A program made the translations under genes and the position numbers. The notes under the pieces were generated by a model. The model searched no databases and was not told the DNA's origin. It was given only the letters and a program-made list of their open reading frames with translations. DNA of 64,000 bases from a virus. Each line of letters begins with the position of its first letter. The stretch's first letter is position 1. The stretch lies in the IMG/VR virus record IMGVR_UViG_3300043409_000928, positions 186,001 through 250,000 of that record; one strand, given 5' to 3'. Shown here one piece after another: positions 1 through 64,000 of this stretch.

Positions 1-595
1 GCTCCGGCCAAGATTTTAGTTTGTTATCAACGCGACCAAGTACTTCTTCTTTACCAAATGCCAATCCTGAAATATTATAGATAGGAGCACTCCAACCTGC
101 AATACGCATGTGGGCTACCATCTCTTCATTTGTGGCCAGTACACCTGTAACAAATTGATTGACCATTTGTTCATACAATCCCATCCACTTACTCATGCCC
201 CATACATGAACAAAGTCATCTGGGTCAATTGCTTGTGCAAGACAACGAACAAAAATTCTTGGACGTAAGTTATGTGGAACCTGATTGAGAATGTAAGGCA
301 AACTTTCAATACCTGGTTGGAACATGTCTTCAAAGTAGATGACATCTTCATTTGTAACATCACCACTACGCATCATCTGCACCAGGTTCATCATTTGACT
401 CATACCAAAGTAGCTTCGACCATGTGCGTCTAACACTTGGCCTACACTGATTGCTCGGGTATTGTCAATTGTGCTACCAGGCACAATAACATAATTAATG
501 TTGCGGCGTTTGAATACTGCTTCATTCCAATCTTGGAGTTGAAGAGTATACCGACCTTCATAGGGTTCTAGACCCATGTAGTAAAGCTTACGCAT
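1..595 (-). CDS. Glycosyltransferase-like protein, 3' end outside window
   Basis: The first 198 codons are present and the gene runs off the left edge. It starts MRKLYYMGLEPYEGRY and contains VLDAHGRSYFG, VIYFEDMFQPG and FVRCLAQAIDPDDF. From memory this resembles the N-terminal half of a GT-B-type glycosyltransferase common in T4-like phages; no catalytic motif is visible in the part seen. Its ATG overlaps the stop of the upstream gene (TAATG), so translation is probably coupled. It is the last visible gene of the block running from the sliding clamp through the DpdA-like and QueD-like genes. It could glycosylate a phage base, a virion protein or a host target; the sequence does not decide. 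Confidence 0.6.
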   Translation of the reverse strand, partial: MRKLYYMGLEPYEGRYTLQLQDWNEAVFKRRNINYVIVPGSTIDNTRAISVGQVLDAHGRSYFGMSQMMNLVQMMRSGDVTNEDVIYFEDMFQPGIESLPYILNQVPHNLRPRIFVRCLAQAIDPDDFVHVWGMSKWMGLYEQMVNQFVTGVLATNEEMVAHMRIAGWSAPIYNISGLAFGKEEVLGRVDNKLKSWPE

Positions 596-1047
596 TACTG
601 CTCCTGGCGGTCTAAACGATTAGGCATACAACACATGCCATCTGCACTATGCATGGTCTCAGAACACCATGCGCTCTTGTAAAAGCCCACATGGATCTTG
701 AGTGCCTTGCTAGCACGATCCTCTGCACTTTGGATATTGACCGTATATGTAAAGCTACGGTCACCACTTGCCTCGTGAATACGAGATTCTGGCATATTGA
801 TGGTATAACCATAAATGTAGTTGCCACGCACCAAGTCCATTAGGTACTTGTTGTAAAAGTCCAAAGGCAAGTGCCCAAGGTCTTCTGTTAATACACCGTC
901 ATATAACTCACTAATTTTTAGCAAGTCAAACTTGATGTGGTTAAGGTTAAGACCAGTCCGACGTGGCTGGAATTGTGGATTATAGTTTCCACGATCTTTA
1001 CGTTCAAAACGAACACGAGTATTAAGAGTACTGTTTAAGGCATCCAT
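595..1047 (-). CDS. Conserved hypothetical phage protein
   Basis: A protein of 150 residues with the start taken at MDALNSTL, because AGAGG lies 9 bases upstream of this ATG; the frame stays open further upstream but that part lies inside the preceding gene. It contains a basic stretch (RVRFERKDRGNYNPQ) and a Cys-containing C-terminus (AWCSETMH...GMCCMPNRL). I recognise no enzyme family. It overlaps the end of the QueD-like gene by 26 bases and the start of the glycosyltransferase-like gene by one base, so the three are very likely co-translated and may act in one pathway (inference). Confidence 0.7.
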   Translation of the reverse strand: MDALNSTLNTRVRFERKDRGNYNPQFQPRRTGLNLNHIKFDLLKISELYDGVLTEDLGHLPLDFYNKYLMDLVRGNYIYGYTINMPESRIHEASGDRSFTYTVNIQSAEDRASKALKIHVGFYKSAWCSETMHSADGMCCMPNRLDRQEQ

Positions 1048-1393
1048 TTTCGCCATCCTCTGAAATGTCAATCCAAACTTTACGATCTGTGTACTTTGAT
1101 GAAATTTGACCATATAGATCATCTGCCATCATTTCGCAGGACTTGTGATTCAATTCTAGTGTTCCTTGGGTATATAAATTTTCCAACCAACGCTTGAACT
1201 GAATAAACTCAACATCTCGATCGTCATGAAAGATTTCGAGATACACTTTAAAGTGGAACATGTGTCGATGAGGATGTCCTAAAAAAGAAACATCATACTC
1301 GTCACCTGTTGCCAACTTGGGATCCGTAAGTGCCGCCGGATACCTGTGGATTCCTTCCTTGCGAAAGGTAACCCAAATCATGTCTTGTGACAT
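1022..1393 (-). CDS. QueD / 6-pyruvoyl-tetrahydropterin synthase-like protein
   Basis: A protein of 123 residues; the start is set at MSQDMIW, where AAGGA lies 6 bases upstream. It follows the order of the 6-PTP synthase/QueD fold: GIHRYPAA (possible first zinc His), HPHRHMFHFKVYLEI (matching the HxH-then-strand element), VEFIQFKRWLE (matching the DFxxLK element), SCEMMADDL (matching PTxExLAxxI) and IDISEDGENGCLKQY (matching the ET...Y end). QueD makes 6-carboxytetrahydropterin for 7-deazaguanine synthesis. The usual catalytic Cys is not obvious, so the reaction may differ. Being two genes away from a DpdA-like transglycosylase supports a role in deazaguanine metabolism. Confidence 0.6.
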   Translation of the reverse strand: MSQDMIWVTFRKEGIHRYPAALTDPKLATGDEYDVSFLGHPHRHMFHFKVYLEIFHDDRDVEFIQFKRWLENLYTQGTLELNHKSCEMMADDLYGQISSKYTDRKVWIDISEDGENGCLKQYS

Positions 1394-1402
1394 AACCATT
1401 CC

Positions 1403-1579
1403 TTATTTAATAATACCATCTTTTTTTGCGTAAGCCCACAACTTGTAATCAATGTCTTTTGACAATTTTACCAAATCTTCTAAATTTTTATTGATCTGTT
1501 TTAAAAGATGTATAACAACTTCTGATTCAGACTTTGCAGGCTCAACAGCAAGTAAATTTTTAGCAGTAGGCTTGTTCAT
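1403..1579 (-). CDS. Small hypothetical protein, paralog of next upstream gene
   Basis: An ORF of 58 codons starting MNKPTAKNLL and ending in an amphipathic stretch, LSKDIDYKLWAYAKKDGIIK. That tail aligns with LQAIDWKIWVYLKANNYID of the gene at 1588-1800, so the two are tandem paralogs with different N-termini. The function is unknown. The spacing (8 bases after the paralog, 9 before the QueD-like start) fits an operon gene. Confidence 0.7.
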   Translation of the reverse strand: MNKPTAKNLLAVEPAKSESEVVIHLLKQINKNLEDLVKLSKDIDYKLWAYAKKDGIIK

Positions 1580-1587
1580 ATACGCAA

Positions 1588-1800
1588 TTAATCAATGTAG
1601 TTGTTAGCTTTTAAATAAACCCAAATCTTCCAATCAATTGCCTGGAGATGCTTTACTACTGCATCTAACTTTGCATTTAATTCAGCATTGCTAGGAGAAG
1701 CAGAACTCTCCTGTGCGGCATCATCAGCTACAACTGATTTAGGAGTTGGACGCTTGTTTGGTTTGTTAAAATTACCAACTTTAACTTCTTCTTCGCTCAT
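1588..1800 (-). CDS. Small hypothetical protein, paralog of 1403-1579
   Basis: A protein of 70 residues starting MSEEEVKVGNFNK, with a low-complexity polar N-terminal half and a helical C-terminal half (ELNAKLDAVVKHLQAIDWKIWVYL) that is shared with the smaller gene downstream. No known domain is visible. AAGGAAATAAA upstream of the ATG provides a ribosome binding site. Confidence 0.75.
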   Translation of the reverse strand: MSEEEVKVGNFNKPNKRPTPKSVVADDAAQESSASPSNAELNAKLDAVVKHLQAIDWKIWVYLKANNYID

Positions 1801-1813
1801 TTTATTTCCTTAG

Positions 1814-2335
1814 TTAATTAACAGGGTTGTCGCCTTGGTAGGCACTCCAGGGTGTAAATACTTCTCGGTCCATAAGTTTATGTAACGAGTGGCACCACAC
1901 ACCAGGATTGGTTTGATTGAAGCCTTTGTCATCAATCTTAATCGTTGTATTATAGTTAAGCAGTTTAGTATAGGGTAGTTTGACCGAAACCATTGGAATT
2001 ATACGATTGTTCTCACACATTAGGCTATCAAGAAAGCCTTCAACCTGATGTGCTGTTATATCAACCGTAATGTATTGCAGATAGTCATCATCCAACAACG
2101 CTTCTACCATACTGTCCCACTGCTTCCATGACTCATGATTGTCATTGGCAATGTCATGCAGGCTCATGTTTGCACCCAAGTAGATATGTTTGATATTATG
2201 TTTTACTGCAATTTCTAAAATTGCATTAACTGGTTGCAATCCAACCACAAACAATGTGAGCATACCTTTGGCAGGTGAGTTTTCAACTTCTACGCCTGTA
2301 AAAAAGTCTGGTGAAACACGATCAATTGTCATCAT
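1814..2335 (-). CDS. Conserved phage protein coupled to DpdA-like gene
   Basis: A protein of 173 residues starting MMTIDRVSPDFFTG; the second ATG (2332) is 7 bases from GGAG and may be the true start. It contains IKHIYLGANMSLHD, IPMVSVKLPY, NPGVWCHSLHKL and FTPWSAYQGD. It is not a family I can name with certainty; it resembles a conserved hypothetical of T4-like marine phages. Its start lies inside the last codons of the DpdA-like gene (14-base overlap), so it is translationally coupled and may be a partner of that enzyme. Confidence 0.75.
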   Translation of the reverse strand: MMTIDRVSPDFFTGVEVENSPAKGMLTLFVVGLQPVNAILEIAVKHNIKHIYLGANMSLHDIANDNHESWKQWDSMVEALLDDDYLQYITVDITAHQVEGFLDSLMCENNRIIPMVSVKLPYTKLLNYNTTIKIDDKGFNQTNPGVWCHSLHKLMDREVFTPWSAYQGDNPVN

Positions 2336-3890
2336 CTAACTCCTGTTCTAGTGCTGTTAAATTTGCATCGTCAAGACTTGCCATGTCTTCTTCATCTGGA
2401 ACTTCCTCGGCTGTATCAAATATGTCTTTACTCTTGGCTTTCTTGGCTGCTTCAACCCCACCAAAGCTGATAGAGTTTAAGAACGATGTATTGTCTGAAA
2501 TCATTTGGCGTCGATCGGGCATTGACGTAGCAGGATCAAATAACACTTCAACAAAGTTGTTAAAGTAAAGAATGTCATTTGGAATAAACTCACTTAGGTT
2601 AGGAGCCTTCTTACCATAACCGGTTGCATCTTTATAGTTTACATTGGGATTACGAGCATATTCAACATCTGCCAAACGTAATGTTTCTTGCACAGCCTGG
2701 ATGTGATTGTACACATTATGGGCCATGATCAACAAATAAGAAGTAGTGTCCCAACTTGTTTTACCAATCTTGCCATTCTTGTTTGCATCATCTGGGCCCA
2801 TGCAACAGATGTCACCAACAACAAGGCGTTCCATAATAGGACCTTGGTGCGGCATTTCTAACATAGATCCTTTTAGATCTTTGTTATCAACACTCTTACC
2901 CATAGAATAAGTTAGTTTGTTTGGAGTAAAGTAATTGTAATTATAACTCAATGCATAACCGCCGGCCGCAACAAACGGACTGGCCGCATCAAAGCTGACA
3001 TTGATGTTTGGATTGTAATGCTTTTGCAGTTGACGCTTGATAGAAGTTAGATAGCAGGCCCACTTCAATCGACCAATGCCTAAAAAGTGAATCCAATCCT
3101 TGGTAGCAATTAAATCATCCTCGATTAGATCCAGCATACGATTTAGTACACTGGGCATGTGCTTCATGTTGATACCGGCAAAGGCCCAACCTTCTAGTGT
3201 ACGGTCTTCAGTGAAGCCCATTTCTTTTACAGAACTTGGAATACTAAAGTGTTTGATTGTATCGTACCACTGTTTAGAGTTGTCTGGAGTACTGCCTGAG
3301 ATAACATTTAAGAACTTGGTGGCACCTGGTACTCGATGAGTCATAAAGTAATGAAGATTGTGTACTGAGATATCCAGCGTATCTTCAAACTTGGTAAGTC
3401 CAGTTTTAAGACTTAACGGGGGAACTGCGGCAAACGCAGGAACATCCAGTGTCATTGACCAATCCGACGTGTGTTCTAAGTAGCGTAGGATTTCTTCACG
3501 AAACTTATCACCTTCGGCGCCTTTGATGTTTGCCCAATCCATCTTGATAACACCAGTTGCCAATTGGAAACCAGAGCTGTCCCCAACAATAGTAGTTTTG
3601 CTACGATCACGCTTGTGAATCATTGGCTCTTTGTCATCACAACGAGTCAGGTTGCGGTCAGCATGTCCTGCTGAATACAATGCCACTCCATAGTGATAGT
3701 AACTGTTTTCTGGATCTAAGAAATTAACGCCTTCGAGACCGTGTTCAAACTTTGCAGGAACTCTTTCCTTTGGAACATAGTTTGGGTCCTTGACAATGTT
3801 GCCAAGTTGCTTGGTGTAGAAGCCACTGATAGCCGGTAGATAGAAGGCGTAGTTGCCTTCTATGGCCTTCTTTGAAAGGTCAATTGTCAT
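2322..3890 (-). CDS. dpdA: DpdA-like tRNA-guanine-transglycosylase-family enzyme
   Basis: A protein of 522 residues. It has the landmarks of the TGT barrel: GDSSGFQLATG with Asp104 (the DSGGFQ motif), TLDVPA with Asp149, EGWAFAGINMKH (the GLAIGG position), HFLGIGRLKWA (the MGVG position) and VSFDAASPFVAAGG with Asp301 at the place of the nucleophile. The four-ligand zinc site of bacterial TGT is not apparent. DpdA-type paralogs insert a 7-deazaguanine into DNA rather than tRNA, and several phages carry them to resist restriction; that role is inferred from divergence from tRNA enzymes and from the neighbours. The acidic C-terminal tail (EEVPDEEDMASLDD) looks flexible. The gene sits 3 bases after the clamp gene, in the replication operon. 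Confidence 0.72.
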   Translation of the reverse strand: MTIDLSKKAIEGNYAFYLPAISGFYTKQLGNIVKDPNYVPKERVPAKFEHGLEGVNFLDPENSYYHYGVALYSAGHADRNLTRCDDKEPMIHKRDRSKTTIVGDSSGFQLATGVIKMDWANIKGAEGDKFREEILRYLEHTSDWSMTLDVPAFAAVPPLSLKTGLTKFEDTLDISVHNLHYFMTHRVPGATKFLNVISGSTPDNSKQWYDTIKHFSIPSSVKEMGFTEDRTLEGWAFAGINMKHMPSVLNRMLDLIEDDLIATKDWIHFLGIGRLKWACYLTSIKRQLQKHYNPNINVSFDAASPFVAAGGYALSYNYNYFTPNKLTYSMGKSVDNKDLKGSMLEMPHQGPIMERLVVGDICCMGPDDANKNGKIGKTSWDTTSYLLIMAHNVYNHIQAVQETLRLADVEYARNPNVNYKDATGYGKKAPNLSEFIPNDILYFNNFVEVLFDPATSMPDRRQMISDNTSFLNSISFGGVEAAKKAKSKDIFDTAEEVPDEEDMASLDDANLTALEQELDDDN

Positions 3891-3893
3891 AGA

Positions 3894-4613
3894 TTATTGT
3901 TGTGCAATTACAAGATATTCGTATGATATCAAGCCACTGTCAAATTCAACCTTAGCAACTTTTTCGCTAATACTGATAACAGGAGTTCCTTGGCTTGCTG
4001 TCTTAAGAGCCAGTAACAAGCTTTGAATTGGTAATGTAACAGGCCGCTTTAGTGTTTGTGTAGTATCTGCAAAAACAAATTTACCTGCATGACCACCACC
4101 ACCTGCGCCACCAAATGTGAAAATCAACTTGCCATTGTCTGTGCTTGCTACCAAGTTTGGATCAATGCTGGCATATAAGGTGGCCCGTTGTGATAGCTCA
4201 CTAATTTTGTTAGCGGCTGGCTTAACAACGACATCCCATGTGGTACCTTTAAAACTGCGGCTCTTGGTCTTCATTAAGTTAACTGGAGTCAAACGATATT
4301 CGTCTTTGTTACCATCTACGCCACTGAATGCCAACCGATCAATTTCGCTCTTGGAATTTGTACCTGTTGCCACTTTGCTATCTTCAGTGCGATACAAGCC
4401 GCTCAATCCTACAAGGAAGCCCAAGTTAAGCATACCAAATTTTTCCGGGAATTCTACTACCTTGTCTTTGCTATTGGCAAGTACAGTAAGAGTAGAGTCC
4501 TCAGGATAGGCAGTAAATTTAGTACTGTCTGTTTCTTGTTCTACCAGGATCTCTTCAAAGGTTCCTAGGCTTGCAATGTTTTTTGCTACGTCGAGCACAA
4601 TATCTTTTAGCAT
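3894..4613 (-). CDS. 45: Sliding clamp, DNA polymerase processivity factor (T4 gp45-like)
   Basis: A protein of 239 residues (T4 gp45 has 228) starting MLKDIVLDVAKNIASLGTFE and ending SYEYLVIAQQ. The all-beta/alpha pattern, internal SKSEIDRLAFSG and neighbour position just after the polymerase promoter region match T4-like clamps, which form a ring that tethers the polymerase and, in T4, also activates late transcription. It has its own promoter (4640-4668) and a GGAG site. The polymerase C-terminus (FVDDLFS) looks like the clamp-binding tail. Confidence 0.88.
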   Translation of the reverse strand: MLKDIVLDVAKNIASLGTFEEILVEQETDSTKFTAYPEDSTLTVLANSKDKVVEFPEKFGMLNLGFLVGLSGLYRTEDSKVATGTNSKSEIDRLAFSGVDGNKDEYRLTPVNLMKTKSRSFKGTTWDVVVKPAANKISELSQRATLYASIDPNLVASTDNGKLIFTFGGAGGGGHAGKFVFADTTQTLKRPVTLPIQSLLLALKTASQGTPVISISEKVAKVEFDSGLISYEYLVIAQQ

Positions 4614-4639
4614 GTTTGTCTTTCTCCAGTTATGTTACA

Positions 4640-4668
4640 AGTATAGTTTAATTTAGATCAGAAGTCAA
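4640..4668 (-). promoter_or_regulatory. Sigma-70 promoter for clamp/DpdA operon
   Basis: On the minus strand, TTGACT (4663-4668), a 17-base spacer, then TATACT (4640-4645), 27 bases upstream of the clamp ATG. This is near-consensus for host RNA polymerase and would start transcription of the clamp, DpdA-like and QueD-like genes separately from the polymerase gene. Confidence 0.8.
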
Positions 4669-4683
4669 TGACTTGTTCACCGT

Positions 4684-7332
4684 TTAGGAAAACAAGTCGT
4701 CCACAAAGCCTCGGTCTTTACTTTGGTTTAGGTCCCAATGCAATACACCTAGCAAATTTTCAATCTTACTGTCAATGATAGTTTCTTCCATTGCTATATG
4801 ATCAAAAGGTAGAGCCTTGAACCAGTCTGGCAGGTTCATTTCGTCAATTGGATAAGCAATGCTGTTAATTTGCATTGGATTGGATCGTAGCTTACATACT
4901 ATAGCCTTTTGCCCATCTGTAATGTCCATACTGCGTCTATCACCAAATGCTTCTTTAAATCGGTTCCAATTGATGGCCGCCATTGCATGTCCTACGCCAC
5001 ACTTACCCGTCTTTTTGTAAACATCGGTATGCTTGGTCAGGTTGTTCACTCGTTTAGGTGTGCCCTTTTCCCAACCTGGACGACTTTTAAATTCCTCACG
5101 GAACTGTTTGACACGGGCCATAACTTCTTGTTCGGTCATTCCCTCAAGAGTCATAGTAAGTGCTTCTTCTAGGAACTTTTGCATAAACTCAGGAGTGTCT
5201 GCTCGTTTCATGTCAAGACCCATGGCCTTGAGCTCTCCTTTAGAACCATTCTTGTCTGTGCGCTTGCCTTCCTTATCGTAGATAAGAACAGCATAACGCT
5301 TCTTAGTCATGTAAATGCCCTTGCTGGCAACTAGCTCTCGGCCAGCCTTAATAATTTCACCCTGACTAGCAGGTGCATTGAATGCAGTGTTCATAAACGC
5401 AGGGAATGTGTTATTGACTTGGTCTGAAATTGCATCATACAGTTCAATGATCTTCTCTCTACTCCAATCAATCTCACCCTGCTCTATTTGTTCTTTAAAG
5501 ATTGGATACGCAGAGAAGTAAACAGAGTCAGTATCACCATAGATAATCGACTTACCCATATGATCATGCTCACCAGTTAGAGAATTGTTTACACTACCGG
5601 CCATGTGCCTTGCTACAAGACGCCCGCATAGTGTAGTACTCTGTCCCAGTCGTTGATCAAAGAACCTTGAACCTGCATTAAGCAACGCACCATAAGCACT
5701 ATTCAAGTTAATCTTTTTAACCAACTGTCGTTTGTCCCAAAAGTCAAACATGTCTGTGCCATACGCTTCTTTGGCCTTTGCTTGTAATTCCTTACGCTCA
5801 GCATACCAACGCTCTAGTAGCCCAGGAATAACACCTTTACTAACGTAGCTAAAGATTGTACCATTGCCGCTGATCATTAAAGGTTGACCACTATGGAATA
5901 CAAAGTCGTACACCTGTGCAGAACTCATTTGTGTACTGGTGCCATCTGCCCAATCAACTGTTTCTGTTTGGCCAATATCACGAGCCATTACCGATTCGTA
6001 TTCAAAACAAGCAAACTTACCCTCCCAGAATTCAGCAATACCTTTACCAGAAGCAATAGTATCATCAATGCCTTCGAGTGTTCTTGTTTGTCTAACTTGA
6101 CCAACAATGGTCTCGGGACTCATATTCAACGCACGAATTAATGACGGATACAGACTGTTAATGTCCATACTTCCAATCCATTCATGCATACCTGCTTTAG
6201 GTACAGCAACATACGCACCAGCCGCGGCATTATCTTTAGCATCTTCACTGCGTCTTGGACGATCTGGAACTACCATGCCTAGTCTATGTGCTTCATTAAT
6301 AACAGCTTGGTCAGTAACTGCCACAGCACCAAGTGTGGCACGAAGTCCTACGGTGTTGGCATGACTAATCAGATTTGTAAGTTCAATAAACTTTAGCTTG
6401 TCATCTAACTTCTTTAATAAGATAACGTCTTGTCTGTTGTATGCAATAAACTTTTCAAAGTCATTGTTGTACAACTGATCCAATGTGCCTTCATATGGAA
6501 TCTTTTTCTCACCAATTTCGTATTCACCAATTGCGTCTAGTCGATAAGTATGCATCTCATGATAGTTGTACTTGCGGTACAGTTCAAGATAGTCTAAGTG
6601 TACACGACCAATTGTATCGTATGTTTCTAGTTCTTTACCATACTTTTCAAAAATACGTTTGCCTGGATATTGATCCCATAGACATAGTTTACGAGTTTGC
6701 TCTCTACCAAGAATTCTTGTAATACGATTAGTGGTATACGGAATGTCAAAGCCTTCGCTGTTCCAACCTGATAGCACATCTGCATCGTCAATTATGTCCA
6801 GGAACATTTCTAGCATTTCCTTTTCGTCTGAACATAGAATAGTATCTCCAAACTTGGAAACAATATCCTTTGCCTGTTCATCTGACATGGTATCGGGTTT
6901 TAAGACTAAGGTAATGGTTCGATCCATCCACATCAGATGTGTGGTAATGGCAGTAATATAATTAAATGGGTCACTTGGTGGAGCAAAGCCTTTAACTTTG
7001 TCATACGAAACCTCAATGTCAAAGAATGCAACATGTAGATCCGGGGCTTCCTGCCCGCCATAGTTTTCTTCAAGACAGCGATTCAGTGGCCGGTAGTCAC
7101 TTTCACATAACTTTTTGTTATTGTGTATTCGGCGTTCCTTGTCAAATGCCGCGGCATTACTTAGGATGACTCGGCTAACACGTTTGCCAGCTATGTTAGT
7201 AAACTTACCCTTGTTATCTGGGTAATAGAGAACATACTTTGCAGGGTACTCACGTAGCACTCTTTTACCATCCACTCGTTCTACAACGTGGACAATCTCT
7301 TTTTTCTTATCAAAATATGCGTCAATGAACAT
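4684..7332 (-). CDS. 43: DNA polymerase, family B (T4 gp43-like)
   Basis: A protein of 882 residues (T4 gp43 has 898). The proofreading domain shows FFDIEVSY (Asp105, Glu107), GWNSEGFDIPY (Asp196) and YNRQDVILL. The polymerase domain shows motif A (MDINSLYPSLI), motif B (KKINLNSAYGALLNAG), motif C (IYGDTDSVY) and KKRYAVLIYDKEG. All expected catalytic residues are present, so it should be an active replicative enzyme. The C-terminal FVDDLFS matches a clamp-interaction peptide. It lies 18 bases after the preceding gene and directly before the clamp gene and its own promoter. Confidence 0.96.
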   Translation of the reverse strand: MFIDAYFDKKKEIVHVVERVDGKRVLREYPAKYVLYYPDNKGKFTNIAGKRVSRVILSNAAAFDKERRIHNNKKLCESDYRPLNRCLEENYGGQEAPDLHVAFFDIEVSYDKVKGFAPPSDPFNYITAITTHLMWMDRTITLVLKPDTMSDEQAKDIVSKFGDTILCSDEKEMLEMFLDIIDDADVLSGWNSEGFDIPYTTNRITRILGREQTRKLCLWDQYPGKRIFEKYGKELETYDTIGRVHLDYLELYRKYNYHEMHTYRLDAIGEYEIGEKKIPYEGTLDQLYNNDFEKFIAYNRQDVILLKKLDDKLKFIELTNLISHANTVGLRATLGAVAVTDQAVINEAHRLGMVVPDRPRRSEDAKDNAAAGAYVAVPKAGMHEWIGSMDINSLYPSLIRALNMSPETIVGQVRQTRTLEGIDDTIASGKGIAEFWEGKFACFEYESVMARDIGQTETVDWADGTSTQMSSAQVYDFVFHSGQPLMISGNGTIFSYVSKGVIPGLLERWYAERKELQAKAKEAYGTDMFDFWDKRQLVKKINLNSAYGALLNAGSRFFDQRLGQSTTLCGRLVARHMAGSVNNSLTGEHDHMGKSIIYGDTDSVYFSAYPIFKEQIEQGEIDWSREKIIELYDAISDQVNNTFPAFMNTAFNAPASQGEIIKAGRELVASKGIYMTKKRYAVLIYDKEGKRTDKNGSKGELKAMGLDMKRADTPEFMQKFLEEALTMTLEGMTEQEVMARVKQFREEFKSRPGWEKGTPKRVNNLTKHTDVYKKTGKCGVGHAMAAINWNRFKEAFGDRRSMDITDGQKAIVCKLRSNPMQINSIAYPIDEMNLPDWFKALPFDHIAMEETIIDSKIENLLGVLHWDLNQSKDRGFVDDLFS

Positions 7333-7349
7333 GTAGTATGTATTTCTCT

Positions 7350-7748
7350 TTAGTAGAAGTGTTTAGCCAAGGCTTCAGTTAACTTTTCTGAATCAACTTC
7401 TAATTCAAGTTCTTTGAGTGTGTTCTTAAACACAGTTTCTAAATCTTCAAATCGGTAAATGCTGTTATGCAAGCCCAGGAAGCCTGCACATTGCGCGGCC
7501 GCATAGGCTTCTGGTCCCCAACCAAAAACGTCGTACAAGATACCCCGGTAGCTACGATGTTCGTCTAACTCGCCTTTGCACAATTTTTCAACAATGGAAC
7601 AGAATGCCCATAGCTGTTCTTCCGGCTCAAGACCAGAGAAGTATGAATTGGCCATTTGCTGATACTGATCCATGGCCTTATTAAAGGCTATGCCCGACTC
7701 GTGCAATGCGTCTAGCACTTCTTGTTTTTTAATTTCATCAGTCATCAT
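7350..7748 (-). CDS. Conserved hypothetical phage protein
   Basis: A protein of 132 residues, mainly helical, with the distinctive stretch DVFGWGPEAYAAAQCAGFLG near the middle. GGAG lies 4 bases before the first ATG and 7 before the second. It overlaps the previous gene's stop by 4 bases and precedes the polymerase gene. No enzymatic motif is visible; its placement suggests a role linked to replication, but this is only context. Confidence 0.75.
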   Translation of the reverse strand: MMTDEIKKQEVLDALHESGIAFNKAMDQYQQMANSYFSGLEPEEQLWAFCSIVEKLCKGELDEHRSYRGILYDVFGWGPEAYAAAQCAGFLGLHNSIYRFEDLETVFKNTLKELELEVDSEKLTEALAKHFY

Positions 7749-8164
7749 GCTTCTCCAAACAACTTATACATGAACCATTCTTCCTCTGGAATGATGGCAA
7801 CATTGAAACATTCTTTGTTGTAAATTTTCTTCTTTGGAGATGCAAAGCTTCTCTTATGTTCCAACGCAGGGATGATAGCCACTCGCCGTGCTGTCAGATG
7901 ATGAATCCTACATACCATAATACGGTTGTTATCTACTGCAATAACGTATTGCCCAACTTGTAAGGGTCTGCCTACGATATCTCTGTGTAATTCTGTTGGC
8001 TCAATAACTACCTTTGCCACTTTCTGCTTTTTTGGTGGCGGAGGTGGAGGCGTACCAATTGGTAGACAAGTCACTGGATTATAAGCAGTAGGCGTTCTAC
8101 CACGCAACCACTGTGGTATAGGCCGTTTAATTGGAGGCCTTCTTAAAACTTTTTTAGTTGCCAT
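7745..8164 (-). CDS. Hypothetical basic protein with proline-rich linker
   Basis: A protein of 139 residues. The basic N-terminus (MATKKVLRRPPIKRPIPQW) is followed by a six-proline run, then a compact beta-rich part (GQYVIAVDNNRIMVCRIHHL) that resembles a small KOW/SH3-like barrel. The function is unknown; nucleic-acid binding is a guess from charge. Four-base overlap with the next gene. Confidence 0.7.
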   Translation of the reverse strand: MATKKVLRRPPIKRPIPQWLRGRTPTAYNPVTCLPIGTPPPPPPKKQKVAKVVIEPTELHRDIVGRPLQVGQYVIAVDNNRIMVCRIHHLTARRVAIIPALEHKRSFASPKKKIYNKECFNVAIIPEEEWFMYKLFGEA

Positions 8165-8389
8165 TTAATCTCCTAACTTTTGTAACATTTCGTCTTGTGC
8201 ATGTTCGCGCCACTCCGTAAGCCAAGTACTGCTGTCGCATTCTCTTACATGCGCCATCACACGTTTACGGCCGGCCCCTTCCATTCCTTCTCCTAAGAAG
8301 AAATGCATTACCACATGTCCGTGGTGCATGATTTCAATTATCATTGAATCATGTTTGGCATTACGCCAGCTAAATTCTTCGTACATCAT
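8165..8389 (-). CDS. Small hypothetical protein
   Basis: A protein of 74 residues starting MMYEEFSWRNAKHDS, with the His-rich piece IMHHGHVVMHFF. No family is recognised. It is tightly packed: its start overlaps the stop of the 8386-8622 gene and its stop abuts the following gene. Confidence 0.65.
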   Translation of the reverse strand: MMYEEFSWRNAKHDSMIIEIMHHGHVVMHFFLGEGMEGAGRKRVMAHVRECDSSTWLTEWREHAQDEMLQKLGD

Positions 8390-8622
8390 TTACCCCATGT
8401 CAGCGTAAACAGCAGGTAGTCTGCCTGTTCTTTAAACTCAAACACACCTTCACCTTGAAAACGCCAAGGACTAGGAGTATCAGAATAACCACTACCGCCA
8501 AACTGTTCTTTACACCATTCTATACAGGGAGTCCATCCTCGGTACCTATATTTGTCATTGACGGTTTCGTCAACTGGCGCCATGATACTGGCCACATGCC
8601 AACCAGTTAACGTATTTCTCAT
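8386..8622 (-). CDS. Small paralog-family protein (A)
   Basis: A protein of 78 residues rich in Trp. It ends FEFKEQADYLLFTLTWGK, the family signature (a beta strand, then an Asp/Ala-containing helix that ends in F-x-L) shared with five other genes up to 10468. The N-terminal parts differ between copies. No enzymatic residues are apparent. The gene is coupled by ATGA to the SprT-like gene upstream. Confidence 0.65.
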   Translation of the reverse strand: MRNTLTGWHVASIMAPVDETVNDKYRYRGWTPCIEWCKEQFGGSGYSDTPSPWRFQGEGVFEFKEQADYLLFTLTWGK

Positions 8623-9038
8623 GCTTTAGCAATTATAGCATAAACTTTACTGGCCAGCAACTTTTCTCTTGCCATTGCTTCAATTTCCCAGGGCCGGTTG
8701 TAATACTCGGCCTTGACATGTTGACCCATCCAAAATCTCTTTGTACGAACTGCTTTGTACTGACCTTTGGCATATTGCTTTACATGAATCATTTCATGAG
8801 CCAGAGTCTCAAACAGACGATCACCTCTTAAGTTAGAGTCCAACAGCATCAGTATGTGCTTGGGAGCAATCTCACATACATTGCCCTTTATACCTAAAGC
8901 ATTGGCCAATCCTTTTTTAAATTGGATCTCTACAGTATAAGTGCTGTTGGAAATTTTAAGTTCTTGTTTATAAAGATGCACAGTTGCGTTAACCAAGGCC
9001 TGTTTGCCCTTACTCTTTGAATGTACAACAATGTTCAT
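8619..9038 (-). CDS. SprT-like zinc metallopeptidase
   Basis: A protein of 139 residues with HEMIHVKQYAKGQ at 81-93 (HExxH, His81/Glu82/His85) and a later Glu in PWEIEAMA that can be the third zinc ligand. This is the layout of SprT-like peptidases, some of which digest DNA-protein crosslinks. It lacks the extra zinc ribbon of larger family members. The substrate is unknown; a role at phage DNA is plausible but not shown. Confidence 0.75.
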   Translation of the reverse strand: MNIVVHSKSKGKQALVNATVHLYKQELKISNSTYTVEIQFKKGLANALGIKGNVCEIAPKHILMLLDSNLRGDRLFETLAHEMIHVKQYAKGQYKAVRTKRFWMGQHVKAEYYNRPWEIEAMAREKLLASKVYAIIAKA

Positions 9039-9039
9039 T

Positions 9040-9339
9040 TTATCCCCATGTTAGTTTTAAAATTGCTAACAATTCATAATGTACATCAAATTTTGCAGAT
9101 GCCGGCTCATGAAAATTGTAGCGAGTAGGTTGTTCATAAGGATGTTCATACCATTGTCCCCGAGGTTGAGTTCTGGTCCAGGTAGCAATATCCTTGCTCA
9201 CATGTATAGTATACCACTTTTCGCCGTCTATGTCAACCGGCCAGGTTCCTGCTGTTTTGGAAACAGTATAACCTGGACCAGAATTAGGAAACACAATATT
9301 CCATTGTTGTTGGATTGCAGTTTTGATTAGCATGTACAC
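9040..9339 (-). CDS. Small paralog-family protein (B)
   Basis: A protein of 99 residues starting MYMLIKTAIQQQWN and ending KFDVHYELLAILKLTWG. The terminal L-x-L-T-W-G matches copy A (8386-8622). It is Trp/Tyr-rich like the other copies. It overlaps the preceding gene of the family by 13 bases. Confidence 0.65.
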   Translation of the reverse strand: MYMLIKTAIQQQWNIVFPNSGPGYTVSKTAGTWPVDIDGEKWYTIHVSKDIATWTRTQPRGQWYEHPYEQPTRYNFHEPASAKFDVHYELLAILKLTWG

Positions 9340-9593
9340 CTCAATCTAAAAAGCATTGCTTCTTCTGGATCATTAAATGTTACCTCTAGTACTGCTGATA
9401 ACGATTCTGTATTCCGATATCTTACTTCGTATGCGGCACTTGGACAATGCATATTCAACCAAATTTTAAGAACATCAAACCCTGGATACGGTGGAGAACT
9501 TCCTACCGGCAAGTTATATGGAAAGCAATCACAAATCCAAAGGTCGCCAAGCCTCCAAGATTTAACTATTTTAACTGACCAGTTGTCTTCCAT
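9327..9593 (-). CDS. Small paralog-family protein (C)
   Basis: A protein of 88 residues starting MEDNWSVKIVKSW and ending LEVTFNDPEEAMLFRLRCTC, with the family strand-helix signature. The middle holds LKIWLNMHCPSAAYEVRY, matching TDWMETHCPGADCTPRF in copy E, so copies C and E are the closest pair seen. Confidence 0.65.
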   Translation of the reverse strand: MEDNWSVKIVKSWRLGDLWICDCFPYNLPVGSSPPYPGFDVLKIWLNMHCPSAAYEVRYRNTESLSAVLEVTFNDPEEAMLFRLRCTC

Positions 9594-9892
9594 ATTTCCA
9601 AGTCTTCACGATATATATTGCCTCCAAGCCTTAGTCTGGCCAGTACAGCATCTTCTATGTTCTTAAAGCTGATCAGTGTTATGGTATCATTTGAACTTCC
9701 GCTGACATCACTTACGTCAGTTGTTTGCATGATCCATAAATCTCCATCTCCATGGTACATATCATAATAACTGAATTCGTCCCGTGTGGTCAAAATAACA
9801 GGTGAAATAGTTTCACTTAGCCAAGAGTATACATCTTCTAGGTTGGCATCACCAATGTACAGATTATGGTTTAGCCACTTGTCAAACATCAA
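9566..9892 (-). CDS. Small paralog-family protein (D)
   Basis: A protein of 108 residues (or 107 from the second Met) starting MMFDKWLNHNLY. The family signature TLISFKNIEDAVLARLRLGG is followed by about 18 extra C-terminal residues not present in the other copies. It overlaps copy C by 28 bases and copy E by 11 bases. Confidence 0.62.
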   Translation of the reverse strand: MMFDKWLNHNLYIGDANLEDVYSWLSETISPVILTTRDEFSYYDMYHGDGDLWIMQTTDVSDVSGSSNDTITLISFKNIEDAVLARLRLGGNIYREDLEIWKTTGQLK

Positions 9893-10169
9893 AGTTCAGC
9901 ATGAAATATGCCGCCTCATCTTTGCTGGTAATGTTTACAGTTACCATTGGATTGCCACTATTAAATCTAGGTGTACAATCTGCGCCAGGGCAATGCGTCT
10001 CCATCCAATCTGTGAACTCGCGGTGGTCGTTGCAGTACACCCAACAATGCCATCCTACAATCTCTTCACGGAATTCGCGAGGATCCATGCCAGGCTTTAA
10101 TAACACGCTGGGAATGTCATACCAGCCGTCATCAAACCGCCAGTGATGAACTGATATTTGTTGTTTCAT
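9882..10169 (-). CDS. Small paralog-family protein (E)
   Basis: A protein of 95 residues starting MKQQISVHHWRFDDGWYDI and ending VNITSKDEAAYFMLNFDV (family signature). It contains HCPGADCTPRF, shared in outline with copy C. Start and stop codons overlap those of the flanking copies. Confidence 0.65.
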   Translation of the reverse strand: MKQQISVHHWRFDDGWYDIPSVLLKPGMDPREFREEIVGWHCWVYCNDHREFTDWMETHCPGADCTPRFNSGNPMVTVNITSKDEAAYFMLNFDV

Positions 10170-10468
10170 TACGCACCGTGATATAATTTAAAAAGGGCCG
10201 CATCTGCTTGTACTTTGAACAAGATACGACTTCGAAACTCATCGTCAACCCAGCACCAGTTGGAATTTTGACAAACATCATGTGGAGTGGGGGTTCTTTC
10301 ATGCCACTCCCAATCTTTAAAACCTTTGCTTGGTCCCCACGTACTCCAGCACCAAGCTCGAACACTATGAAAGTTAATTTCATTACTTTGGCTTAGGTCA
10401 ACAAAGTACTTGAAATATGGATAGCCCGAGTATCGTTTGTCAAGTTTTCGAACTTGCATCACATCCAC
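10169..10468 (-). CDS. Small paralog-family protein (F)
   Basis: A protein of 99 residues starting MDVMQVRKLDKRYSGYPYF, with VRAWCWSTWGPSKGFKDWEW and the ending LFKVQADAALFKLYHGA (family signature). It is the first copy of the tandem array in the direction of transcription and overlaps the membrane-protein gene upstream by 10 bases. Confidence 0.65.
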   Translation of the reverse strand: MDVMQVRKLDKRYSGYPYFKYFVDLSQSNEINFHSVRAWCWSTWGPSKGFKDWEWHERTPTPHDVCQNSNWCWVDDEFRSRILFKVQADAALFKLYHGA

Positions 10469-10746
10469 ATTCTAATTAGTGCTATGGTATCAATGGTGAC
10501 CAGCAATGCATAGTTGGCCAACATGCCAGTACTTCCTCTAGTTTTACTTGCCCATGCAAAAATTACACATTGGATTATAAACAGAGGATACAGAATTAAA
10601 AACGGAGGGGTAGGTACTGTAAGCATCATTGTAAAAGCACAACCGATACTCAAGAACCAAGCAAAAATTTCCAGCACACATCGTAAGGGATTTTCTCGCC
10701 AGTCCTCTCTAATGTAGTCACCTACACTAGCAAGCAATTTCTTCAT
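10459..10746 (-). CDS. Small integral membrane protein
   Basis: A protein of 95 residues with three predicted membrane spans: roughly 21-45 (CVLEIFAWFLSIGCAFTMML), 49-66 (PFLILYPLFIIQCVIFAW) and 75-93 (GMLANYALLVTIDTIALI). The first 20 residues (MKKLLASVGDYIREDWRENP) are probably cytoplasmic. Its start overlaps the stop of the DsbA-like gene (TAATG). The function is unknown. Confidence 0.72.
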   Translation of the reverse strand: MKKLLASVGDYIREDWRENPLRCVLEIFAWFLSIGCAFTMMLTVPTPPFLILYPLFIIQCVIFAWASKTRGSTGMLANYALLVTIDTIALIRMWM

Positions 10747-10997
10747 TACACTTTGTTTTTAGTGACAATAAGGATTTCTTCAACTGCTTCTAAGTCACTC
10801 TGATCTTTATCAAAGTCTCCCTTGAAAGCTTTTGTGATAGCCTTGGTCAGGACCGCCGGTTTAATTTCCATTTCTTCAGCAATGGCCGCAACAGTTTCTT
10901 TTAGGCCCACGCTAAGGTCATCAATTTCTCGTTTGACTTGGACGCCTTCTTGTATCACTTTGGTAAGTTTGGCAATTTGTTCTGGGGTAAAGCTCAT
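10746..10997 (-). CDS. DsbA-like double-stranded-DNA-binding protein
   Basis: A protein of 83 residues starting MSFTPEQIAKLTKVIQEG, all helical, with VGLKETVAAIAEEMEIKPAVLTK followed by an acidic helix (SDLEAVEEILIV). This resembles T4 DsbA, a small dsDNA-binding protein associated with late transcription. The match is by pattern and size only. It is the first gene after a strong promoter (11031-11059) and has an AGGAG site. Confidence 0.55.
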   Translation of the reverse strand: MSFTPEQIAKLTKVIQEGVQVKREIDDLSVGLKETVAAIAEEMEIKPAVLTKAITKAFKGDFDKDQSDLEAVEEILIVTKNKV

Positions 10998-11030
10998 TTA
11001 TTTCTCCTGTGAGTTGTAATCTACAGTACG

Positions 11031-11059
11031 AGTATACAATATCTGTGCCTACAAGTCAA
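11031..11059 (-). promoter_or_regulatory. Sigma-70 promoter for the 7.3-11 kb small-gene operon
   Basis: Minus strand TTGACT (11054-11059), 17-base spacer, TATACT (11031-11036), 34 bases before the DsbA-like ATG. It has the same hexamers as the clamp promoter. It sits directly after the stop of the nucleotidyltransferase gene, so it separates the sugar cassette from the replication-side operon. Confidence 0.82.
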
Positions 11060-11061
11060 GT

Positions 11062-11820
11062 TTATTTTCGCTCAATGTCATCTTCGTCGCAAGCTGAACC
11101 AAATTGGATCTCAATGATTTTACATGGTCCTGTATATGGATTAGAGAGCCTGTGCCACTCATTGTTCGATATATCAATCCTGTCATGGCGATACAAGGTT
11201 CTTGCAGGCAACGAGTATCCACTTGACATTTCAAGGTGTACATTACATATACCGTCAGCAACATGCCAAAATTCTTTTCTAAATTTATGCCGTTGTAGAC
11301 TTAAACTTTGGCCCGGCATAACTGTAAGTTCCTTCACTTTAGTACCGTCTACATCATGTAACACACGATAGTAACCCCAAGGCCTTTCTATCTTTGGACT
11401 TTTCCATTCTTCTAGTATCCAACTACTACTGTTCTTTTTATTATCGCCACCTATACCAAATACAAATTTAATATTGCTATCTTGTACATCCATTTCGGGA
11501 ATATTGTCTTTGGTTCTATCGCCGCCGTTTGCAAATATTATATCAGCTGATGGATATAACATCCTAACATTTTTGATGGCTTCGATTGCCGAATCATCAT
11601 TGTCGTTAAACAATATACAATGATCCACAACTTTAAGATTTTGAACTATATCTATACGTTCACCTGCCGGCATAAATGCACGACCTTTTTTACGCCCAAG
11701 CCAGCTGTCTGAATTGATCCCCACTATCAGTTTATCGCCTAGGGTTCTTGCTTCTTTAAAATAAGCAATGTGTCCGCTGTGAATAGGATCAAATCCGCCC
11801 GTTACTAATACGATTTTCAT
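11062..11820 (-). CDS. Cytidylyltransferase-like domain fused to ManC-type cupin
   Basis: A protein of 252 residues. Residues 1-135 are an HldE/RfaE-type nucleotidyltransferase: VTGGFDPIHSGH (the HxGH site), GINSDSW and RIDIVQNLKVVDHCI. From about 143 the chain matches the type II phosphomannose-isomerase cupin of ManC: ERPWGYYRVL, VKELTVMPGQSLSLQRH, FWHVADG, HRLSNP and CKIIEIQFG, ending just after EDDIER. The His pattern of the cupin metal site is only partly kept (LQRHKFRKEFWH). A fusion of these two domains is unusual. It likely makes or isomerises an activated sugar for the transferases in this cassette. Confidence 0.8.
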   Translation of the reverse strand: MKIVLVTGGFDPIHSGHIAYFKEARTLGDKLIVGINSDSWLGRKKGRAFMPAGERIDIVQNLKVVDHCILFNDNDDSAIEAIKNVRMLYPSADIIFANGGDRTKDNIPEMDVQDSNIKFVFGIGGDNKKNSSSWILEEWKSPKIERPWGYYRVLHDVDGTKVKELTVMPGQSLSLQRHKFRKEFWHVADGICNVHLEMSSGYSLPARTLYRHDRIDISNNEWHRLSNPYTGPCKIIEIQFGSACDEDDIERK

Positions 11821-11823
11821 TTG

Positions 11824-12432
11824 TTATTTTTTTCTTACTAAAACTATGCCATGGTCTTTGTTCAATACTACAGAGAATCCCAAGATTTCAAGATATGGTA
11901 TAACAGCACCGCATTTGCCAGTATATGTTCCATATTCCTGCGCCCAGTATGTGTCATCACATACTATCATGGCTTCATCTGTTAACATATCAGTAAGCCG
12001 CATTGCTTGTCTAAGATGGGTAAATTGACTCTGATGGTTAGTCATTTCTAAGTTAAATTGTTCGCGATATTTAACTTGTTGAGCAACTATACTAGGATCG
12101 GGATCAGCACTTTGTGGATTCCAGTCCCAATCAAAATTGTCAAGTAACACAATACTAAACTTAAGATCCTTGTTTTCATCTAGAAAATCTTCACCTGTTT
12201 GATTAAAAAATTCAACAGGTAAACTAAATGGCAATTTATCAAATTCTTCTCGATTGTGATCAATTACATCGTTATCCACATCAACTGAAAATAACTTACG
12301 GTCAAGGTTTTTGGCAAGTGTTGCAAAAATATAGGTACTGCCATCACCGCGGTCAGATCCAATTTCTAATAGATCCCCTTCAATTTCAAAGTCCTTGATA
12401 AATTGTAACGCTTCGGTAAATTTCATTGACAT
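11824..12432 (-). CDS. Class I SAM-dependent methyltransferase-like protein
   Basis: A protein of 202 residues with a Rossmann entry at LLEIGSDRGDGSTYIFA, an acidic strand end (LFSVDVDNDVI) and a later VLLDNFDWDW. The pattern resembles TylF/macrocin-type sugar O-methyltransferases. It ends 3 bases before the nucleotidyltransferase-cupin gene and would decorate the same glycan (inference). The opposite-strand gene starts only about 40 bases away. Confidence 0.65.
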   Translation of the reverse strand: MSMKFTEALQFIKDFEIEGDLLEIGSDRGDGSTYIFATLAKNLDRKLFSVDVDNDVIDHNREEFDKLPFSLPVEFFNQTGEDFLDENKDLKFSIVLLDNFDWDWNPQSADPDPSIVAQQVKYREQFNLEMTNHQSQFTHLRQAMRLTDMLTDEAMIVCDDTYWAQEYGTYTGKCGAVIPYLEILGFSVVLNKDHGIVLVRKK

Positions 12433-12472
12433 ATAGTAGATTCCTGGGTGGTTTTTAATGATAAGTATTCAT

Positions 12473-13402
12473 ATGAAGCTATTTACTGAATTTTTTAACT
12501 GCAAATACCCAATTGCCTCAATGGCAATGAATCGGGTATCTGACATACAATTGGCCAAGGCCATTAGGTCAGCTGGTGGACTTCCCAGCCTATCAATTTT
12601 TAATTACTACATTGGACCTGCTACGTTGGACTTTGCGGCATTCCGTCAAGACCTAATAGATTACACCACTACCTATCCCGACGGTAGTATCTTAATAAGT
12701 GTTGACTCAGGCTGCTATTCTACCACAGGCTTTGTAGATACAATGATTGAGTTTAACATCAAATGTGTTGAGGTTATTCGTGGCGATATTCTAGACGATG
12801 ATAACAGTGATGAAAACACCGGTATAAACAACTCAGCAATGAAATTAAAAAAGCATGGAACATTAACTTTTGTTAAAGCACTTGGAATATATGACTTAGA
12901 CAACTTGACAGAGATTGACGGAGTAATTGTAAAAGGATCAGAGGGCGCAGGCCGCGGTAATACTAGTAAAAAATCTTTAAAAGAGCTAGTGCTCGAAGTA
13001 CAAGAAAAATTACCCAATATGCTGATCATACCAGCCGGCGGCATTGGCACTAGTGAGCAGGTCAAGGAATACATGGATATGGGTATGTTTGCAATTGGCA
13101 TTGGTACAATGTTTGCCGCATGTGTAGAAAGTAAAATCTCAACAGAGTCAAAGTTAAAGATGGTGTCTGCATCAAGCGCAGATTTATCTAGACTCAATAA
13201 CGGAACAATCAGCGACTACAATCAATCAGCATTGGTATTTGAAAAAGTTAACGCACCAATGGATTTTAACAATACAAGAGGCTTAATAAAGGGCATTGTA
13301 GATCCAAGTTCTGGACACATCTTTGCCGGCCGAGGAATAGATCATATTACTGAAATATTGCCTGCCAGCGAAGTTATACAACGATTGGTAAAAGACTTAT
13401 AA
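12473..13402 (+). CDS. Nitronate monooxygenase / NPD-family TIM-barrel protein
   Basis: A protein of 309 residues from MKLFTEFFNCKYP; an ATG 15 bases upstream is also possible and neither has a clear ribosome site. FMN-barrel marks: PIASMAMNRVSD at the N-terminus, IVKGSEGAGRGN (the VxGxEAGGH position) and IIPAGGIGTSEQVKEYMDMG then GIGTMFAACVES. The family oxidises nitronates or acts as FMN-dependent dehydrogenases; the substrate here is unknown. It is the only plus-strand gene between 1 and 25.8 kb, divergent from the methyltransferase and convergent (6-base overlap) with the dehydrogenase fusion, which suggests separate acquisition. Confidence 0.75.
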   Translation: MKLFTEFFNCKYPIASMAMNRVSDIQLAKAIRSAGGLPSLSIFNYYIGPATLDFAAFRQDLIDYTTTYPDGSILISVDSGCYSTTGFVDTMIEFNIKCVEVIRGDILDDDNSDENTGINNSAMKLKKHGTLTFVKALGIYDLDNLTEIDGVIVKGSEGAGRGNTSKKSLKELVLEVQEKLPNMLIIPAGGIGTSEQVKEYMDMGMFAIGIGTMFAACVESKISTESKLKMVSASSADLSRLNNGTISDYNQSALVFEKVNAPMDFNNTRGLIKGIVDPSSGHIFAGRGIDHITEILPASEVIQRLVKDL

Positions 13403-15748
13403 AGAATTGTTTTTCAGGAACTCAAACAAAGTTCCATGTAGATGTAAGTCTTTCATTCCTTCAAAAATTTCTTTATTTTGATATGCAATCATACTAAGTT
13501 GTCTGTATACAAGTCCCTTAGTAACAGCATCTAGATTACATAATCGTTGTATTTCATCTGCCACTGCCGCCAAACGACTGTTATGGTCTTCAACTTCGTC
13601 ATAGTATTCGTTCAGCACACCGGTAAATGTTTTGAATCCAAGTTCACGAAGCTTCTTTAAGAATCCAGCTGGACCAACAATGATAAAAGGATGGCCGTTG
13701 GCAATGGCTTTAAATGTCTTTTCGCTGATGAAGATTTCCTTTTGGTTCCATGTAGTTTCTGTTACTACACTTAGTATAGTAGTTTCGTAGTGATCTGCTA
13801 CTACTGGGCCATTTGTAGTGATGTTATAATCGTCAATGACCATACGGTCCTGTAACAGGGGTATGTACTTTTCTTTATCCTCTGGTGAAACATTATGATC
13901 GGCGTCAAGAATGTCTTCCACAGTTTGTGTAAACCCTTGATAAAATTCTCCTGTGGGCACAAAGCTTACGAGTCCATGCTCAGTGAGACTACGAAGTTTT
14001 AATTCAGCAACCAATTGGCAGCGATGTGTTCTTAAAACTCTGTTATAGTTTAAAAACCACTTGTCTTTTTTGGCGTAGTCGTGTGTTACTTCTAACTTAG
14101 AGTCTATCCATTCATTGATAGAAATAAAACTTAAATGATTTTTGTATCCAGGGTATGCCAATTCATTGGCGTCATCGTGTGAAAGTAACTCATTTGCGTA
14201 GATGTATTGATCATCAGTTACTTCTGGCCAAAATTTGCCAAGGTGGTTACGAAACATTTGACCATGTGCAATGATTCCTTCATGCTGTGTCAAGAAAATA
14301 AACCGGTCTGACTCTTTGAGTTGTATCTGTCCTTTTAGTTTAGTAATTAGTATTTCAGCCGACTCTTCAAAGTTAATCTCTGGTACATTGACATATACAA
14401 AGTAAAATGCTGGCTTTGTAACATCCAATGTTACACTGAATGTGTCGTTGATTTTTCTAAAAATACTACCGCTATAAACAGGCGATAAGAATGCTCCGTT
14501 AATAACCGGCCTGCTAAATTTAGGATTGCCATAATGTATTACCTTGCATCCATTGACAGAATTTACAGTTCTCCAAGGATCAACTATAATGCTACCTGGT
14601 GCAAATTTAAAATAGAATTGTTCGGTATCAACTTCAACACCAGTTCCAGCATAGGTAATTGCAGGATTGTGTGCAAGTAAAATCACAGCCGGGCCAGTTG
14701 GATAATCCGTGTCACCGGTTAGTGGATCTGCGTATGTGACCGGAATATTATCGCACTGTGCATAATGCCCCACCAGCAGACTGTAGCTACCAATGGTATA
14801 TTCAACATATGGTTTATATGCCTTGCCATGTATTACAATTGGCAAGTTGTTTTCTCTTGCAAGTGCAGTAAGCCTGTGCGCCATGTTCATTGCTTGTGCA
14901 TCTCTACTGCCCATAATGGCTTGGAATAGGTCGTACCCTAAATCCAAATCTTTGGCTAGCCAGCGTAGTGCAATGTTATCTCTGGGATGACAAGCACCTG
15001 CATCACCCATTCCGGCTGTTAAGTATCTAGGACCAGTGATGCGCTGTGTGGCGGCTTTGAGTGCATCAGTTACAACGTCCACATTGATGTTGCCATTCCT
15101 TTCAGCAACATCTTGAATCATATTAACCATGCCAATTTTGGCGCTGATAAATGTGTTGTAGAAAATTTTAATTGCTTCAGCTTCGTCCCAGGTACCAATG
15201 TTGATGCGTGGTTCATTTTTCATCAGGGGCTTATAAAAGTCAATCAGCTCTTGAGCATCGCCAGTGAGGCTTCCGTCTTCTGTGCCAATGATTAGGCATT
15301 CAGGATTGACCATATCCCACTTAACAGAGCCCATAGCGATAAGATAGGGATTGTAAACAAAACGACCACGCTGTAAAAAAGTCAACAACTGTCTTCTTGT
15401 AGTACCTGGCAATACTGTGCTAATCAGCACAATCATTTGCTCATTGGTGACCACTAGATTTAATTTTTGCAATACATCAATGACAATGCCATAATCAAAA
15501 TCCACAGGTTCCATGTCTGAGATTGGAGTTTCCCCTCCGTACATTGGATGATGTGGAGTGGGTACAGCAACAAATATAATGTTGCGCCCTTTGACTGCTT
15601 CTTCAATGGTGTCCAGCATTGGAATTAGTGCGTCAGGATCTTTGACAACATCATATCCAACTACATCGTAATGTTCGGCCATTACTTCAGCGCATGGCAA
15701 ACCTAACTTGCCACAGCCAATCATTGCTACTTTCATGTGTTCTTTCAT
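13397..15748 (-). CDS. Nucleotide-sugar dehydrogenase fused to glycosyltransferase-like domain
   Basis: A protein of 783 residues. Residues 1 to about 410 form a UDP-glucose/GDP-mannose dehydrogenase: MIGCGKLGLPCAEVMAEHY (GxGxxG), IFVAVPTPHHP, ISTVLPGTTR and GMGDAGACHPRDNIAL, where the Cys is at the catalytic position of the GGSCLPKD motif. Residues about 420-783 form a second domain with FLNYNRVLRTHR, ISEKTFKAIANGHPFIIVGP and KLRELGFKTF, homologous to the next two transferase-like genes in this cassette. SEK-x5-NGHP resembles the nucleotide-sugar site of exostosin- or fucosyltransferase-like GT-B enzymes, though the family is not certain. The fusion suggests that a uronic acid is made and transferred by one polypeptide. 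Confidence 0.78.
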   Translation of the reverse strand: MKEHMKVAMIGCGKLGLPCAEVMAEHYDVVGYDVVKDPDALIPMLDTIEEAVKGRNIIFVAVPTPHHPMYGGETPISDMEPVDFDYGIVIDVLQKLNLVVTNEQMIVLISTVLPGTTRRQLLTFLQRGRFVYNPYLIAMGSVKWDMVNPECLIIGTEDGSLTGDAQELIDFYKPLMKNEPRINIGTWDEAEAIKIFYNTFISAKIGMVNMIQDVAERNGNINVDVVTDALKAATQRITGPRYLTAGMGDAGACHPRDNIALRWLAKDLDLGYDLFQAIMGSRDAQAMNMAHRLTALARENNLPIVIHGKAYKPYVEYTIGSYSLLVGHYAQCDNIPVTYADPLTGDTDYPTGPAVILLAHNPAITYAGTGVEVDTEQFYFKFAPGSIIVDPWRTVNSVNGCKVIHYGNPKFSRPVINGAFLSPVYSGSIFRKINDTFSVTLDVTKPAFYFVYVNVPEINFEESAEILITKLKGQIQLKESDRFIFLTQHEGIIAHGQMFRNHLGKFWPEVTDDQYIYANELLSHDDANELAYPGYKNHLSFISINEWIDSKLEVTHDYAKKDKWFLNYNRVLRTHRCQLVAELKLRSLTEHGLVSFVPTGEFYQGFTQTVEDILDADHNVSPEDKEKYIPLLQDRMVIDDYNITTNGPVVADHYETTILSVVTETTWNQKEIFISEKTFKAIANGHPFIIVGPAGFLKKLRELGFKTFTGVLNEYYDEVEDHNSRLAAVADEIQRLCNLDAVTKGLVYRQLSMIAYQNKEIFEGMKDLHLHGTLFEFLKNNSL

Positions 15749-15769
15749 AATATTAAAGTAATTTACTTA

Positions 15770-16981
15770 TTAAAAGGAATTCCATATCCCTTTGACTATT
15801 TTTTCTAGCTGAGCTTCTTCATCAATCTTACATGAATCTTGCCACCGATGGTTGAACACTTTTTGATTGTGTACTAGTACAGGGTACATTTCCGTTCGCA
15901 TTTGCTTTAATTCAGTTACTGATAGATTACTTAACCTTTTTATCTCACCAACAATCATCTGAATCCTGGTCTCTAGATCCTCTACTTCGTCGTATCGTTC
16001 GTCCCACCATGTCATAAATGTTTGATAGCCCATTTCGCGAAGTTTCTTTAAGGCGCCAGGATTACCAACCAGCATAAACGGATGGCCAACTCCAATAGTT
16101 TTCCATACTTTTTCAGAGAAAAACAACATTCCAGCATAGGTATGTGTTTCGGAAATAAGGCTAAGAAAGGTCTGCTCATAATGGGCCAACGAAAGTTGCC
16201 TTGCAGGATTATTGGTAGCAAGATCCATGTCAATTTCTTTTGGCATAAAAGAATCAATAAGTTCAGCTTCATTATGCAAGTGTTCTGGTAATAACAATTT
16301 TGTATTCTTAAGGTTATCGCCGTGGTAGCTGACCAATCCCCTATGTAATAAATTTTCTTTTATCAAATATGCAGTCATCATTGCACGATGCACTTTAGGT
16401 CTTCGATTGTAATTCAAGTACAAATTACCATCTGTTGCTGGTTCAAATTTTGATATGTTATCATGTATACCTTCAACCCAGCACAAAAATGTATTCACGC
16501 CCATCATAGTAAAGTTTAGGTCTGTACTAGGTTGAAGATTGGCATGTATTAAGTACACCTGATCTTTTGTGAGACCACGCTCACTGCACCAACGGTTTAG
16601 TATTTGCAAATCATTTTCAAATTGGCCAAATCCTGTCTCACCTTCAAATGGGAATACAAATACTATTTTGCAACGATTTTCAGCAACTGCATCAAACACA
16701 CGCTGATCTACATGCTGGAATCCCACATGTTCCATCCTTATAAAATAATGGGAGTCTCTTATTATTATAGGAAAGATAAACTTATCATTAACAACAGAGT
16801 CCAACGCCACATACCCAAAATCTTCTTGATAAGAGAGAAAGTCAGTCAATCCTGTCAGGCACCATTGCTGGCCATGAGTTGGCAGGTTACTCTTGTCGTG
16901 ATAGTCTAAAGGTATTGTATTTGGAAGCCACCAATTGAGTACATTGTCCCAATGTTGAATTGCTAGATTAACTTTTTGCAT
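15770..16981 (-). CDS. Glycosyltransferase-like protein, paralog of dehydrogenase C-domain
   Basis: A protein of 403 residues; the start is taken at MQKVNLAIQHWDN, since the open frame upstream lies wholly inside the radical SAM gene. The C-terminal half carries YLNYNRRPKVHRAMMTAYL, SEKVWKTIGVGHPFMLVG and KKLREMGYQTFMTWWDERYD, the same series of motifs as residues 420-783 of the dehydrogenase fusion. It overlaps the radical SAM stop by 14 bases. It probably transfers a sugar in the same pathway. Confidence 0.72.
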   Translation of the reverse strand: MQKVNLAIQHWDNVLNWWLPNTIPLDYHDKSNLPTHGQQWCLTGLTDFLSYQEDFGYVALDSVVNDKFIFPIIIRDSHYFIRMEHVGFQHVDQRVFDAVAENRCKIVFVFPFEGETGFGQFENDLQILNRWCSERGLTKDQVYLIHANLQPSTDLNFTMMGVNTFLCWVEGIHDNISKFEPATDGNLYLNYNRRPKVHRAMMTAYLIKENLLHRGLVSYHGDNLKNTKLLLPEHLHNEAELIDSFMPKEIDMDLATNNPARQLSLAHYEQTFLSLISETHTYAGMLFFSEKVWKTIGVGHPFMLVGNPGALKKLREMGYQTFMTWWDERYDEVEDLETRIQMIVGEIKRLSNLSVTELKQMRTEMYPVLVHNQKVFNHRWQDSCKIDEEAQLEKIVKGIWNSF

Positions 16982-18482
16982 CGTTAATGGAATTGTTAAT
17001 TTCCTCAACAGGTGCAATGTGTTCTGCAGACTTCTGTTCCTCTGTCCATTTAGCACGAGCTTCTTCGTAATACTTTCCAGCGTTTTCATAGAAGTATGCA
17101 ATTTCTGGAAATATCTTAGTAAAGTCAGTTCCGTTGCGGCGATCTGTTTCTTTAATATACAAATAAAAATCATCCCTTGCACGAATATTCTCTGGACTGG
17201 CAGGCCATTCTGCAAGTGCAACATTGTATACTCTTTCCAAGTTGTCAACTTCGTGCGGGTAAAATCCATCATGATAGTTTACTTCGTTGTAATTTGCAAG
17301 ATTTCTTTTCATAAATCCCACACAGGCGCTCAATTTGACCAATAGGTTAGTGTCTGCAATCAACGTACTTAGATAGCGAGGATGTCGTAGATACGGAAAG
17401 TCCAAACTAACACCGCGCATACCAGTTTTTGTAACTCGAGTAACAGCGGCCTGACGCATTGCCAGCATGTCGCGAAGGAACAATTCAAATCTTGGTATGC
17501 TTAACAAATTAAATGTGACCATAACAGTGACCTCAATACTAGGATACTGCAATGAAATGTTCCATAGATTATTATACCACTTACGATAATTTAATCCCTT
17601 GCGAATATACTCTGCTTGCTCGCCGTGTGTATCACAACTGGTAAAGATTTTTAAACTTTTTACCAAATTGTTTTCAACAATGTAATTGCACTTTTCAAGG
17701 AACTCTTTAAGAGTATCGTCGGCCACTCCTAGGTTAGTATTAATGGCCAGTTCTAAGTCGGGATTGGGGTTGGCAATAATCCAATCCAGAGTGCGGAATG
17801 TTTCTTTACTTAACAGTGGTTCTCCACCAGTGATACGAAATACCTTTAGTGCAGGATAGAGTTCTGGCCACCATTTCCACCAAGCATCAATGTATGGATT
17901 TGGATCCTTGTGTGCAATTGGGAAACGACCCTGGCTTTTTAAAAAGCTTAAATCGTGTTCTTTACTTTGACTAAGTTGAATGGGCCCATGTCTATTTGTC
18001 TCTTGCATAAGAGTGCTACTGATCTCTGGACTGCAATAGGCACATCCAAAGTTACATACGTTACTAAAACTTACTTCAACATAGGACGGAAGCACATTGG
18101 CGTCCCATGCTAATTTGGCAGATGATTCTAAAAACGGAGTACCCCATACAGCATCAGCTGACTTTTTAATACGGTCAGATTTGTGATCGCCAGGGGCATC
18201 TTCGGCCCGCCAGCAGTAGTCGCACTCGGCAGGTCGTTTGCCTTCTAACATTAGCCTACGCTGTTCTTTTTTGAACTTTGTATTATGCAATGCACTTGGA
18301 TTGTTAACCAGTTCTTCAACAGGAATTTTATGAGTGGCTGGGTGATGACAACTGTGTGTTTGTCCAGTGGCCAAATGGATTGTGACTTGTTGCCATTTGG
18401 CCACACAATATGTTGGGCTAACTGCATCCAGTCGTTGATGAATCTTAATAAGATGATTTTTATTACCTTCAACGATTGTCAT
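16968..18482 (-). CDS. Twitch-domain radical SAM protein
   Basis: A protein of 504 residues. The 4Fe-4S site is CNFGCAYC (CxxxCxxC), followed by FRITGGEPLLSKETF, the usual SAM-binding GGEP. Upstream lie SCHHPATHKIP and PAECDYCWRAED, Cys/His elements typical of this phage-associated subfamily. The C-terminal part lacks a full SPASM cluster. The reaction is unknown; relatives modify peptides or sugars. It has a perfect late-type promoter (18513-18520) and is flanked by paralogous transferase-like genes, so I infer a role in the glycan pathway. Confidence 0.85.
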   Translation of the reverse strand: MTIVEGNKNHLIKIHQRLDAVSPTYCVAKWQQVTIHLATGQTHSCHHPATHKIPVEELVNNPSALHNTKFKKEQRRLMLEGKRPAECDYCWRAEDAPGDHKSDRIKKSADAVWGTPFLESSAKLAWDANVLPSYVEVSFSNVCNFGCAYCSPEISSTLMQETNRHGPIQLSQSKEHDLSFLKSQGRFPIAHKDPNPYIDAWWKWWPELYPALKVFRITGGEPLLSKETFRTLDWIIANPNPDLELAINTNLGVADDTLKEFLEKCNYIVENNLVKSLKIFTSCDTHGEQAEYIRKGLNYRKWYNNLWNISLQYPSIEVTVMVTFNLLSIPRFELFLRDMLAMRQAAVTRVTKTGMRGVSLDFPYLRHPRYLSTLIADTNLLVKLSACVGFMKRNLANYNEVNYHDGFYPHEVDNLERVYNVALAEWPASPENIRARDDFYLYIKETDRRNGTDFTKIFPEIAYFYENAGKYYEEARAKWTEEQKSAEHIAPVEEINNSINDAKS

Positions 18483-18512
18483 TATTTTTACTCTGAGTTG
18501 ATATCATAGTGA

Positions 18513-18520
18513 TATTTATA
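18513..18520 (-). promoter_or_regulatory. T4-type late promoter
   Basis: Minus strand TATAAATA, the exact T4 late -10 element, 31 bases upstream of the radical SAM ATG and just over the end of the upstream gene. It suggests that this half of the sugar cassette is expressed late. Confidence 0.65.
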
Positions 18521-19814
18521 GTGCTAGGTATGACCAAGTTTTATCAATTGCATCAGCAACTCTTTGGTTGATTGCTGTTTCCAATGACACTGGATCATTG
18601 AGCAATTGTTTGTTATGTTTTAAAATTGGCTTGCAATTGTCCAGCAATTGCTGAAATCCTTTGTCATCCAACTTAATTACTTTCTTTAAACTTCTTACCA
18701 TTTCGGTTGCTCGGTCCAGCGGCTCTAAGATGGTATCGTATGTTTCGTCAATAAACAGATCAAAAGTTTGGAATCCCATTTCACGCATACTTTGTAGATA
18801 GAACGGTGCCGCCATTACAAAGAAAATTTGTTCCATCAGCATTGGTTTCCATATCTTTTCACTGGCAAATGTGGCCGCACTAAAGAACAATGTTTCACTG
18901 ATGACATTGATGGGATAATCTTTGTAATAGTCTGTGTTCAGGTTCAATGCATAGTTGGTTGAAAATACATCTGTATCTGCTACCAGTGGAAGACGATTGT
19001 ATAATTCTTCAAAATCCACATCTAGATAGTCAATGAATCCGTTTGCTCGAGTTTGTAACAGGTTCCATTGATATCTAATATCAAAGTCCAATGGTTTCCA
19101 TAGCACTTCCTTTTCATCAAAGTGTTTTGGCATACTAACTGCACCCTGATCAATTATTTTAAATCTTTGTAGCAATGTTGCCAGTAATATCCTGTGCGGG
19201 TGCGGCCTGCGATTCAAACACATGTATCGTTTATCAGTGGTCCATTGTGCTGTGGTAGTTAATAGTGAATTCTTTCCGTGATCTTTGATTAACCAATTGG
19301 GGAAGAATCCATACCATGAAGTTCTCATGTTGTCGTGCTTTTTTGCAATATAGCACCATTCTTTATAAAGCTGGTCAACATTGTAGCTACTACTAACATA
19401 CAGTACACGATCTTCAAGTTGATTGTGCTGTATCCATAGCCATAGGTCTTCAAACAGTTCAGTGGTAAAGCCTTCTTCGCTGTAGTCTAACATTATTAAA
19501 CATTTGGGATCGCGCCAGGCCAGTGTACGATCACGATCTGATAGGAACCATTGTTTGATAAGGTCAAGTTTTGTTACGGTCCAGCCGCCATGCAGGCCAA
19601 TGGCAACAACATTTTTTCCAGACTGGTAATTGGTAAACGGAACAAACTCAACGCTGTCATTCACATACTTAAAAACAGAATAATCTAATTGTGCATGTCC
19701 GGTAAAATGTTGATGTTTGTCAATGGGATTTGCAATGAGCTGGCACAGGTAACGATTGCTGATATGCGGATCATTTAAGTTATCAGCAATGGTATCTCCG
19801 TAAAAGGTTATCAT
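18516..19814 (-). CDS. Glycosyltransferase-like protein, third paralog
   Basis: A protein of 432 residues from MITFYGDTIADN; the open frame extends to a TTG at 19844, but that is within the terminator stem. It shares YMCLNRRPHPHRILLATLL, ASEKIWKPMLMEQIFFVMA and MREMGFQTFDLFIDETYD with the two other transferase-like domains. The NGHP segment is replaced by MEQIF, so it is the most divergent copy. No clear ribosome site precedes the ATG; TATAAGTA lies 6 bases before it. Confidence 0.7.
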   Translation of the reverse strand: MITFYGDTIADNLNDPHISNRYLCQLIANPIDKHQHFTGHAQLDYSVFKYVNDSVEFVPFTNYQSGKNVVAIGLHGGWTVTKLDLIKQWFLSDRDRTLAWRDPKCLIMLDYSEEGFTTELFEDLWLWIQHNQLEDRVLYVSSSYNVDQLYKEWCYIAKKHDNMRTSWYGFFPNWLIKDHGKNSLLTTTAQWTTDKRYMCLNRRPHPHRILLATLLQRFKIIDQGAVSMPKHFDEKEVLWKPLDFDIRYQWNLLQTRANGFIDYLDVDFEELYNRLPLVADTDVFSTNYALNLNTDYYKDYPINVISETLFFSAATFASEKIWKPMLMEQIFFVMAAPFYLQSMREMGFQTFDLFIDETYDTILEPLDRATEMVRSLKKVIKLDDKGFQQLLDNCKPILKHNKQLLNDPVSLETAINQRVADAIDKTWSYLAL

Positions 19815-19830
19815 GCTGATACTTATAGTC

Positions 19831-19878
19831 AAAGAAAAACCCAAGTGTGCCAGGAGAGCTACTCCGCAGGGACTTGGG
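19831..19878 (-). terminator. Intrinsic terminator after endolysin gene
   Basis: On the minus strand CCCAAGT and ACTTGGG pair across a 25-base loop that itself contains GGAG/CTCC, and the stem is followed by TTTTTCTTT. It lies 16 bases after the endolysin stop. Confidence 0.8.
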
Positions 19879-19893
19879 CCGTGTTAAGTTTAT

Positions 19894-20535
19894 TTACTCG
19901 TTTTCTTCAAAGATGCTGTGTAATACTTCTACAATGTGCTCGTAATGTTTTTTGCGATCTTCTAGTCCAATTGTGCCACCGTTGATCTTTTTAGTAACAG
20001 TTAAGACATCACCTTTTTCTGCCCAGGTGTTTAATTTGCGTGTGTTCCAGAACCAACCAGCACTCAATACCGCCACTGGATTCTTGGCCACTTGATCTGG
20101 TTCTGCCAACAAGTCCAGGCCCAGCGCCTTGCCGCAATTGTTATAGTTGTCTTTGCCAGTTAACTGAATAACGCCGCGCCCTCTATATTTGTATCCTTCG
20201 CCTGATGATTCTGCACCATTGCCCATACGGGAGCCGTAAACTCGGTTGGCAATTTTTTCTGGCTTACGAGCATATGGGGTTGCATCTGCTTCGCTGGGGA
20301 AATACTTTTTAAATGTGCCAGTTAAGCCCTTGGCCGAATAGTTTAAGTTTTCTTCTGTAGCAGAAAAATTTCCACTTTCGTGTGCAGTTTGCGCCAGGAA
20401 CATGGCCATACTTTCTGGCGTATTAATTTCAAAATGTTCAAATGTCTCATTGAATCCTTCAAGAAACTTTTCTAGATTAGACACTTTAGCATCCGGAAGA
20501 CATGCTTGTAGATTTTCTAGTGTTAGTTTTATCAT
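19894..20535 (-). CDS. GH19 chitinase-type endolysin
   Basis: A protein of 213 residues. TAHESGNFSATEENLNYSA carries the first catalytic Glu of the GH19 fold, and GYKYRGRGVIQLTGKDNY is the family hallmark; WFWNTRKLNTWA follows. Phage GH19 enzymes cleave peptidoglycan for lysis. There is no signal peptide, so it needs a holin; candidates are the small membrane proteins at 25.85-26.9 kb. AAGGA precedes the ATG and a strong terminator follows. Confidence 0.92.
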   Translation of the reverse strand: MIKLTLENLQACLPDAKVSNLEKFLEGFNETFEHFEINTPESMAMFLAQTAHESGNFSATEENLNYSAKGLTGTFKKYFPSEADATPYARKPEKIANRVYGSRMGNGAESSGEGYKYRGRGVIQLTGKDNYNNCGKALGLDLLAEPDQVAKNPVAVLSAGWFWNTRKLNTWAEKGDVLTVTKKINGGTIGLEDRKKHYEHIVEVLHSIFEENE

Positions 20536-20536
20536 T

Positions 20537-23137
20537 TTATTTCCTTGTGATATAACCGCTGGCTATCTTCTTGTAGCCTTCTGGAATCAATTTGGATTTC
20601 TTATTGAGAGAGCACCAATAATAACCTTCGTTTGTTTTTGGTAGGCCCTCTGCTATGTGTCCAGATGCTATTGCTTGCTTTCGCAATGCGCCAGTCCTAT
20701 GCATTAATTCTTTTCTAAGTTCGGGATCGTTTGCTGTTTCTGGATCAAGTTGTATGTCCTGTAGTGCCTTCTTTTGAGCCAAATATTGATCTTTACTCAA
20801 TGGTGCAAAAGTTCTTGCATCTTCGTTAACACCCAATTCACTGTCATCATATGCGCCGTAACCATCTGTTTTATCAGAGCCACCGAATCTCCAGGCCATC
20901 ACATTGACACCATCAATGTATCCGCGAACTTCCATGCCATCATTGCTTTCTTTTTCTTCATCAAAATGATCTGCTTCAAATTGACCAAAGAAATCTGCTG
21001 AATCTTCATAGTACTCGCCACTGTCGGCCTGCAGGTCTTCGTTCAACTTGCCTTCTGCCACACCCTTACTTTGAAGATGATCAGCAAGTGCCTGTGCCGC
21101 TTGCTGTGGATTTACTTCATACATATCTAATAGATCAGTTAGTGGATCTATAGATGAATCATTACTTTCCATGTCAAACTCAGCGGCAATAGTTTCATAT
21201 GCATCAAAATAATCATCGTCATCTTCAGGATCAAATTGATCAAGATATGCTCGAGCCTTCTTAAGCATTTTGAGTGCGGCAGGAACCGAAACTTTATTCA
21301 TTGAGGCTTCTTCTATGCCACGCTCACCAGGTACACTACCTTTAAAGTTCTTTTGCTTGTCAATGAGATCACGCAGTTGTTTCATCAAGCGATCAAACGC
21401 CATTGGGTTTTCCATGTACTTCAAGAATTCTTCTTGGCGACCTGCTTTTAAGAATGCCTTGTATTTGCCTGCTAAGAAACGAGCTTCTGGATATTCAAGG
21501 GTGACGGGTTCACCACCTAAATTAAACGTAGCATCTTGCCCAGCATCAACTGCTTTCATAACAGCCAGCATACTGTCATATCCTTGATTTCCGGTTGTCA
21601 TATCTGCTTCCTTTATTCCTACTTTCATGCCAGTTTTGGCCTGAAAGCGTTTTAGTATGTCAAATTCCTGTGGTGTAATTTTACCCACACGATACATTTT
21701 ATCAATTAATGTTTGAATCTCTGGCGGCACATTGGCTCGCTGTTTACGCTCAGGAGCCCCGTATTCTGTATCAACTGCCACTGTGTTACCATCTGGTCGA
21801 TTAAAGTAGTCACGCATTTGTGCTAGACTGGCTTCGTCAATCATGTTCTCATAATCAACATCATCATCTTTCATTTCTTCTTCATCCTGGTCATTGTAAT
21901 AATCCCAGTCGCTGTCATAATTTTGTGGATCAGGTGCAACAGGACGCTTAGGTGCGGCCTCTTTAACACCTTGTTCTTTTTTCTTTTTCTCTGCCTCGGC
22001 CTTGCGCTGTGCATAGTATGCCAACAGCTTGTCATCAGTCTTGGCCTGTACTGCTTCACGGACATCATCTTTACTCCAACCTAAATCTTTGACAAATTGA
22101 AGCCATAGTGCTCCTGGATTGCCCTTAAATTTCTCAAGATACTCTGTTGGCCAATTCTTGTTCCAAACTACACGGCGCAATTGGAGAAATTGTTTTATGT
22201 TATCTACTATGCCCTTGTCTGACAGCATACGATAGCCCACAAGCTCATCACTGGACACACCAGCGGCCGCTATAATTCTGGCATCGTCGCCTACCATACT
22301 ACCAAACGGCATTTGACCCACGCTTTGTGGATCATAATGAACCATTTGACCTTTGCTTAATGCTTGTAATGTTGAAAACACTATGTTGGTCAATGGCCCA
22401 TTTGTTAGCTCACTGCCAAAGTGTTTTTGTTCTACTTTACTCAATTGTCTTGCTAATGCGTGGCGTTGATTTTCGTGTGCTCTATATAATTTCTTACTGA
22501 CTTCTTTGGTCCAATCTTCTAGGTCCTGGGAGTCTTCTTGCCAACCTTCTCCAAATGCTTCAGGTGGATTTTCTTCAAGCATACGCTCAACTTGTTTAAC
22601 CCAGCCACTGACATCACTGCTACCAATTTCTTCTACTTCGCCAACATAGTCAGCAACATTTTCAGCCGCTGACAAAATCAACTTTGGTCCATACTTGGCC
22701 AATAGGTCTGTGCGACCAACCATGATACGATGAATGATAGCACCTAGTACAGGACTATCTTCATTTTCAGTCACTGTCTGTTGAACTTCAGGTTTGACGG
22801 TTTCACTCACTGGTGCGCCTGTTAGACTAACAGTCCATTTTTTACCAGTAGAAGCTGATTTCTTTTCAGCCCATGATTTCATGTTGTTCAAGTGGCTCCA
22901 TTCTTCTTTGCTATCTGCTGTGCCTTTGCATGGAATTACTTTCCATGTTCGACCATTGATACTGATAGCAATGTTATTACGTTCGTGACCAAGTTCGTGC
23001 TGTAACTCTTGTCTCTTAAAGTTTGTCTTATTACTATCATCCATACCACTCACGCTACTATCATAGTCGCGTTCATATGCATCGCGATTGTCTTGCGATT
23101 CGTTTGACTTTCGTTGTATTTCTTGAAAGAACTTCAT
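20537..23137 (-). CDS. Large acidic modular protein, probable head-packaged polyprotein
   Basis: A protein of 866 residues from MKFFQEIQRKSNESQDN; the upstream TTG is not needed, as GGAA precedes this ATG. The leader resembles T4 capsid-targeting peptides (MKTYQEFIAEA). The chain is acidic and low in hydrophobic core between short modules, and shows hydrophobic-x-Glu sites: VKE-A (391-393), IDE-A (433-435), IKE-A (508-510), IEE-A (608-610), VAE-G (693-695), LNE-D (698-700), VNE-D (770-772) and IAE-G (828-830). These look like prohead-protease sites. The C-terminal piece NEGYYWCSLNKKSKLIPEGYK looks like a separate small domain. I assign no enzyme function. Confidence 0.6.
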   Translation of the reverse strand: MKFFQEIQRKSNESQDNRDAYERDYDSSVSGMDDSNKTNFKRQELQHELGHERNNIAISINGRTWKVIPCKGTADSKEEWSHLNNMKSWAEKKSASTGKKWTVSLTGAPVSETVKPEVQQTVTENEDSPVLGAIIHRIMVGRTDLLAKYGPKLILSAAENVADYVGEVEEIGSSDVSGWVKQVERMLEENPPEAFGEGWQEDSQDLEDWTKEVSKKLYRAHENQRHALARQLSKVEQKHFGSELTNGPLTNIVFSTLQALSKGQMVHYDPQSVGQMPFGSMVGDDARIIAAAGVSSDELVGYRMLSDKGIVDNIKQFLQLRRVVWNKNWPTEYLEKFKGNPGALWLQFVKDLGWSKDDVREAVQAKTDDKLLAYYAQRKAEAEKKKKEQGVKEAAPKRPVAPDPQNYDSDWDYYNDQDEEEMKDDDVDYENMIDEASLAQMRDYFNRPDGNTVAVDTEYGAPERKQRANVPPEIQTLIDKMYRVGKITPQEFDILKRFQAKTGMKVGIKEADMTTGNQGYDSMLAVMKAVDAGQDATFNLGGEPVTLEYPEARFLAGKYKAFLKAGRQEEFLKYMENPMAFDRLMKQLRDLIDKQKNFKGSVPGERGIEEASMNKVSVPAALKMLKKARAYLDQFDPEDDDDYFDAYETIAAEFDMESNDSSIDPLTDLLDMYEVNPQQAAQALADHLQSKGVAEGKLNEDLQADSGEYYEDSADFFGQFEADHFDEEKESNDGMEVRGYIDGVNVMAWRFGGSDKTDGYGAYDDSELGVNEDARTFAPLSKDQYLAQKKALQDIQLDPETANDPELRKELMHRTGALRKQAIASGHIAEGLPKTNEGYYWCSLNKKSKLIPEGYKKIASGYITRK

Positions 23138-23138
23138 A

Positions 23139-24806
23139 TTATTTTCCAAATACCGATTTAATTAAACGACTGGCTCTGTCTTGAGCTTCAACGATCGGTG
23201 CCATGTGCTTACTTATCAGGTCAACATCTTTGGCACTTTCTGTGACTTCGCGCTGTTCGAGATAATTTAAAATTTCTACAAAGCCTTCTTTGGTATTCAA
23301 AGTCTGTTGTAGTAATTCCTTGCTACTTGGGCGTAGTTTATCAAACTTTGATAAAATCTTATTGGCAATGACAGCATCAATTTTCATCGAGTTGCCATCA
23401 GCAAGAGCAAGTGCCATTGGCTTTTCATAGTCAGCGGCTTTGCGAATTTGCATGATAATATTCTTATCAGCACCTGCTTGATCAGCTGGACTTGCTTCGT
23501 CATCTTCTTCGCTTTCGCCCATTGGTGCTGAATCACCAATGACATCATTTAGCCTGTCGGACAACCAGTTGATTGGATCACCGTCACGGGCCTTTTGTGT
23601 ACCGTAAGGCATTTCACCGTTTTCTGAATAGTGTGTAAACAATGCTTCGTAAAAATCAGGATAGTCGCTAATGTCTTCACCATTTTTAAATCCTTCAACT
23701 GCATCTGGAAACTGATCTAAAATTGCTTTAAGTTCTGGATCTGGCCCCAGCGCCTCTGTTACACCGGCCTTGACATCAATGCCGCCTTTCTTTAGTGCAT
23801 CAATGGCTTCATCGTCAAGATCATCAGGATCAATTTCAAGTTGACCATTTGCATTAAATGTTGCATTGGTAGTTGTTCCGGATTTTTTAAATTGTGTCTT
23901 TTGTGACATTGAACTATTACTGCCAGCATTACCATTAGAACCACTTGCAGGAATAGTTCCTACTGTACCAATAGTGCCAACGCCTTCGCTAAAATGACGA
24001 TTGTATGCTGATTGTCCATCATCGTATGCTTTGGCACTTGGGCTACCTGGATTGAACGGATTCTTATTGATGCCGTTGCTGGCATCGCTGTAACCTTTGT
24101 CGTGGTCTGCTTTGGTTTCGGCCCCATCTTCAATGATGTTTTCGCTTACCCCGCCTTGTGCTGGATGACGAACATAATATATATTACCACCGGAAGTGAT
24201 GTAGTGTGGCAAACGCTGACTATCGCCAGGAACAAAATCAGTACCGGCTACTGGAATCTTTTTAATACGATTTTCCATGTCATACAAGATATATGCCTTG
24301 CGGTCACCGGTTAAGTTTGCTTGGTCATAAACTTTAACGCTGTTGGTACTGGCAGATTGACCAGCTTGTTGTCTACCTGTGGCTCGAGCATTTGCAATTC
24401 TTGCTTTGCGAATTTCTTCTTGCTGTGCAACCCATTCGCGTCGCTGTGTATCTCTTTCATAGTTGCGTCTTGACACTAGCTCTTTATAATTTGGATTAAA
24501 AATATCAGCCATGTGCTGACCAACGCTGTAGTTGGCTCCGGGATAGTGAGGATTTGCACCACCCTGTGCTTGTGCCGTACCAGCACCACCCATTGCAATA
24601 CCAGCGGCCATGGCGGCGGGCACAATCTTTTTGGCTACATGCTGTAAAATGCTTCTGGCATCTTCGCTTAACTGACCTTCAACAATAATAATAGCATCAA
24701 CTGGATCCTTATAAAGCTTCACTTGCTCTAATACAATACCTTCATGTAGTCTGCTACTAATTTGTTTAACCACACGGCCTTCGTGGACTAATTGAATGCG
24801 AATCAT
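23139..24806 (-). CDS. Modular protein with internal membrane/signal-like segment
   Basis: A protein of 555 residues from MIRIQLVHEGRVVK, one base after the upstream stop. At about 58-84 there is a hydrophobic segment, KKIVPAAMAAGIAMGGAGTA, followed by QAQ, like a Sec signal with an AQA cleavage site but inside the chain. A Gln/Ala-rich coiled stretch, a Gly/Ser linker, an acidic middle (DPDDLDDEAIDALKKGG) and a helical C-terminal domain follow. GVTEALGP and EVTESAKD are junction motifs like those of the neighbouring modular proteins. A virion or packaged role is inferred from context. Confidence 0.55.
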   Translation of the reverse strand: MIRIQLVHEGRVVKQISSRLHEGIVLEQVKLYKDPVDAIIIVEGQLSEDARSILQHVAKKIVPAAMAAGIAMGGAGTAQAQGGANPHYPGANYSVGQHMADIFNPNYKELVSRRNYERDTQRREWVAQQEEIRKARIANARATGRQQAGQSASTNSVKVYDQANLTGDRKAYILYDMENRIKKIPVAGTDFVPGDSQRLPHYITSGGNIYYVRHPAQGGVSENIIEDGAETKADHDKGYSDASNGINKNPFNPGSPSAKAYDDGQSAYNRHFSEGVGTIGTVGTIPASGSNGNAGSNSSMSQKTQFKKSGTTTNATFNANGQLEIDPDDLDDEAIDALKKGGIDVKAGVTEALGPDPELKAILDQFPDAVEGFKNGEDISDYPDFYEALFTHYSENGEMPYGTQKARDGDPINWLSDRLNDVIGDSAPMGESEEDDEASPADQAGADKNIIMQIRKAADYEKPMALALADGNSMKIDAVIANKILSKFDKLRPSSKELLQQTLNTKEGFVEILNYLEQREVTESAKDVDLISKHMAPIVEAQDRASRLIKSVFGK

Positions 24807-24807
24807 T

Positions 24808-25737
24808 TTATTTCTTTCCTTGTATTGTGTGCCATTGTTCAACAACGGTCATACATTCTCTGATAAAATTGGTATCTTCATCGGTAATACCTCTGCTACC
24901 ACGGCCGCCGCGACTGCGAATTCTTCTCAACTCGTTGTATGCGGCCACAATAGTATTTAATGTGTTTGTTAATTGCTTGATGTTATGTGCGGCACCACGA
25001 AAGCTTCCGCCATGATCTGAAGTTAAATCATCACTGAGTGCCTTGGCTTCTTTGCGAGCCTTGTCTCTTAGTCCAGACAAAGTATAGCGACCAGCACCAC
25101 CAAGCACCAGTACTTCAGTATCGCTCATTGGCTTTTCACGGTCTAAACGATAGATAACATTGTCACTGTTTAGTGTATGCGCTTCAAATACACCTTTCCC
25201 AATGTAACTTGGGGCTGTTACGGGTTTTTGTCCAACCGCTCGACGAGCGTTACGACGCCGTGCTCTGCGTGTGGCTCCGTTAACAAATAAAGGATATGAC
25301 ACAGTGGCAATGCTCGCTGTTGATGTTGAAGACGCATCAGCATCTTCAGAAACGGCGTGATGATCGTCTTCTACGTGGGGGTCGTGAGATTCAAGCTCGT
25401 CATCTTTATGCACCACGCTGTCTTGTGCGGCACCAGTGGGCTTGGGCCATTCAATTCCTTTGCCAATCACTGATTTTGCTGTATAATCGTGTCTTTCTTC
25501 TGCTGGTGATTTTCCAATGAATATACCATTGGCTGGTTTAAAATTGCCCTGCCCGCTTAAGCCAGCACCGCCCCCAGGAGGTGCATCACCAACACGGGCT
25601 GTGCTGGCCAAAGTTGGCACTGGCGTGCTTGGTGGTGAACTTGGTGGCCCACCTGGACCAGGCCCCGGGGTACCGCCACCTGAAGAAGCTGCCATCTCTA
25701 GTAGGTCTAAATGTGTGAATAGTTGTCTGAGTCTCAT
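24808..25737 (-). CDS. Gly/Pro-rich virion-associated protein candidate
   Basis: A protein of 309 residues starting MRLRQLFTHLDLLEMAASSG, where LLE-M could be a leader cleavage point. A Gly/Pro-rich stretch (GGGTPGPGPGGPPSSPPSTP) is followed by an acidic His-rich segment, a basic run (RRARRRNARRA) and a helical C-terminus. The first ATG has no ribosome site and AATAAATA lies almost on top of it; the Met at residue 15 follows AGAG and is an alternative start. The function is unknown. Confidence 0.55.
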   Translation of the reverse strand: MRLRQLFTHLDLLEMAASSGGGTPGPGPGGPPSSPPSTPVPTLASTARVGDAPPGGGAGLSGQGNFKPANGIFIGKSPAEERHDYTAKSVIGKGIEWPKPTGAAQDSVVHKDDELESHDPHVEDDHHAVSEDADASSTSTASIATVSYPLFVNGATRRARRRNARRAVGQKPVTAPSYIGKGVFEAHTLNSDNVIYRLDREKPMSDTEVLVLGGAGRYTLSGLRDKARKEAKALSDDLTSDHGGSFRGAAHNIKQLTNTLNTIVAAYNELRRIRSRGGRGSRGITDEDTNFIRECMTVVEQWHTIQGKK

Positions 25738-25817
25738 GGTATATTTATTCTTTTTGGCCTTTATAACTGACAGCTTTACTTATCATAATCATTGTAGTTA
25801 ATTTTCTATTGGCTCTT

Positions 25818-25825
25818 TTTAAATA
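25818..25825 (+). promoter_or_regulatory. Late-type promoter for plus-strand cluster
   Basis: TTTAAATA followed by TAGGTATA, 28 bases before the 25853 ATG. The same TTTAAATATAGGTATA string recurs at 35712-35727. It is close to the T4 late element. AAGGA lies before the ATG. Confidence 0.5.
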
Positions 25826-25852
25826 TAGGTATATTACGGACAAGGACTTAAA

Positions 25853-26134
25853 ATGGGTGAATTTTTCAAATTGGTAGCAGATGTAGGATTTCCGATTGCC
25901 GCGGCGATAGCAGGTGGCTACTTTGTATTCCTTACAATGAAGTTCATTTTGGCAGGAGTCATGTCCAGCGTTAAAGGCTTATCCGGCATTATCACTGCAC
26001 TTGATAATCGTGTTAAGACAATGAATCACGATGTTATCCGCATTGACACAATTGTCAGTAATGCATTGGGACTAAAGCCCGATGTAGACCGTATTGCTAG
26101 AGCAGACGGAAAAACAGACGCAAGAAGAGATTAA
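25853..26134 (+). CDS. Small membrane protein, holin-like candidate
   Basis: A protein of 93 residues with an N-terminal membrane span (VGFPIAAAIAGGYFVFLTMK) followed by an amphipathic coiled segment (ALDNRVKTMNHDVIRIDTIV). The GFPI-then-span layout resembles small YvrJ/UviB-type phage membrane proteins, some annotated as holins. It is similar in layout to the 26564 gene. A lysis role with the GH19 endolysin is possible but they are on different operons. Confidence 0.6.
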   Translation: MGEFFKLVADVGFPIAAAIAGGYFVFLTMKFILAGVMSSVKGLSGIITALDNRVKTMNHDVIRIDTIVSNALGLKPDVDRIARADGKTDARRD

Positions 26135-26148
26135 AATGGGAAATTCCA

Positions 26149-26562
26149 ATGTTATATGTTGATTACAACTGGGATCTAAGCCCAAACTACATGTCACCAG
26201 ACCCGGAACTGAACACTGACCAGCTTGGTTGGTCAGTGGGCGACCACTGGAAAGTTGTTGAAACCGCAGGTGGCAAGAAAGCCCTGGCCAAGGTAGATCC
26301 ATTGACTGCTTTTGTATTAGAAGGTGCCAAAGAAGTTGTATACAATTCTGATAAGTTATATCAGTTTGCTGTATACTCAAGAAATGCGGAATTTATCGAA
26401 GTAATTGGTTGGATTAAAACCAACAAGATTCAATTTGAAACACATTTAAATCGTACAAGATTCTGGATTCCAGAAGGACCAGAATTGATGGAGTTTTTAT
26501 TGGCATGGTCGCATGTATGCCCCCGTGTTGATCACGAAGTAGATCATCTAATTGGGGCTTGA
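26149..26562 (+). CDS. Hypothetical protein between two membrane genes
   Basis: A protein of 137 residues starting MLYVDYNWDLSPN. It has no membrane span and is aromatic-rich, with RFWIPEGPELMEFLLAWSHV near the end. No family is recognised. It starts 14 bases after the first membrane gene and its stop is one base before the second. Confidence 0.65.
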   Translation: MLYVDYNWDLSPNYMSPDPELNTDQLGWSVGDHWKVVETAGGKKALAKVDPLTAFVLEGAKEVVYNSDKLYQFAVYSRNAEFIEVIGWIKTNKIQFETHLNRTRFWIPEGPELMEFLLAWSHVCPRVDHEVDHLIGA

Positions 26563-26563
26563 T

Positions 26564-26899
26564 ATGAATATAGCAGAATTAATTAACAAATACGGATTTC
26601 CGATTATTGCCGCAGGCGGTATGGGATACCTTATTTTTTATGTATGGGAATGGGCCACAAAAGAAATTAAACCGGTACTAAGTGAAGCCAGTACAACACT
26701 TATAGCACTAATCGATCGTATACGTATGTTAGATAACGACTTAATTAGACTACAACAAAAAGTCAATACCACCTTACATTTGCGCGGCAAGATCATTGAA
26801 AGTGAGCGTGTTATGGAAGCCCACAAGGTTGACATAGAAGCAGAAAATAAATTTAAAGAAGCCATTGGTGACAGCAAGAAAGCTGGTGATACTAAGTAA
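26564..26899 (+). CDS. Small membrane protein, paralog-like to 25853-26134
   Basis: A protein of 111 residues from MNIAELINKYGFPI; the apparent earlier start is a TTG in the preceding gene. One membrane span (GFPIIAAGGMGYLIFYVWEW) is followed by a long coiled-coil (LIALIDRIRMLDNDLIRLQQK) and a charged tail. It shares GFPI-x-AA and the RxxxLDND-type coil with the 93-residue protein upstream. A holin or spanin-like role is speculative. Confidence 0.6.
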   Translation: MNIAELINKYGFPIIAAGGMGYLIFYVWEWATKEIKPVLSEASTTLIALIDRIRMLDNDLIRLQQKVNTTLHLRGKIIESERVMEAHKVDIEAENKFKEAIGDSKKAGDTK

Positions 26900-26903
26900 A
26901 TTG

Positions 26904-27611
26904 ATGAATATAATAATCTACACACTAGCATTAACCCATATTACCATCGCCTGCGTTACATTATACTTACATCGTAGTCAAGCACATAGATCAGTAACAT
27001 TTCACCCTGTTATTACTCACTTCATGCGAGCCTGGCTCTGGCTAACAACCGGAATGATTACCAAACAGTGGGTGGCTGTACACCGCAAACATCACAGATT
27101 TACAGAAGCGGAAGGTGACCCGCATAGTCCCCATGTTTATGGAATTAGTCGTGTATTCTTCAAAGGAGCCGTGTTATATCATGAAGCCAGCAAAGATAAA
27201 ACTATGGTTGATTCATACGGCGCCGGCACTCCTGACGACTGGATAGAGAAAAACATATATGCCAAGCACAGTAAACTGGGTATTGTACTAATGTTGCTGA
27301 TAGACATTTTGTTATTTGGTTGGTGGGGTTTTGTAGTATGGGGCATCCAAATGATTTGGATTCCGTTCTGGGCCGCAGGAATGATCAACGGCATCGGACA
27401 TTGGTGGGGATATAGAAATGGCGAAACTAAAGATCACAGTAGAAATATTGTGCCTTGGGATATTGTTGTTGGTGGGGAATGCCTGCATAATAACCATCAT
27501 TTGGATCCTGCTAACCCTAGACTGAGTCGTCGTTGGTTTGAGTTTGATGCAGGATGGATGTATATTACTATACTAAAATTCTTTGGGCTTGCTAAACTCC
27601 GAGCAGATTAA
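26904..27611 (+). CDS. Fatty-acid (acyl-CoA type) desaturase
   Basis: A protein of 235 residues from MNIIIYTLALTHITIAC. It has the three His boxes of membrane desaturases: HRSQAHRS (HxxxxH), HRKHHRF (HxxHH) and HNNHH (HxxHH), separated by membrane spans (LGIVLMLLIDILLFGWWGF). It is shorter than cellular enzymes of about 300 residues but keeps all the boxes, so it may be active. It would introduce double bonds into host lipids during infection, an auxiliary metabolic role. Its 3' end overlaps the convergent oxygenase gene by 20 bases. Confidence 0.88.
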   Translation: MNIIIYTLALTHITIACVTLYLHRSQAHRSVTFHPVITHFMRAWLWLTTGMITKQWVAVHRKHHRFTEAEGDPHSPHVYGISRVFFKGAVLYHEASKDKTMVDSYGAGTPDDWIEKNIYAKHSKLGIVLMLLIDILLFGWWGFVVWGIQMIWIPFWAAGMINGIGHWWGYRNGETKDHSRNIVPWDIVVGGECLHNNHHLDPANPRLSRRWFEFDAGWMYITILKFFGLAKLRAD

Positions 27612-28299
27612 AATTCTTTTCAATGTGATCCCAAACCCCTACAGGGCTTAGGGTATCAGCAAATACAAGTTGTCCACTTATAGTTAAACGAACTCCAGGG
27701 CCTTGTATTACATGATGTGGCAAGTTTGTTCTCAATAATGCGCTAGGCGTATTTGTACTGGTAGCAAATGCATAATCAGGTACACCATCCCAATTAACCC
27801 GACCTTGTTTTAAATCAGTGATCCATGGCAATAACCAATGTAGTGCATACATGCCTGGTTTGTTTATTATTTCTTTAATATACTCTTCAGTCTTTGGAAA
27901 CCAACGAATAATTCCTGGCGCACAAGCCATTTCATAATAACTTAGTCTTGCTTCTAGCACAACATCAGTGCCATCTGCCTGTTGTGTCCCATCCACATGA
28001 ATGTTTTTACCAACAGCGTCAGCCGCGCTAACAAACACAGTAAAATTACGCACTTGTAAATTTAAAGGTTTTAAAAACTCATTGGTTTGAATTAATGTGC
28101 GAGGAAGATGTGTTTTGGCATCGCGCATTGGGCTGTATAAAGCGTTGCTTCCCACATTGGCCAGCATTGTATTTTCAAAATAATTCCAAAATGCATCACG
28201 CTCAACTGGATCCATTTTTAATTCAAGCGGAAAGAAATACTCCGAATTTGCTACCGGGGTACTGTACGGATCTAATACTGTTAAATTTTTAATTCCCAT
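27592..28299 (-). CDS. 2OG-Fe(II) oxygenase-like protein
   Basis: A protein of 235 residues. NIHVDGT gives the HxD pair, and LPHHVIQGPGVRLTISGQLVF supplies a distal His followed by Arg-x-Thr/Ser for 2-oxoglutarate, the usual facial triad layout. The substrate is unknown; phage members act on nucleic acid, sugar or protein. It follows the cyclase gene by 3 bases, so it may be the last member of the curli-linked operon. Confidence 0.7.
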   Translation of the reverse strand: MGIKNLTVLDPYSTPVANSEYFFPLELKMDPVERDAFWNYFENTMLANVGSNALYSPMRDAKTHLPRTLIQTNEFLKPLNLQVRNFTVFVSAADAVGKNIHVDGTQQADGTDVVLEARLSYYEMACAPGIIRWFPKTEEYIKEIINKPGMYALHWLLPWITDLKQGRVNWDGVPDYAFATSTNTPSALLRTNLPHHVIQGPGVRLTISGQLVFADTLSPVGVWDHIEKNFNLLGV

Positions 28300-28302
28300 A
28301 CA

Positions 28303-30348
28303 CTATTTACTCGTTGCCCTGTAAGTGCCGTCCCATTCAGGCGGCAACCCTTCTTTCATTCGTTCTAGCATGGCTTCGTAGTACTTATTAAGTTCAGTTT
28401 CTTCTTTGATTAACTTTTCACAGGATTTAATAGCACGAGCCCAGTCACCGCGGTAGTATGCAGTTAGGTAAATGTCATGCAATGTGCGATTGGTATTGCC
28501 CAGTGTGAAAATCTCGACACCTTGAGTTTTACCCTTGACAGCAATGTTGTCAAGCTCTACCACCGGATACGATTCTTTGACCAACTCTGCAGTCCTTTGA
28601 CCAAGTACAATTCTGACGCCGTAGTTCTTACTCTGTCCTTCCAAGCGTGATGCCAGATTAACACCGTCGCCAAGACAAGTATAGTCAAAACGCTGATCAG
28701 ATCCCATATTACCCACCACAACACTGGCGCTATTAATCCCAAGGCCCATACCAAAAGCTGGTACGCCTTCTGCTGTAACTTCTGCATTAAATGCATCTAA
28801 ACTCTCCATCATTTCCAAAGCTGTCTTGACTGCCATGTGTGCATGACGTTCCTCATCCAACGGTGCGTTCCAGAATGCCATCTGTGCATCACCAATGTAT
28901 TTGTCAAGCGTACCGTTGTTCTCAATGATCTTTGCTGTCATAGCAGTCATGTAACGGTTCATAATTTTAGTTAGTCCCTGAACATCTCGTCCGTAGTGTT
29001 CGCTGATTGTGGTAAAGCCTCTAACGTCGGTGAACATGATACTCAGTTCGCGCTCGTCGCCACCCAACCGTAACAGTTCTGGATTTTTCTGTAGCTTGGC
29101 AACCAGTGCTGGACTAAGGTATGTGCCAAACTGTTTCTTAATCTGTTGCTTCTGTCTAAACTCTTGCACAAATCTAGCAAACAGTGCATGGCCGTACAGC
29201 ACGACACTGGCAAACACAATGTAATAGATGTCCCATAACTGACTATATTCTGCCCATAGCATCAGGCCGCCCTGGACTACTACATATACAATGCCGCCCA
29301 GCACCAGTAGAGCCGCCCAAACAGGCACCCGTGGCATAGCAAAGATAACAATAGCGGCAATGGCCACAATGACCAATAATTCAACAATATTAGACCAGCC
29401 AGGGCGACTAGGACTATTACCATCAATCAATGTTTGTATTGCACTGGCCTGTAAGTTGTGTGCCCACAACTCACCTCTGGGAGTGGCAACAATACCACCC
29501 AGTCCTTCAACTGCCAAACCAAGCACAACAATCTTACCTTTAAGGTCAATGTCTTTGCGACTTAACTCACCCAGCTCATAATGTTTAAACTCTTTGTTCC
29601 AGCGTAGCCAAACACGACCGTTGGCATCTGTTGTCACAACAGGTTGTCCAGCAATACGTATTTTCTCAACGCCTGCGTCTGACATCTTCATTTGATAACT
29701 TTGTTCTCCTGTGAACACACGGAGTGCTTCAATGGCCAAGCTTGGATAGTATTCTTTGTTTACTGTGACCACAAGTGGCATGCGTCGAACAACACCATCT
29801 ATTTCACTTGCGGCAATTGTTGTACCTACACCCCGAGCACTCTGTGCTAGTTCTGGTCTGGGACTTAGAGCGCCAGACCATTTGAATAACCAAATATAGG
29901 GATCACCGCCTATGACAGCAACTCCTCTACGAACTGCGTCTGGCTTTTTATTTTGTGTGGTTGGACTTTGTGCAATAACACTGGGTGTTTTGGCCAATGT
30001 CTTGGCCAAATCTGCATCACCATTCAAACGATCTCGTTCAGTCATAAGAATAGGAACCACAACAGTTGCGGCTCCTAGGTCATTGATTCTTTGTATTGCC
30101 AGTGCAAGTTCTCTGCGGTCCCATGGCCACTGACCATGTCGAGCCATACTTGCTTCACCAATATCTACTACAACAATTTCTTCACTGGACAAGACGCTGT
30201 CACTGGATAGTAATGTATCAAACCCCTTCAATTGCAGACTTTCAATAGCCGAAGGGTTTGATAATTTTAGCACTACCAGCAATGCGGCTGTGATTGTTAC
30301 CCAGGTCACACTAAATGGTCCAGGTATGTATTTTAAAATGTTTTTCAT
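28303..30348 (-). CDS. CHASE2-domain membrane adenylate cyclase
   Basis: A protein of 681 residues: one N-terminal span (about 14-29), an extracytoplasmic CHASE2 sensor (about 35-310, with VVVDIGEASMARHGQWPW), three spans (about 321-338, 343-362, 372-392) and a class III cyclase. Catalytic marks are complete: IMFTDVRGFT (metal Asp441), LDKYIGDAQMAFW (Lys483, Asp487), YTCLGDGVNLASRLEG (Asp561, Asn564, Arg568). Lys plus Asp at the base-reading positions points to ATP, so cAMP. Such a receptor in a phage is exceptional. In bacteria CHASE2-cyclases often sit near FecR-domain proteins, as here (32022-33125). A promoter lies upstream (30370-30398). Confidence 0.92.
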   Translation of the reverse strand: MKNILKYIPGPFSVTWVTITAALLVVLKLSNPSAIESLQLKGFDTLLSSDSVLSSEEIVVVDIGEASMARHGQWPWDRRELALAIQRINDLGAATVVVPILMTERDRLNGDADLAKTLAKTPSVIAQSPTTQNKKPDAVRRGVAVIGGDPYIWLFKWSGALSPRPELAQSARGVGTTIAASEIDGVVRRMPLVVTVNKEYYPSLAIEALRVFTGEQSYQMKMSDAGVEKIRIAGQPVVTTDANGRVWLRWNKEFKHYELGELSRKDIDLKGKIVVLGLAVEGLGGIVATPRGELWAHNLQASAIQTLIDGNSPSRPGWSNIVELLVIVAIAAIVIFAMPRVPVWAALLVLGGIVYVVVQGGLMLWAEYSQLWDIYYIVFASVVLYGHALFARFVQEFRQKQQIKKQFGTYLSPALVAKLQKNPELLRLGGDERELSIMFTDVRGFTTISEHYGRDVQGLTKIMNRYMTAMTAKIIENNGTLDKYIGDAQMAFWNAPLDEERHAHMAVKTALEMMESLDAFNAEVTAEGVPAFGMGLGINSASVVVGNMGSDQRFDYTCLGDGVNLASRLEGQSKNYGVRIVLGQRTAELVKESYPVVELDNIAVKGKTQGVEIFTLGNTNRTLHDIYLTAYYRGDWARAIKSCEKLIKEETELNKYYEAMLERMKEGLPPEWDGTYRATSK

Positions 30349-30369
30349 AATAACCTCTTAACTTTATAT

Positions 30370-30398
30370 AGTTTAACAGAGTTAGCATTGCTTGTCAA
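30370..30398 (-). promoter_or_regulatory. Sigma-70 promoter for cyclase gene
   Basis: Minus strand TTGACA (30393-30398), 17-base spacer, TAAACT (30370-30375), 21 bases before the ATG, with AAGAGG as ribosome site. The -10 matches four of six bases. It would let the cyclase be expressed early and apart from the curli genes upstream. Confidence 0.55.
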
Positions 30399-30424
30399 CA
30401 GTAGGCCCAATACTGACTCTGCAT

Positions 30425-30910
30425 TTAAGATCTGACTAGTATAGCAAAACTAAATCCAACAACAGGAATGGCCAAGGCTGAAAAACTTATAAAAATCAAG
30501 GCCCGGTCTATTAGATCTGATTTGGCCTGTATCCTGGCGTTTTCTATGTCTGCTTGTAGCTTGGCACGTTCTTTGTACATACGCACACGTTCGGCCATCA
30601 TTTCGTCCCAAACATCTTTATTACCCGACCATATCAACATTTCTTTCAATTCTTTTTCAGCATCGCGTAGGGCCTTGCTCTGCATGGCAATCTGCACAGA
30701 CATGGCTCTAATTTGTCCGTCTGTGAGAATATTTTTGCTGGTCTGTGCCGCCACATTGGCACCATGAATCTTATCGCTGTTTTCAAAGAACTTGGCAAAC
30801 TGTCCGTAGAGACTGTTGACATCTTTACCCAGTGCTATAGCTTTTTTAATATAGCTCACTGACTGCTGTGCGGCAGTGAAAGCAATACCAAGTGTAATAG
30901 GATCAATCAT
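30425..30910 (-). CDS. Tail-anchored helical protein in curli operon
   Basis: A protein of 161 residues starting MIDPITLGIAFTAAQQS. A long helical middle (AMQSKALRDAEKELKEML through RAKLQADIENARIQAK) is followed by one C-terminal membrane span (ALIFISFSALAIPVVGFSFA). No family is named. Its ATG overlaps the stop of the 52-codon gene (ATGA). Confidence 0.65.
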   Translation of the reverse strand: MIDPITLGIAFTAAQQSVSYIKKAIALGKDVNSLYGQFAKFFENSDKIHGANVAAQTSKNILTDGQIRAMSVQIAMQSKALRDAEKELKEMLIWSGNKDVWDEMMAERVRMYKERAKLQADIENARIQAKSDLIDRALIFISFSALAIPVVGFSFAILVRS

Positions 30911-31065
30911 ATTTTCTTAGGATCCTTATCTTTGGGCGGAGGCTTAGACCATTCCAAGCATACCACTTTGCGATTGTAGACATCGCCAGTCCATGTCCAT
31001 TTTACACACCTAGGCTCTTGGGCTAGCATGCCTGCTAATATCAATGAGCCTATGGCGTTAAACAT
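30907..31065 (-). CDS. Small secreted or membrane peptide in curli operon
   Basis: A 52-codon ORF: MFNAIGSLILAGMLAQEPRC begins it, then WTWTGDVYNRKVVCLEW, then a Pro/Lys-rich tail. The hydrophobic start and two Cys residues suggest an exported or membrane-anchored peptide. The start abuts the curlin-repeat gene's stop and the stop overlaps the next start, so it is surely part of the operon. The function is unknown. Confidence 0.6.
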   Translation of the reverse strand: MFNAIGSLILAGMLAQEPRCVKWTWTGDVYNRKVVCLEWSKPPPKDKDPKKI

Positions 31066-32025
31066 TTATTGTCCTTGCTGTACAATAATCTTTGGACAGC
31101 CGCCTGTGGTGGCGCAGTTGAATTGGATACTGTACGACTGGTGTGCAGAGCCGTTTCCACTTTGAGATAAACTTAGATCAACAGGCAAGCCAGTTAGGCC
31201 AATCTTGGCGGCATGATTGGCAGATCCTTCCTGTAGTATGTCTACATTCTTATTGCCACCACTGAGTGTGACATCAATATAATGATTTCCACTGTCTCGT
31301 TGTTGGATCAACAGAGAATTGTTATTGTCATTGATCCTGACCAGTACTCCTTTGACGCCGCCGGTACTTTGCTGTGTAATGTTTACTGCGTTGACATTTC
31401 CATACACGCCTAGATCTATAAAATTGTAGGCAGACGGATTGGTGGAGTTTTGATTTGTAGAAATGCTGTTGTTATTGCCAACCCCGTTGTACTTGATTTG
31501 GTTGTTTGCAGTGCCAGTCTGTTCAATGACAATGGTATTATTATTGCCAATTTGTTCCACATAGATTTGTGCATCGCTTGTGGTTCTATTCATAAAGGTG
31601 TTGACACTATTGTAAAAGTTTGTGTCTGTAACTATCACAGCAGAGGCTGAAGCACCACAGCATAAAGGAGGCGGTGGAGTAGGCGGACTGGCAAAACTGT
31701 AAAATCTTCCAGAGTCTGGAAATGCTACAGAACCATCACTGTTTGTGGTATACAGGTAGAGATAATCACTACTGGGTTGGGTAGCACGATCTATAATGTA
31801 AGTGGTTCCGAGACACTGAGAACTGGTACAGGTTGCAGACCAGCCACTTAGGTTACCAAGGCCCTGCGCCACCAATGCATCAAACTCATTGGGATTATTG
31901 CCACGGTATACAAATATGTAATCGCTACCCTGTCCACTGACATTCATTGCCGCAGGAACTGTTGTGGCCTGTACCTTGCTACCAAACCCTGCCAACAGAA
32001 ACATTAATGCAATTAAAAATTTCAT
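31066..32025 (-). CDS. Secreted curlin-repeat protein with extra N-terminal domain
   Basis: A protein of 319 residues. A Sec signal (MKFLIALMFLLAGFGSKVQA) is followed by an N-terminal domain of about 120 residues, a Pro-rich linker ending in CC, and from about 150 a series of curlin-like repeats, for example VEQIGNNNTIVIEQTGTANN and VDILQEGSANHAAKIGL. The spacing of N/Q and hydrophobic residues resembles CsgA/CsgB. It may be the fibre subunit or a nucleator. Four bases overlap the FecR gene. Confidence 0.8.
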   Translation of the reverse strand: MKFLIALMFLLAGFGSKVQATTVPAAMNVSGQGSDYIFVYRGNNPNEFDALVAQGLGNLSGWSATCTSSQCLGTTYIIDRATQPSSDYLYLYTTNSDGSVAFPDSGRFYSFASPPTPPPPLCCGASASAVIVTDTNFYNSVNTFMNRTTSDAQIYVEQIGNNNTIVIEQTGTANNQIKYNGVGNNNSISTNQNSTNPSAYNFIDLGVYGNVNAVNITQQSTGGVKGVLVRINDNNNSLLIQQRDSGNHYIDVTLSGGNKNVDILQEGSANHAAKIGLTGLPVDLSLSQSGNGSAHQSYSIQFNCATTGGCPKIIVQQGQ

Positions 32026-33125
32026 CGCCGTATGCCTGAATTTTGTTTAATAAAAACAGTTGTTGCGCCAGCTTCGCCACTGCCGATTAGGGTAGTGGCG
32101 TTGGCATCATTGTGTGTAATTGTTACAAATGTATTTGCACTGTAGCCTTGAGTTTTTACTTCTGCATAATGTTCATTTTCAGTGTTACGAAACGCAATGG
32201 CTCGCCCCCTACTGGCAGCTTCTGGCTCGGTGGGACGGTCCCATGCAATACAAACTGAAGTGGTTGCATTACAACCTGATTTGACAGCAGAGTCTGTCAA
32301 TATCATTATTCGTGCTTCTTCAATCTGTTCAGCATTTTCTTTTACTCGCTGTGCCAGACGTCGCTGTGCATCAGCTTCAATCTCAGCCAGCTCTTCTTCT
32401 CGTTTGCTTCTACCAGTTGCCACGCCAATGGCCTTGCCAATTTCCTGCGGATGCGAAATAATTAAAATATTGGTAATTTTGCTCTCTACTGTATTAATAA
32501 CAACTGGAACCGTTGGTGAAATACTTGCGCTGATAACAAAGGTTGCTTCAAATGCCTTGGTCAATGTTACACGCCCACCTGCTGTGACCACATCAATTTG
32601 TCCAACCTTACATTTATTCTCATCTAACTCAAACTGTTTGATATCTTTTTCATCTTTACAACTTGGAACTAGTACAATTAGACTTTGTCCAGTTTCATCC
32701 ACGGTCATTGTAAAGTCTGTTCCGCGAACAGCAATGTTGGCAGTGGGAGTTTGTACAGCAACTTGTTGGGGGTTTGCTTTGGCAATTTGCCCGCTGGCAT
32801 ATCGAATGGTGCCCATTGCGGCCTTAATGCTCAATTTACCAGCATCGGAATTTTTTGGATCATATACAAAGTCGTCAATTACTAACCTTGAGTTTTCAGT
32901 AATTTTAACCTTGGTATCGTCTCGGAATACAATATTGCTACTACATGCACCAGTGGTATAGGTGTCCATTGACTCTACATCTGCGCCTTTGACTCCTGTA
33001 AGTTTGGTTTTACCTCGCTGAATTTCGCAGGCCAATCCTTTGTTTTCGCTGACCGTGCCGATTATGGGTCCTGCGTGGGCCGTAGAACTTAAAATAGCAA
33101 AGCACAAAATTGCCTTTGCAAACAT
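32022..33125 (-). CDS. FecR-domain exported protein
   Basis: A protein of 367 residues. The signal peptide ends AHA (MFAKAILCFAILSSTAHAG). Residues about 55-145 match the FecR domain: CSSNIVFRDDTKVKITENSR, GKLSIKAAMGTIRYASG and NIAVRGTDFTM (the VRGT hallmark). A coiled segment follows (EEELAEIEADAQRRLAQR), then a C-terminal domain that ends VFIKQNSGIRR with a curlin-like feel. FecR-domain proteins sense or scaffold in the periplasm. It sits between two curlin-repeat genes. Confidence 0.82.
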   Translation of the reverse strand: MFAKAILCFAILSSTAHAGPIIGTVSENKGLACEIQRGKTKLTGVKGADVESMDTYTTGACSSNIVFRDDTKVKITENSRLVIDDFVYDPKNSDAGKLSIKAAMGTIRYASGQIAKANPQQVAVQTPTANIAVRGTDFTMTVDETGQSLIVLVPSCKDEKDIKQFELDENKCKVGQIDVVTAGGRVTLTKAFEATFVISASISPTVPVVINTVESKITNILIISHPQEIGKAIGVATGRSKREEELAEIEADAQRRLAQRVKENAEQIEEARIMILTDSAVKSGCNATTSVCIAWDRPTEPEAASRGRAIAFRNTENEHYAEVKTQGYSANTFVTITHNDANATTLIGSGEAGATTVFIKQNSGIRR

Positions 33126-33129
33126 GCTA

Positions 33130-33885
33130 TTACCTTGCTACGGCAGTTTTAGGGGCGGCAATAGCGGTACTACTGGTTCTAATTGTAATAGTATTTTGGT
33201 CGCCAGTTGTTTTCAAATCAACAGTGGTATCGTTTGTGCCTTGCTGTTGTGTAGTAATAGAGTTGTAATTACCAGTGATCACTTGTTTTAATAAATGGCC
33301 ATTTGCGCCAGCGGCATCAAGTTGGTCAATTTCAAGTTTATTATTATTACCAGCAATATCAATGTCACTTACACCTCTACTGCTTCGTAGTATTGATGTA
33401 ACTTCGTTGGTGTTGCCTGCAATAGCAATAGTGCTTACAACATCACTAGCAACAACTGTGGTGTCTAATATATTGGTATTTCCAAGTACTGTTTCGGTTA
33501 AAGTGTTACGCAATGCCGGTGTATTTGTATCACCGACTACCAATTTGGATGAATTGGTATTGCCAGTAATTGTACTGCTATAGATATTGGTACTGCCTCT
33601 AATGTTATACTGGTTAAGGTTGGTATCTCCAGTTTGTGTTATTGATAGTGTGTTGGCACTGCCAGTGATTGTTCCGTAGTTTGTACTGCCAGGAGTTGCA
33701 CTTGTTGTGCCGCCAACATCATTGCTACCACCCACCTGCTGAATTGCAATGGTGTTGGTATTACCAATCTGTTCAATATAAACCTTGTTTGGGCCTGTTG
33801 ATGCTGTCTGTGCAAAACTCGTAGGAACAACTACCAGTCCAACCAGTATTGCAATACTCATTGACAAAACTCTATAATTTGTCAT
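33130..33885 (-). CDS. Secreted curlin-repeat protein (CsgA/CsgB-like)
   Basis: A protein of 251 residues. The signal peptide (about 1-25, ending SFAQ) is followed by YIEQIGNTNTIAIQQVGG and at least eight further N-T-N/GNTN-containing repeats (TGDTNLNQYNI, TGNTNSSKLVV, AGNNNKLEIDQL, TGNYNSITTQQQG). This is the clearest amyloid-type subunit in the window. It has its own late-type promoter and AAGGAG site, so it may be made in bulk late in infection. Confidence 0.85.
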   Translation of the reverse strand: MTNYRVLSMSIAILVGLVVVPTSFAQTASTGPNKVYIEQIGNTNTIAIQQVGGSNDVGGTTSATPGSTNYGTITGSANTLSITQTGDTNLNQYNIRGSTNIYSSTITGNTNSSKLVVGDTNTPALRNTLTETVLGNTNILDTTVVASDVVSTIAIAGNTNEVTSILRSSRGVSDIDIAGNNNKLEIDQLDAAGANGHLLKQVITGNYNSITTQQQGTNDTTVDLKTTGDQNTITIRTSSTAIAAPKTAVAR

Positions 33886-33927
33886 AATGTGTCTCCTTGG
33901 AGTTATTACTCCATAATTTACGCTACA

Positions 33928-33935
33928 TATTTAAG
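33928..33935 (-). promoter_or_regulatory. Late-type promoter for curlin genes
   Basis: Minus strand CTTAAATA then TGTAG, 43 bases before the curlin-repeat ATG. One mismatch to TATAAATA at the second position and one at the first. Confidence 0.5.
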
Positions 33936-33962
33936 CGATCCATAGCAAAAATTAAATATCGC

Positions 33963-34010
33963 TGTTAATAATATAACATGTTAATAATTTTACATGTTAA
34001 TAATTTTACA
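33963..34010. repeat. Three tandem 16-bp repeats after csgG
   Basis: Plus-strand units TGTTAATAATATAACA, TGTTAATAATTTTACA and TGTTAATAATTTTACA follow each other without gaps, directly after the csgG stop and before the curlin promoter. They are AT-rich and each can be read as an imperfect inverted repeat. They could be protein-binding operators or a transcription pause or terminator region. Confidence 0.85.
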
Positions 34011-34011
34011 T

Positions 34012-35199
34012 TCAATTTGAGCTTGCAGGCTTATCTCTTCTTATCCATACACGAATTTTCTCAGCCAGTCCATCTAACAAACCGGGGGCGTCTTGGTCGG
34101 CTTCGGACTCGACTGCTTTGCTTTCTGATGGGCTTGCTCCGCCATTGGGCTTGTTCGGTACTGTTTGGGTTTTAACTTCTTTTTTGGGCTCGTTGTTGTT
34201 CGGAACCATGTCATTTTTTGGTGTCTCCTTAGGGGCTTCCGTTGCTGTAACTGCAACAGGTTTAGGCAGAACTATGCTTGTTGCACTGTTGGGCCCGGGA
34301 ATAGCAACTGGCTTTTCAACATGCGCCGGTAAGGGAGGCATTGATACCTCTTTCTTGTCTTGTTTAAAGCCCCAGTGGCCTTTACGAGCACCTTGTTGTA
34401 TTGTTCCAATCACTGCCGCTTGCACAGTCACATCAATTGCTCTGTTAATACTTTCATTGATACTTCCGCCAATTTCGCCTTCTATTGCCAATGCACTGGC
34501 GGCCAGCAGTGGGTCTGTGATTCCTGGGTCATTGACAAATCTTAATAATGTCAATTTGTCCATGTAACTTAACACAGTTTTAGTCACGGTAACACTGGTT
34601 AAAATTTCACCAGTACTGACACTGACAGTTCTCAAATTTACAGTAACAGTATCACTTTGATATTGAGTGGTTGCTCCAATGCCAAATACACGCATGCCAT
34701 TACCACCAGTTAATGTATTTGAATCATATCCAATGATACCACCTTCCATAATAATACCGGCAAATACCATTGGAGGCAATGGCTGTGCATCCTTACCTTG
34801 GTACAGTTCCCTGGCCTGTCGAATCATCTGTCGTTCTTTGATTAGGTTATCAATGCCAACTCTTTCAACTGGAATAAACCATCTGCCATCGCCAGAATCT
34901 TGTAGTGCTTTAATTAGATAACTTTCAGCGCCTTGTGTAACAGCACTACTCAAACTGGCAATGCCTGTTACGCTTTTGCGTTGACCAGTCTTGTCACTGA
35001 AACTGTAGACTGCAACAGGAATTGGTCCACCAACAGGTGGCAACAATATATTTTCTTTCTTCTTTAAGAATTTACTGTTTTCAACCACAGGCTCATCAAA
35101 TTGATTGCCAGTTAGTTTTTCTCGGATTGCACTACCTGTGGCACAACCTTGCAAAATTGCAATAATCACGATAAGGGGAATTAGTCGAAGTGCTGTCAT
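34012..35199 (-). CDS. csgG: CsgG curli secretion-channel lipoprotein
   Basis: A protein of 395 residues (E. coli CsgG 277). The lipobox is AILQGC with Cys19. The core matches CsgG: PIPVAVYSFSDKTGQ, RWFIPVERVGIDNLIKERQ, FAGIIMEGGIIGYDSN, RVFGIGATTQYQSDTVTV and VSTGEILTSVTVTKTVLS. CsgG forms a nonameric outer-membrane pore for curli subunits. About 110 extra C-terminal residues are Pro/Lys/Glu-rich and end in a basic helix, absent from the bacterial protein. Its ATG overlaps the csgF stop (TAATG). Confidence 0.95.
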   Translation of the reverse strand: MTALRLIPLIVIIAILQGCATGSAIREKLTGNQFDEPVVENSKFLKKKENILLPPVGGPIPVAVYSFSDKTGQRKSVTGIASLSSAVTQGAESYLIKALQDSGDGRWFIPVERVGIDNLIKERQMIRQARELYQGKDAQPLPPMVFAGIIMEGGIIGYDSNTLTGGNGMRVFGIGATTQYQSDTVTVNLRTVSVSTGEILTSVTVTKTVLSYMDKLTLLRFVNDPGITDPLLAASALAIEGEIGGSINESINRAIDVTVQAAVIGTIQQGARKGHWGFKQDKKEVSMPPLPAHVEKPVAIPGPNSATSIVLPKPVAVTATEAPKETPKNDMVPNNNEPKKEVKTQTVPNKPNGGASPSESKAVESEADQDAPGLLDGLAEKIRVWIRRDKPASSN

Positions 35200-35678
35200 T
35201 AGAATGCAAATGTCCCGCTGGGTACTTTCATTGTTGTTATTTGAGAAGGGTTAGCAATGTTAACAATGGTAATAATAATATAGCCAGTGTCACTGCCATC
35301 ACCCAGCTTCCAAGTAATTGTATTGCCACCTATTTCAGGAATGGTACCGCATATGACGCCTTTGGTGGTGCAGGTGGCACCTTCTCCAAACAGGCTGTCA
35401 GTTAATTGTTTGGCCAACTGACTATAAATTCTACTTTCCAAGTTGGCAACAAATCTGGCAGTTGGCGTATTCAATGCGTCTGCTTCTGCTCGTTGTTTCA
35501 GCGCATCAACTAGATTTTTATTCTTTTCTTTTTGTTGATCTTCCAGTTGTTTGATAGTTAATACATGAGAAGAATATCCCACGCCACTGAATGCCGGGCT
35601 ATTAAATGAATGTTGTAGTTCTGCAGAAAGCACCGTTGCTGATGCAAAGATCAATACTACTGCCGTTATTGTTTTCAT
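35199..35678 (-). CDS. csgF: CsgF curli assembly factor
   Basis: A protein of 159 residues (E. coli CsgF 138). A signal peptide (MKTITAVVLIFASATVLSA) is followed by ELQHSFNSPAFSGVGYSSHVL, which matches the conserved mature N-terminus of CsgF that plugs into the CsgG pore. The C-terminal part has IYSQLAKQLTDSLFGEG and ends PSGTFAF. It is the first gene of the operon, behind a late-type promoter. Confidence 0.93.
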   Translation of the reverse strand: MKTITAVVLIFASATVLSAELQHSFNSPAFSGVGYSSHVLTIKQLEDQQKEKNKNLVDALKQRAEADALNTPTARFVANLESRIYSQLAKQLTDSLFGEGATCTTKGVICGTIPEIGGNTITWKLGDGSDTGYIIITIVNIANPSQITTMKVPSGTFAF

Positions 35679-35710
35679 AATTTAACCCATTAATAAATTC
35701 CATACAGCTA

Positions 35711-35720
35711 TATTTAAATA
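35711..35720 (-). promoter_or_regulatory. Late-type promoter for csgF-csgG
   Basis: A palindromic TATTTAAATA box lies 33 bases before the csgF ATG; read on the minus strand it gives TTTAAATATAG. The same longer string is found at the plus-strand cluster (25818). Because the core is palindromic, the orientation is taken from the gene downstream. Confidence 0.45.
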
Positions 35721-35738
35721 TAGGTATAGAACAGTAAA

Positions 35739-35759
35739 CAGCATAGTTAACCTATGCTG
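35739..35759 (-). terminator. Hairpin terminator after 35766-37013
   Basis: An eight-base perfect stem CAGCATAG/CTATGCTG with a 5-base loop lies 7 bases after the stop. The minus-strand tail is TTTACTGTTC, a weak T-run, so termination may be partial. Confidence 0.55.
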
Positions 35760-35765
35760 TTGGGT

Positions 35766-37013
35766 TTATTTCAACTGTCTAGGGCCGGAAGTGTTGGTAA
35801 GACGTGTGCCAGATGGAGTCTTTTCAGCTTTGGCCTGTTGCTTGGCCGCTTTGGCTTGTTCTTTGTCTGCTTTGGCCTGTTGCTTGACCGCATCTTTTTC
35901 TGCTTTGGCCGCGGCGTTGGCACCAAAAGTGGTGTCAACAATTTCCATCTGCGGATAAGGTAAACGCACATCTTTGGTACTGGTCAAGTATGCTGTGCCT
36001 GCATGTAAGCGAACACCGCTGGCTGAAAGTTCCTCAGCAGTTTTAAACCAGATGGAACTGATTGGGTCAGTGGTAAGATTCATGTACAATACACCATCAT
36101 CATCCTTCTTACTCATATAGTAGTTAAAGCTGGCCTGTGAGTATGATTGTAGTGCCGCACCTAGATTGCTTTGGTATATTCCATCTATAATGTCATTCAC
36201 ACTGGCCGCATTTGCTGTGCCACTACCACCAAATATCAATGTGACAAGATTTTCTAACTGTGTGAAGAATGATTCATATTCTTCTTTCATTTCTGCGGCT
36301 TCAAAGTATTCTTTAATAGCAATGGCCTGCTTGATACTAAGACCACTGGCAGGCATTGTAATTTCGTTGCCCAATTTATCTTTAACAAACTTATTAAGTG
36401 CTGTAGCAGCCGCTTCAAATCCGTTGCCTGGTCGAACTTCTTGGTCAGTGAATCGACCTGCACCGCCATCAGTTGTTTTACATTCAACTTTTACTTTGCC
36501 TACCATTAGGTCGCCCTTGTCTGGCTTGCTAATGCTCTTGCTCATGACATTAAGACCAAATTCGCCTTTGCCCTGTCCCAGTGCGGCCACACGCATTAGA
36601 TCGTTGGCAATTTCTTTAATAGCAGGGTTAGTGCCATATGAAGTTACAATGTCAGCAAAGTTGTGTTTCTTGCCTTGGTCTAGCAGAACATTGTGCTTGA
36701 TTAACTTGTCACTACGCCACAATGTGAACAACTCATCACGCTGTGCTGGTTCCATATCAATGCTTAGGATATAACGAGCAATCAGTTTCTGTGCTTGATC
36801 CACTGCCGGATCTTTGATACTTGCTAGTTCATTGTTGATAATGCCCATCTTGCCACCGGCGTTGACATTCTTTAATAGATCTTCAATTTCTCTAAGAGCT
36901 TTGATGGTGGCATCGTCTGCTGGCAAGCCTTTAATTTTACCAGAGATGATTGCTTTCAGTGCATCTAAGTCTGCTGTATCTGGTGCTTCTTTGAGTAATG
37001 ATCTAAGTAACAT
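35766..37013 (-). CDS. Packaged-type protein with PD-(D/E)xK nuclease-like site
   Basis: A protein of 415 residues. The leader MLLRSLLKEAPDTADLDAL resembles T4 capsid-targeting peptides, with LLKE-A as possible cleavage point. At 151-179, GKGEFGL ... KPDKGDLMV ... KVECKTTDGG gives Glu151, Asp168, Glu177 and Lys179, the spacing of a PD-(D/E)xK nuclease. The C-terminus is a Lys/Ala coiled stretch (KADKEQAKAAKQQAKAEK). A packaged nuclease that acts at entry is an attractive but untested reading. Confidence 0.6.
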   Translation of the reverse strand: MLLRSLLKEAPDTADLDALKAIISGKIKGLPADDATIKALREIEDLLKNVNAGGKMGIINNELASIKDPAVDQAQKLIARYILSIDMEPAQRDELFTLWRSDKLIKHNVLLDQGKKHNFADIVTSYGTNPAIKEIANDLMRVAALGQGKGEFGLNVMSKSISKPDKGDLMVGKVKVECKTTDGGAGRFTDQEVRPGNGFEAAATALNKFVKDKLGNEITMPASGLSIKQAIAIKEYFEAAEMKEEYESFFTQLENLVTLIFGGSGTANAASVNDIIDGIYQSNLGAALQSYSQASFNYYMSKKDDDGVLYMNLTTDPISSIWFKTAEELSASGVRLHAGTAYLTSTKDVRLPYPQMEIVDTTFGANAAAKAEKDAVKQQAKADKEQAKAAKQQAKAEKTPSGTRLTNTSGPRQLK

Positions 37014-37729
37014 TATATTGTAATTCCGTCTCTGGCAAGTGTTTCGCGAGCATCTGCTAGTATAGCATCTGCATCTGGGTTACCATCCAGTCTTGATAGA
37101 ATCTTTTCTACGCTGGTAATGTCCCCACGAGTTGCACCGTCACCTAACAGTGTTTGTGCAATTTCATCTGGGTCTGTACTGATAACCTGATTGGTTTCTC
37201 TGTTGATTAGTCCAGTGGTAGGACTCCACTTGAATCCTTTGTGCTTGGCCACTGCACTCATGACCACGTGCTTGTTGGCATCTTTGAAGTTGCTTTGTGG
37301 ATCAGCGGCCATTGCAAATTTAGCAAACTCAAGGTTAGGTAGAAACATAAAGTCTGTTTGTACGTAACCTCGATCTGGGCTTCCACCAATTGGCGTAAGG
37401 AAGTGTACACTTACACCTGACTTCCTGATTGCTGACTTTGGATCAACATTGTGCTTACTGCACCATGCGCTGAGTTTAGCAATCAGCTCGTCTTTGGTGG
37501 CAACTGGTGGCATGCCAATATCTAAGTCTCCACTGGTGGGCTTTTTACCAGTGGTACCCAGCATGTGTGGCAAATGCTCATAGTTGGTGATTGTTTCCAA
37601 CCAACGAACTGTGGGCTCAACATCAGCTTGGTTAATGCGTTGAGTGAGAATTTCCCCGTCCTTGCTTTTAAAGACATTGCCGCCTTCTTTGACAATTTGA
37701 CGGACCACTGTGAGTTCACGCAACAACAT
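37013..37729 (-). CDS. Nucleotidyltransferase-fold protein with packaging-type leader
   Basis: A protein of 238 residues. MLLRELTVVRQIVKEGGNVF is a leader-like start (VKE-G). GTTGKKPTSGDLDIGM (58-73) carries the GS/T...DxD pattern of the nucleotidyltransferase superfamily (Asp68, Asp70), and GYVQTDFMFLPN gives the third acid. The substrate is unknown; toxins of this fold modify tRNA or proteins. Its stop overlaps the next start by one base. Confidence 0.62.
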   Translation of the reverse strand: MLLRELTVVRQIVKEGGNVFKSKDGEILTQRINQADVEPTVRWLETITNYEHLPHMLGTTGKKPTSGDLDIGMPPVATKDELIAKLSAWCSKHNVDPKSAIRKSGVSVHFLTPIGGSPDRGYVQTDFMFLPNLEFAKFAMAADPQSNFKDANKHVVMSAVAKHKGFKWSPTTGLINRETNQVISTDPDEIAQTLLGDGATRGDITSVEKILSRLDGNPDADAILADARETLARDGITI

Positions 37730-37735
37730 GATTGA

Positions 37736-38008
37736 TTATACTGCCTTTTTCTTTGGAGCTCTGGGCTTCTTTGTAGCGCCTGTAGTTTTGGCTTTTGCTG
37801 TAACAGCTGGGGCAACTGCCGCTTCATCTGAAGCTTTGACCATTAATCCTGCAACAGGTATAAACAACGCTGGTGCCACTTCAGGAGCCATCGATACTAT
37901 AACTGCCTCTTTTATAGTGCTTTCAACCTTGTATGGCACGGCCTCTACAGCATTTTCTACAGTAGTTTCAGCCTTTTTACCAAATAAATTCTTCAAAAAT
38001 GATAACAT
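37736..38008 (-). CDS. Small lysine-rich protein
   Basis: A protein of 90 residues: MLSFLKNLFGKKAETTVENA, an Ala/Val-rich middle that could insert in a membrane (ALFIPVAGLMV), and a very basic tail (KTTGATKKPRAPKKKAV). The basic tail suits DNA binding in the head. It has its own late-type promoter and an AGGA site. Confidence 0.6.
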   Translation of the reverse strand: MLSFLKNLFGKKAETTVENAVEAVPYKVESTIKEAVIVSMAPEVAPALFIPVAGLMVKASDEAAVAPAVTAKAKTTGATKKPRAPKKKAV

Positions 38009-38054
38009 TTTAATTTCCTATTCTTTATCAAAGGCTGATGCCTTTTTGTGTAGT

Positions 38055-38062
38055 ATATTTAG
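38055..38062 (-). promoter_or_regulatory. Late-type promoter
   Basis: Minus strand CTAAATAT then ACTAC, 47 bases before the ATG at 38008. The leader downstream contains a hairpin AAAGGC-ATCA-GCCTTT. Confidence 0.5.
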
Positions 38063-38086
38063 TTTTAATTAAATTAAACGGACGCT

Positions 38087-41000
38087 CTAATTAACCAATA
38101 ATTTGGCTATCTCATTGCGATACTTAGCCAGCATGATTCGAGTTTTGTTTGCTTTTTCAACTGCACCAGGTGTAGCGGCTTTATCAAACTTGCTGGAATT
38201 GATTACTTTGTCTAATTTTTCTGCGTATACACGGGAGATTTTCTGCATAAAGTCTTGACTGTTGGCAATGGAATCCAGTGCTCCTGTGCCAAATAGTTCA
38301 GCAGTTTCAAAGTCTGTGGCCATGGCATGAATTGTTTTGACAATGTCACTCAATCGCTGTTCGTCTTTGAGCCCACCGTGTTGCGCCAAGTTGCCCGGCA
38401 CAACGGGCTTGGTGCCGTGTGCCAATTGATAGTAATAGGAATACATGTCCCCGCCCCAATTGTGCGGATCAATGCTTACTGTGCTCAATTGCGTGTCTTT
38501 GCTTTGACGGAAGCTGACTGGTTGCCCGCCACGTGTCTTAACTTGTACGCCTTGTATGCCAAAGCTCATGTTTAATACTTCAGCAACGCTACTCATTAGG
38601 CTGGTGCTGATAACACCCTTGACACGATATTCTGGTGCTAGTGCTCGTGCCCAATCGGCATGTTCGTTATAGGTGTAAATTAAATCAACCTGTATGGGAC
38701 CTGCGCTGGTATCCATGATAACATTGGTACCGTTGCTGGTATTGTATTCAGTGTGGCTGTCTGCAAACGACTTTACAGCATCTGCATACTCACTGGTGCG
38801 TCGGGCGGCACCTACACCCTCTCTGCTGTGAATATAGCACACAACATCTACATCACCGTATTCACGAGTAGGATCTGCTGTTAGGTCACGCTTGTAATAG
38901 GTACCGGACCCAACAGGCTTGCCCATTCTAATTTCAACATCCAGTTCATTCTCAGCTTGCCAAGCATTAAATTCTCTTTCAAAGTGATCCAGCACATTGA
39001 TTGCTTCTTCGATCACATGCGGAGTAATCACAGTATTTTGGGTGGCGGCACTGGCCCAGCCACCTTCTGTGATTGATTCGGTCTTCGGAGCCTGTTGTTC
39101 TTTATACCATTCCCAAGCTTGATTGTTTATTTCTCTGCCAACTGTTCTTCTATAGTAACCTATAAGGCCCACTAGTTTTTGAGTTTCATCCCATACGGCT
39201 GAAGCGTCTTTACCAAACCACGGCTTGAAATCATCACTCTGCGCCCATTCTTTACAATGCTGTCTAAGTTTACTACCATCTGGATCATATGCTTGCCATG
39301 CTCTACTGCCGGCCAACTCTACATCCAAGTTATCAAACAGGGTTTGTTCAATCAAGGCAGGTGTAATTACTCCTGATTCTTTTTTGTTGTCGATAGTCCG
39401 GAGTTGTTTGATAACTCTTGGATCTAATACTACACCCTGCGTTGGTTCATTGTAGGCAATCCAACCGTGGCCAGGGTCGAACACACTGGTAAAGCCCAAG
39501 TCTCTAAGCACCTTGTTCCAGCGAACAATATTGGTTTCATCACTCTTGCCTAATCTGCTTAAACAATCGTAGATGAACCAGTATGGTGTACCATCGAATT
39601 CATCTTCTTCAGCTGCCTGTTGCATTATTTCTTCTGAACAATACTGACTTAATGCTTGTTTTAATTTGGCACTATCAACTTGTGTTTCTTTTGTCATTTC
39701 ACCTGAACGGTCATATTGAAACAACTGGATGTAGGGCATGTCTTCGCCCCATGGTAGTTTTTTACCACTGCGTGCCATGTCTACCGCATAGCCTAAAGGA
39801 TAAAAGTAAATGCCTTTAGGAGTATCTTCACTAATACCTACTTGCGGGTTGATACCTAGCTTGGGTTCTGCTGTCATACTGATAGCCCAATTCTTAATGT
39901 CGCCCAAGGTCTTAGCAACAGCCTGCAACTCTTTCATACCTGACGCTGGCCGTGTATTTTGATCTGGATTAGCTCTTGCTTCTGGCAACTGTGCTGATTC
40001 ATTTAGTGCAGAATCTGCAAACCAAGGGTCTATGATTACCAGCTGACCATTCTTTCTTTGCATTACATTTTCTGTATGCAAGTCCCAGCCAAACTTGTTT
40101 ATCCTACCTGCCTTGTACAGTATCTGCATAACACCATACAATGTATGAAGCTCTTTGAACTTTGAATTATCATCTGCAAATGTCAAGTCTTGCCAGTACT
40201 TGGCCAGGTTGGCGGCCTGTCTTGGATTGTACTCCGTCCAGGTATCAGCCAACCCCAGTGCATGGTCAACTGCGTCCCAGGATTCATCGCCGGCTACAAA
40301 ATCACTAAAGAACCAGACCACACCTTCATTGAATGAATTTTTCTTGATAGGACTCAATCGTTCCATGTCAATTTGTGTGTACTCTCGGTCCAGTACGCTG
40401 ATTTTATTATGTTCATTGATCACTGGCAAGCATTCCAAGTTCTGATGTGCCAGGCAGAATTCATAAAACTTGTTGAATACTTGTTCGGCTTGACTGCCAG
40501 GATCTGGCATTAATATTTTAATAATGTGACCTTTGTTTTTGGCCCACACAGTTGAATCGGCACCTGAGCCTACCTGCTTGTAACCCAATGCTGTAAATTC
40601 TTTTTCAATTTGGTCAGCATGTGCTGTGCCTGTTTCTGCTTCCGCCACACCTTGTGGGTTGCCTAATCTCCTAACAGGAATTTTATATTGTTGTATCAGG
40701 CTGTCAATCTCTGGCGGAATGTCGGCAGGCAATACAATTTCTTTAATTTTCCAATTGTCAACCAACACTTCGTGATGGGTTGACGTATCCATACTTAAAG
40801 TGGGATCAATTTGCCCTGGTCGGCTAACATATTTTTGTTGTCCTCGTTGTCCTGCAGTCATTTTATATTGATCTGACCCCAAATCTGCACGCCCACCAAT
40901 TGTAATATGACCGTCGAGTACAATACCTACGGTTGGATTAGATCCGCCGCCCCACCTATTTTTTCCTAAAGATTCAGCGTTTGGTGCTAGGTAGGCGCTT

Positions 41001-43783
41001 AGTTCAATCTTGTTATTCACTTTTCCTTGCAAGAATGACTCTAATTGGTTCAATGGAGCCCAGTGTACTTTTAGCATTGCCGCGGCTTTTTTAGCATCCA
41101 TTTTTTGTTGAAATAGTTGTTTAAGATATTTTTCAGCACTGTAAGATTTAGTATTCATATCTTTACCAGCATCAAGTGTAGATAATCTTTCATACTCGGC
41201 CTTTTCTTGAGGAGTCATCCAGGCATAATTGTTTAGTTCAGCATCTATTCTTCTTTGAAATTCGGTATTATATAAATTTTTCAATTCTGGATTTGTTTTA
41301 TATAATGCCAAACGATCCTTCATTGGCATTGCTGATATCTGGTCATAGTTGAAACTACCAGTGGTATCTTCCGCCACACCTTGCTTGGGAATCAACAACT
41401 CAGGCATGCGATATTCACTAACATCTACTGGATATGGCTGTAATGATGCTTTGTATGCCTCAGCATACTGTTGTTTTTCCACTGTGGTTTTGGCTCTGTA
41501 AAACTTGTTGGCAATGGCCATGTCGCCCACCAAAGTTCCCGGTGGAATTGAAATCTTTTTTGGACCGTAGTATTTTAATTTGTCAGAATCTTTGTTGGTC
41601 AAACTGTAAAAGGTTGATTCCCATTTGTCTGGGTGCAAGGCATATTGTGCAGTTGCTCGTTCTGGAACAAACTGTGCCAGTGTATCTGCACCGGGATGAA
41701 ATTTACCCAACTTGGATAAACTTATAGCAGTATCATTGCTTTCGCCTTCCGTCACACCTTGTTTTATTCTGCTTAATTCATATCTAACTATAGTACCAGT
41801 GTCTGCACGGAGAGGCCTATAGCCCCAAGCACGAGCATAACGAATCACCAGTCTATCATATAACTTGGCACGACTTTCACTGTTTTGGTCAGGCTCCACT
41901 TCTTTGCTGGCAGAGAATGTCAATCGTTTTGGATTGTGTTCTTTAATGTATTGCTGGATGGCGGACAATACTGTGGCAAATACTCGTTGAGCATCACCGT
42001 CACCAGTGACTTCTTGGCTGTTGTTTCTGTGGAACTCTACTTGTATGACTTCTTCACCTTCTTCATCATACTCCATGTTGAACATGATGCTGAGGTTAGA
42101 ACCATCTGGCAAGCGAGCTAGAGCATCCATAGAATCATCAGCTTCGCTCTTTTCCCATGACATGGGATAAGGTTGATCAAAAGCTTCGTCAAGACTTTCA
42201 GGAGTCCAGGCCATATTTTTAGCACCTTTCACTGTGGGTTTAAATCCTTGGCTCTTATAAAACTTGGTCAGCTTGGCCTGACTGACTTGCCCTTTGTCCC
42301 AGGGGAATAATGTCAATGCAATGCCTGCATCTTTGGCCAAGGCCTGCAGTTCTTGCATGGCACGACTGCCCACGCCTTGCCGCAATGGATACGCTTGAAT
42401 CCATTTGACTTCTACTGCGCCTCGTCGACTAAAACTTGGCGTCAGCTCAAACATGGCAAACTGTTGATCGTCACCTGTTCCGCCCAGGGGCATGACATGA
42501 TTGTTTTGAAAAGTCTGAGGATATTTTGTATATACTGCGTCAATGAAATCTGTAACTTTAGTATCAGCTTCAGTTAAGTTTTCGTTAGTAGGAACTTCAC
42601 CCAGGCCAATTTTACCCGGATACATTGCACCGTCTCGAACTCGTTCGCCGCCATCAAAGTAACGTATTTCAATGGGCATGTCTGGCCAGTTTAATCTGTA
42701 TGCGGCCATGATGCGGTGATTGCCTTCGTTGACCCAAGCTTCGCCATTATAGGCCACCATGATATAAGGCAAGTATTCATCATCGGGATTGTTGCCTGGA
42801 GGTAGCTTGCCTGTGCGTTCCATATAGTCCATCAACCATTTCAAGTCATCTCGACGCACATTGGTTTGTTCGTTACGCATGCCTGGCAGTGACGCCAGTC
42901 GCATTACACGCACTCTAGGCGGAGTACCACGCACACTTGCTGTGGTACTGCCCATGTAAGGCACGCCAAAACTGTTGCGACCCTTGCTCTTGGCATAGTC
43001 AATTTTGTCTTGTAGCCAGTCTTCGTTAGGCACATCTATACTCAGGGTGCCCTCTTCTATCACTGCTTCGTCTACAGGACCACGATCAGCGGCCACTGCA
43101 CTGGCAATATCCCACCACTCGCCGGGAAAGTATTCTACTTGTAACATGCTGGCAGGTACTGTGCCGGGAACAATTATCTGTTCATCATCGCGCTCAATGC
43201 CGTTTTTATTTTCTGGGTATGCTCCAAACTTTGCCACCAGGTCAGCCCATTTGACACGGAACATGGTGGCTTGTTCTTTGTCGACATGATAGTAGCCACC
43301 TTCGGGATCGTATGCAAAATACACACCTGGACCAGCATATCCATCTGCACTGGGCAGTAATCCTTTACGCAATACGCTGTCTAGTCCACGGGGCATGTAT
43401 CCTGCATGGTACACATACTCACCTGGGCCAGCACTTTCTTCTAACTGTAACACAGGTACAAATGCAGGGATAGTGGACATGCCCAGCTCTAGTGCCTTGG
43501 TTGCACGGTGATTGCCATCTATAATATAACCTTGACTGTCAGCCACAATGGGGCGAGTAGCAATGTCATGGTCAGTAAGGTCGTCCACATAATCAAAATC
43601 AATGTCCAGCACACGATTATATGGGTCGGTCTTTTCGCCAAATTCATTTAGTTCAAGACTGTCAATGTCAATCTTTTTTAATTCCCATTGTGGAACACTG
43701 GCTATCACGCTGTCTAATTTAAATCCTTTTTTATGGATCTTTTTAATGTAAGTCAATACTTGTGCGCTGGTAAATGTTTTCAT
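38087..43783 (-). CDS. Giant multi-enzyme polyprotein-like protein, probably head-packaged
   Basis: A protein of 1,898 residues. Domains by eye: ParB-like (about 30-112, IIDGNHRATKALELG); ADP-ribosyltransferase-like (119-225, YVYHAGY ... GPGVYFAYDP); second ParB-like (285-378, WVNEGNHRIMAAYRL); GNAT acetyltransferase (405-527, LRQGVGSRAM, FYKSQGF); a phage domain with TGDGDAQRVFATV (535-672); two unknown modules (683-796, 806-1041); protein-kinase-like (1055-1257, GSGADSTVW, Lys in HIIKIL, DLHTENV, IDPW); a module with DPGHGWIAYNEPTQGVVL (1275-1465); nucleotidyltransferase (1582-1898, GSGTYYKRD, DVD, VDLIY). Hydrophobic-x-Glu junctions: LEE-S 115, VIEE-G 241, LTE-A 403, LDE-A 531, VTE-G 677, VAE-D 803, VAE-A 1046, LNE-S 1260, ISE-D 1317, ITE-G 1571. 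Confidence 0.7.
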   Translation of the reverse strand: MKTFTSAQVLTYIKKIHKKGFKLDSVIASVPQWELKKIDIDSLELNEFGEKTDPYNRVLDIDFDYVDDLTDHDIATRPIVADSQGYIIDGNHRATKALELGMSTIPAFVPVLQLEESAGPGEYVYHAGYMPRGLDSVLRKGLLPSADGYAGPGVYFAYDPEGGYYHVDKEQATMFRVKWADLVAKFGAYPENKNGIERDDEQIIVPGTVPASMLQVEYFPGEWWDIASAVAADRGPVDEAVIEEGTLSIDVPNEDWLQDKIDYAKSKGRNSFGVPYMGSTTASVRGTPPRVRVMRLASLPGMRNEQTNVRRDDLKWLMDYMERTGKLPPGNNPDDEYLPYIMVAYNGEAWVNEGNHRIMAAYRLNWPDMPIEIRYFDGGERVRDGAMYPGKIGLGEVPTNENLTEADTKVTDFIDAVYTKYPQTFQNNHVMPLGGTGDDQQFAMFELTPSFSRRGAVEVKWIQAYPLRQGVGSRAMQELQALAKDAGIALTLFPWDKGQVSQAKLTKFYKSQGFKPTVKGAKNMAWTPESLDEAFDQPYPMSWEKSEADDSMDALARLPDGSNLSIMFNMEYDEEGEEVIQVEFHRNNSQEVTGDGDAQRVFATVLSAIQQYIKEHNPKRLTFSASKEVEPDQNSESRAKLYDRLVIRYARAWGYRPLRADTGTIVRYELSRIKQGVTEGESNDTAISLSKLGKFHPGADTLAQFVPERATAQYALHPDKWESTFYSLTNKDSDKLKYYGPKKISIPPGTLVGDMAIANKFYRAKTTVEKQQYAEAYKASLQPYPVDVSEYRMPELLIPKQGVAEDTTGSFNYDQISAMPMKDRLALYKTNPELKNLYNTEFQRRIDAELNNYAWMTPQEKAEYERLSTLDAGKDMNTKSYSAEKYLKQLFQQKMDAKKAAAMLKVHWAPLNQLESFLQGKVNNKIELSAYLAPNAESLGKNRWGGGSNPTVGIVLDGHITIGGRADLGSDQYKMTAGQRGQQKYVSRPGQIDPTLSMDTSTHHEVLVDNWKIKEIVLPADIPPEIDSLIQQYKIPVRRLGNPQGVAEAETGTAHADQIEKEFTALGYKQVGSGADSTVWAKNKGHIIKILMPDPGSQAEQVFNKFYEFCLAHQNLECLPVINEHNKISVLDREYTQIDMERLSPIKKNSFNEGVVWFFSDFVAGDESWDAVDHALGLADTWTEYNPRQAANLAKYWQDLTFADDNSKFKELHTLYGVMQILYKAGRINKFGWDLHTENVMQRKNGQLVIIDPWFADSALNESAQLPEARANPDQNTRPASGMKELQAVAKTLGDIKNWAISMTAEPKLGINPQVGISEDTPKGIYFYPLGYAVDMARSGKKLPWGEDMPYIQLFQYDRSGEMTKETQVDSAKLKQALSQYCSEEIMQQAAEEDEFDGTPYWFIYDCLSRLGKSDETNIVRWNKVLRDLGFTSVFDPGHGWIAYNEPTQGVVLDPRVIKQLRTIDNKKESGVITPALIEQTLFDNLDVELAGSRAWQAYDPDGSKLRQHCKEWAQSDDFKPWFGKDASAVWDETQKLVGLIGYYRRTVGREINNQAWEWYKEQQAPKTESITEGGWASAATQNTVITPHVIEEAINVLDHFEREFNAWQAENELDVEIRMGKPVGSGTYYKRDLTADPTREYGDVDVVCYIHSREGVGAARRTSEYADAVKSFADSHTEYNTSNGTNVIMDTSAGPIQVDLIYTYNEHADWARALAPEYRVKGVISTSLMSSVAEVLNMSFGIQGVQVKTRGGQPVSFRQSKDTQLSTVSIDPHNWGGDMYSYYYQLAHGTKPVVPGNLAQHGGLKDEQRLSDIVKTIHAMATDFETAELFGTGALDSIANSQDFMQKISRVYAEKLDKVINSSKFDKAATPGAVEKANKTRIMLAKYRNEIAKLLVN
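40639..40654 (-). repeat. QGVAE-encoding 16-bp repeat, copy 1
   Basis: Plus-strand CTTCCGCCACACCTTG, encoding Q-G-V-A-E on the minus strand at residue about 1044 of the giant protein, immediately before the kinase-like domain. It is identical to the copies at 41368 and 46457. Confidence 0.8.
41368..41383 (-). repeat. QGVAE-encoding 16-bp repeat, copy 2
   Basis: An exact copy of CTTCCGCCACACCTTG at residue about 801 of the giant protein, between two unrelated modules. Confidence 0.8.
41746..41761 (-). repeat. QGVTE-encoding 16-bp repeat, copy 3
   Basis: The same element with one change (CTTCCGTCACACCTTG), giving Q-G-V-T-E at residue 675 of the giant protein. Confidence 0.75.
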
Positions 43784-43785
43784 AA

Positions 43786-44631
43786 TTACATTACCAATAT
43801 TTTGCCTTCAAGATTGGACATTACATCGTTAAACATAAGTTCCATATCTCCGGACAGCATTTCAGTTGCATGAGTTCTACTGGCATCATCTCTGGCCTCA
43901 GGCTTTAAATTTAGATACTTGGAAGGTGAGCCCCAGGCCTGACGTCCGTAGCCCAAGTTACTGGGCAAGGGATTAAAAGTCACATGGCCTGTACCCAGGT
44001 ATTGTGCAAATATTTCGTATAAGAATTCATAGGGTCTGCGAATCTGATTACTGCGACTACTTTTTTGTGTGCCTATAGCATTGAATAGGGCATTGTATTC
44101 AGGTGTCAACTCTGATTTTAAGTTGCCGCCACGCTCACCACTCTTACCATAGTATTCTTCCAGCATGGAATTAACCTGTCCAAAGAAATGATTTTCTGCC
44201 GACGGCCATGCACCTTCTCGATCTATTTTCCCGCCCCTGCGGTGACCTGCTTGCACAGCATGTCCAAACCTATGAGCCATAAGCCAGGGTGTAAGCATTT
44301 GCTTGGCGTCGCCTTTGTTGCCCACATACACTATGGTAATGGCATTTTCATGGCCAGCAACAATTTGCTCACCGTCATCTCCAAAGATGATTTTAACTGT
44401 CGCTGGGTCCATTGGGCCGTATTCACTGTATCGCCCTGTGCCTGAGATGTTGCTGAAAAACAGTCTGATATCGTAAGGAGTATTGGCAAAGAACTTTTCT
44501 GCTTTTAAACGATTCATTGGATGCGGAATCAGCTTTTTATCAGCACCACGAAATGGCCCAGGCTTGTCAAAGTCACCCAATGGCACATAATCTGCCATTG
44601 GGACTTCGTTAATTAAATCGCGTATTTTCAT
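43786..44631 (-). CDS. Metallopeptidase-like protein with altered HExxH and packaging-type leader
   Basis: A protein of 281 residues. MKIRDLINEVPMADY is a short leader like T4 capsid-targeting peptides (LINE-V). TPWLMAHRFGHAVQAGHRRG has two His spaced as in HExxH, but the general-base Glu is Arg; YEFLYEIFAQYLG could give the third ligand. It may be a catalytically altered or inactive peptidase or a different metal enzyme. Three-base gap before the giant gene; four-base overlap with the gene upstream. Confidence 0.6.
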   Translation of the reverse strand: MKIRDLINEVPMADYVPLGDFDKPGPFRGADKKLIPHPMNRLKAEKFFANTPYDIRLFFSNISGTGRYSEYGPMDPATVKIIFGDDGEQIVAGHENAITIVYVGNKGDAKQMLTPWLMAHRFGHAVQAGHRRGGKIDREGAWPSAENHFFGQVNSMLEEYYGKSGERGGNLKSELTPEYNALFNAIGTQKSSRSNQIRRPYEFLYEIFAQYLGTGHVTFNPLPSNLGYGRQAWGSPSKYLNLKPEARDDASRTHATEMLSGDMELMFNDVMSNLEGKILVM

Positions 44632-45236
44632 GCCATGTCGCCTATCTTTAGGTGATAGCCAAACTTTATACTATAGCGTACATCATTGGAACTGTTGCTG
44701 CCGCTGTGCCAACTACTTGCCCAATTGGCCGAGTACCAGCCTTGCCCAAACGCACAGGGCATTACATTTGGAAAATTGCCTGCACGATCGTTGTAGAATA
44801 CAGTACTTTTTTCTTCTATTTCATCTTTATTAAAGAACACCATGCCTGCAGTAACAATTGTACGATCATCAACATGTATGGTAGTGTCAAATCCTGGCAG
44901 ATCCCTGCAGACTTCATGATATGGCAGTATGTGTAATTTCAGTTGTTCATAGGTAATATTGCTCCACTCCTGCTGGAAAAGTGAACTTTCCCACAACTTG
45001 GCCAACAGTATTTCTTGAGCATCATCTAAACTCTTGGCAAATTTAGACAGTACAGGCAAATGGTCTATATCCCAAGCTGTTTGTCTAAATGACCATTTTG
45101 AATTCTCATTATCCCCTCCGGGAAGTTCAGAAGACTGCCGCCATGCCACCTGTTCAAATTCCAATCCGTTAGGCACTTCAAACTCTAGTAGATACAGCAG
45201 AGATCTGTCCTCAGTAATAGATTTAATTATATCCAT
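44628..45236 (-). CDS. 2OG-Fe(II) oxygenase-like protein
   Basis: A protein of 202 residues. TTIHVDDRTIVTAGMVFFN provides HxD; ANWASSWHSGSNSSNDVRYS provides the distal His and Arg-x-Ser, the usual triad plus 2-oxoglutarate contacts. The N-terminus MDIIKSITEDRS could be a short packaging leader (ITE-D, compare T4 Alt). The substrate is unknown. It is coupled by ATGA to the peptidase-like gene. Confidence 0.68.
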   Translation of the reverse strand: MDIIKSITEDRSLLYLLEFEVPNGLEFEQVAWRQSSELPGGDNENSKWSFRQTAWDIDHLPVLSKFAKSLDDAQEILLAKLWESSLFQQEWSNITYEQLKLHILPYHEVCRDLPGFDTTIHVDDRTIVTAGMVFFNKDEIEEKSTVFYNDRAGNFPNVMPCAFGQGWYSANWASSWHSGSNSSNDVRYSIKFGYHLKIGDMA

Positions 45237-45254
45237 GGTCTTAGATCTGCATTA

Positions 45255-47576
45255 TTAATGAAACAACAAATAGCTACCGATTACATCGTTGCGATTGGCA
45301 CTGTTATCTCCATCGCCTGGCATTACAATGGTATTCCATTTTGGCTTGTCGCCAACAGGAGTCTTCATCATTTCATCATATGTTAAAATACTGTTCTTAT
45401 CTATAGCGTATTTCTGCGCCATAATTGATTTGAATTGGTCAAGATTTTCTGCGCTGGCAAACTGCATACGGCCTTTGGCATCTTTCTTTAAATTGTTACC
45501 ATCACGGGCAATTAGGTCAAAGAACATGTCTTTGGGAACTACCTTGCTGTGCTTGACACGCTGAAAATCAATTTTCTTTTCCTGACTGCTCAATGCGCCA
45601 CCAGAGAAATTCATATTAAAGTTCTTTGGTCGTTGTCCTGTGGCAACATCGGCCATTTTAGTATAAGCATAAAAGCCCACGTCTGGGTTGGCCGTGGCCA
45701 CACCATAGGCCATGTCTAGATATTCAGCACTGAAGAAGTCACCTGCATCGTGCCAACGCACCACAACCTTGGCATTCTTTTTGGCCATTTTACTTTTGGC
45801 GGCAGCAATTTCTGCATTTAATTGACTTGCAAAGCCTTGGGGATCGTTCAACAAGAAGTTCAGCATACGAGCCAAGCCCATGCTGACTGCTTTGAACATC
45901 ACATAGCTACCTTTCATTGCGTAGCAGAATGTCTTACATGCGCCAGCACCTGGACAAGTGTCTACCACAACAAACTCTCCGGTCTTTTCATTTACAGCCA
46001 GACCTTTGAGTGCAGGCAAGCCAATGTCAAATATGGCTTCTGTGCCTGTTTCGCTGTGTTGCATCTTGGCATTTTGTCCAAGAATTCGTCCAGGACGAAC
46101 CATAATAGATTTCTTTAATGCTTCAGCGTCAAATGTTTTACCGCCTTCATCTTTGACTTGAATATTGCTACCGTGAATATATGGATAATCAAACTTGTCA
46201 CGCTTGGTCTTTGTTTTGTTTTTACTGCGACCCATTAGGTCTTGCATTTCTGCATCTGGAACAGCACGGTAATTGGCACCTAGACCAAAGTCACCTGGCG
46301 CTTCTGCTATATTCTTTTTAATTTCACCGGTATTGGGATTTTCATGATCGCCACGCTTGACACCAGACTTATAAACTTTCTCACCTGTGCTTGGGCTTAT
46401 ATAGTAATCACCTTTAGAATCTGTACCAATGCTTTTCACTTTGTATTTCTCGCTGCCTTCCGCCACACCTTGGTTGACGCTTTCGTTTTGTCTGACCATT
46501 TTCATTAGTTTATCATAATATGGTCTTGTTTTATTTTCTATTCGTCTGGCAATCTCTTTATCATTTCTAAATTTACGATCATACTCCCATGCCTGATCTT
46601 GTGTTAAGCCAGCGGCTTTACCAGTTGGATCAATTGGATAATTATTCAATCCTTTAATCTCGTTAATTGAGTCTCTTGCTGTCTTCGTTCCCTTATGATA
46701 AGACATTTCTAGGTTATCATTGTCACTGGATGCTACTTCTACTTTTGCTTGAGAATGTAAGTCAAACATTTCATTACTCCACTTTGACATTTCCGTGTTT
46801 GAATTTAACATTAATCCAGATATCATATTATAAACATATCCAAGTAAAAAATACGCCTGTGTATTACTTGGCATTTGTAATTTAGAAGTTTTTTCTTTTT
46901 TGCCAATCTCGTAACCAACACCACCACCAGCCGCACCTGCCACAGCCGCCGCACCCAAGCCTTTTAAGAATCCTCTACGGTCTATTTCATCAATTTGACT
47001 TTCATTTAAGTCACCAAATGGCAAGTACCAAAACCAATTTTCAAAGCCACCTGGATTGGTATCGTAGTCCTGGTGTGCGCTGTTACGGGCACTCATCATC
47101 ATACGCTTGAATTCACTCACAGCGCCATTCTTTTCAGCCACTGCTTCTAGTGCATCATATAATTGGCCAGCTTTAAAACTATCTCTATGCTTTTCAATTC
47201 CCGGTGCCAGCTCATCATACACATCAGCAAATTGCAAATGTAAGTCGCTCATTACACCTTCTTTGACTGTGTCTTCTACTGTGCCTACATAATTGTGATC
47301 GTGTACTTGATAGCCTTGCTTCTTGTACCATTTGACGGCTGTGTCACAGGCCTGTTCGCGACCGTCTGCTGTGACAGAACACATTCTTTGTCGAGTTTCA
47401 CCACGCTGACTAACAGCAGTATGGTTAGGATCGCTTACTGTAACAGCAACCTTGTGTTTTTGGCGGCCTTCTACTGCTTCTTCGACTTCTTTTTCATCAT
47501 CTTTAACAAAAGCATCCAAGCTCATTACAGTAAGTCCGTGTAGTTTGCCTACACCAGCCACTTCGAATATTTTCAT
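45255..47576 (-). CDS. Modular protein: internal Tat-like segment and GP88-type domain
   Basis: A protein of 773 residues. Start MKIFEVAGVGKLHG. Junction-like motifs: VKE-G (104-106), LNE-S (190-192), VAE-G (371-373), IAE-A (423-425). At 199-222 DRRGFLKGLGAAAVAGAAGG looks like a twin-arginine signal, but 200 residues into the chain and just after LNE-S. The part after 425 matches the phage GP88 domain: TCPGAGACKTFCYAMKGSY (Cys541, Cys547, Cys551), VRWHDAGDFFSAEYLD and FYAYTK. Cleavage at LNE-S would expose the Tat-like stretch as an N-terminus. A head-packaged or injected role is inferred. Confidence 0.65.
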   Translation of the reverse strand: MKIFEVAGVGKLHGLTVMSLDAFVKDDEKEVEEAVEGRQKHKVAVTVSDPNHTAVSQRGETRQRMCSVTADGREQACDTAVKWYKKQGYQVHDHNYVGTVEDTVKEGVMSDLHLQFADVYDELAPGIEKHRDSFKAGQLYDALEAVAEKNGAVSEFKRMMMSARNSAHQDYDTNPGGFENWFWYLPFGDLNESQIDEIDRRGFLKGLGAAAVAGAAGGGVGYEIGKKEKTSKLQMPSNTQAYFLLGYVYNMISGLMLNSNTEMSKWSNEMFDLHSQAKVEVASSDNDNLEMSYHKGTKTARDSINEIKGLNNYPIDPTGKAAGLTQDQAWEYDRKFRNDKEIARRIENKTRPYYDKLMKMVRQNESVNQGVAEGSEKYKVKSIGTDSKGDYYISPSTGEKVYKSGVKRGDHENPNTGEIKKNIAEAPGDFGLGANYRAVPDAEMQDLMGRSKNKTKTKRDKFDYPYIHGSNIQVKDEGGKTFDAEALKKSIMVRPGRILGQNAKMQHSETGTEAIFDIGLPALKGLAVNEKTGEFVVVDTCPGAGACKTFCYAMKGSYVMFKAVSMGLARMLNFLLNDPQGFASQLNAEIAAAKSKMAKKNAKVVVRWHDAGDFFSAEYLDMAYGVATANPDVGFYAYTKMADVATGQRPKNFNMNFSGGALSSQEKKIDFQRVKHSKVVPKDMFFDLIARDGNNLKKDAKGRMQFASAENLDQFKSIMAQKYAIDKNSILTYDEMMKTPVGDKPKWNTIVMPGDGDNSANRNDVIGSYLLFH
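46457..46472 (-). repeat. QGVAE-encoding 16-bp repeat, copy 4
   Basis: An exact copy of the element seen three times in the giant gene, here in a different gene (residues 369-373), between the Tat-like module and the GP88-side module. Sharing at DNA level across genes suggests module shuffling. Confidence 0.8.
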
Positions 47577-47616
47577 AATATTAATCCTAAATTAATTGCC
47601 AAACAAAGGCTTCAGG

Positions 47617-47624
47617 ATATTTAG
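47617..47624 (-). promoter_or_regulatory. Late-type promoter for the packaged-protein operon
   Basis: Minus strand CTAAATAT then CCTGAAG, 41 bases before the ATG at 47576. It lies between the terminator of the upstream early region and the first packaged-type gene, so it likely drives the whole 38-47.6 kb block. Confidence 0.55.
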
Positions 47625-47629
47625 TCATA

Positions 47630-47661
47630 ATTAAAAGCCCACTGGTATTAGCAGTGGGCTT
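47630..47661 (-). terminator. Intrinsic terminator after 47680-47880
   Basis: Perfect 10-base stem AAGCCCACTG/CAGTGGGCTT with 7-base loop; the minus strand continues TTAATTA. It separates the early small-gene region from the late packaged-protein operon. Confidence 0.8.
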
Positions 47662-47679
47662 ATTTCAATGAATATTAAA

Positions 47680-47880
47680 TCATTTTCCGTTTATTGCACG
47701 GAGACGCTCGACCTTTTCATGCTGGTCACGACAGTCGGGACTGCAAAATGACCACTCAGTGGGTTCTTCGCATGTAAGGCAAAAGCCTGTGCGAATAGGT
47801 TTAAATTGTTTGGCAACTGCACGGCGTAATTCTTCCGCGGCTTCCATTGCTTCTTGTGCGTCATCTACTATATCTGCCAT
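47680..47880 (-). CDS. DksA/TraR-like zinc-finger protein
   Basis: A protein of 66 residues from MADIVDDAQEAMEAAEELRR; the start upstream at 47898 is less likely since AAGGAAGT... precedes this region in the leader. An N-terminal helix is followed by a four-Cys finger, CLTCEEPTEWSFCSPDCRDQ (C-x2-C ... C-x3-C). Small phage TraR-type proteins bind host RNA polymerase and mimic DksA. The finger sequence is unusual, so another zinc-binding role is possible. Confidence 0.6.
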   Translation of the reverse strand: MADIVDDAQEAMEAAEELRRAVAKQFKPIRTGFCLTCEEPTEWSFCSPDCRDQHEKVERLRAINGK

Positions 47881-47912
47881 TGTACTTCCTTTGATCAATA
47901 ATGTAATTATGC

Positions 47913-48266
47913 CTAGTCGGCCTTAGAGTCAGGCTTTTCACCTGCTAATTTTTTAAGCATGGCACGGGCCCGAACATCATCTTCTTTTCTGGCTCGTTTA
48001 ACATCATCGCTCAACTTCAAATGACTATCATATTCTCTGGCCCATTCTACACCAGCTAGCCAGTGTTCAAGTCCTTCAATACTGCCCACAAACAACTCAG
48101 CGTCACGACTGTAAATTGGTAGAGCCATGGCATCAATGGGCACCAGGCTTAGTGCGCCATGATCGTCAGTGAAACTACTGTGCCTTGATTGATTGAATTT
48201 AAAACCAATTTTGGTAATTCGTTTCTCAAGCCTGCGAATGCGTTCAATTGTGTTCCAACCTGCCAT
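47913..48266 (-). CDS. Hypothetical early protein
   Basis: A protein of 117 residues from MAGWNTIERIRRLEKRI (GGAG 7 bases upstream). The N-terminal helix is basic, with IEGLEHWLAGVEWAREYD in the middle and a charged C-terminus. No known domain. Driven by a perfect-consensus promoter. Confidence 0.68.
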   Translation of the reverse strand: MAGWNTIERIRRLEKRITKIGFKFNQSRHSSFTDDHGALSLVPIDAMALPIYSRDAELFVGSIEGLEHWLAGVEWAREYDSHLKLSDDVKRARKEDDVRARAMLKKLAGEKPDSKAD

Positions 48267-48313
48267 TATACTCTCCAACTGTTGGTACCATTATTCAATA
48301 TGGTGTATCGTAA

Positions 48314-48342
48314 ATTATACACTGGTTAATTCACAATGTCAA
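48314..48342 (-). promoter_or_regulatory. Perfect consensus sigma-70 promoter
   Basis: Minus strand TTGACA (48337-48342), 17-base spacer, TATAAT (48314-48319). Both hexamers and the spacing are exact. It overlaps the 3' end of the upstream gene. Confidence 0.88.
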
Positions 48343-48751
48343 TTATTTTATTAATATGAAATAAATCCACGCTTTCCGAATAATAACCATTGCTTTCCCC
48401 AAGCCAGCGAACGTCAACCCAGCCTTTGAATGTTGCAAACTTGTAAAAGGTCCAGGTGGAACTTTCGTGACACTGGTAAGATTCGGGAACGGTGCCAGCG
48501 ACTTCTTCAGCTACCAGGATAGGCGTGCCAACCAGGTCCTGCAGGTCCCCTACAATGTCCTCTACAGTCACATGTTCACAGCAATCTTGCATGTGAGCAA
48601 ACACATAGCTTTCGCGATCGTTGGACAACACAATTTGACCATGTCCCGGGTCTCCGGTAACTTGTGTAAACACCTTGCCAATCATGCTAGCCAGACCCTC
48701 GGACGTTTTTACATGGTCGTCGTAGCCCACTGACACATAAACATTATTCAT
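48326..48751 (-). CDS. Conserved hypothetical phage protein
   Basis: A protein of 141 residues with FAHMQDCCEHVTVEDIVGDL, IVGDLQDLVGTPILVAEEVA and STWTFYKFATFKGWVDVRWLG. This series is familiar from hypothetical proteins of many phages; no function is known. CC-x-H could bind metal. Confidence 0.75.
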   Translation of the reverse strand: MNNVYVSVGYDDHVKTSEGLASMIGKVFTQVTGDPGHGQIVLSNDRESYVFAHMQDCCEHVTVEDIVGDLQDLVGTPILVAEEVAGTVPESYQCHESSTWTFYKFATFKGWVDVRWLGESNGYYSESVDLFHINKIIDIVN

Positions 48752-48760
48752 TTTTAAATC

Positions 48761-49045
48761 CTATTTTTTAGGTAAATCTTTTGCCATCTCGTACCACCTG
48801 GTGGCTTTTGTAAAATTAAAATTTGGGTGTCTGTACATGTAATCTCGCTTGCGCTCTGCCGCCTCTAGTGCGTCTAGCATACGCATTTTATCAAAAAATG
48901 GCAGGCCCATTAATACCCGGTTCATGTCTGTTATGTCTAACTGATATTCTACCCATTTTTCTGTAGCTTTTATATTATAAAAACTGCCATATGCTTTGCG
49001 ATTATTAGCACTTGTGTATTTGCTTATAAAGTTTTTAGCTTGCAT
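48761..49045 (-). CDS. Hypothetical early protein
   Basis: A protein of 94 residues, basic and helical, starting MQAKNFISKYTSANNRKAYG. No family is recognised. AAAAGGAGACAG upstream is an excellent ribosome site and a strong promoter precedes it. Confidence 0.7.
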   Translation of the reverse strand: MQAKNFISKYTSANNRKAYGSFYNIKATEKWVEYQLDITDMNRVLMGLPFFDKMRMLDALEAAERKRDYMYRHPNFNFTKATRWYEMAKDLPKK

Positions 49046-49075
49046 TTACTGTCTCCTTTTGTATAAAGAATAGTC

Positions 49076-49104
49076 AGTATAACACAAAACAATGCCCTTG
49101 TCAA
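49076..49104 (-). promoter_or_regulatory. Sigma-70 promoter
   Basis: Minus strand TTGACA (49099-49104), 17-base spacer, TATACT (49076-49081), before the 94-residue early gene. Confidence 0.85.
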
Positions 49105-49130
49105 CAGCCGGGGTATTGTGTACTCAAGTA

Positions 49131-49382
49131 CTAGTCGCCTATGTGACGCATTTTCACATTCAAATGAGCCTGTTCATGTTCAACCAAGAATTTGTGGTTC
49201 TTCACAGCTTCAGCTTCGGTGTCGTAAGTGGCCACAACATTGTTATCGCCATTGTCATAAAACAAGCAGGTTTCCCATCCACGGCCAGCAGAGTTCAATT
49301 TGACAGTGGATATTTCAACGGTGCCCACTCGATCCAAGGCCACCTTTTCTGGCATTACAAAATTGTTTACAAAATCTTTCAT
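49131..49382 (-). CDS. Hypothetical early protein
   Basis: A protein of 83 residues starting MKDFVNNFVMPEKVALDRVG, with a beta-hairpin-like middle (GWETCLFYDNGDNNVVATYD) followed by a helix containing AEAVKNHKFLVEHEQAH, a common layout in small phage proteins. The function is unknown. GGAGTAATTAGC precedes the ATG. Confidence 0.7.
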   Translation of the reverse strand: MKDFVNNFVMPEKVALDRVGTVEISTVKLNSAGRGWETCLFYDNGDNNVVATYDTEAEAVKNHKFLVEHEQAHLNVKMRHIGD

Positions 49383-49394
49383 GCTAATTACTCC

Positions 49395-50036
49395 TTAACC
49401 CCAAGCCAAACCAAATCGTTTTGCACACACAGGACCATAACCCACTTGTGTGCTACGCTCGTCTTTCAAACCATGACTGCAAAAACTGCAACCACCTGTG
49501 AGTCTACCATAACGGCCTGCAGTTTCTGCAGGGTTTTCGCTGAACTCTTTGACCAGCTCACTCACTTCCTGCGTGGCACTACGGGTGGCAAAGAACTCAC
49601 CAGTGACATCAACACGACCAAAGAACTTGTTCTGTCCAAAGGGCTGGCCGTCTGTGATCATGATTTGGCCTGCATACTTGCTCATTGAGCCTGCACGGTT
49701 AAACACCACTGGCTGACCCGCTGACGTCTGCAAGCGAACCTTGATACGCTTCATGGTCTGGCTGGCCACATCAAACAGGTCCTGGATGGCTTTAAAGTCC
49801 ACAGTCACATAGGCAACTGGAGCAGGCTTAGGAGCCATGGCCCGCTGAGTCAAGGTATCAATCCAGGGCAATTGTTTGTCGCTGAGTTTGCCAAAGCGAT
49901 TGAAGCCAGCAATCAGTGAACCAGCAAAAGCTTGATCACGTTGGCCCAGCTGATCCATCACAGCCACCAGAGCATCAACAGCGGCCTTTTGAACAGCATC
50001 AACAACAACTGGATTACGGGTTTTGTATGCAAACAT
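49395..50036 (-). CDS. DUF6011-like zinc-binding protein
   Basis: A protein of 213 residues from MFAYKTRNPVVVDAVQKA (AAAAAGGAACCAAA upstream). The C-terminus GGCSFCSHGLKDERSTQVGYGPVCAKRFG is a small Cys-rich domain (CxxC ... GPxC) of the DUF6011 type. The N-terminal part is helical and the middle contains VRLQTSAGQPVVFNRAG. Possible nucleic-acid binding; no function known. Preceded by a strong promoter. Confidence 0.7.
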   Translation of the reverse strand: MFAYKTRNPVVVDAVQKAAVDALVAVMDQLGQRDQAFAGSLIAGFNRFGKLSDKQLPWIDTLTQRAMAPKPAPVAYVTVDFKAIQDLFDVASQTMKRIKVRLQTSAGQPVVFNRAGSMSKYAGQIMITDGQPFGQNKFFGRVDVTGEFFATRSATQEVSELVKEFSENPAETAGRYGRLTGGCSFCSHGLKDERSTQVGYGPVCAKRFGLAWG

Positions 50037-50064
50037 TTTGGTTCCTTTTTGCTGGTATGTGTGT

Positions 50065-50093
50065 ATTATACTGGATCTGTCCCATTTGGTCAA
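50065..50093 (-). promoter_or_regulatory. Sigma-70 promoter
   Basis: Minus strand TTGACC (50088-50093), 17-base spacer, TATAAT (50065-50070), 28 bases before the ATG of the DUF6011-like gene. Confidence 0.85.
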
Positions 50094-50096
50094 CCG

Positions 50097-50375
50097 TTAA
50101 TTGCACCAGTAAGCTTCGCTGTCTACACGGCAAGCCCAGGGAGTGTCTGCATCAATCGTTACAGGCAAGCCAGTCATCAAATTCTTCACTGTGATCTTGG
50201 GTGCCGTGTATGTAGCACGGTCCACAATGTTCAGTTGGCTTTCAGTCCAACCTGCTTTGTTGCACAAGCGAGTTCTGGTAGCACGAGCGGCACCAAAAGT
50301 CTTGTAAGCACGGGTCTTGTTAGGACCATCTGTAACAATTAAACCAGTACCTTTTGCAACAATTACGTATGACAT
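50097..50375 (-). CDS. Hypothetical early protein
   Basis: A protein of 92 residues starting MSYVIVAKGTGLIVTDGPN, with KTFGAARATRTRLCNKAGW and a C-terminal WACRVDSEAYWCN. Basic in the middle. No family is recognised. AAAAGGAACTCAAA upstream is a ribosome site. Confidence 0.7.
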   Translation of the reverse strand: MSYVIVAKGTGLIVTDGPNKTRAYKTFGAARATRTRLCNKAGWTESQLNIVDRATYTAPKITVKNLMTGLPVTIDADTPWACRVDSEAYWCN

Positions 50376-50405
50376 TTTGAGTTCCTTTTTGCTGTTTATG
50401 TGTAT

Positions 50406-50434
50406 ATTATACTGTGGATTGGGCCTACTGTCAA
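50406..50434 (-). promoter_or_regulatory. Perfect consensus sigma-70 promoter
   Basis: Minus strand TTGACA (50429-50434), 17-base spacer, TATAAT (50406-50411), about 30 bases before the 92-residue early gene. Confidence 0.87.
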
Positions 50435-50453
50435 CCGAAATTGTGTTGTATTT

Positions 50454-50651
50454 TTACAACGAATTTGTAACAGGATGAATTTCAAAGCGGTAGCCCAACT
50501 TCTTTGGATACAGTTGGTATTGCAGTTCACGCACTTCACGGCCCATTTCTGCTGAGTCACGATGTTGCCAAACTGAAGTTGAAACAATTCGCTCGCCAGA
50601 CTTGCAACGGCGGTCCACTTTGTAAATGTACATGGTGTGTGACTGTTTCAT
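50454..50651 (-). CDS. Small hypothetical early protein
   Basis: A protein of 65 residues starting MKQSHTMYIYKVDRRCKSGE, basic, with a short beta-rich first half and a helix. AAGGAGTTATC precedes the ATG. It follows the GIY-YIG gene by 9 bases and shares its transcript. Confidence 0.65.
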   Translation of the reverse strand: MKQSHTMYIYKVDRRCKSGERIVSTSVWQHRDSAEMGREVRELQYQLYPKKLGYRFEIHPVTNSL

Positions 50652-50660
50652 GATAACTCC

Positions 50661-50993
50661 TTAAAGTGTATTGAGTGCTGGTTGCATGATTGCTGTCAGT
50701 TCACGCTCGCGAGCATGAGCCGCTGTCTTGCCACGCACAACTTCCAACAAGTAAGGCGTAAAGCCTTCACGACCGTGTGTACGAAGTGCTTCGCACAGAT
50801 TCCAGTTCTTGCTTTCTGTATTGGCACGGCTCAAGTGACGATTAAAACGTCCACGCACAGAGCTTAATGCAGAGCCATCAACCACTGTGATTCCGATGTA
50901 GCTTTCGCCTGTAACTTCGCAGAACAGCTCGTATATCGCATGGTTGCGATCTGTACGGCGCTTGCGTTGTGTTGGAGTGTTTTTGCAGTTCAT
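50661..50993 (-). CDS. GIY-YIG endonuclease-domain protein
   Basis: A protein of 110 residues. AIYELFCEVTGESYIGITVV gives the GIY-YIG strands (here IYE ... YIG), followed by RGRFNRHLSRA with the expected Arg and a Glu later. It is a single-domain protein without a DNA-recognition module, like the small SegB-type or UvrC-like units of phages. The -10 box ends 6 bases before the ATG, so the mRNA may be leaderless. Confidence 0.75.
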   Translation of the reverse strand: MNCKNTPTQRKRRTDRNHAIYELFCEVTGESYIGITVVDGSALSSVRGRFNRHLSRANTESKNWNLCEALRTHGREGFTPYLLEVVRGKTAAHARERELTAIMQPALNTL

Positions 50994-50999
50994 GTTATT

Positions 51000-51028
51000 A
51001 TTATAGCACTCTGGACCACTTTGGTCAA
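51000..51028 (-). promoter_or_regulatory. Sigma-70 promoter, possibly giving a leaderless mRNA
   Basis: Minus strand TTGACC (51023-51028), 17-base spacer, TATAAT (51000-51005). Transcription should start about 7 bases downstream, which is at the GIY-YIG gene's ATG. Confidence 0.82.
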
Positions 51029-51214
51029 CCGTTTTCTGGCGTTTTAAGCCGGATTTCTGAGCCTATTTTTGTTGTTTTTTAGCAACAAACTGGGATATGC
51101 ACTGGATTAAGCTGGATTAGTATTTTTGTGGGGTTTTTGCAACAAAAAGTAGTGGATTTTGTGGTGAAAGGTGACCCAATAATTGAAGCATTGAATAAAT
51201 ATGTTTGTGCAAAT

Positions 51215-51241
51215 GAAACACCCTTAGGGGTGTTTCTTTTT
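51215..51241 (+). terminator. Strong hairpin with plus-strand T-run
   Basis: Nine-base perfect stem GAAACACCC/GGGTGTTTC, loop TTAG, then TTTTT on the plus strand. The gene that ends here (51251) is on the minus strand, for which the tail is only ATTTGC. So it either terminates weakly for that gene or marks an unseen plus-strand transcript. The rest of 51029-51250 shows no gene. Confidence 0.65.
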
Positions 51242-51250
51242 GGCTTTAGT

Positions 51251-51577
51251 TTAACGACCCAGTCCCGAACGGTATGCTTCATTTTCTCTGCGGCGTTGTT
51301 CTTCATAGTATCGCTGACGAGTACCACGAGCACAGGCATCACGTTCACTTGAGCTGTAAAAGCGGTTGCATTGTTCGTTAACAATGACCACTTGTTCTTG
51401 CCTGATTACACGAACTGGCGTTGCATCCTGCACTATTACTGTTCTAGGTTGAGCAAGTGCTGAACCAACGATTAGGCCAGTGGCACCACCGATCAACATG
51501 CCAGTACCGTAGCGACTGGCACACCCTGTTGTTAAAAGTGTCAATGCAACGATTGGGATTAAAATAAGCTTTTTCAT
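51251..51577 (-). CDS. Small lipoprotein with glycine-zipper
   Basis: A protein of 108 residues; the start is set at the second of two ATGs (GGAG 6 bases upstream). MKKLILIPIVALTLLTTGCA is a lipoprotein signal with Cys at the lipobox. GTGMLIGGATGLIVGSALA is a glycine-zipper membrane segment, followed by a region with two further Cys and an Arg/Glu-rich end. It may sit in the outer membrane and alter the envelope, for example superinfection exclusion (inference). Confidence 0.75.
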   Translation of the reverse strand: MKKLILIPIVALTLLTTGCASRYGTGMLIGGATGLIVGSALAQPRTVIVQDATPVRVIRQEQVVIVNEQCNRFYSSSERDACARGTRQRYYEEQRRRENEAYRSGLGR

Positions 51578-51596
51578 CATGTGCTCCTTTGCACTA

Positions 51597-51603
51597 TATT
51601 TAC
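51597..51603 (-). promoter_or_regulatory. Late-type promoter before lipoprotein gene
   Basis: Minus strand GTAAATA then TAG, 20 bases before the ATG with AAAGGAG between. Only six of the seven bases match the late element. Confidence 0.4.
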
Positions 51604-51998
51604 CTACGCATTTTACTAATTGCTTCAGCTTCTTCGCTACTAAAAATTGGGACTGCATTACTCTTGTGCATGGTTCCAATTCCCAGTATCTTAGTTCCAG
51701 TATAACACTGAACGGGCTTTGTTGCAACCGGACCTAGTATTGTATCAGACCTGCTGGGCCTGCGCGGCCCTGTATCCCGTATATGTGGTCGAGTAACAAC
51801 AGGCCCATTAAAAGACTTGGTAGTGGTCTTAATTTTACCATCAGAAAATGGTTTAAACTTGGTCCAAGACTCTTTGGTCTGTTCCCATTGTTCTTCAAGT
51901 TCGCGGGCCTTACGAGCATGTTCGGCACTGGCAAACTTGCGCTTGGTTTTCTTTTTGCCTGTAGTACTAAGCCACGGGCCTTCTAGATGCATGGTCAT
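51600..51998 (-). CDS. Conserved hypothetical basic phage protein
   Basis: A protein of 132 residues. MTMHLEGPWLSTTGKKKTKR and KFASAEHARKARELEEQWEQ form a series familiar from hypothetical proteins of many phages. Strongly basic N-terminus, Pro/Arg-rich middle (RDTGPRRPSRSDTI). The function is unknown. The promoter's -10 is 5 bases from the first ATG; the Met at 51992 is an alternative start. Confidence 0.7.
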   Translation of the reverse strand: MTMHLEGPWLSTTGKKKTKRKFASAEHARKARELEEQWEQTKESWTKFKPFSDGKIKTTTKSFNGPVVTRPHIRDTGPRRPSRSDTILGPVATKPVQCYTGTKILGIGTMHKSNAVPIFSSEEAEAISKMRR

Positions 51999-52003
51999 GC
52001 TTT

Positions 52004-52032
52004 ATTATAGCACCATGCAACAGCTTTGTCAA
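52004..52032 (-). promoter_or_regulatory. Perfect consensus sigma-70 promoter
   Basis: Minus strand TTGACA (52027-52032), 17-base spacer, TATAAT (52004-52009). The predicted transcript would begin at or just before the downstream ATG. Confidence 0.85.
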
Positions 52033-52107
52033 CGGATTAAATGCAGTATGCAATAGTCAAAAGAAAATGCTCACTTTCGTAAAAATCGGGCACGACTCCT
52101 ATTCTAC

Positions 52108-52148
52108 GGACCAGCAGCCGGTCCACACTTATGATAACGCAAAGCGTT
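52108..52148 (-). other. Two adjacent RNA hairpins downstream of 52169-52369
   Basis: GGACC/GGTCC (7-base loop, 52108-52124) and AACGC/GCGTT (3-base loop, 52136-52148) lie after the 66-residue gene. Neither is followed by a T-run, so they look more like RNA-stabilising or processing elements than terminators. The remaining bases up to 52168 carry no gene. Confidence 0.5.
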
Positions 52149-52168
52149 CCTAAGGTAGTGTGTTCTTA

Positions 52169-52369
52169 TTAAGCCTGTTGCCTTGTTGCGTCAGTTGTAT
52201 TAATCCAAGCCATGAAAAGTGATTCCATATCTGCTTTGTCACCAGCCTGCCAGTTTTTTGATGCAACTTCAAATTCTTCAGCAAATTTGCTAACAACCCA
52301 TTCGTCAAAATTTTGTTTGCCGTCTTGCAGTTGCCAAATAGTTCCTTCTTGATCTGTCCATGTAGTCAT
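52169..52369 (-). CDS. Small protein, tandem duplicate
   Basis: A protein of 66 residues: MTTWTDQEGTIWQLQDGKQN, then FDEWVVSKFAEEF. Nearly identical in its first 60 residues to the 85-residue protein encoded 78 bases upstream; it lacks that protein's Ala-rich tail. Acidic, helical; function unknown. It has its own late-type promoter. Confidence 0.75.
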   Translation of the reverse strand: MTTWTDQEGTIWQLQDGKQNFDEWVVSKFAEEFEVASKNWQAGDKADMESLFMAWINTTDATRQQA

Positions 52370-52419
52370 AATATTTAATTCCTTAAATTAAGTAGGGAAT
52401 TTTCTACTCCCATTAATTT

Positions 52420-52427
52420 TATTTATC
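52420..52427 (-). promoter_or_regulatory. Late-type promoter, duplicated with its gene
   Basis: Minus strand GATAAATA, 50 bases before the ATG. Surrounding bases are shared with the copy at 52753, so promoter and gene were duplicated together. Confidence 0.6.
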
Positions 52428-52446
52428 TTACGGTAGTGTGTTCTTA

Positions 52447-52704
52447 TTAAGCCCGGCCGCCTGCTGCCACTCGTGCCGCTGCCGCTTCTGCTTCGTTGCG
52501 AGCAATTCTTGTTTGATTTACCGCGTCGGTGGTGTTGGCCCAAGCAGAAAAAAGTGATTCCATATCTGTTTTGTCGCCAGCATTCCATTTGGTTGATGCA
52601 ACAGTAAACTCGTCAGCAAATTTGCTAACAACCCATTCGTCAAAATTTTGTTTACCTTCTTGCAGTTCCCAGACTGAACCTTCTGCGTCTGTCCATGTAG
52701 TCAT
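52447..52704 (-). CDS. Small protein, tandem duplicate (longer copy)
   Basis: A protein of 85 residues: MTTWTDAEGSVWELQEGKQN, FDEWVVSKFADEF, then an added helical tail RNEAEAAAARVAAGGRA. Same family as 52169-52369. Function unknown. Late-type promoter at 52753. Confidence 0.75.
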   Translation of the reverse strand: MTTWTDAEGSVWELQEGKQNFDEWVVSKFADEFTVASTKWNAGDKTDMESLFSAWANTTDAVNQTRIARNEAEAAAARVAAGGRA

Positions 52705-52752
52705 GTGTTTAATTCCTTATATTAAGTAGGGAATTTTCTATCCCATCAACTT

Positions 52753-52760
52753 TATTTATG
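52753..52760 (-). promoter_or_regulatory. Late-type promoter
   Basis: Minus strand CATAAATA, 49 bases before the ATG of the 85-residue gene; seven of eight bases match the T4 late element. Confidence 0.6.
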
Positions 52761-52847
52761 TTAGACCGGGCTATAAGGGTTTCTTGGACGGTCTGTGCCG
52801 TCATCTTCCGGATAAACCGGGTATTGGTTTTCGTTTTCTGGTTCCAT
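52761..52847 (-). CDS. 28-residue acidic microprotein
   Basis: MEPENENQYPVYPEDDGTDR begins it and it ends NPYSPV. It is Pro/Asp/Glu-rich and lies 2 bases after the membrane-peptide gene. Support is positional only, so it may be spurious. Confidence 0.4.
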   Translation of the reverse strand: MEPENENQYPVYPEDDGTDRPRNPYSPV

Positions 52848-52849
52848 GA

Positions 52850-52984
52850 TTATTTCACAATAGGCAGTTTTACAGCTACCTGTGCAATAGAGTCATATAG
52901 CCATGATACATATATGCAATTAGATATTGATAACACGGCCACAAAAAAGGTTATTGCAAATAACCAAAATAGATATCTTGTCAT
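52850..52984 (-). CDS. 44-residue membrane peptide
   Basis: MTRYLFWLFAITFFVAVLSI starts a single membrane span that continues to about residue 30; the tail is short. AGGAG lies 9-13 bases upstream. The start overlaps the stop of the 67-residue gene. Confidence 0.6.
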   Translation of the reverse strand: MTRYLFWLFAITFFVAVLSISNCIYVSWLYDSIAQVAVKLPIVK

Positions 52985-53184
52985 ATTGATTTTTCTCCTG
53001 TTAGACCCGGACGAGAAAACCAAAGTTTAAACCATTCTTCTGTGCCCGGACGAATGTTATGTTTTTTCATATATTCGCCCTTCTCTGTTCCACCATGCGT
53101 TAGTGGACTGGCACTTTCAGCAGGTACAGTACTGTCAATCCCAGCAAGCTTTTTCAAACGCTCTAGATCAACTATATCTTGCAT
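52981..53184 (-). CDS. Small protein with RLKKLAGI motif
   Basis: A protein of 67 residues: MQDIVDLERLKKLAGIDS, then a polar linker and HNIRPGTEEWFKLWFSRPGL. DLERLKKLAGI matches DVSRIRKLAGL in the next gene upstream, so the peptide is a shared module, perhaps a targeting or binding signal. Function unknown. Confidence 0.68.
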   Translation of the reverse strand: MQDIVDLERLKKLAGIDSTVPAESASPLTHGGTEKGEYMKKHNIRPGTEEWFKLWFSRPGLTGEKSI

Positions 53185-53188
53185 ATTC

Positions 53189-53587
53189 TTATTCTTCCTC
53201 GCCGCCTTCAGCGTATTCTCTTAGATCTTCAATTAGGCCTTCAATGGACTTGCTCATACGGTCAACGTAACCATAACCACCCAGGCTGGTTTTAATGTGT
53301 GCAAATGTGTAAGCTTCCATTGAGCGATACTCGTTGGGCAAATGGTGTTTCACCAGTGATTCAACACTTTCCAATGCCACACCCATTTCCTGTAACAGTT
53401 GCTCCAGATCATTGGCCAGTTCAGTGGCTTCTTCATTTGACATGCCAGTGCTGAGCTGTTCTTCAACTTGGGTGCCTGTTGCGGTGGAACTGTTGGCCAG
53501 GCCTGCCAATTTGCGAATGCGGCTAACATCATATGACTGATCAATGTTAATACTGCCCATTCCTTCTACTATCTGCTTCTTATCCAT
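53189..53587 (-). CDS. Conserved phage protein with RIRKLAGL motif
   Basis: A protein of 132 residues from MDKKQIVEGMGSINID. QIVE-G resembles a prohead-protease site near the N-terminus; DVSRIRKLAGL follows. The rest is an acidic helical domain (ELANDLEQLLQEMG, YTFAHIKTSLGGYGYVDRM) that I recall as a conserved hypothetical in T4-like phages. A virion role is inferred only. Confidence 0.65.
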   Translation of the reverse strand: MDKKQIVEGMGSINIDQSYDVSRIRKLAGLANSSTATGTQVEEQLSTGMSNEEATELANDLEQLLQEMGVALESVESLVKHHLPNEYRSMEAYTFAHIKTSLGGYGYVDRMSKSIEGLIEDLREYAEGGEEE

Positions 53588-54068
53588 GTTGCTTTCCTTT
53601 GTGAGATTTGGTACGTTTGGCTGTCTTTTTACCATGTCTTCTGACTTTCTTTGGATGTGCTCTACCAAACCGTACCTTAATTATTTTTCCAGTGTCCGAA
53701 TCCCTAATGTACAAGTAGAATTTTTTGCTACCTTTGTAATGATAGGGCTTTCCTAACACAACTTCTTTACCTTGATATTCAGCTTCTTTAATTTGTTCTT
53801 GCCCATCTACAGGTGCGGCAGTTGGGAAAAACACCGCCAACTGCTTTCGCATTGTATCGGTTTGAACATCTACAGTAAGACTTGCACTCCATCTTGGATC
53901 TTTGGCTTCTTGTGAATTTCTAGCAATATACCCACTGGATTCATCTAGCATTTCAACTACTAAATCCTGCCCGTTGGCTTCGATTACTCTACCATATGTT
54001 TTAACACCTGGTGCAATGAGTTCGATTACATCGCCTACAGTTGGGGAATCTAACTCCCAGATCTTCAT
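53580..54068 (-). CDS. Protein with DUF5872-like C-terminal domain
   Basis: A protein of 162 residues starting MKIWELDSPTVGDVIEL. The first part is a KOW-like beta unit (GRVIEANGQDLVVEML), then a linker, then KFYLYIRDSDTGKIIKVRFGRAHPKK, which resembles the DUF5872 domain of phage proteins, here ending in a basic tail. The start fits the packaging-type leader set loosely. GGAGG lies 7 bases before the ATG. Confidence 0.65.
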   Translation of the reverse strand: MKIWELDSPTVGDVIELIAPGVKTYGRVIEANGQDLVVEMLDESSGYIARNSQEAKDPRWSASLTVDVQTDTMRKQLAVFFPTAAPVDGQEQIKEAEYQGKEVVLGKPYHYKGSKKFYLYIRDSDTGKIIKVRFGRAHPKKVRRHGKKTAKRTKSHKGKQHG

Positions 54069-54082
54069 AAAAAACCTCCACA

Positions 54083-54090
54083 GTATTTAG
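54083..54090 (-). promoter_or_regulatory. Late-type box in leader of 53580-54068
   Basis: Minus strand CTAAATAC, only 15 bases before the ATG and next to the GGAGG site. Weak support. Confidence 0.35.
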
Positions 54091-54120
54091 CAGAGGCTTT
54101 TGGTTATTGATATGAATATA

Positions 54121-54234
54121 TCAAGCCATAGTAATAGCAATGAACGCCAACATAAACATCAGTACAGCACCCACAATAGGTAGCACAACATGTATGTGTT
54201 TGACCACTGACTCTACTGGATCAGGCTGGTGCAT
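54121..54234 (-). CDS. 37-residue membrane peptide
   Basis: MHQPDPVESVVKHIHVVLPI begins it and a single membrane span continues to the C-terminus (VGAVLMFMLAFIAITMA). Its start lies in the last codons of the 41-residue gene. Function unknown. Confidence 0.55.
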   Translation of the reverse strand: MHQPDPVESVVKHIHVVLPIVGAVLMFMLAFIAITMA

Positions 54235-54346
54235 TGTACACAGCCTTGGCTTCTTCTACTCGGCCTTGACGAGCAAGACTTGCGGCCGCACGGGCTTGAC
54301 CAAATGCTTGTAAAAATGACCAGATTGCGTTGGTAAATGTTTTCAT
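54221..54346 (-). CDS. 41-residue small protein
   Basis: MKTFTNAIWSFLQAFGQARA begins an Ala-rich amphipathic helix; the end is EEAKAVYNAPA. ATGA overlap with the 53-residue gene upstream, AAGGAAACG as ribosome site. Function unknown. Confidence 0.6.
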   Translation of the reverse strand: MKTFTNAIWSFLQAFGQARAAASLARQGRVEEAKAVYNAPA

Positions 54347-54504
54347 TGATACGTTTCCTTTTGATAGTTAAATTGTCGGATGTAGTTTTCCAACTGTGCG
54401 GCATCGGTAATGCCTTTGTCTGCTAGATAAGCGTCTAGGCGGCTTTGGTAGTTAGAGCTGGGAAACATTTCTGCTAACCTTTCTAACATTCTTTCTAATA
54501 ACAT
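54343..54504 (-). CDS. 53-residue small protein
   Basis: MLLERMLERLAEMFPSSNYQ, then SRLDAYLADKGITDAAQLEN: two helices with a YQSRL-x-AYLADK piece familiar from small DUF3563-like proteins of phages and bacteria. It is coupled to the next gene by ATGA. Confidence 0.6.
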   Translation of the reverse strand: MLLERMLERLAEMFPSSNYQSRLDAYLADKGITDAAQLENYIRQFNYQKETYQ

Positions 54505-54580
54505 TGTGTGTCCTTATAAGTGAGAAACGGCATCAGCTTTTGGCCGACACCGTTATAAAATTAAATTTTAGACGAGCTTC

Positions 54581-54808
54581 TTACTCGGCTGTTTTTTTAG
54601 TTGTTTTAGCCACGGTGTCGTATCCTGGAAGCTTGAATGCTTCTAGGCTTTTGTAAGCTTCTGTGGCCTGTGTTTTAACAGTCTCAGCAAAGCGAGTGTT
54701 GACATCGGTAATAGTTTTTGTAAATTCAACTGATGCGGCTGTTAACTGCGTAGCGAATTCTTGTGTCAACTTGGCGTTGGCTTGAAATGATTTGTATAAA
54801 TCGAACAT
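54581..54808 (-). CDS. Phasin-like protein
   Basis: A protein of 75 residues, all helical: MFDLYKSFQANAKLTQEF, then AASVEFTKTITDVNTRFAET. The pattern resembles the N-terminal half of phasins that coat polyhydroxyalkanoate granules. It is much shorter than cellular phasins. AAGGAAAACAAA precedes the ATG. It may influence carbon storage in the host or just be a helical look-alike. Confidence 0.55.
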   Translation of the reverse strand: MFDLYKSFQANAKLTQEFATQLTAASVEFTKTITDVNTRFAETVKTQATEAYKSLEAFKLPGYDTVAKTTKKTAE

Positions 54809-54891
54809 TTTGTTTTCCTTTAATAAGCAAATGTTTAGTAGCCTCTAATGAGCACTACCTACTAAGTAGAAACGCTATCAGCGTTTGTACT

Positions 54892-54919
54892 AGTATAACA
54901 TATATATGTTGCGGTGCAA
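54892..54919 (-). promoter_or_regulatory. Sigma-70-like promoter with leader hairpin
   Basis: Minus strand TTGCAC (54914-54919), 16-base spacer, TATACT (54892-54897). The transcript would start with a hairpin AAACGC/GCGTTT near 54866-54885, which may protect the 5' end of the phasin-like mRNA. Confidence 0.55.
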
Positions 54920-54956
54920 CATCATTGTAGCCCGTTTTAAAGGATTTTACGGGATT

Positions 54957-55970
54957 TTAGTGACCATTCACTAATTTTGCAAATAGACCACTGGCCAGGT
55001 TCTTGCCTTTGCTTTCACACTGAATATCAAAGCGGTCAGCAAATGTGGCGGCCCAATCGTTCACTGCTGAGTTCCAGTAAAAGTCTGAGTGTGCTCTGAG
55101 CTTTTGTTTCTTATAACCCTGAGCCAATAAATTGGCCATGTCCGGCATAGTGTCTGAGTCATGCCCAACCAAATAATCTTCCCTACTCACACTATAATGC
55201 ATGGCAGGTCGGACACCACGCCAGCTATCAATCACACGTGACACTCTATCGTTGGTGGGCTGAATGTATTCACCTGTACGAATCCAGTGATGGTGTATGT
55301 CAAGCACCAGGGCACAATGCTTGGCCAGCTCAAGGCTTGAGTCAATGCCCCAGGCATTTTCATCGTTTTCAATGGTGATGCAGTTGCGGGCTTCTGGCGA
55401 CAATCGTTCAAGGGCTGATACAATGCCGGCAGGTCCTTGCTTGCCTGAGATGTGTACATTGATCTTAAAGTCCTGGAACGACTTTCCGTATCCCATCCAG
55501 CGAACCAAGTCTGCATGATATTCAAACTCCAAAATACTACGCTCAACAATGCCAGGATTCTCACTGGCCAATACACAAAACTGACCTGGGTGAAAACTTA
55601 GACGCACGTCTAATCTACGTGCGGCTTCACCTACAGGAGCAAAGATTCTAGCACAATGATCCTGCACGTCTGTTTGCTTCCAAAAAGGAATCCATTCTTC
55701 GTGTGTGTAGCCCTGTAACATTTCACTACCCAGGCGCACCATGCGTCTATGTTCAGGCAAAGTGGCCACACGTTCAACTAACAGCAGAGCCGCTCTAGCA
55801 TTGTGGTTCATGATGTCCCACTGACGTTGTTCAGCTTCACTTTTGTGTTCACGTAGCCAGCGCATGGTGGTGCTACGTCCGTTTAAGTCTCGATCCACAG
55901 CACTGACTTTCATGCCAGCCACTTCACTAGGATCATTGATCCACTTACAACAAAAACCCACACGACCCAT
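54957..55970 (-). CDS. uvsE: UV damage endonuclease (UvsE/UVDE family)
   Basis: A protein of 337 residues. MGRVGFCCKW begins the TIM barrel; RLSFHPGQFCVLAS, KINVHISGKQG, CITIENDE and LVLDIHHHW carry the metal-binding His, Glu and Asp residues of the family. It nicks DNA 5' of UV photoproducts, which fits a virus of sunlit water. Full length and all motifs present. Own promoter 23 bases upstream of the ATG. Confidence 0.92.
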   Translation of the reverse strand: MGRVGFCCKWINDPSEVAGMKVSAVDRDLNGRSTTMRWLREHKSEAEQRQWDIMNHNARAALLLVERVATLPEHRRMVRLGSEMLQGYTHEEWIPFWKQTDVQDHCARIFAPVGEAARRLDVRLSFHPGQFCVLASENPGIVERSILEFEYHADLVRWMGYGKSFQDFKINVHISGKQGPAGIVSALERLSPEARNCITIENDENAWGIDSSLELAKHCALVLDIHHHWIRTGEYIQPTNDRVSRVIDSWRGVRPAMHYSVSREDYLVGHDSDTMPDMANLLAQGYKKQKLRAHSDFYWNSAVNDWAATFADRFDIQCESKGKNLASGLFAKLVNGH

Positions 55971-55992
55971 ACATTCTCCTTATGTGTATGTT

Positions 55993-56021
55993 ATTGTAAA
56001 TGAAAACAGCGGTTATGTCAA
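55993..56021 (-). promoter_or_regulatory. Sigma-70 promoter for uvsE
   Basis: Minus strand TTGACA (56016-56021), 17-base spacer, TACAAT (55993-55998); AAGGAGAATGT is the ribosome site. Confidence 0.82.
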
Positions 56022-56046
56022 CTGCTGTGTATAGTGCCACGAAGCA

Positions 56047-56159
56047 GGGACGAAATGAAAATAGTCAAACAGCAAACGTCAAATAGCTAATATCAAACAT
56101 GGGTCTTTTGTTTAGGCATCACATCAAACATCAAAGTATTTTTTTGATGCCTAAACAAG
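56047..56159. repeat. 14-bp inverted repeat next to TCAAA direct repeats
   Basis: TTGTTTAGGCATCA (56108-56121) and its exact complement TGATGCCTAAACAA (56145-56158) flank a 23-base loop. TCAAAC/TCAAAT/TCAAAG repeats occur five times between 56067 and 56136. No gene is present in 55971-56251. This could be an RNA hairpin, an operator region or part of an origin. Confidence 0.7.
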
Positions 56160-56251
56160 ACAATTTGGAATTAGTTGTTCAAACTAAGCCATAGGTTCAT
56201 CAATTAAGATGATGTATTTTCATTCCCCACCCTGGACTAAGTGTGGCAGTC

Positions 56252-56827
56252 TTAGTCTAGCCCAAGTTCAGAAAGCACAAGTGCAATCTGTTCGGGTACT
56301 TCAAACTCTGTACGGACATTGATACTGACCATCTCGTCCTTGATCTTGCGTCGACGTCGACGAATCGTTTCAAGACTGCGCTTGGCTTCATCCAGCAGTT
56401 CCTGTGTGGCAACATTCACTGTTACTTCATATGTGCGACCATAGATACTGCGCTCACTGTCTTTGGATTCTCGGCGAGATGCAATTTCTTGTGTGAGTGA
56501 ATCCATGACAGGACGAACTTCAAGTTCGGTAATAGTTTTGACACGACTCTCTGCACTGGCCAACATTGCTTCTTCTGCAAGGTAGTCAGTGATGCCAATT
56601 TCGGCATTTTTCTTGGCAACCATGGCACGAATGAAACGGTTTGCTTCAAGCAAGCGGCCCACCCGCTGGTTGTTTTCACGGACCAGTTGTAATTGGCTGT
56701 TCAACTTTGCCTCAATGTCAGTATCAAAAAGACTGATGCTTAATGCAGACTTTTCTGTGCCTAGACGCTTGATTTCGTCGATGATTGTTTGCTGGACCAC
56801 ACTGGCCTTGCGTAGATTAATCTTCAT
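56252..56827 (-). CDS. Coiled-coil hypothetical protein
   Basis: A protein of 191 residues, almost wholly helical: KASVVQQTIIDEIKRLGTEK, EAKLNSQLQLVRENNQRVGR and a basic segment KRSLETIRRRRRKIKDE. The C-terminal part is beta-rich (FEVPEQIALVLSELGLD). No family is recognised. Driven by a consensus promoter. Confidence 0.72.
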   Translation of the reverse strand: MKINLRKASVVQQTIIDEIKRLGTEKSALSISLFDTDIEAKLNSQLQLVRENNQRVGRLLEANRFIRAMVAKKNAEIGITDYLAEEAMLASAESRVKTITELEVRPVMDSLTQEIASRRESKDSERSIYGRTYEVTVNVATQELLDEAKRSLETIRRRRRKIKDEMVSINVRTEFEVPEQIALVLSELGLD

Positions 56828-56865
56828 TTGTTTGTCCTTTAAGTTGTAATTTGCTCTATGTGATA

Positions 56866-56894
56866 ATTATATAGGTATTACACTGTGGTGTCAA
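56866..56894 (-). promoter_or_regulatory. Perfect consensus sigma-70 promoter
   Basis: Minus strand TTGACA (56889-56894), 17-base spacer, TATAAT (56866-56871), overlapping the 3' end of the thioesterase gene. Confidence 0.85.
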
Positions 56895-57336
56895 TGTCTT
56901 TTGGACATCTTGGCAAAGTAAATTTGCCGTAGCTTTTCATAATAAGAAGTCCATTGGTATCATTGGCTCGAATGGTACCATTTAATTCAATACAGTCATG
57001 AAGAACAGTGGGAATCACCTGTGCAAACAGCCACCTGTCAATTCGTGCCGCTCGAACAAACTCGTTGTTCAACTGCAAGGTGTACGAATTATTACCGCCT
57101 GACAAGTCCCATATTGCGGCAGACATTGCATAATCCATATAGGTCATAAGTGCTCCGCCGTGTGTGACATTCATCACATTACGATGGCCCTTATGAGCAT
57201 ACCAGGCAAAATCACTTACACCGTGATCAGGAGAGAACCGATACCAAGCATGTAGTGTATGTGTGGCAAAGTCGTCCCAATGCTTGCTTCTAAGATTATA
57301 ATTGAGTAATCTTAGGCCTGCCTGCGTGTATTTCAT
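56878..57336 (-). CDS. PaaI-type hotdog thioesterase
   Basis: A protein of 152 residues. NVTHGGALMTYMDYAMSAAIW is the hotdog active-site helix (HGG ... D), and TLQLNNEFVRAARIDRWLFA is the following strand pair. The family hydrolyses acyl-CoA thioesters. With the desaturase it could alter host lipid metabolism. It starts one base before the preceding stop region and ends inside the next promoter. Confidence 0.82.
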   Translation of the reverse strand: MKYTQAGLRLLNYNLRSKHWDDFATHTLHAWYRFSPDHGVSDFAWYAHKGHRNVMNVTHGGALMTYMDYAMSAAIWDLSGGNNSYTLQLNNEFVRAARIDRWLFAQVIPTVLHDCIELNGTIRANDTNGLLIMKSYGKFTLPRCPKDIDTTV

Positions 57337-57717
57337 TTAACCCTTCAGAATATTTCTGAAATAGGCCACAGCGGCTTCTTCAACCTGTTCGGGTGTGGCA
57401 TCGTCAGGTACATCCAACTCTACATCGTCTGTGCTGGCTTCAACTTCCCAATTGAGTCCATCAGGCAGGACCTGATCAATTTCATAGCTGATCAAATCGC
57501 CTGCGGCTGATCCTTGCTCACTGTTGACAATATCAGTACCAAGTTGGAACATATAACAAATTTTTCCTTTGTCGTTCATGTGTTCTAGTACATCATCACT
57601 AATGACAATGTCACCAATTTCATCTTCAATGATTTCGGTAATGTCTTCAAATTCAGTTTCGGTAAGTTCTCTGTCTACACAGATTCTTACATAGTGTTTA
57701 GGTTCAAGCGTTTCCAT
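57337..57717 (-). CDS. Acidic hypothetical protein
   Basis: A protein of 126 residues from METLEPKHYVRICVDREL; very acidic (EFEDITEIIEDEIGDIVISD). No known motif. AAGGATGGAATT upstream provides a ribosome site. Located between the nitroreductase and thioesterase genes. Confidence 0.65.
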   Translation of the reverse strand: METLEPKHYVRICVDRELTETEFEDITEIIEDEIGDIVISDDVLEHMNDKGKICYMFQLGTDIVNSEQGSAAGDLISYEIDQVLPDGLNWEVEASTDDVELDVPDDATPEQVEEAAVAYFRNILKG

Positions 57718-57727
57718 AATTCCATCC

Positions 57728-58573
57728 TTAATCAAAATTGAATCCCATTTGCCTTAGACTACTACTTACATTAGTTTTAGTCCATGATACTGCCATCCGT
57801 TCTACCAGTCTCGTTGAGTAGCTGTAATTGCTATTGCCATCAAAGTAAACTTTATCATAATCTACAAATTCATCAAATTTTGTAGGCTCATATTTGCCGT
57901 TATGTAAAATGACCTTTGTTTGTATTCTCGGTTTGACCTTCCTCTGATGCACGGGCCATACTGGATGACCAACTGCCATGCCAAAAATTGGAAATGTTAG
58001 TTTGGGAAAACCAAACTCTTTTTCAAATAGTTCAACTGGTATTTGTCTAATTGCACCACAATACATTATGCCCAATTTCATTGATTCTGCCGCACTGGCA
58101 AAGGCCTGCGCGGCAATTGTTGCATCAATGATTGCCTTTAAATGATATTCGGCTCTGCTTGTTTGTTTTAAAATCTCACTACTAAAAGGAGTTGTTTTAT
58201 GAATTTCATGTAATAAAAAATCTATCCTGGACAGGTCAGCAATCCATATCAAGAAAACTGGAGCAGTCTTGATTACCCCAACATTGTAAGAATCAACTGC
58301 ACCAATGGCCTCTCTGGCCAGTCTTGTTGAAAATAATTTTTCTTTGTCTTCTGCGGTAGTTAAAGCCAAGACACTATAGGTCTGCAACATGCCACTGGTT
58401 GAAGCACTTTGCGCCACTGCCAATAAAACTTCTAATGTTCCAGCATCCAACGGTTGTGTTTTAAAATCTCTAACGGTAGACCTTGACAGTTGAGATTGAA
58501 TATAGTCATTTAATGGAATGTTGGGAGTGTCCAATGGCAGGCCAAACCTACGCTGATATAAATTTAAATCCAT
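57728..58573 (-). CDS. Nitroreductase-family FMN protein
   Basis: A protein of 281 residues. SRSTVRDFKTQPLDAGTLEV is the FMN-phosphate-binding start of the family; AQSASTSGMLQTYSVLAL, IDATIAAQAFASAAESMKLG and GMAVGHP complete the pattern. Close in layout to NfsA-type enzymes. The substrate is unknown. It may supply reduced or oxidised flavin chemistry for a phage pathway; it sits beside the protease and fibre genes. Confidence 0.85.
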   Translation of the reverse strand: MDLNLYQRRFGLPLDTPNIPLNDYIQSQLSRSTVRDFKTQPLDAGTLEVLLAVAQSASTSGMLQTYSVLALTTAEDKEKLFSTRLAREAIGAVDSYNVGVIKTAPVFLIWIADLSRIDFLLHEIHKTTPFSSEILKQTSRAEYHLKAIIDATIAAQAFASAAESMKLGIMYCGAIRQIPVELFEKEFGFPKLTFPIFGMAVGHPVWPVHQRKVKPRIQTKVILHNGKYEPTKFDEFVDYDKVYFDGNSNYSYSTRLVERMAVSWTKTNVSSSLRQMGFNFD

Positions 58574-58574
58574 A

Positions 58575-60125
58575 TTAACTTGTTATACTGCCTCTCAATG
58601 AGCTCTTAAATGGCTGGTGCAAGACTCTATTATTACCACCTTGTAGATAATAGTTGTTGGTGTATGTTGCACCGCCGCCAGGCAAACCACTGGGATTTTC
58701 ATTAAGAGCATTGAGAGTACTGTTTTCAATTAGCCAAGCCAAGCAATCTGCGGCTGTTGCTGTGGGCCGTAGTTGCAAGACGCAAGCCAGAACTCCAGTA
58801 ACTTGCGGACATGCCATACTGGTTCCTGATACTTTATTAAGATAAAATGAGCCGTTTCTTGGATCAGGTACAGCATTAGTTGCATACGGTTTGTTGGCAT
58901 AGGCACCCATGACCATGCTACCGGGAGCATAGATATTAACCCTAGGACCAGTTTCGCTGAAGTTGCTTTTTCTTTCCAAGGCTGGATTAGTTTGTATGGT
59001 ATCAACAGCACCAACATTGATAAAGCCTGTGGCACGAGTTGGACTGCTTCCACGATGATAGTAGGTCACGCCATAGTATGAATTGTAATAGTTGTCATAG
59101 TCTATTCCGCCAGGTATGTCTGCTTTGTGATAATAGTTGCCGGCTGCACCAACTAGAATAACTCCAGCATTGATACAGTTCGTTGCACTGACATCTAGGT
59201 AGTTGACCACATACGGGTGGAGAGAGCTGACTTGGCCATAAGTGGAATTCCTGCTGGTTGTGGTATATGTTGTTCCGCGCCATACAGTAGAACTGATTCC
59301 GCTGTAGCTAGAACGATACCCCCAGCTGTTGGTACAGATGGTGGGTCTGGCGTTACCAGCGGCAATCTTGGCCAGGTGAAATGCTCTAACTAGGTCAAAG
59401 GCAATGTCTGAGTCGATGGCTCCTAGATAAGCACCAGTCCGAATGTTGTTGCCGCTGAAGATACGAATTGAATAGATGGCGGCACCGCTAGCCCAGCCTT
59501 GTGTATTACCACAGCTTACGCTGGCACAGTGACTACCGTGTCCGTCGCTGTCACCAAGATAGCCACCAATGCTGGCGGAACTGGCAGTACCTGGAACACC
59601 AAGACTTGCCCAGTTAAAATCCACTACACGACTGCCACCAGTGCCATCAGCATTGACAGCAAACTCAGGATGGTCGGGTTCTACACCTGCATCCATGACA
59701 ATGACATCAACGCCAGTACCATCTAGGTTGTAAGGAAATTCGGCAGTGACTGAGGTATTAGTACCATAAGGGTCAGCTTGATTTATACATCGATGTAACC
59801 CCCAATTTTTCATCGAATTAGTTGTTGATCCTGGATGTCGATTATAATTGTAACTGGCACGAACTGCTGAGAATCCTTTTTCAACGCCTTCTTGTAAGTC
59901 GGCCTGCAATTCAACAAACGCTATTCTGCTGTCTTGTCTAATTTCTACAGCTTCTTCTTCTGTTAAATTAAAGTGAGCACAAAGATCATTGAATGGACGC
60001 TCGTTTAAAACCTGCAGGCTCCTTGAGGGAATAAAGTTATCGCCTAGTCCATCTGTTGTTAGTTCGTTCCACAATCCGCTGTCCCAGGATGCTGGATCTT
60101 TTACGGTGATGATATATTCTTTCAT
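58575..60125 (-). CDS. Subtilisin-like serine protease (S8)
   Basis: A protein of 516 residues. Catalytic residues are visible: VIVMDAGVEPDHPEF (Asp145), DGHGSHCASV (His196), LVGAAGNYY (oxyanion Asn330) and SGTSMACPQVTG (Ser436). About 130 N-terminal residues precede the domain; there is no signal peptide. Phage S8 enzymes near tail genes could process virion proteins or degrade host surface protein. Its stop is 2 bases after the nitroreductase start region. Confidence 0.92.
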   Translation of the reverse strand: MKEYIITVKDPASWDSGLWNELTTDGLGDNFIPSRSLQVLNERPFNDLCAHFNLTEEEAVEIRQDSRIAFVELQADLQEGVEKGFSAVRASYNYNRHPGSTTNSMKNWGLHRCINQADPYGTNTSVTAEFPYNLDGTGVDVIVMDAGVEPDHPEFAVNADGTGGSRVVDFNWASLGVPGTASSASIGGYLGDSDGHGSHCASVSCGNTQGWASGAAIYSIRIFSGNNIRTGAYLGAIDSDIAFDLVRAFHLAKIAAGNARPTICTNSWGYRSSYSGISSTVWRGTTYTTTSRNSTYGQVSSLHPYVVNYLDVSATNCINAGVILVGAAGNYYHKADIPGGIDYDNYYNSYYGVTYYHRGSSPTRATGFINVGAVDTIQTNPALERKSNFSETGPRVNIYAPGSMVMGAYANKPYATNAVPDPRNGSFYLNKVSGTSMACPQVTGVLACVLQLRPTATAADCLAWLIENSTLNALNENPSGLPGGGATYTNNYYLQGGNNRVLHQPFKSSLRGSITS

Positions 60126-60134
60126 TTGTTATCC

Positions 60135-60959
60135 TTATAGCGCCGGCAATGTAGGCAGTAGTTCTTTTATTCTTGCATAATTAACTTCGTCAAGAAGAAT
60201 TAACCATTTTGTATCTACCCAAACTTTTACTTTTTTCTTTGTGGTATCAAAATACAATGTGCCATTATCTAGTGGACCAAGTGGTGGCACTGGAGGAACA
60301 TCGTCCTTTTTAATCTGTGTAAATGCCAGTAACACTTCGGCATCGTTTGGATAGGCTGGCAATCTAGGAAATCCATTTTTAACTTCCTTGGTAGCGTACT
60401 TGTAAATTAATGCATTGCCATCCTTGACAGTTGTTGGCACTACATCTCGATCGTCATCTTTCCTAATAGGATCAATGTATAAGCCTTTGTTCTTCGCAAC
60501 AATTTCTGTGTTACTGGTAGTGATAATAATGCTGTACGCTGGTTGATTGTTTTTCCCAGCTATATCACCAATGGCAATAGATCGGGCACCCTGTAGGGTG
60601 TTACCAGCTTGGTCACCAATGGCAATGGCCTTGACGCCTTGTGTGCTGTTGCCGGCCTGATCTCCGATTGCAATGGCATTGATGCCTTGGGTTGTTTTCC
60701 CAGCTTGGTCACCAATGGCAATAGCATGAGTACCTTGTGTGAACTGCCCGGCTTGTGGACCAATGGCAATACCGTAAGTTGATTGATTGTTTTCACCTGC
60801 TTGATCGCCAATGGCAATGGCATACGCACCAATTGGCCCATTGTTGCCAGCCTTGCGACCAACAGAAACTGAATAATTGTCTACTACTAAATCTTCGCTG
60901 GCAAATCTGCCAATGGATACAGTATCATGTAGTAATCGATGTCGTGCTCTACTGGCCAT
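60135..60959 (-). CDS. Tail-fibre-type protein with YadA-like head repeats
   Basis: A protein of 274 residues. From about 40 to 145 it repeats IAIGDQAG/AIAIG-x2-AG about every 14-15 residues (AIAIGDQAGENNQSTYG, AIAIGDQAGKTTQG), the left-handed roll of trimeric autotransporter heads. The C-terminal part (YIDPIRKDDDRDV, TLYFDTTKKKVKVWVD) is a fibre-tip or attachment domain. A trimer is expected. Same repeat type as the larger neighbour. Confidence 0.8.
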   Translation of the reverse strand: MASRARHRLLHDTVSIGRFASEDLVVDNYSVSVGRKAGNNGPIGAYAIAIGDQAGENNQSTYGIAIGPQAGQFTQGTHAIAIGDQAGKTTQGINAIAIGDQAGNSTQGVKAIAIGDQAGNTLQGARSIAIGDIAGKNNQPAYSIIITTSNTEIVAKNKGLYIDPIRKDDDRDVVPTTVKDGNALIYKYATKEVKNGFPRLPAYPNDAEVLLAFTQIKKDDVPPVPPLGPLDNGTLYFDTTKKKVKVWVDTKWLILLDEVNYARIKELLPTLPAL

Positions 60960-62180
60960 ACACGAATCCTTATAATGCCGCTATACGAGCTTGAAAATCT
61001 GCAAAGTTTGTGGATGCGGCAACAATTGATTTCAATTGGGTCTTAGTAATTGCTTCACTGCCATTGAATGTAATTGCGCCTGCGGCCACAAAGTTTAAAT
61101 CATTTCCGCTTGTAAATGTACATGGACCTGCGCCAGTGAGTGTTACATTCTGAACATTTAAGTTGGTTGTGGTTACACTGGTATATGTTGGTGCAGTTGG
61201 TTTATCAGTTAAGTCATTGTAGCTACCGCTAAAAGATTCAATGGCACTGGTCTGACTATCAACGTAGCCTTTTGTTGCCGCATGATCTGCACTTGTTGGT
61301 TCAGCCGGTAATGTTAACTTACCATCTGCTGAAAACAGCCAATCTTTGTAAGTGTTTGGTAATGTAGTTGTACGAATTCTAATGTTGCCACCAGTGTACG
61401 AATCCATATGAAGCGCACCAAGAGTGTCGCTTGGATCATACCCGATATAGGTACTGTTTACTGCATCTGTAATTCCATAACCATTTCCAGTGCCGGATCC
61501 GTAATCATAAAGTTGTGCGCCATTTACCAATCTTATGTAACCATTTGATTGAAGGATAACCTGTTTACTTCCGTTAATCAATCTATCAGCAAAGCCACCG
61601 GCACCACTTGGTGCCGGACCGTATGTTACTTCTTTGGTCTCTGGGTCGTAGTATGCTATATAATATGTAGGTTCTGCGCTTCTAATTGGGTCAATATACA
61701 AGCCAGCAACACTACCATTTAATTCATTGCCACTTGCGTTGATTACAATAGAGCCAGCAGGTTGATTAGTCACCCCAGCCGCCGTACCAATTGCTACAGC
61801 ATAGTCGCCTTGGGCGTTTGAACCAGCCGCCGTACCAACAGCCACTGAGTAGTTGCCTTGTATGGTTCGGCCAGCATTGCGGCCAATGGCCACTGCATTG
61901 GAGCCTTGTGAGGTTTGGCCGGCACTTTCGCCAACTGCAACTGCCGCCGTCCCTTGATACTCGCTACCTGCTGTAAAACCGACAGCAACTGCGTTCTCGC
62001 CTTGATCAATATAACCAGTGGCCACACCAATGGAAACTGCCGCGCCGCCTTGATTTGTTCTACCTGAACTATTACCAATAGCAATAGCAAATGAGGAGCC
62101 ACCGTATGCCCCATATCCGCCATATCCGCCAGCATCAGTGACGCCACCTGCATTGCGACCCAATGCGATTCGAGTTGGTC
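60140..62180 (-). repeat. Coding repeats for YadA-like AIAIG units in two fibre genes
   Basis: Two clusters (about 60540-60850 and 61730-62130) of roughly 42-45-base units recur, with the plus-strand core CCAATGGCAAT (60.5-60.9 kb) and CCAACNGCNAC variants (61.8-62.1 kb). They encode AIAIG/AVAVG. Such units can recombine and change fibre length. Confidence 0.75.
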
Positions 62181-62877
62181 CTAAATTATTACTAATGTTG
62201 GCTATGCTGTTCCATGATAGGGTGGGTATGGAACTTACTTTCCAATCAACATAGGCCTTGGTTGTTGCATGGTTTGGATTTGTTATAGGACCTGAAACAA
62301 TAACTGAGTTGTATGTTGGATTTGTTGGTTTGTCTATCAGGTCATTATAACTAACACCACGAGGTGGAATAGAATCCAGCACATCATGCACACGCTGTTC
62401 TGTAAAATATAAATTACTACCTTCTGCGATATGGAAAGTATTCTTTGCCGCAAGTGCTGTGTCAAATCTTTCTTGTGTCCAGTATAAATTAATACCTTCG
62501 GCAATATGGTAGGTGTTGACCTGTGCCAACTCTTCCCAAAATCTTAAACCAAAGTCGCCACTGGCCAATTTTGTATTGACAATGGTAGTAATTGTACCGG
62601 CAAAGTTTGCATCATCATTTAGTGCAGTGGCAAGTTCGTCCAGTGTGTCTAGTATACCAGGTGCGCCATCAATCAGCGCAGTAATTGCGCTATCTACATA
62701 TGGCTTGTTGGCTAAGTTGCCAATGCTGATCACGCTGTCTGTGATATCAAGGCCGGTAGTCTTTAGTGTAACGCCATTTTGTACAAGAACAAATTCGTCT
62801 TCAGCGGCAAATCCAACCGTGGGATCCAGTTCGCTAATCTTTACAAAGACTTTACCTTCAAGTAGATTTGATGCCAT
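60970..62877 (-). CDS. Large tail-fibre protein with YadA-like repeats
   Basis: A protein of 635 residues. The N-terminal part (KVFVKISELDPTVGFAAEDE, APGILDTLDELATALNDD, NLYFTEQRVHDVLDSIP) is of a kind common in phage distal tail fibres; residues about 255-385 are AVAVG/AIAIG repeats; then GLYIDPIRSAEPTYY as in the neighbour, and a C-terminal chaperone-like or tip part. Two NKPYVDSAI/TKAYVDW segments look like repeated fibre-stalk pieces. Confidence 0.8.
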   Translation of the reverse strand: MASNLLEGKVFVKISELDPTVGFAAEDEFVLVQNGVTLKTTGLDITDSVISIGNLANKPYVDSAITALIDGAPGILDTLDELATALNDDANFAGTITTIVNTKLASGDFGLRFWEELAQVNTYHIAEGINLYWTQERFDTALAAKNTFHIAEGSNLYFTEQRVHDVLDSIPPRGVSYNDLIDKPTNPTYNSVIVSGPITNPNHATTKAYVDWKVSSIPTLSWNSIANISNNLGPTRIALGRNAGGVTDAGGYGGYGAYGGSSFAIAIGNSSGRTNQGGAAVSIGVATGYIDQGENAVAVGFTAGSEYQGTAAVAVGESAGQTSQGSNAVAIGRNAGRTIQGNYSVAVGTAAGSNAQGDYAVAIGTAAGVTNQPAGSIVINASGNELNGSVAGLYIDPIRSAEPTYYIAYYDPETKEVTYGPAPSGAGGFADRLINGSKQVILQSNGYIRLVNGAQLYDYGSGTGNGYGITDAVNSTYIGYDPSDTLGALHMDSYTGGNIRIRTTTLPNTYKDWLFSADGKLTLPAEPTSADHAATKGYVDSQTSAIESFSGSYNDLTDKPTAPTYTSVTTTNLNVQNVTLTGAGPCTFTSGNDLNFVAAGAITFNGSEAITKTQLKSIVAASTNFADFQARIAAL

Positions 62878-62891
62878 TTTGTTATTCTCTC

Positions 62892-63290
62892 TTATTCAAT
62901 TCTTTGTAGTGCAATATAGATACTATAAGTTGCACTGGTTGCGGATCCAATTTTACAGCTCATCGTAACTGTATTGGCATTCAAGGTCAATACAATTGCA
63001 CCATTGAAACCTTCTTCAAATGTATCTTCAATCTTAGTTATGCCAGATCCAACAGTGATGGTTCCACGCAATTGTTTAGTAACTCTGTTGCCTAAGTTGT
63101 CTGTACCAAATAATTTTAACTCATAAAATTCTGTTCCTGCCACTGATAGTTGATTGCCATTACGATCCAGTGCGTTTGAATCAGCGCCGGCACATACAGC
63201 ACCAAACACCATTTGTCTTACACTGACTGCACCTTCGCCAATGCTAAATTCACTTGAGGTTGTACCTGCTATGTTGTTATATGTTTTCAT
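62892..63290 (-). CDS. Small beta-rich tail-associated protein
   Basis: A protein of 132 residues starting MKTYNNIAGTTSSEFSIGEG, with all-beta character (LRGTITVGSGITKIEDTFEE, IVLTLNANTVTMSCKIG). Probably a virion or fibre component from position and composition; no family is named. Its start overlaps the stop of the next upstream gene. Confidence 0.68.
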   Translation of the reverse strand: MKTYNNIAGTTSSEFSIGEGAVSVRQMVFGAVCAGADSNALDRNGNQLSVAGTEFYELKLFGTDNLGNRVTKQLRGTITVGSGITKIEDTFEEGFNGAIVLTLNANTVTMSCKIGSATSATYSIYIALQRIE

Positions 63291-64000
63291 TATATGTATG
63301 TTACCTCAACTCTTACCTGTCCAGTTGCACTATTACTAGGAATGTCAACAACAATATCTTTTCTAGCAGAAGTCACCAAGTCACTTTCAATTGAATATGT
63401 GCCTGTTTTATCAGACCCGTGTAAACTAAACTGCCAAACTGTATCGCTTCCAACATTTACAGCAAAGTCTGGAGCATCTACTAGAGCTTGCAATACTGTT
63501 ACACTTACATTTAAAACTCGACGATCTTCAGAGATAGTACCAATTGTAGTGGTTGTGCCTGGCAATGAAACTGTTTCTTTGATTGTTTTTGCATCGACTG
63601 CTACACTTCGTTCACCACCAACTTTGGTCCACGCAGATCCATCATATGTAAATGTGGCCCATTCGCCATTGCCATCATTGATGACATAGCACTGGTCACC
63701 AACCAAGGCATTTAATGCATCGCGGGCTACTATGTTTGCAACAACCGCAGTACCGCTTGATCTGATACCTTGCTCAATATTTAGACCCAGTGCATAGCGT
63801 CCGTTTTGTCCACTCAATACACCTGCCGTGTCTAAGAACGAACCAGCAAAGTCTCTGATAGTTAATGGGCCACCATCTACTCGAATTAAACGTAGCGCAC
63901 TTGTTGTTGTATTTGCGGCTGTACTTAAAGGCAAGCTTGACAAAGAACTAGCACCAGCAAAATTATTGCTGTTGGCATCTGCTGTGACATTTACAATAGT
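63290..64000 (-). CDS. Fibre or tail-associated protein, 5' end outside window
   Basis: The frame stays open to the right edge, reading TIVNVTADANSNNFAGASS before the first possible internal start, so the gene is truncated. Visible 236 codons are beta-rich, with QCYVINDGNGEWATFTYDGS, a tail-fibre-type sequence, and VDAPDFAVNVGSDTVWQFSL. Probably part of the tail-fibre operon. Confidence 0.72.
   Translation of the reverse strand, partial: TIVNVTADANSNNFAGASSLSSLPLSTAANTTTSALRLIRVDGGPLTIRDFAGSFLDTAGVLSGQNGRYALGLNIEQGIRSSGTAVVANIVARDALNALVGDQCYVINDGNGEWATFTYDGSAWTKVGGERSVAVDAKTIKETVSLPGTTTTIGTISEDRRVLNVSVTVLQALVDAPDFAVNVGSDTVWQFSLHGSDKTGTYSIESDLVTSARKDIVVDIPSNSATGQVRVEVTYI

Follow-up and report, generated by a model that had tools for sequence, protein, structure and literature searches.

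A CHASE2-containing class III nucleotide cyclase in the curli-type operon of a jumbo T4-like phage

Why should a phage carry a sensory nucleotide cyclase, and what might such an enzyme sense during infection? The question is raised by the window analysed here, a stretch of 64,000 nucleotides corresponding to bases 186001-250000 of the 285,304-bp virus record IMGVR_UViG_3300043409_000928. An initial annotation described a complete CHASE2 class III cyclase in a phage, and proposed that it rewires host regulation through cAMP-CRP or senses the state of the envelope. CHASE2 cyclases encoded in phage curli operons are already known. The genes csgF and csgG were found in pelagimyophages (Zaragoza-Solas et al., 2020, PMC7029224), the set csgF-csgG-curlin-FecR-(curlin)-adenylate cyclase was recognised in pelagiphages (Wittmers et al., 2022, PMC9599517), and CsgG and CsgF of methylophage Melnitz have been discussed as a possible pinholin or secretin (Buchholz et al., 2022, PMC9004378). 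The cyclase is also annotated in the HTVC008M and Melnitz records. New here are the spread of the set, including large T4-like contigs, a pair of small membrane proteins (A and B), late-promoter cores, an origin from two bacterial units and the absence of a cAMP receptor from the phage records searched.

The cyclase and the phage that carries it

Queries from HTVC008M identify, elsewhere in the record, T4-type genes for terminase, portal, prohead protease, major capsid, sheath, DNA polymerase, clamp loader and recombination functions, as well as gp55. Since homologues of gp17, gp20, gp21, gp23, gp18 and gp43 are all present in the 285-kb record, it falls within the T4-like phages; judged by these structural and replication genes, the source of the window is a T4-like phage of jumbo size, and the description of the cyclase as a phage gene holds. 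In two jumbo relatives, the match to the Gp23 major capsid protein is split into two pieces ~30 bases apart within one open frame (G006:C1:189700-190698 and G012:C1:309375-310361), suggesting an insertion within the capsid protein. The window also encodes a 1898-aa protein (38087-43783, minus strand), stretches of which match a phage protein kinase family, a ParB-like family and uncharacterised families, and which looks like a multi-domain fusion.

The cyclase gene occupies its reported span exactly, with 681 intact codons, but it is read from the minus strand, the plus strand being full of stops:

28303-30348, minus strand: CHASE2 plus class III (IIIb-type) nucleotide cyclase, 681 aa (open reading frame, Pfam, structure matches, model)

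Both Pfam domains score far over their cut-offs, CHASE2 at residues 23-333 (E=3e-41) and Guanylate_cyc at residues 434-614 (E=4e-20), in keeping with the description of a complete CHASE2 class III cyclase. The CHASE2 domain lies between an N-terminal membrane helix (~8-30) and three further ones (~321-394), four in all, which is the layout of a CHASE2 receptor; an AlphaFold monomer model, of low confidence at the active site, was used for domain layout only. Solved cyclases match the protein at E values down to 2e-33, with CyaB (P. aeruginosa, 3r5g) and CyaC (Spirulina, 1wc0) among the best. These class IIIb enzymes share the catalytic core, the metal-binding Asp residues, the Lys/Thr purine pair and the Asn/Arg pair, but have different regulatory domains where the window cyclase has CHASE2 and four membrane helices.

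Alignment to CyaB and CyaC bears out D441 and D487 as the metal-binding residues, and alignment to the solved cyclases agrees with N564 and R568 as the transition-state pair. For the purine-reading pair, given originally as Lys483/Asp561, K483 is correct but D561 is not: the relevant column in the CyaB and CyaC alignments holds T557, and D561 is the invariant Asp of a 'GD.V' turn. A Lys with an Asp characterises class IIIa and a Lys with a Thr class IIIb. By alignment, K483/T557 is the class IIIb pattern, and ATP is the substrate to be expected from such a pair.

These residues are strongly conserved. All 163 homologues from phages and bacteria retain D441 and D487, K483 is present in every phage copy, and active-site residues are intact in more than 150 phage copies. 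Three active-site types occur: K/T/N/R (n=106, including the window), K/S/N/R (n=20, including HTVC008M) and K/D/S/R (n=32, including Melnitz). The last corresponds to a sister clade (L002 and 31 others, e.g. L167, L126 and L121) in which T557->D goes together with N564->S, so that the Melnitz cyclase, unlike that of the window, has D and S at these positions. Having lost the usual transition-state Asn, this clade may differ in activity, rate or substrate. Related phages also encode stand-alone proteins of ~100-128 aa that share homology with the C-terminal ~110 residues of the cyclase, covering the end of the catalytic domain and the tail (L100:1170-1553, L106:17185-17550, L131:19459-19830, L143:18709-19062, L147:17922-18305 and L148:8698-9051); these are possibly a duplicated, detached regulatory piece. 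Overall, the sequence supports the view of the gene as a phage-borne sensory class III cyclase with a complete catalytic site, and apart from the strand and a single residue the first observation was sound.

In the tree, the cyclases of phages group together (support 92/100) on a long branch adjacent to FecR-linked bacterial cyclases; several bacterial branches are also long, making the exact kinship unsure. The phylogeny had been proposed as a way of finding the bacterial donor, but none can be named from it, and one genome-collection scan gave a single distant match (23%). The separation of the phage group indicates that the donor is not a recent one. Between close, unsaturated pairs, the cyclase has a dN/dS of ~0.055-0.07, lowest or near lowest of the set, and is thus under strong purifying selection.

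The curli operon and its small membrane proteins

The cyclase is the last gene of a minus-strand operon that runs from 35678 to 28303 in the order csgF, csgG, curlin, FecR, second curlin, 161-aa ORF and cyclase:

35199-35678, minus strand: CsgF, 159 aa (Pfam E=2e-7, over the cut-off)
34012-35199, minus strand: CsgG outer-membrane pore lipoprotein, 395 aa (Pfam E=6e-43)
33130-33885, minus strand: first curlin-repeat protein, 251 aa, secreted (domain search)
32022-33125, minus strand: exported FecR-domain protein, 367 aa, with a signal peptide, no membrane helix and curlin-like C-terminal strands
31066-32025, minus strand: second curlin-repeat protein, 319 aa, secreted (weak match, positioned as in relatives)
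30425-30910, minus strand: 161-aa ORF with one C-terminal membrane helix, between the second curlin gene and the cyclase; an insertion in this lineage

The order csgF-csgG-curlin-FecR with a cyclase is that of the phage type VIII secretion (T8SS, curli) set. The 161-aa ORF has homologues in very few loci and is ruled out as a conserved member. The set shares CsgG, CsgF and curlin repeats with the csg operons of E. coli but, among its operon genes, lacks CsgC as well as CsgE and CsgD, neither of which was found by domain searches of these genes, and has FecR, the cyclase and A/B in addition.

A scan of viral sequences for the cyclase gave at least 591 confirmed contigs, and the curli set is present in hundreds of viral contigs. 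FecR and curlin accompany the cyclase in all 41 loci having 7 kb upstream, with csgG within that distance in 36 of them; conversely, the cyclase is present in 17 of the 18 csgG loci with room for it. The order F-G-c-R-(c)-A (csgF, csgG, curlin, FecR, optional curlin, cyclase) is fixed. The set extends to at least 15 contigs of 202-364 kb, most with a recognisable T4 major capsid gene; a paper search, within its limits, gave no previous report of curli in phages of this size.

The pelagiphage set has the same gene order and occurs in HTVC008M-type myophages and HTVC023P-type podophages (PMC9599517; PMC7029224). The window differs in belonging to a 285-kb T4-like phage (with relatives to 364 kb), in having A/B convergent rather than upstream, and in its extra 161-aa ORF before the cyclase. 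HTVC008M has the operon order of the window without this ORF. Melnitz likewise lacks it and has the same six genes with A/B upstream, its cyclase being 39% identical to that of the window; the Melnitz paper discusses only CsgG and CsgF, and fibre genes are said to be lacking (PMC9004378). The locus is best filed with the phage type VIII secretion sets already known, as an example from a jumbo T4-like lineage.

Beyond the cyclase, and convergent with the operon, lie the small genes:

25853-26131, plus strand: small membrane protein A, 93 aa, phrog_18771, first of a tandem paralogous pair
26149-26562, plus strand: 137-aa ORF between A and B, found near the set in 66 loci and thus lineage-specific
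26552-26899, plus strand: small membrane protein B, 115 aa, phrog_18771, second of the pair; the start may be the ATG at 26564

A fatty-acid desaturase gene (26865-27611, plus strand) overlaps the end of this small-pair operon and recurs in 28 related loci.

A and B each consist of one N-terminal hydrophobic membrane helix followed by a charged helical, coiled-coil tail. Both are present in 217 of 220 fetched loci, the other three being truncated, or almost, at contig ends, and among 50,697 phage records the phrog_18771 pair is confined to the six curli-bearing ones. Unbiased clustering of neighbouring genes places the pair at the top with 215 loci, above even the curli genes; the next other family reaches 66. 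The placement of the pair varies: it is upstream on the same strand in 79 loci, convergent beyond the cyclase in 54 (as in the window), downstream in 8 and divergent in 2, while csgF is flanked by a copy on either side in loci such as L244-L260. Further examples are found at L244:797, L244:1564 and L002:7297-7935. Linkage that is kept through such rearrangement is good sequence evidence that A and B share a function with the curli set, of which they should be counted as parts.

The pair seems to be uncharacterised to date. Histidine kinases have been named before csgF (Wittmers et al., 2022, PMC9599517), where the genes found here encode small single-helix proteins; to judge from position, the genes so labelled are probably A/B. 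No kinase domain was matched in A or B by Pfam at E values up to 10. At 93-115 aa, and with no match to a dimerisation or ATPase domain, A and B are far too short for histidine kinases, which speaks against that assignment.

Late-type promoters and the FecR partner

T4-type late promoters have a TATAAATA core. The exact TATAAATA is not enriched in the window and was rejected as the late promoter of this phage, but the shorter core TAAATA is enriched upstream of window genes, as is an early-type motif, GGTTGACA. Pattern matching places three candidate promoters at the set:

35711-35716, minus strand: TAAATA late-promoter core, 38 nt upstream of csgF
25820-25825, plus strand: TAAATA late-promoter core, 33 nt upstream of small protein A
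30370-30398, minus strand: sigma-70-like promoter TTGACA-17-TAAACT, directly upstream of the cyclase (pattern match only)

The late cores recur across relatives. In the 54 loci with csgF at the start, TAAATA precedes csgF in 50 (4.7 expected from shuffles). Where the pair leads (79 loci), the first gene has the core upstream in 51 (8.4 expected), and the first gene of the pair itself has one in 42 of 54 loci (4.9 expected). No such core lies in front of csgG or FecR in the loci of the same scan. The curli set thus looks late-expressed. The sigma-70-like promoter is not general, being present in 12 of 136 relatives against 3.2 expected, and is a feature of the lineage that could give the window cyclase an extra early supply.

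The candidate for a periplasmic partner of the CHASE2 domain is the FecR protein. The phage FecR has a signal peptide and neither an anchor nor a membrane helix in its mature part. Its model contains a confident FecR domain resembling the signalling domain of PupR and, at the C-terminus, a series of short strands, modelled at low confidence, that finishes with the conserved curlin-like motif ITI.Q. Without a membrane helix or a cytoplasmic anti-sigma part, the protein does not conform to FecIR cell-surface signalling, and we read it as a periplasmic ligand or reporter for CHASE2 rather than an iron regulator.

Bacterial relatives are consistent with such a partnership. The closest cellular CHASE2 cyclases, on Alphaproteobacterial plasmids of Paracoccus, Shinella, Ensifer, Ruegeria, Rhizobium and Methylosinus, lie beside a gene for a FecR-domain protein. 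In this sample, which is confined to Alphaproteobacterial plasmids, all nine CHASE2 genes are within ~3.2 kb of a FecR gene (eight plasmids of 0.3-2.6 Mb, with 1-3 FecR genes each), and a cluster of CHASE2-cyclase, FecR, TPR and phosphodiesterase genes has been reported independently from Campylobacterota (PMC9239204). These couples share with the phages a cyclase beside an exported FecR-domain protein. Their neighbours, however, are not curli genes: they often adjoin peptide export genes, and NHLP, TolC or TonB-type export, TPR, phosphodiesterase and, in two cases, cNMP-binding genes are found around them. On the Shinella and Ensifer plasmids (L181 and L184), the couples form part of NHLP peptide-export operons that also encode a small cNMP-binding protein, possibly representing a general bacterial arrangement of 'export plus cAMP sensor'. 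Conversely, neither FecR nor a cyclase is present in the four bacterial curli operons inspected (E. coli, Azospirillum, Sphingomonas and Sphingobium). Given the pairing in nine of nine bacterial cases and the lack of either gene in these four operons, the phage set joins two bacterial units. Unlike the bacterial couples, the phages are without a cAMP- or cNMP-binding protein in the 37 records searched (that of the window and 36 others); in a phage without a cAMP receptor, any cAMP signal would have to act through a host target.

The role of the cyclase in infected cells

The best explanation, which we hold at slightly better than even, is late export of a phage amyloid under FecR-CHASE2 feedback control, with the cyclase as the signalling component. 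The late operon would export a curli-like amyloid onto the surface of the infected cell; from family membership, CsgG would be the outer-membrane pore, with CsgF on top and the two curlin-repeat proteins as cargo. The cyclase would be an inner-membrane protein whose CHASE2 domain faces the periplasm, where its partner would be the exported FecR protein with its curlin-like C-terminal strands. Engagement of FecR, for example by the presence of curlin subunits or the pore, or by blocked export, would activate or silence the class IIIb cyclase dimer on the cytoplasmic side. The resulting cAMP would act through a CRP-family protein or another target of the host, and might pace amyloid production, envelope state or lysis. 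This reading draws on the domains, catalytic residues, operon, FecR pairing, late-type promoters and purifying selection described above, to which it adds three presumptions: ATP as the substrate, FecR as the ligand of CHASE2, and the output. Counting against it, the sigma-70-like promoter of the window cyclase would permit early expression, the 37 phage records leave the output side empty, and one sister group (n=32, Melnitz included) carries T557->D and N564->S. No clumping of infected cells was seen with Melnitz (Buchholz et al., PMC9004378), which also counts against this reading.

That the cyclase instead raises cAMP and rewires the host via CRP during takeover, independently of curli, is unlikely. 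The complete active site, the need for a host receptor where the 37 phage records offer none, and the sigma-70-like promoter would all suit such a role, yet the cyclase is almost never found apart from the curli-FecR set, the set begins at late promoters, and the cyclase-proximal promoter is not general. Late-type promoters make early host takeover improbable as the main purpose of the set, and early cAMP-CRP rewiring is less supported than FecR-CHASE2 feedback. The initial annotation was thus right on the enzyme but too broad on its role: envelope sensing is plausible, more specifically of FecR and curlin export, whereas the curli operon had been missed and the late promoters disfavour early takeover.

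A function in the timing of lysis or release, with CsgG as a gated or pinholin-like pore (Buchholz et al., 2022), A/B as holin-like proteins and the cyclase as a clock, probably does not apply either. Late promoters would fit it, as would the single N-terminal helix and coiled coil of A and B, and B weakly matches the holin family phrog_4898 (E=0.003 for the window, 1e-4 for Melnitz), but this match covers only ~20 residues, and A/B are confined to curli-bearing phages although other phages need holins too. An endolysin is encoded at 19894-20535 on the minus strand (phrog_181, E=3e-82), ~5 kb from the pair; an endolysin lies near the set in only ~17 loci, however, and is ruled out as a fixed neighbour. 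Curlin subunits are present (see also Wittmers et al., 2022), making fibre export the simpler use of CsgG.

Iron-responsive regulation, with FecR as an iron/citrate regulator and histidine kinases before csgF (Wittmers et al., 2022), is very unlikely. It would draw on the FecR domain match and the fold similarity to the PupR signalling domain, but the phage FecR is secreted, without a membrane helix or cytoplasmic anti-sigma part, and bacterial FecR genes are paired with those for CHASE2 cyclases. If the genes labelled as kinases are the small ones preceding csgF, their products have ~93-115 aa and match no kinase domain.

Still more improbable is a counter-defence or decoy function akin to Pycsar/CBASS, in which the cyclase makes or drains a defence nucleotide. 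PADLOC PycC models do match the catalytic domain (best E=4e-24), but only across the common catalytic core; the Lys that reads the purine does not vary, PADLOC matches no effector among the six proteins tested, and the fixed partners are curli genes and FecR rather than defence genes. With the purine-cyclase Lys kept and no effector among these neighbours, the sequence does not place the enzyme in the PycC family. That the cyclase is a passenger without present function can hardly be reconciled with its dN/dS of ~0.06 and with residues intact in >150 phage copies.

Beyond feedback-controlled amyloid export in this phage, a wider interpretation is conceivable but rather doubtful: the set may be a self-contained, late, signal-controlled amyloid export machine in which a phage-specific core, the pair A/B, replaces control of the CsgE/CsgD type and connects periplasmic FecR-CHASE2 sensing with export or lysis. 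It would then constitute a distinct, virus-evolved branch of type VIII secretion common to podophages, T4-like myophages and T4-like jumbo phages. Two probably misleading labels are corrected here, namely 'iron regulator' for FecR and 'substrate residue' for D561. Why abundant aquatic phages carry amyloid export without a counterpart in their known cultured hosts has been the subject of competing published guesses, including sibling capture, a pore for uptake, a pinholin and superinfection exclusion. For a curli set that is spread over phages of very different size, the question is now narrower: the set looks late, is strongly selected and joins two bacterial units, and two small proteins can be named as its parts.
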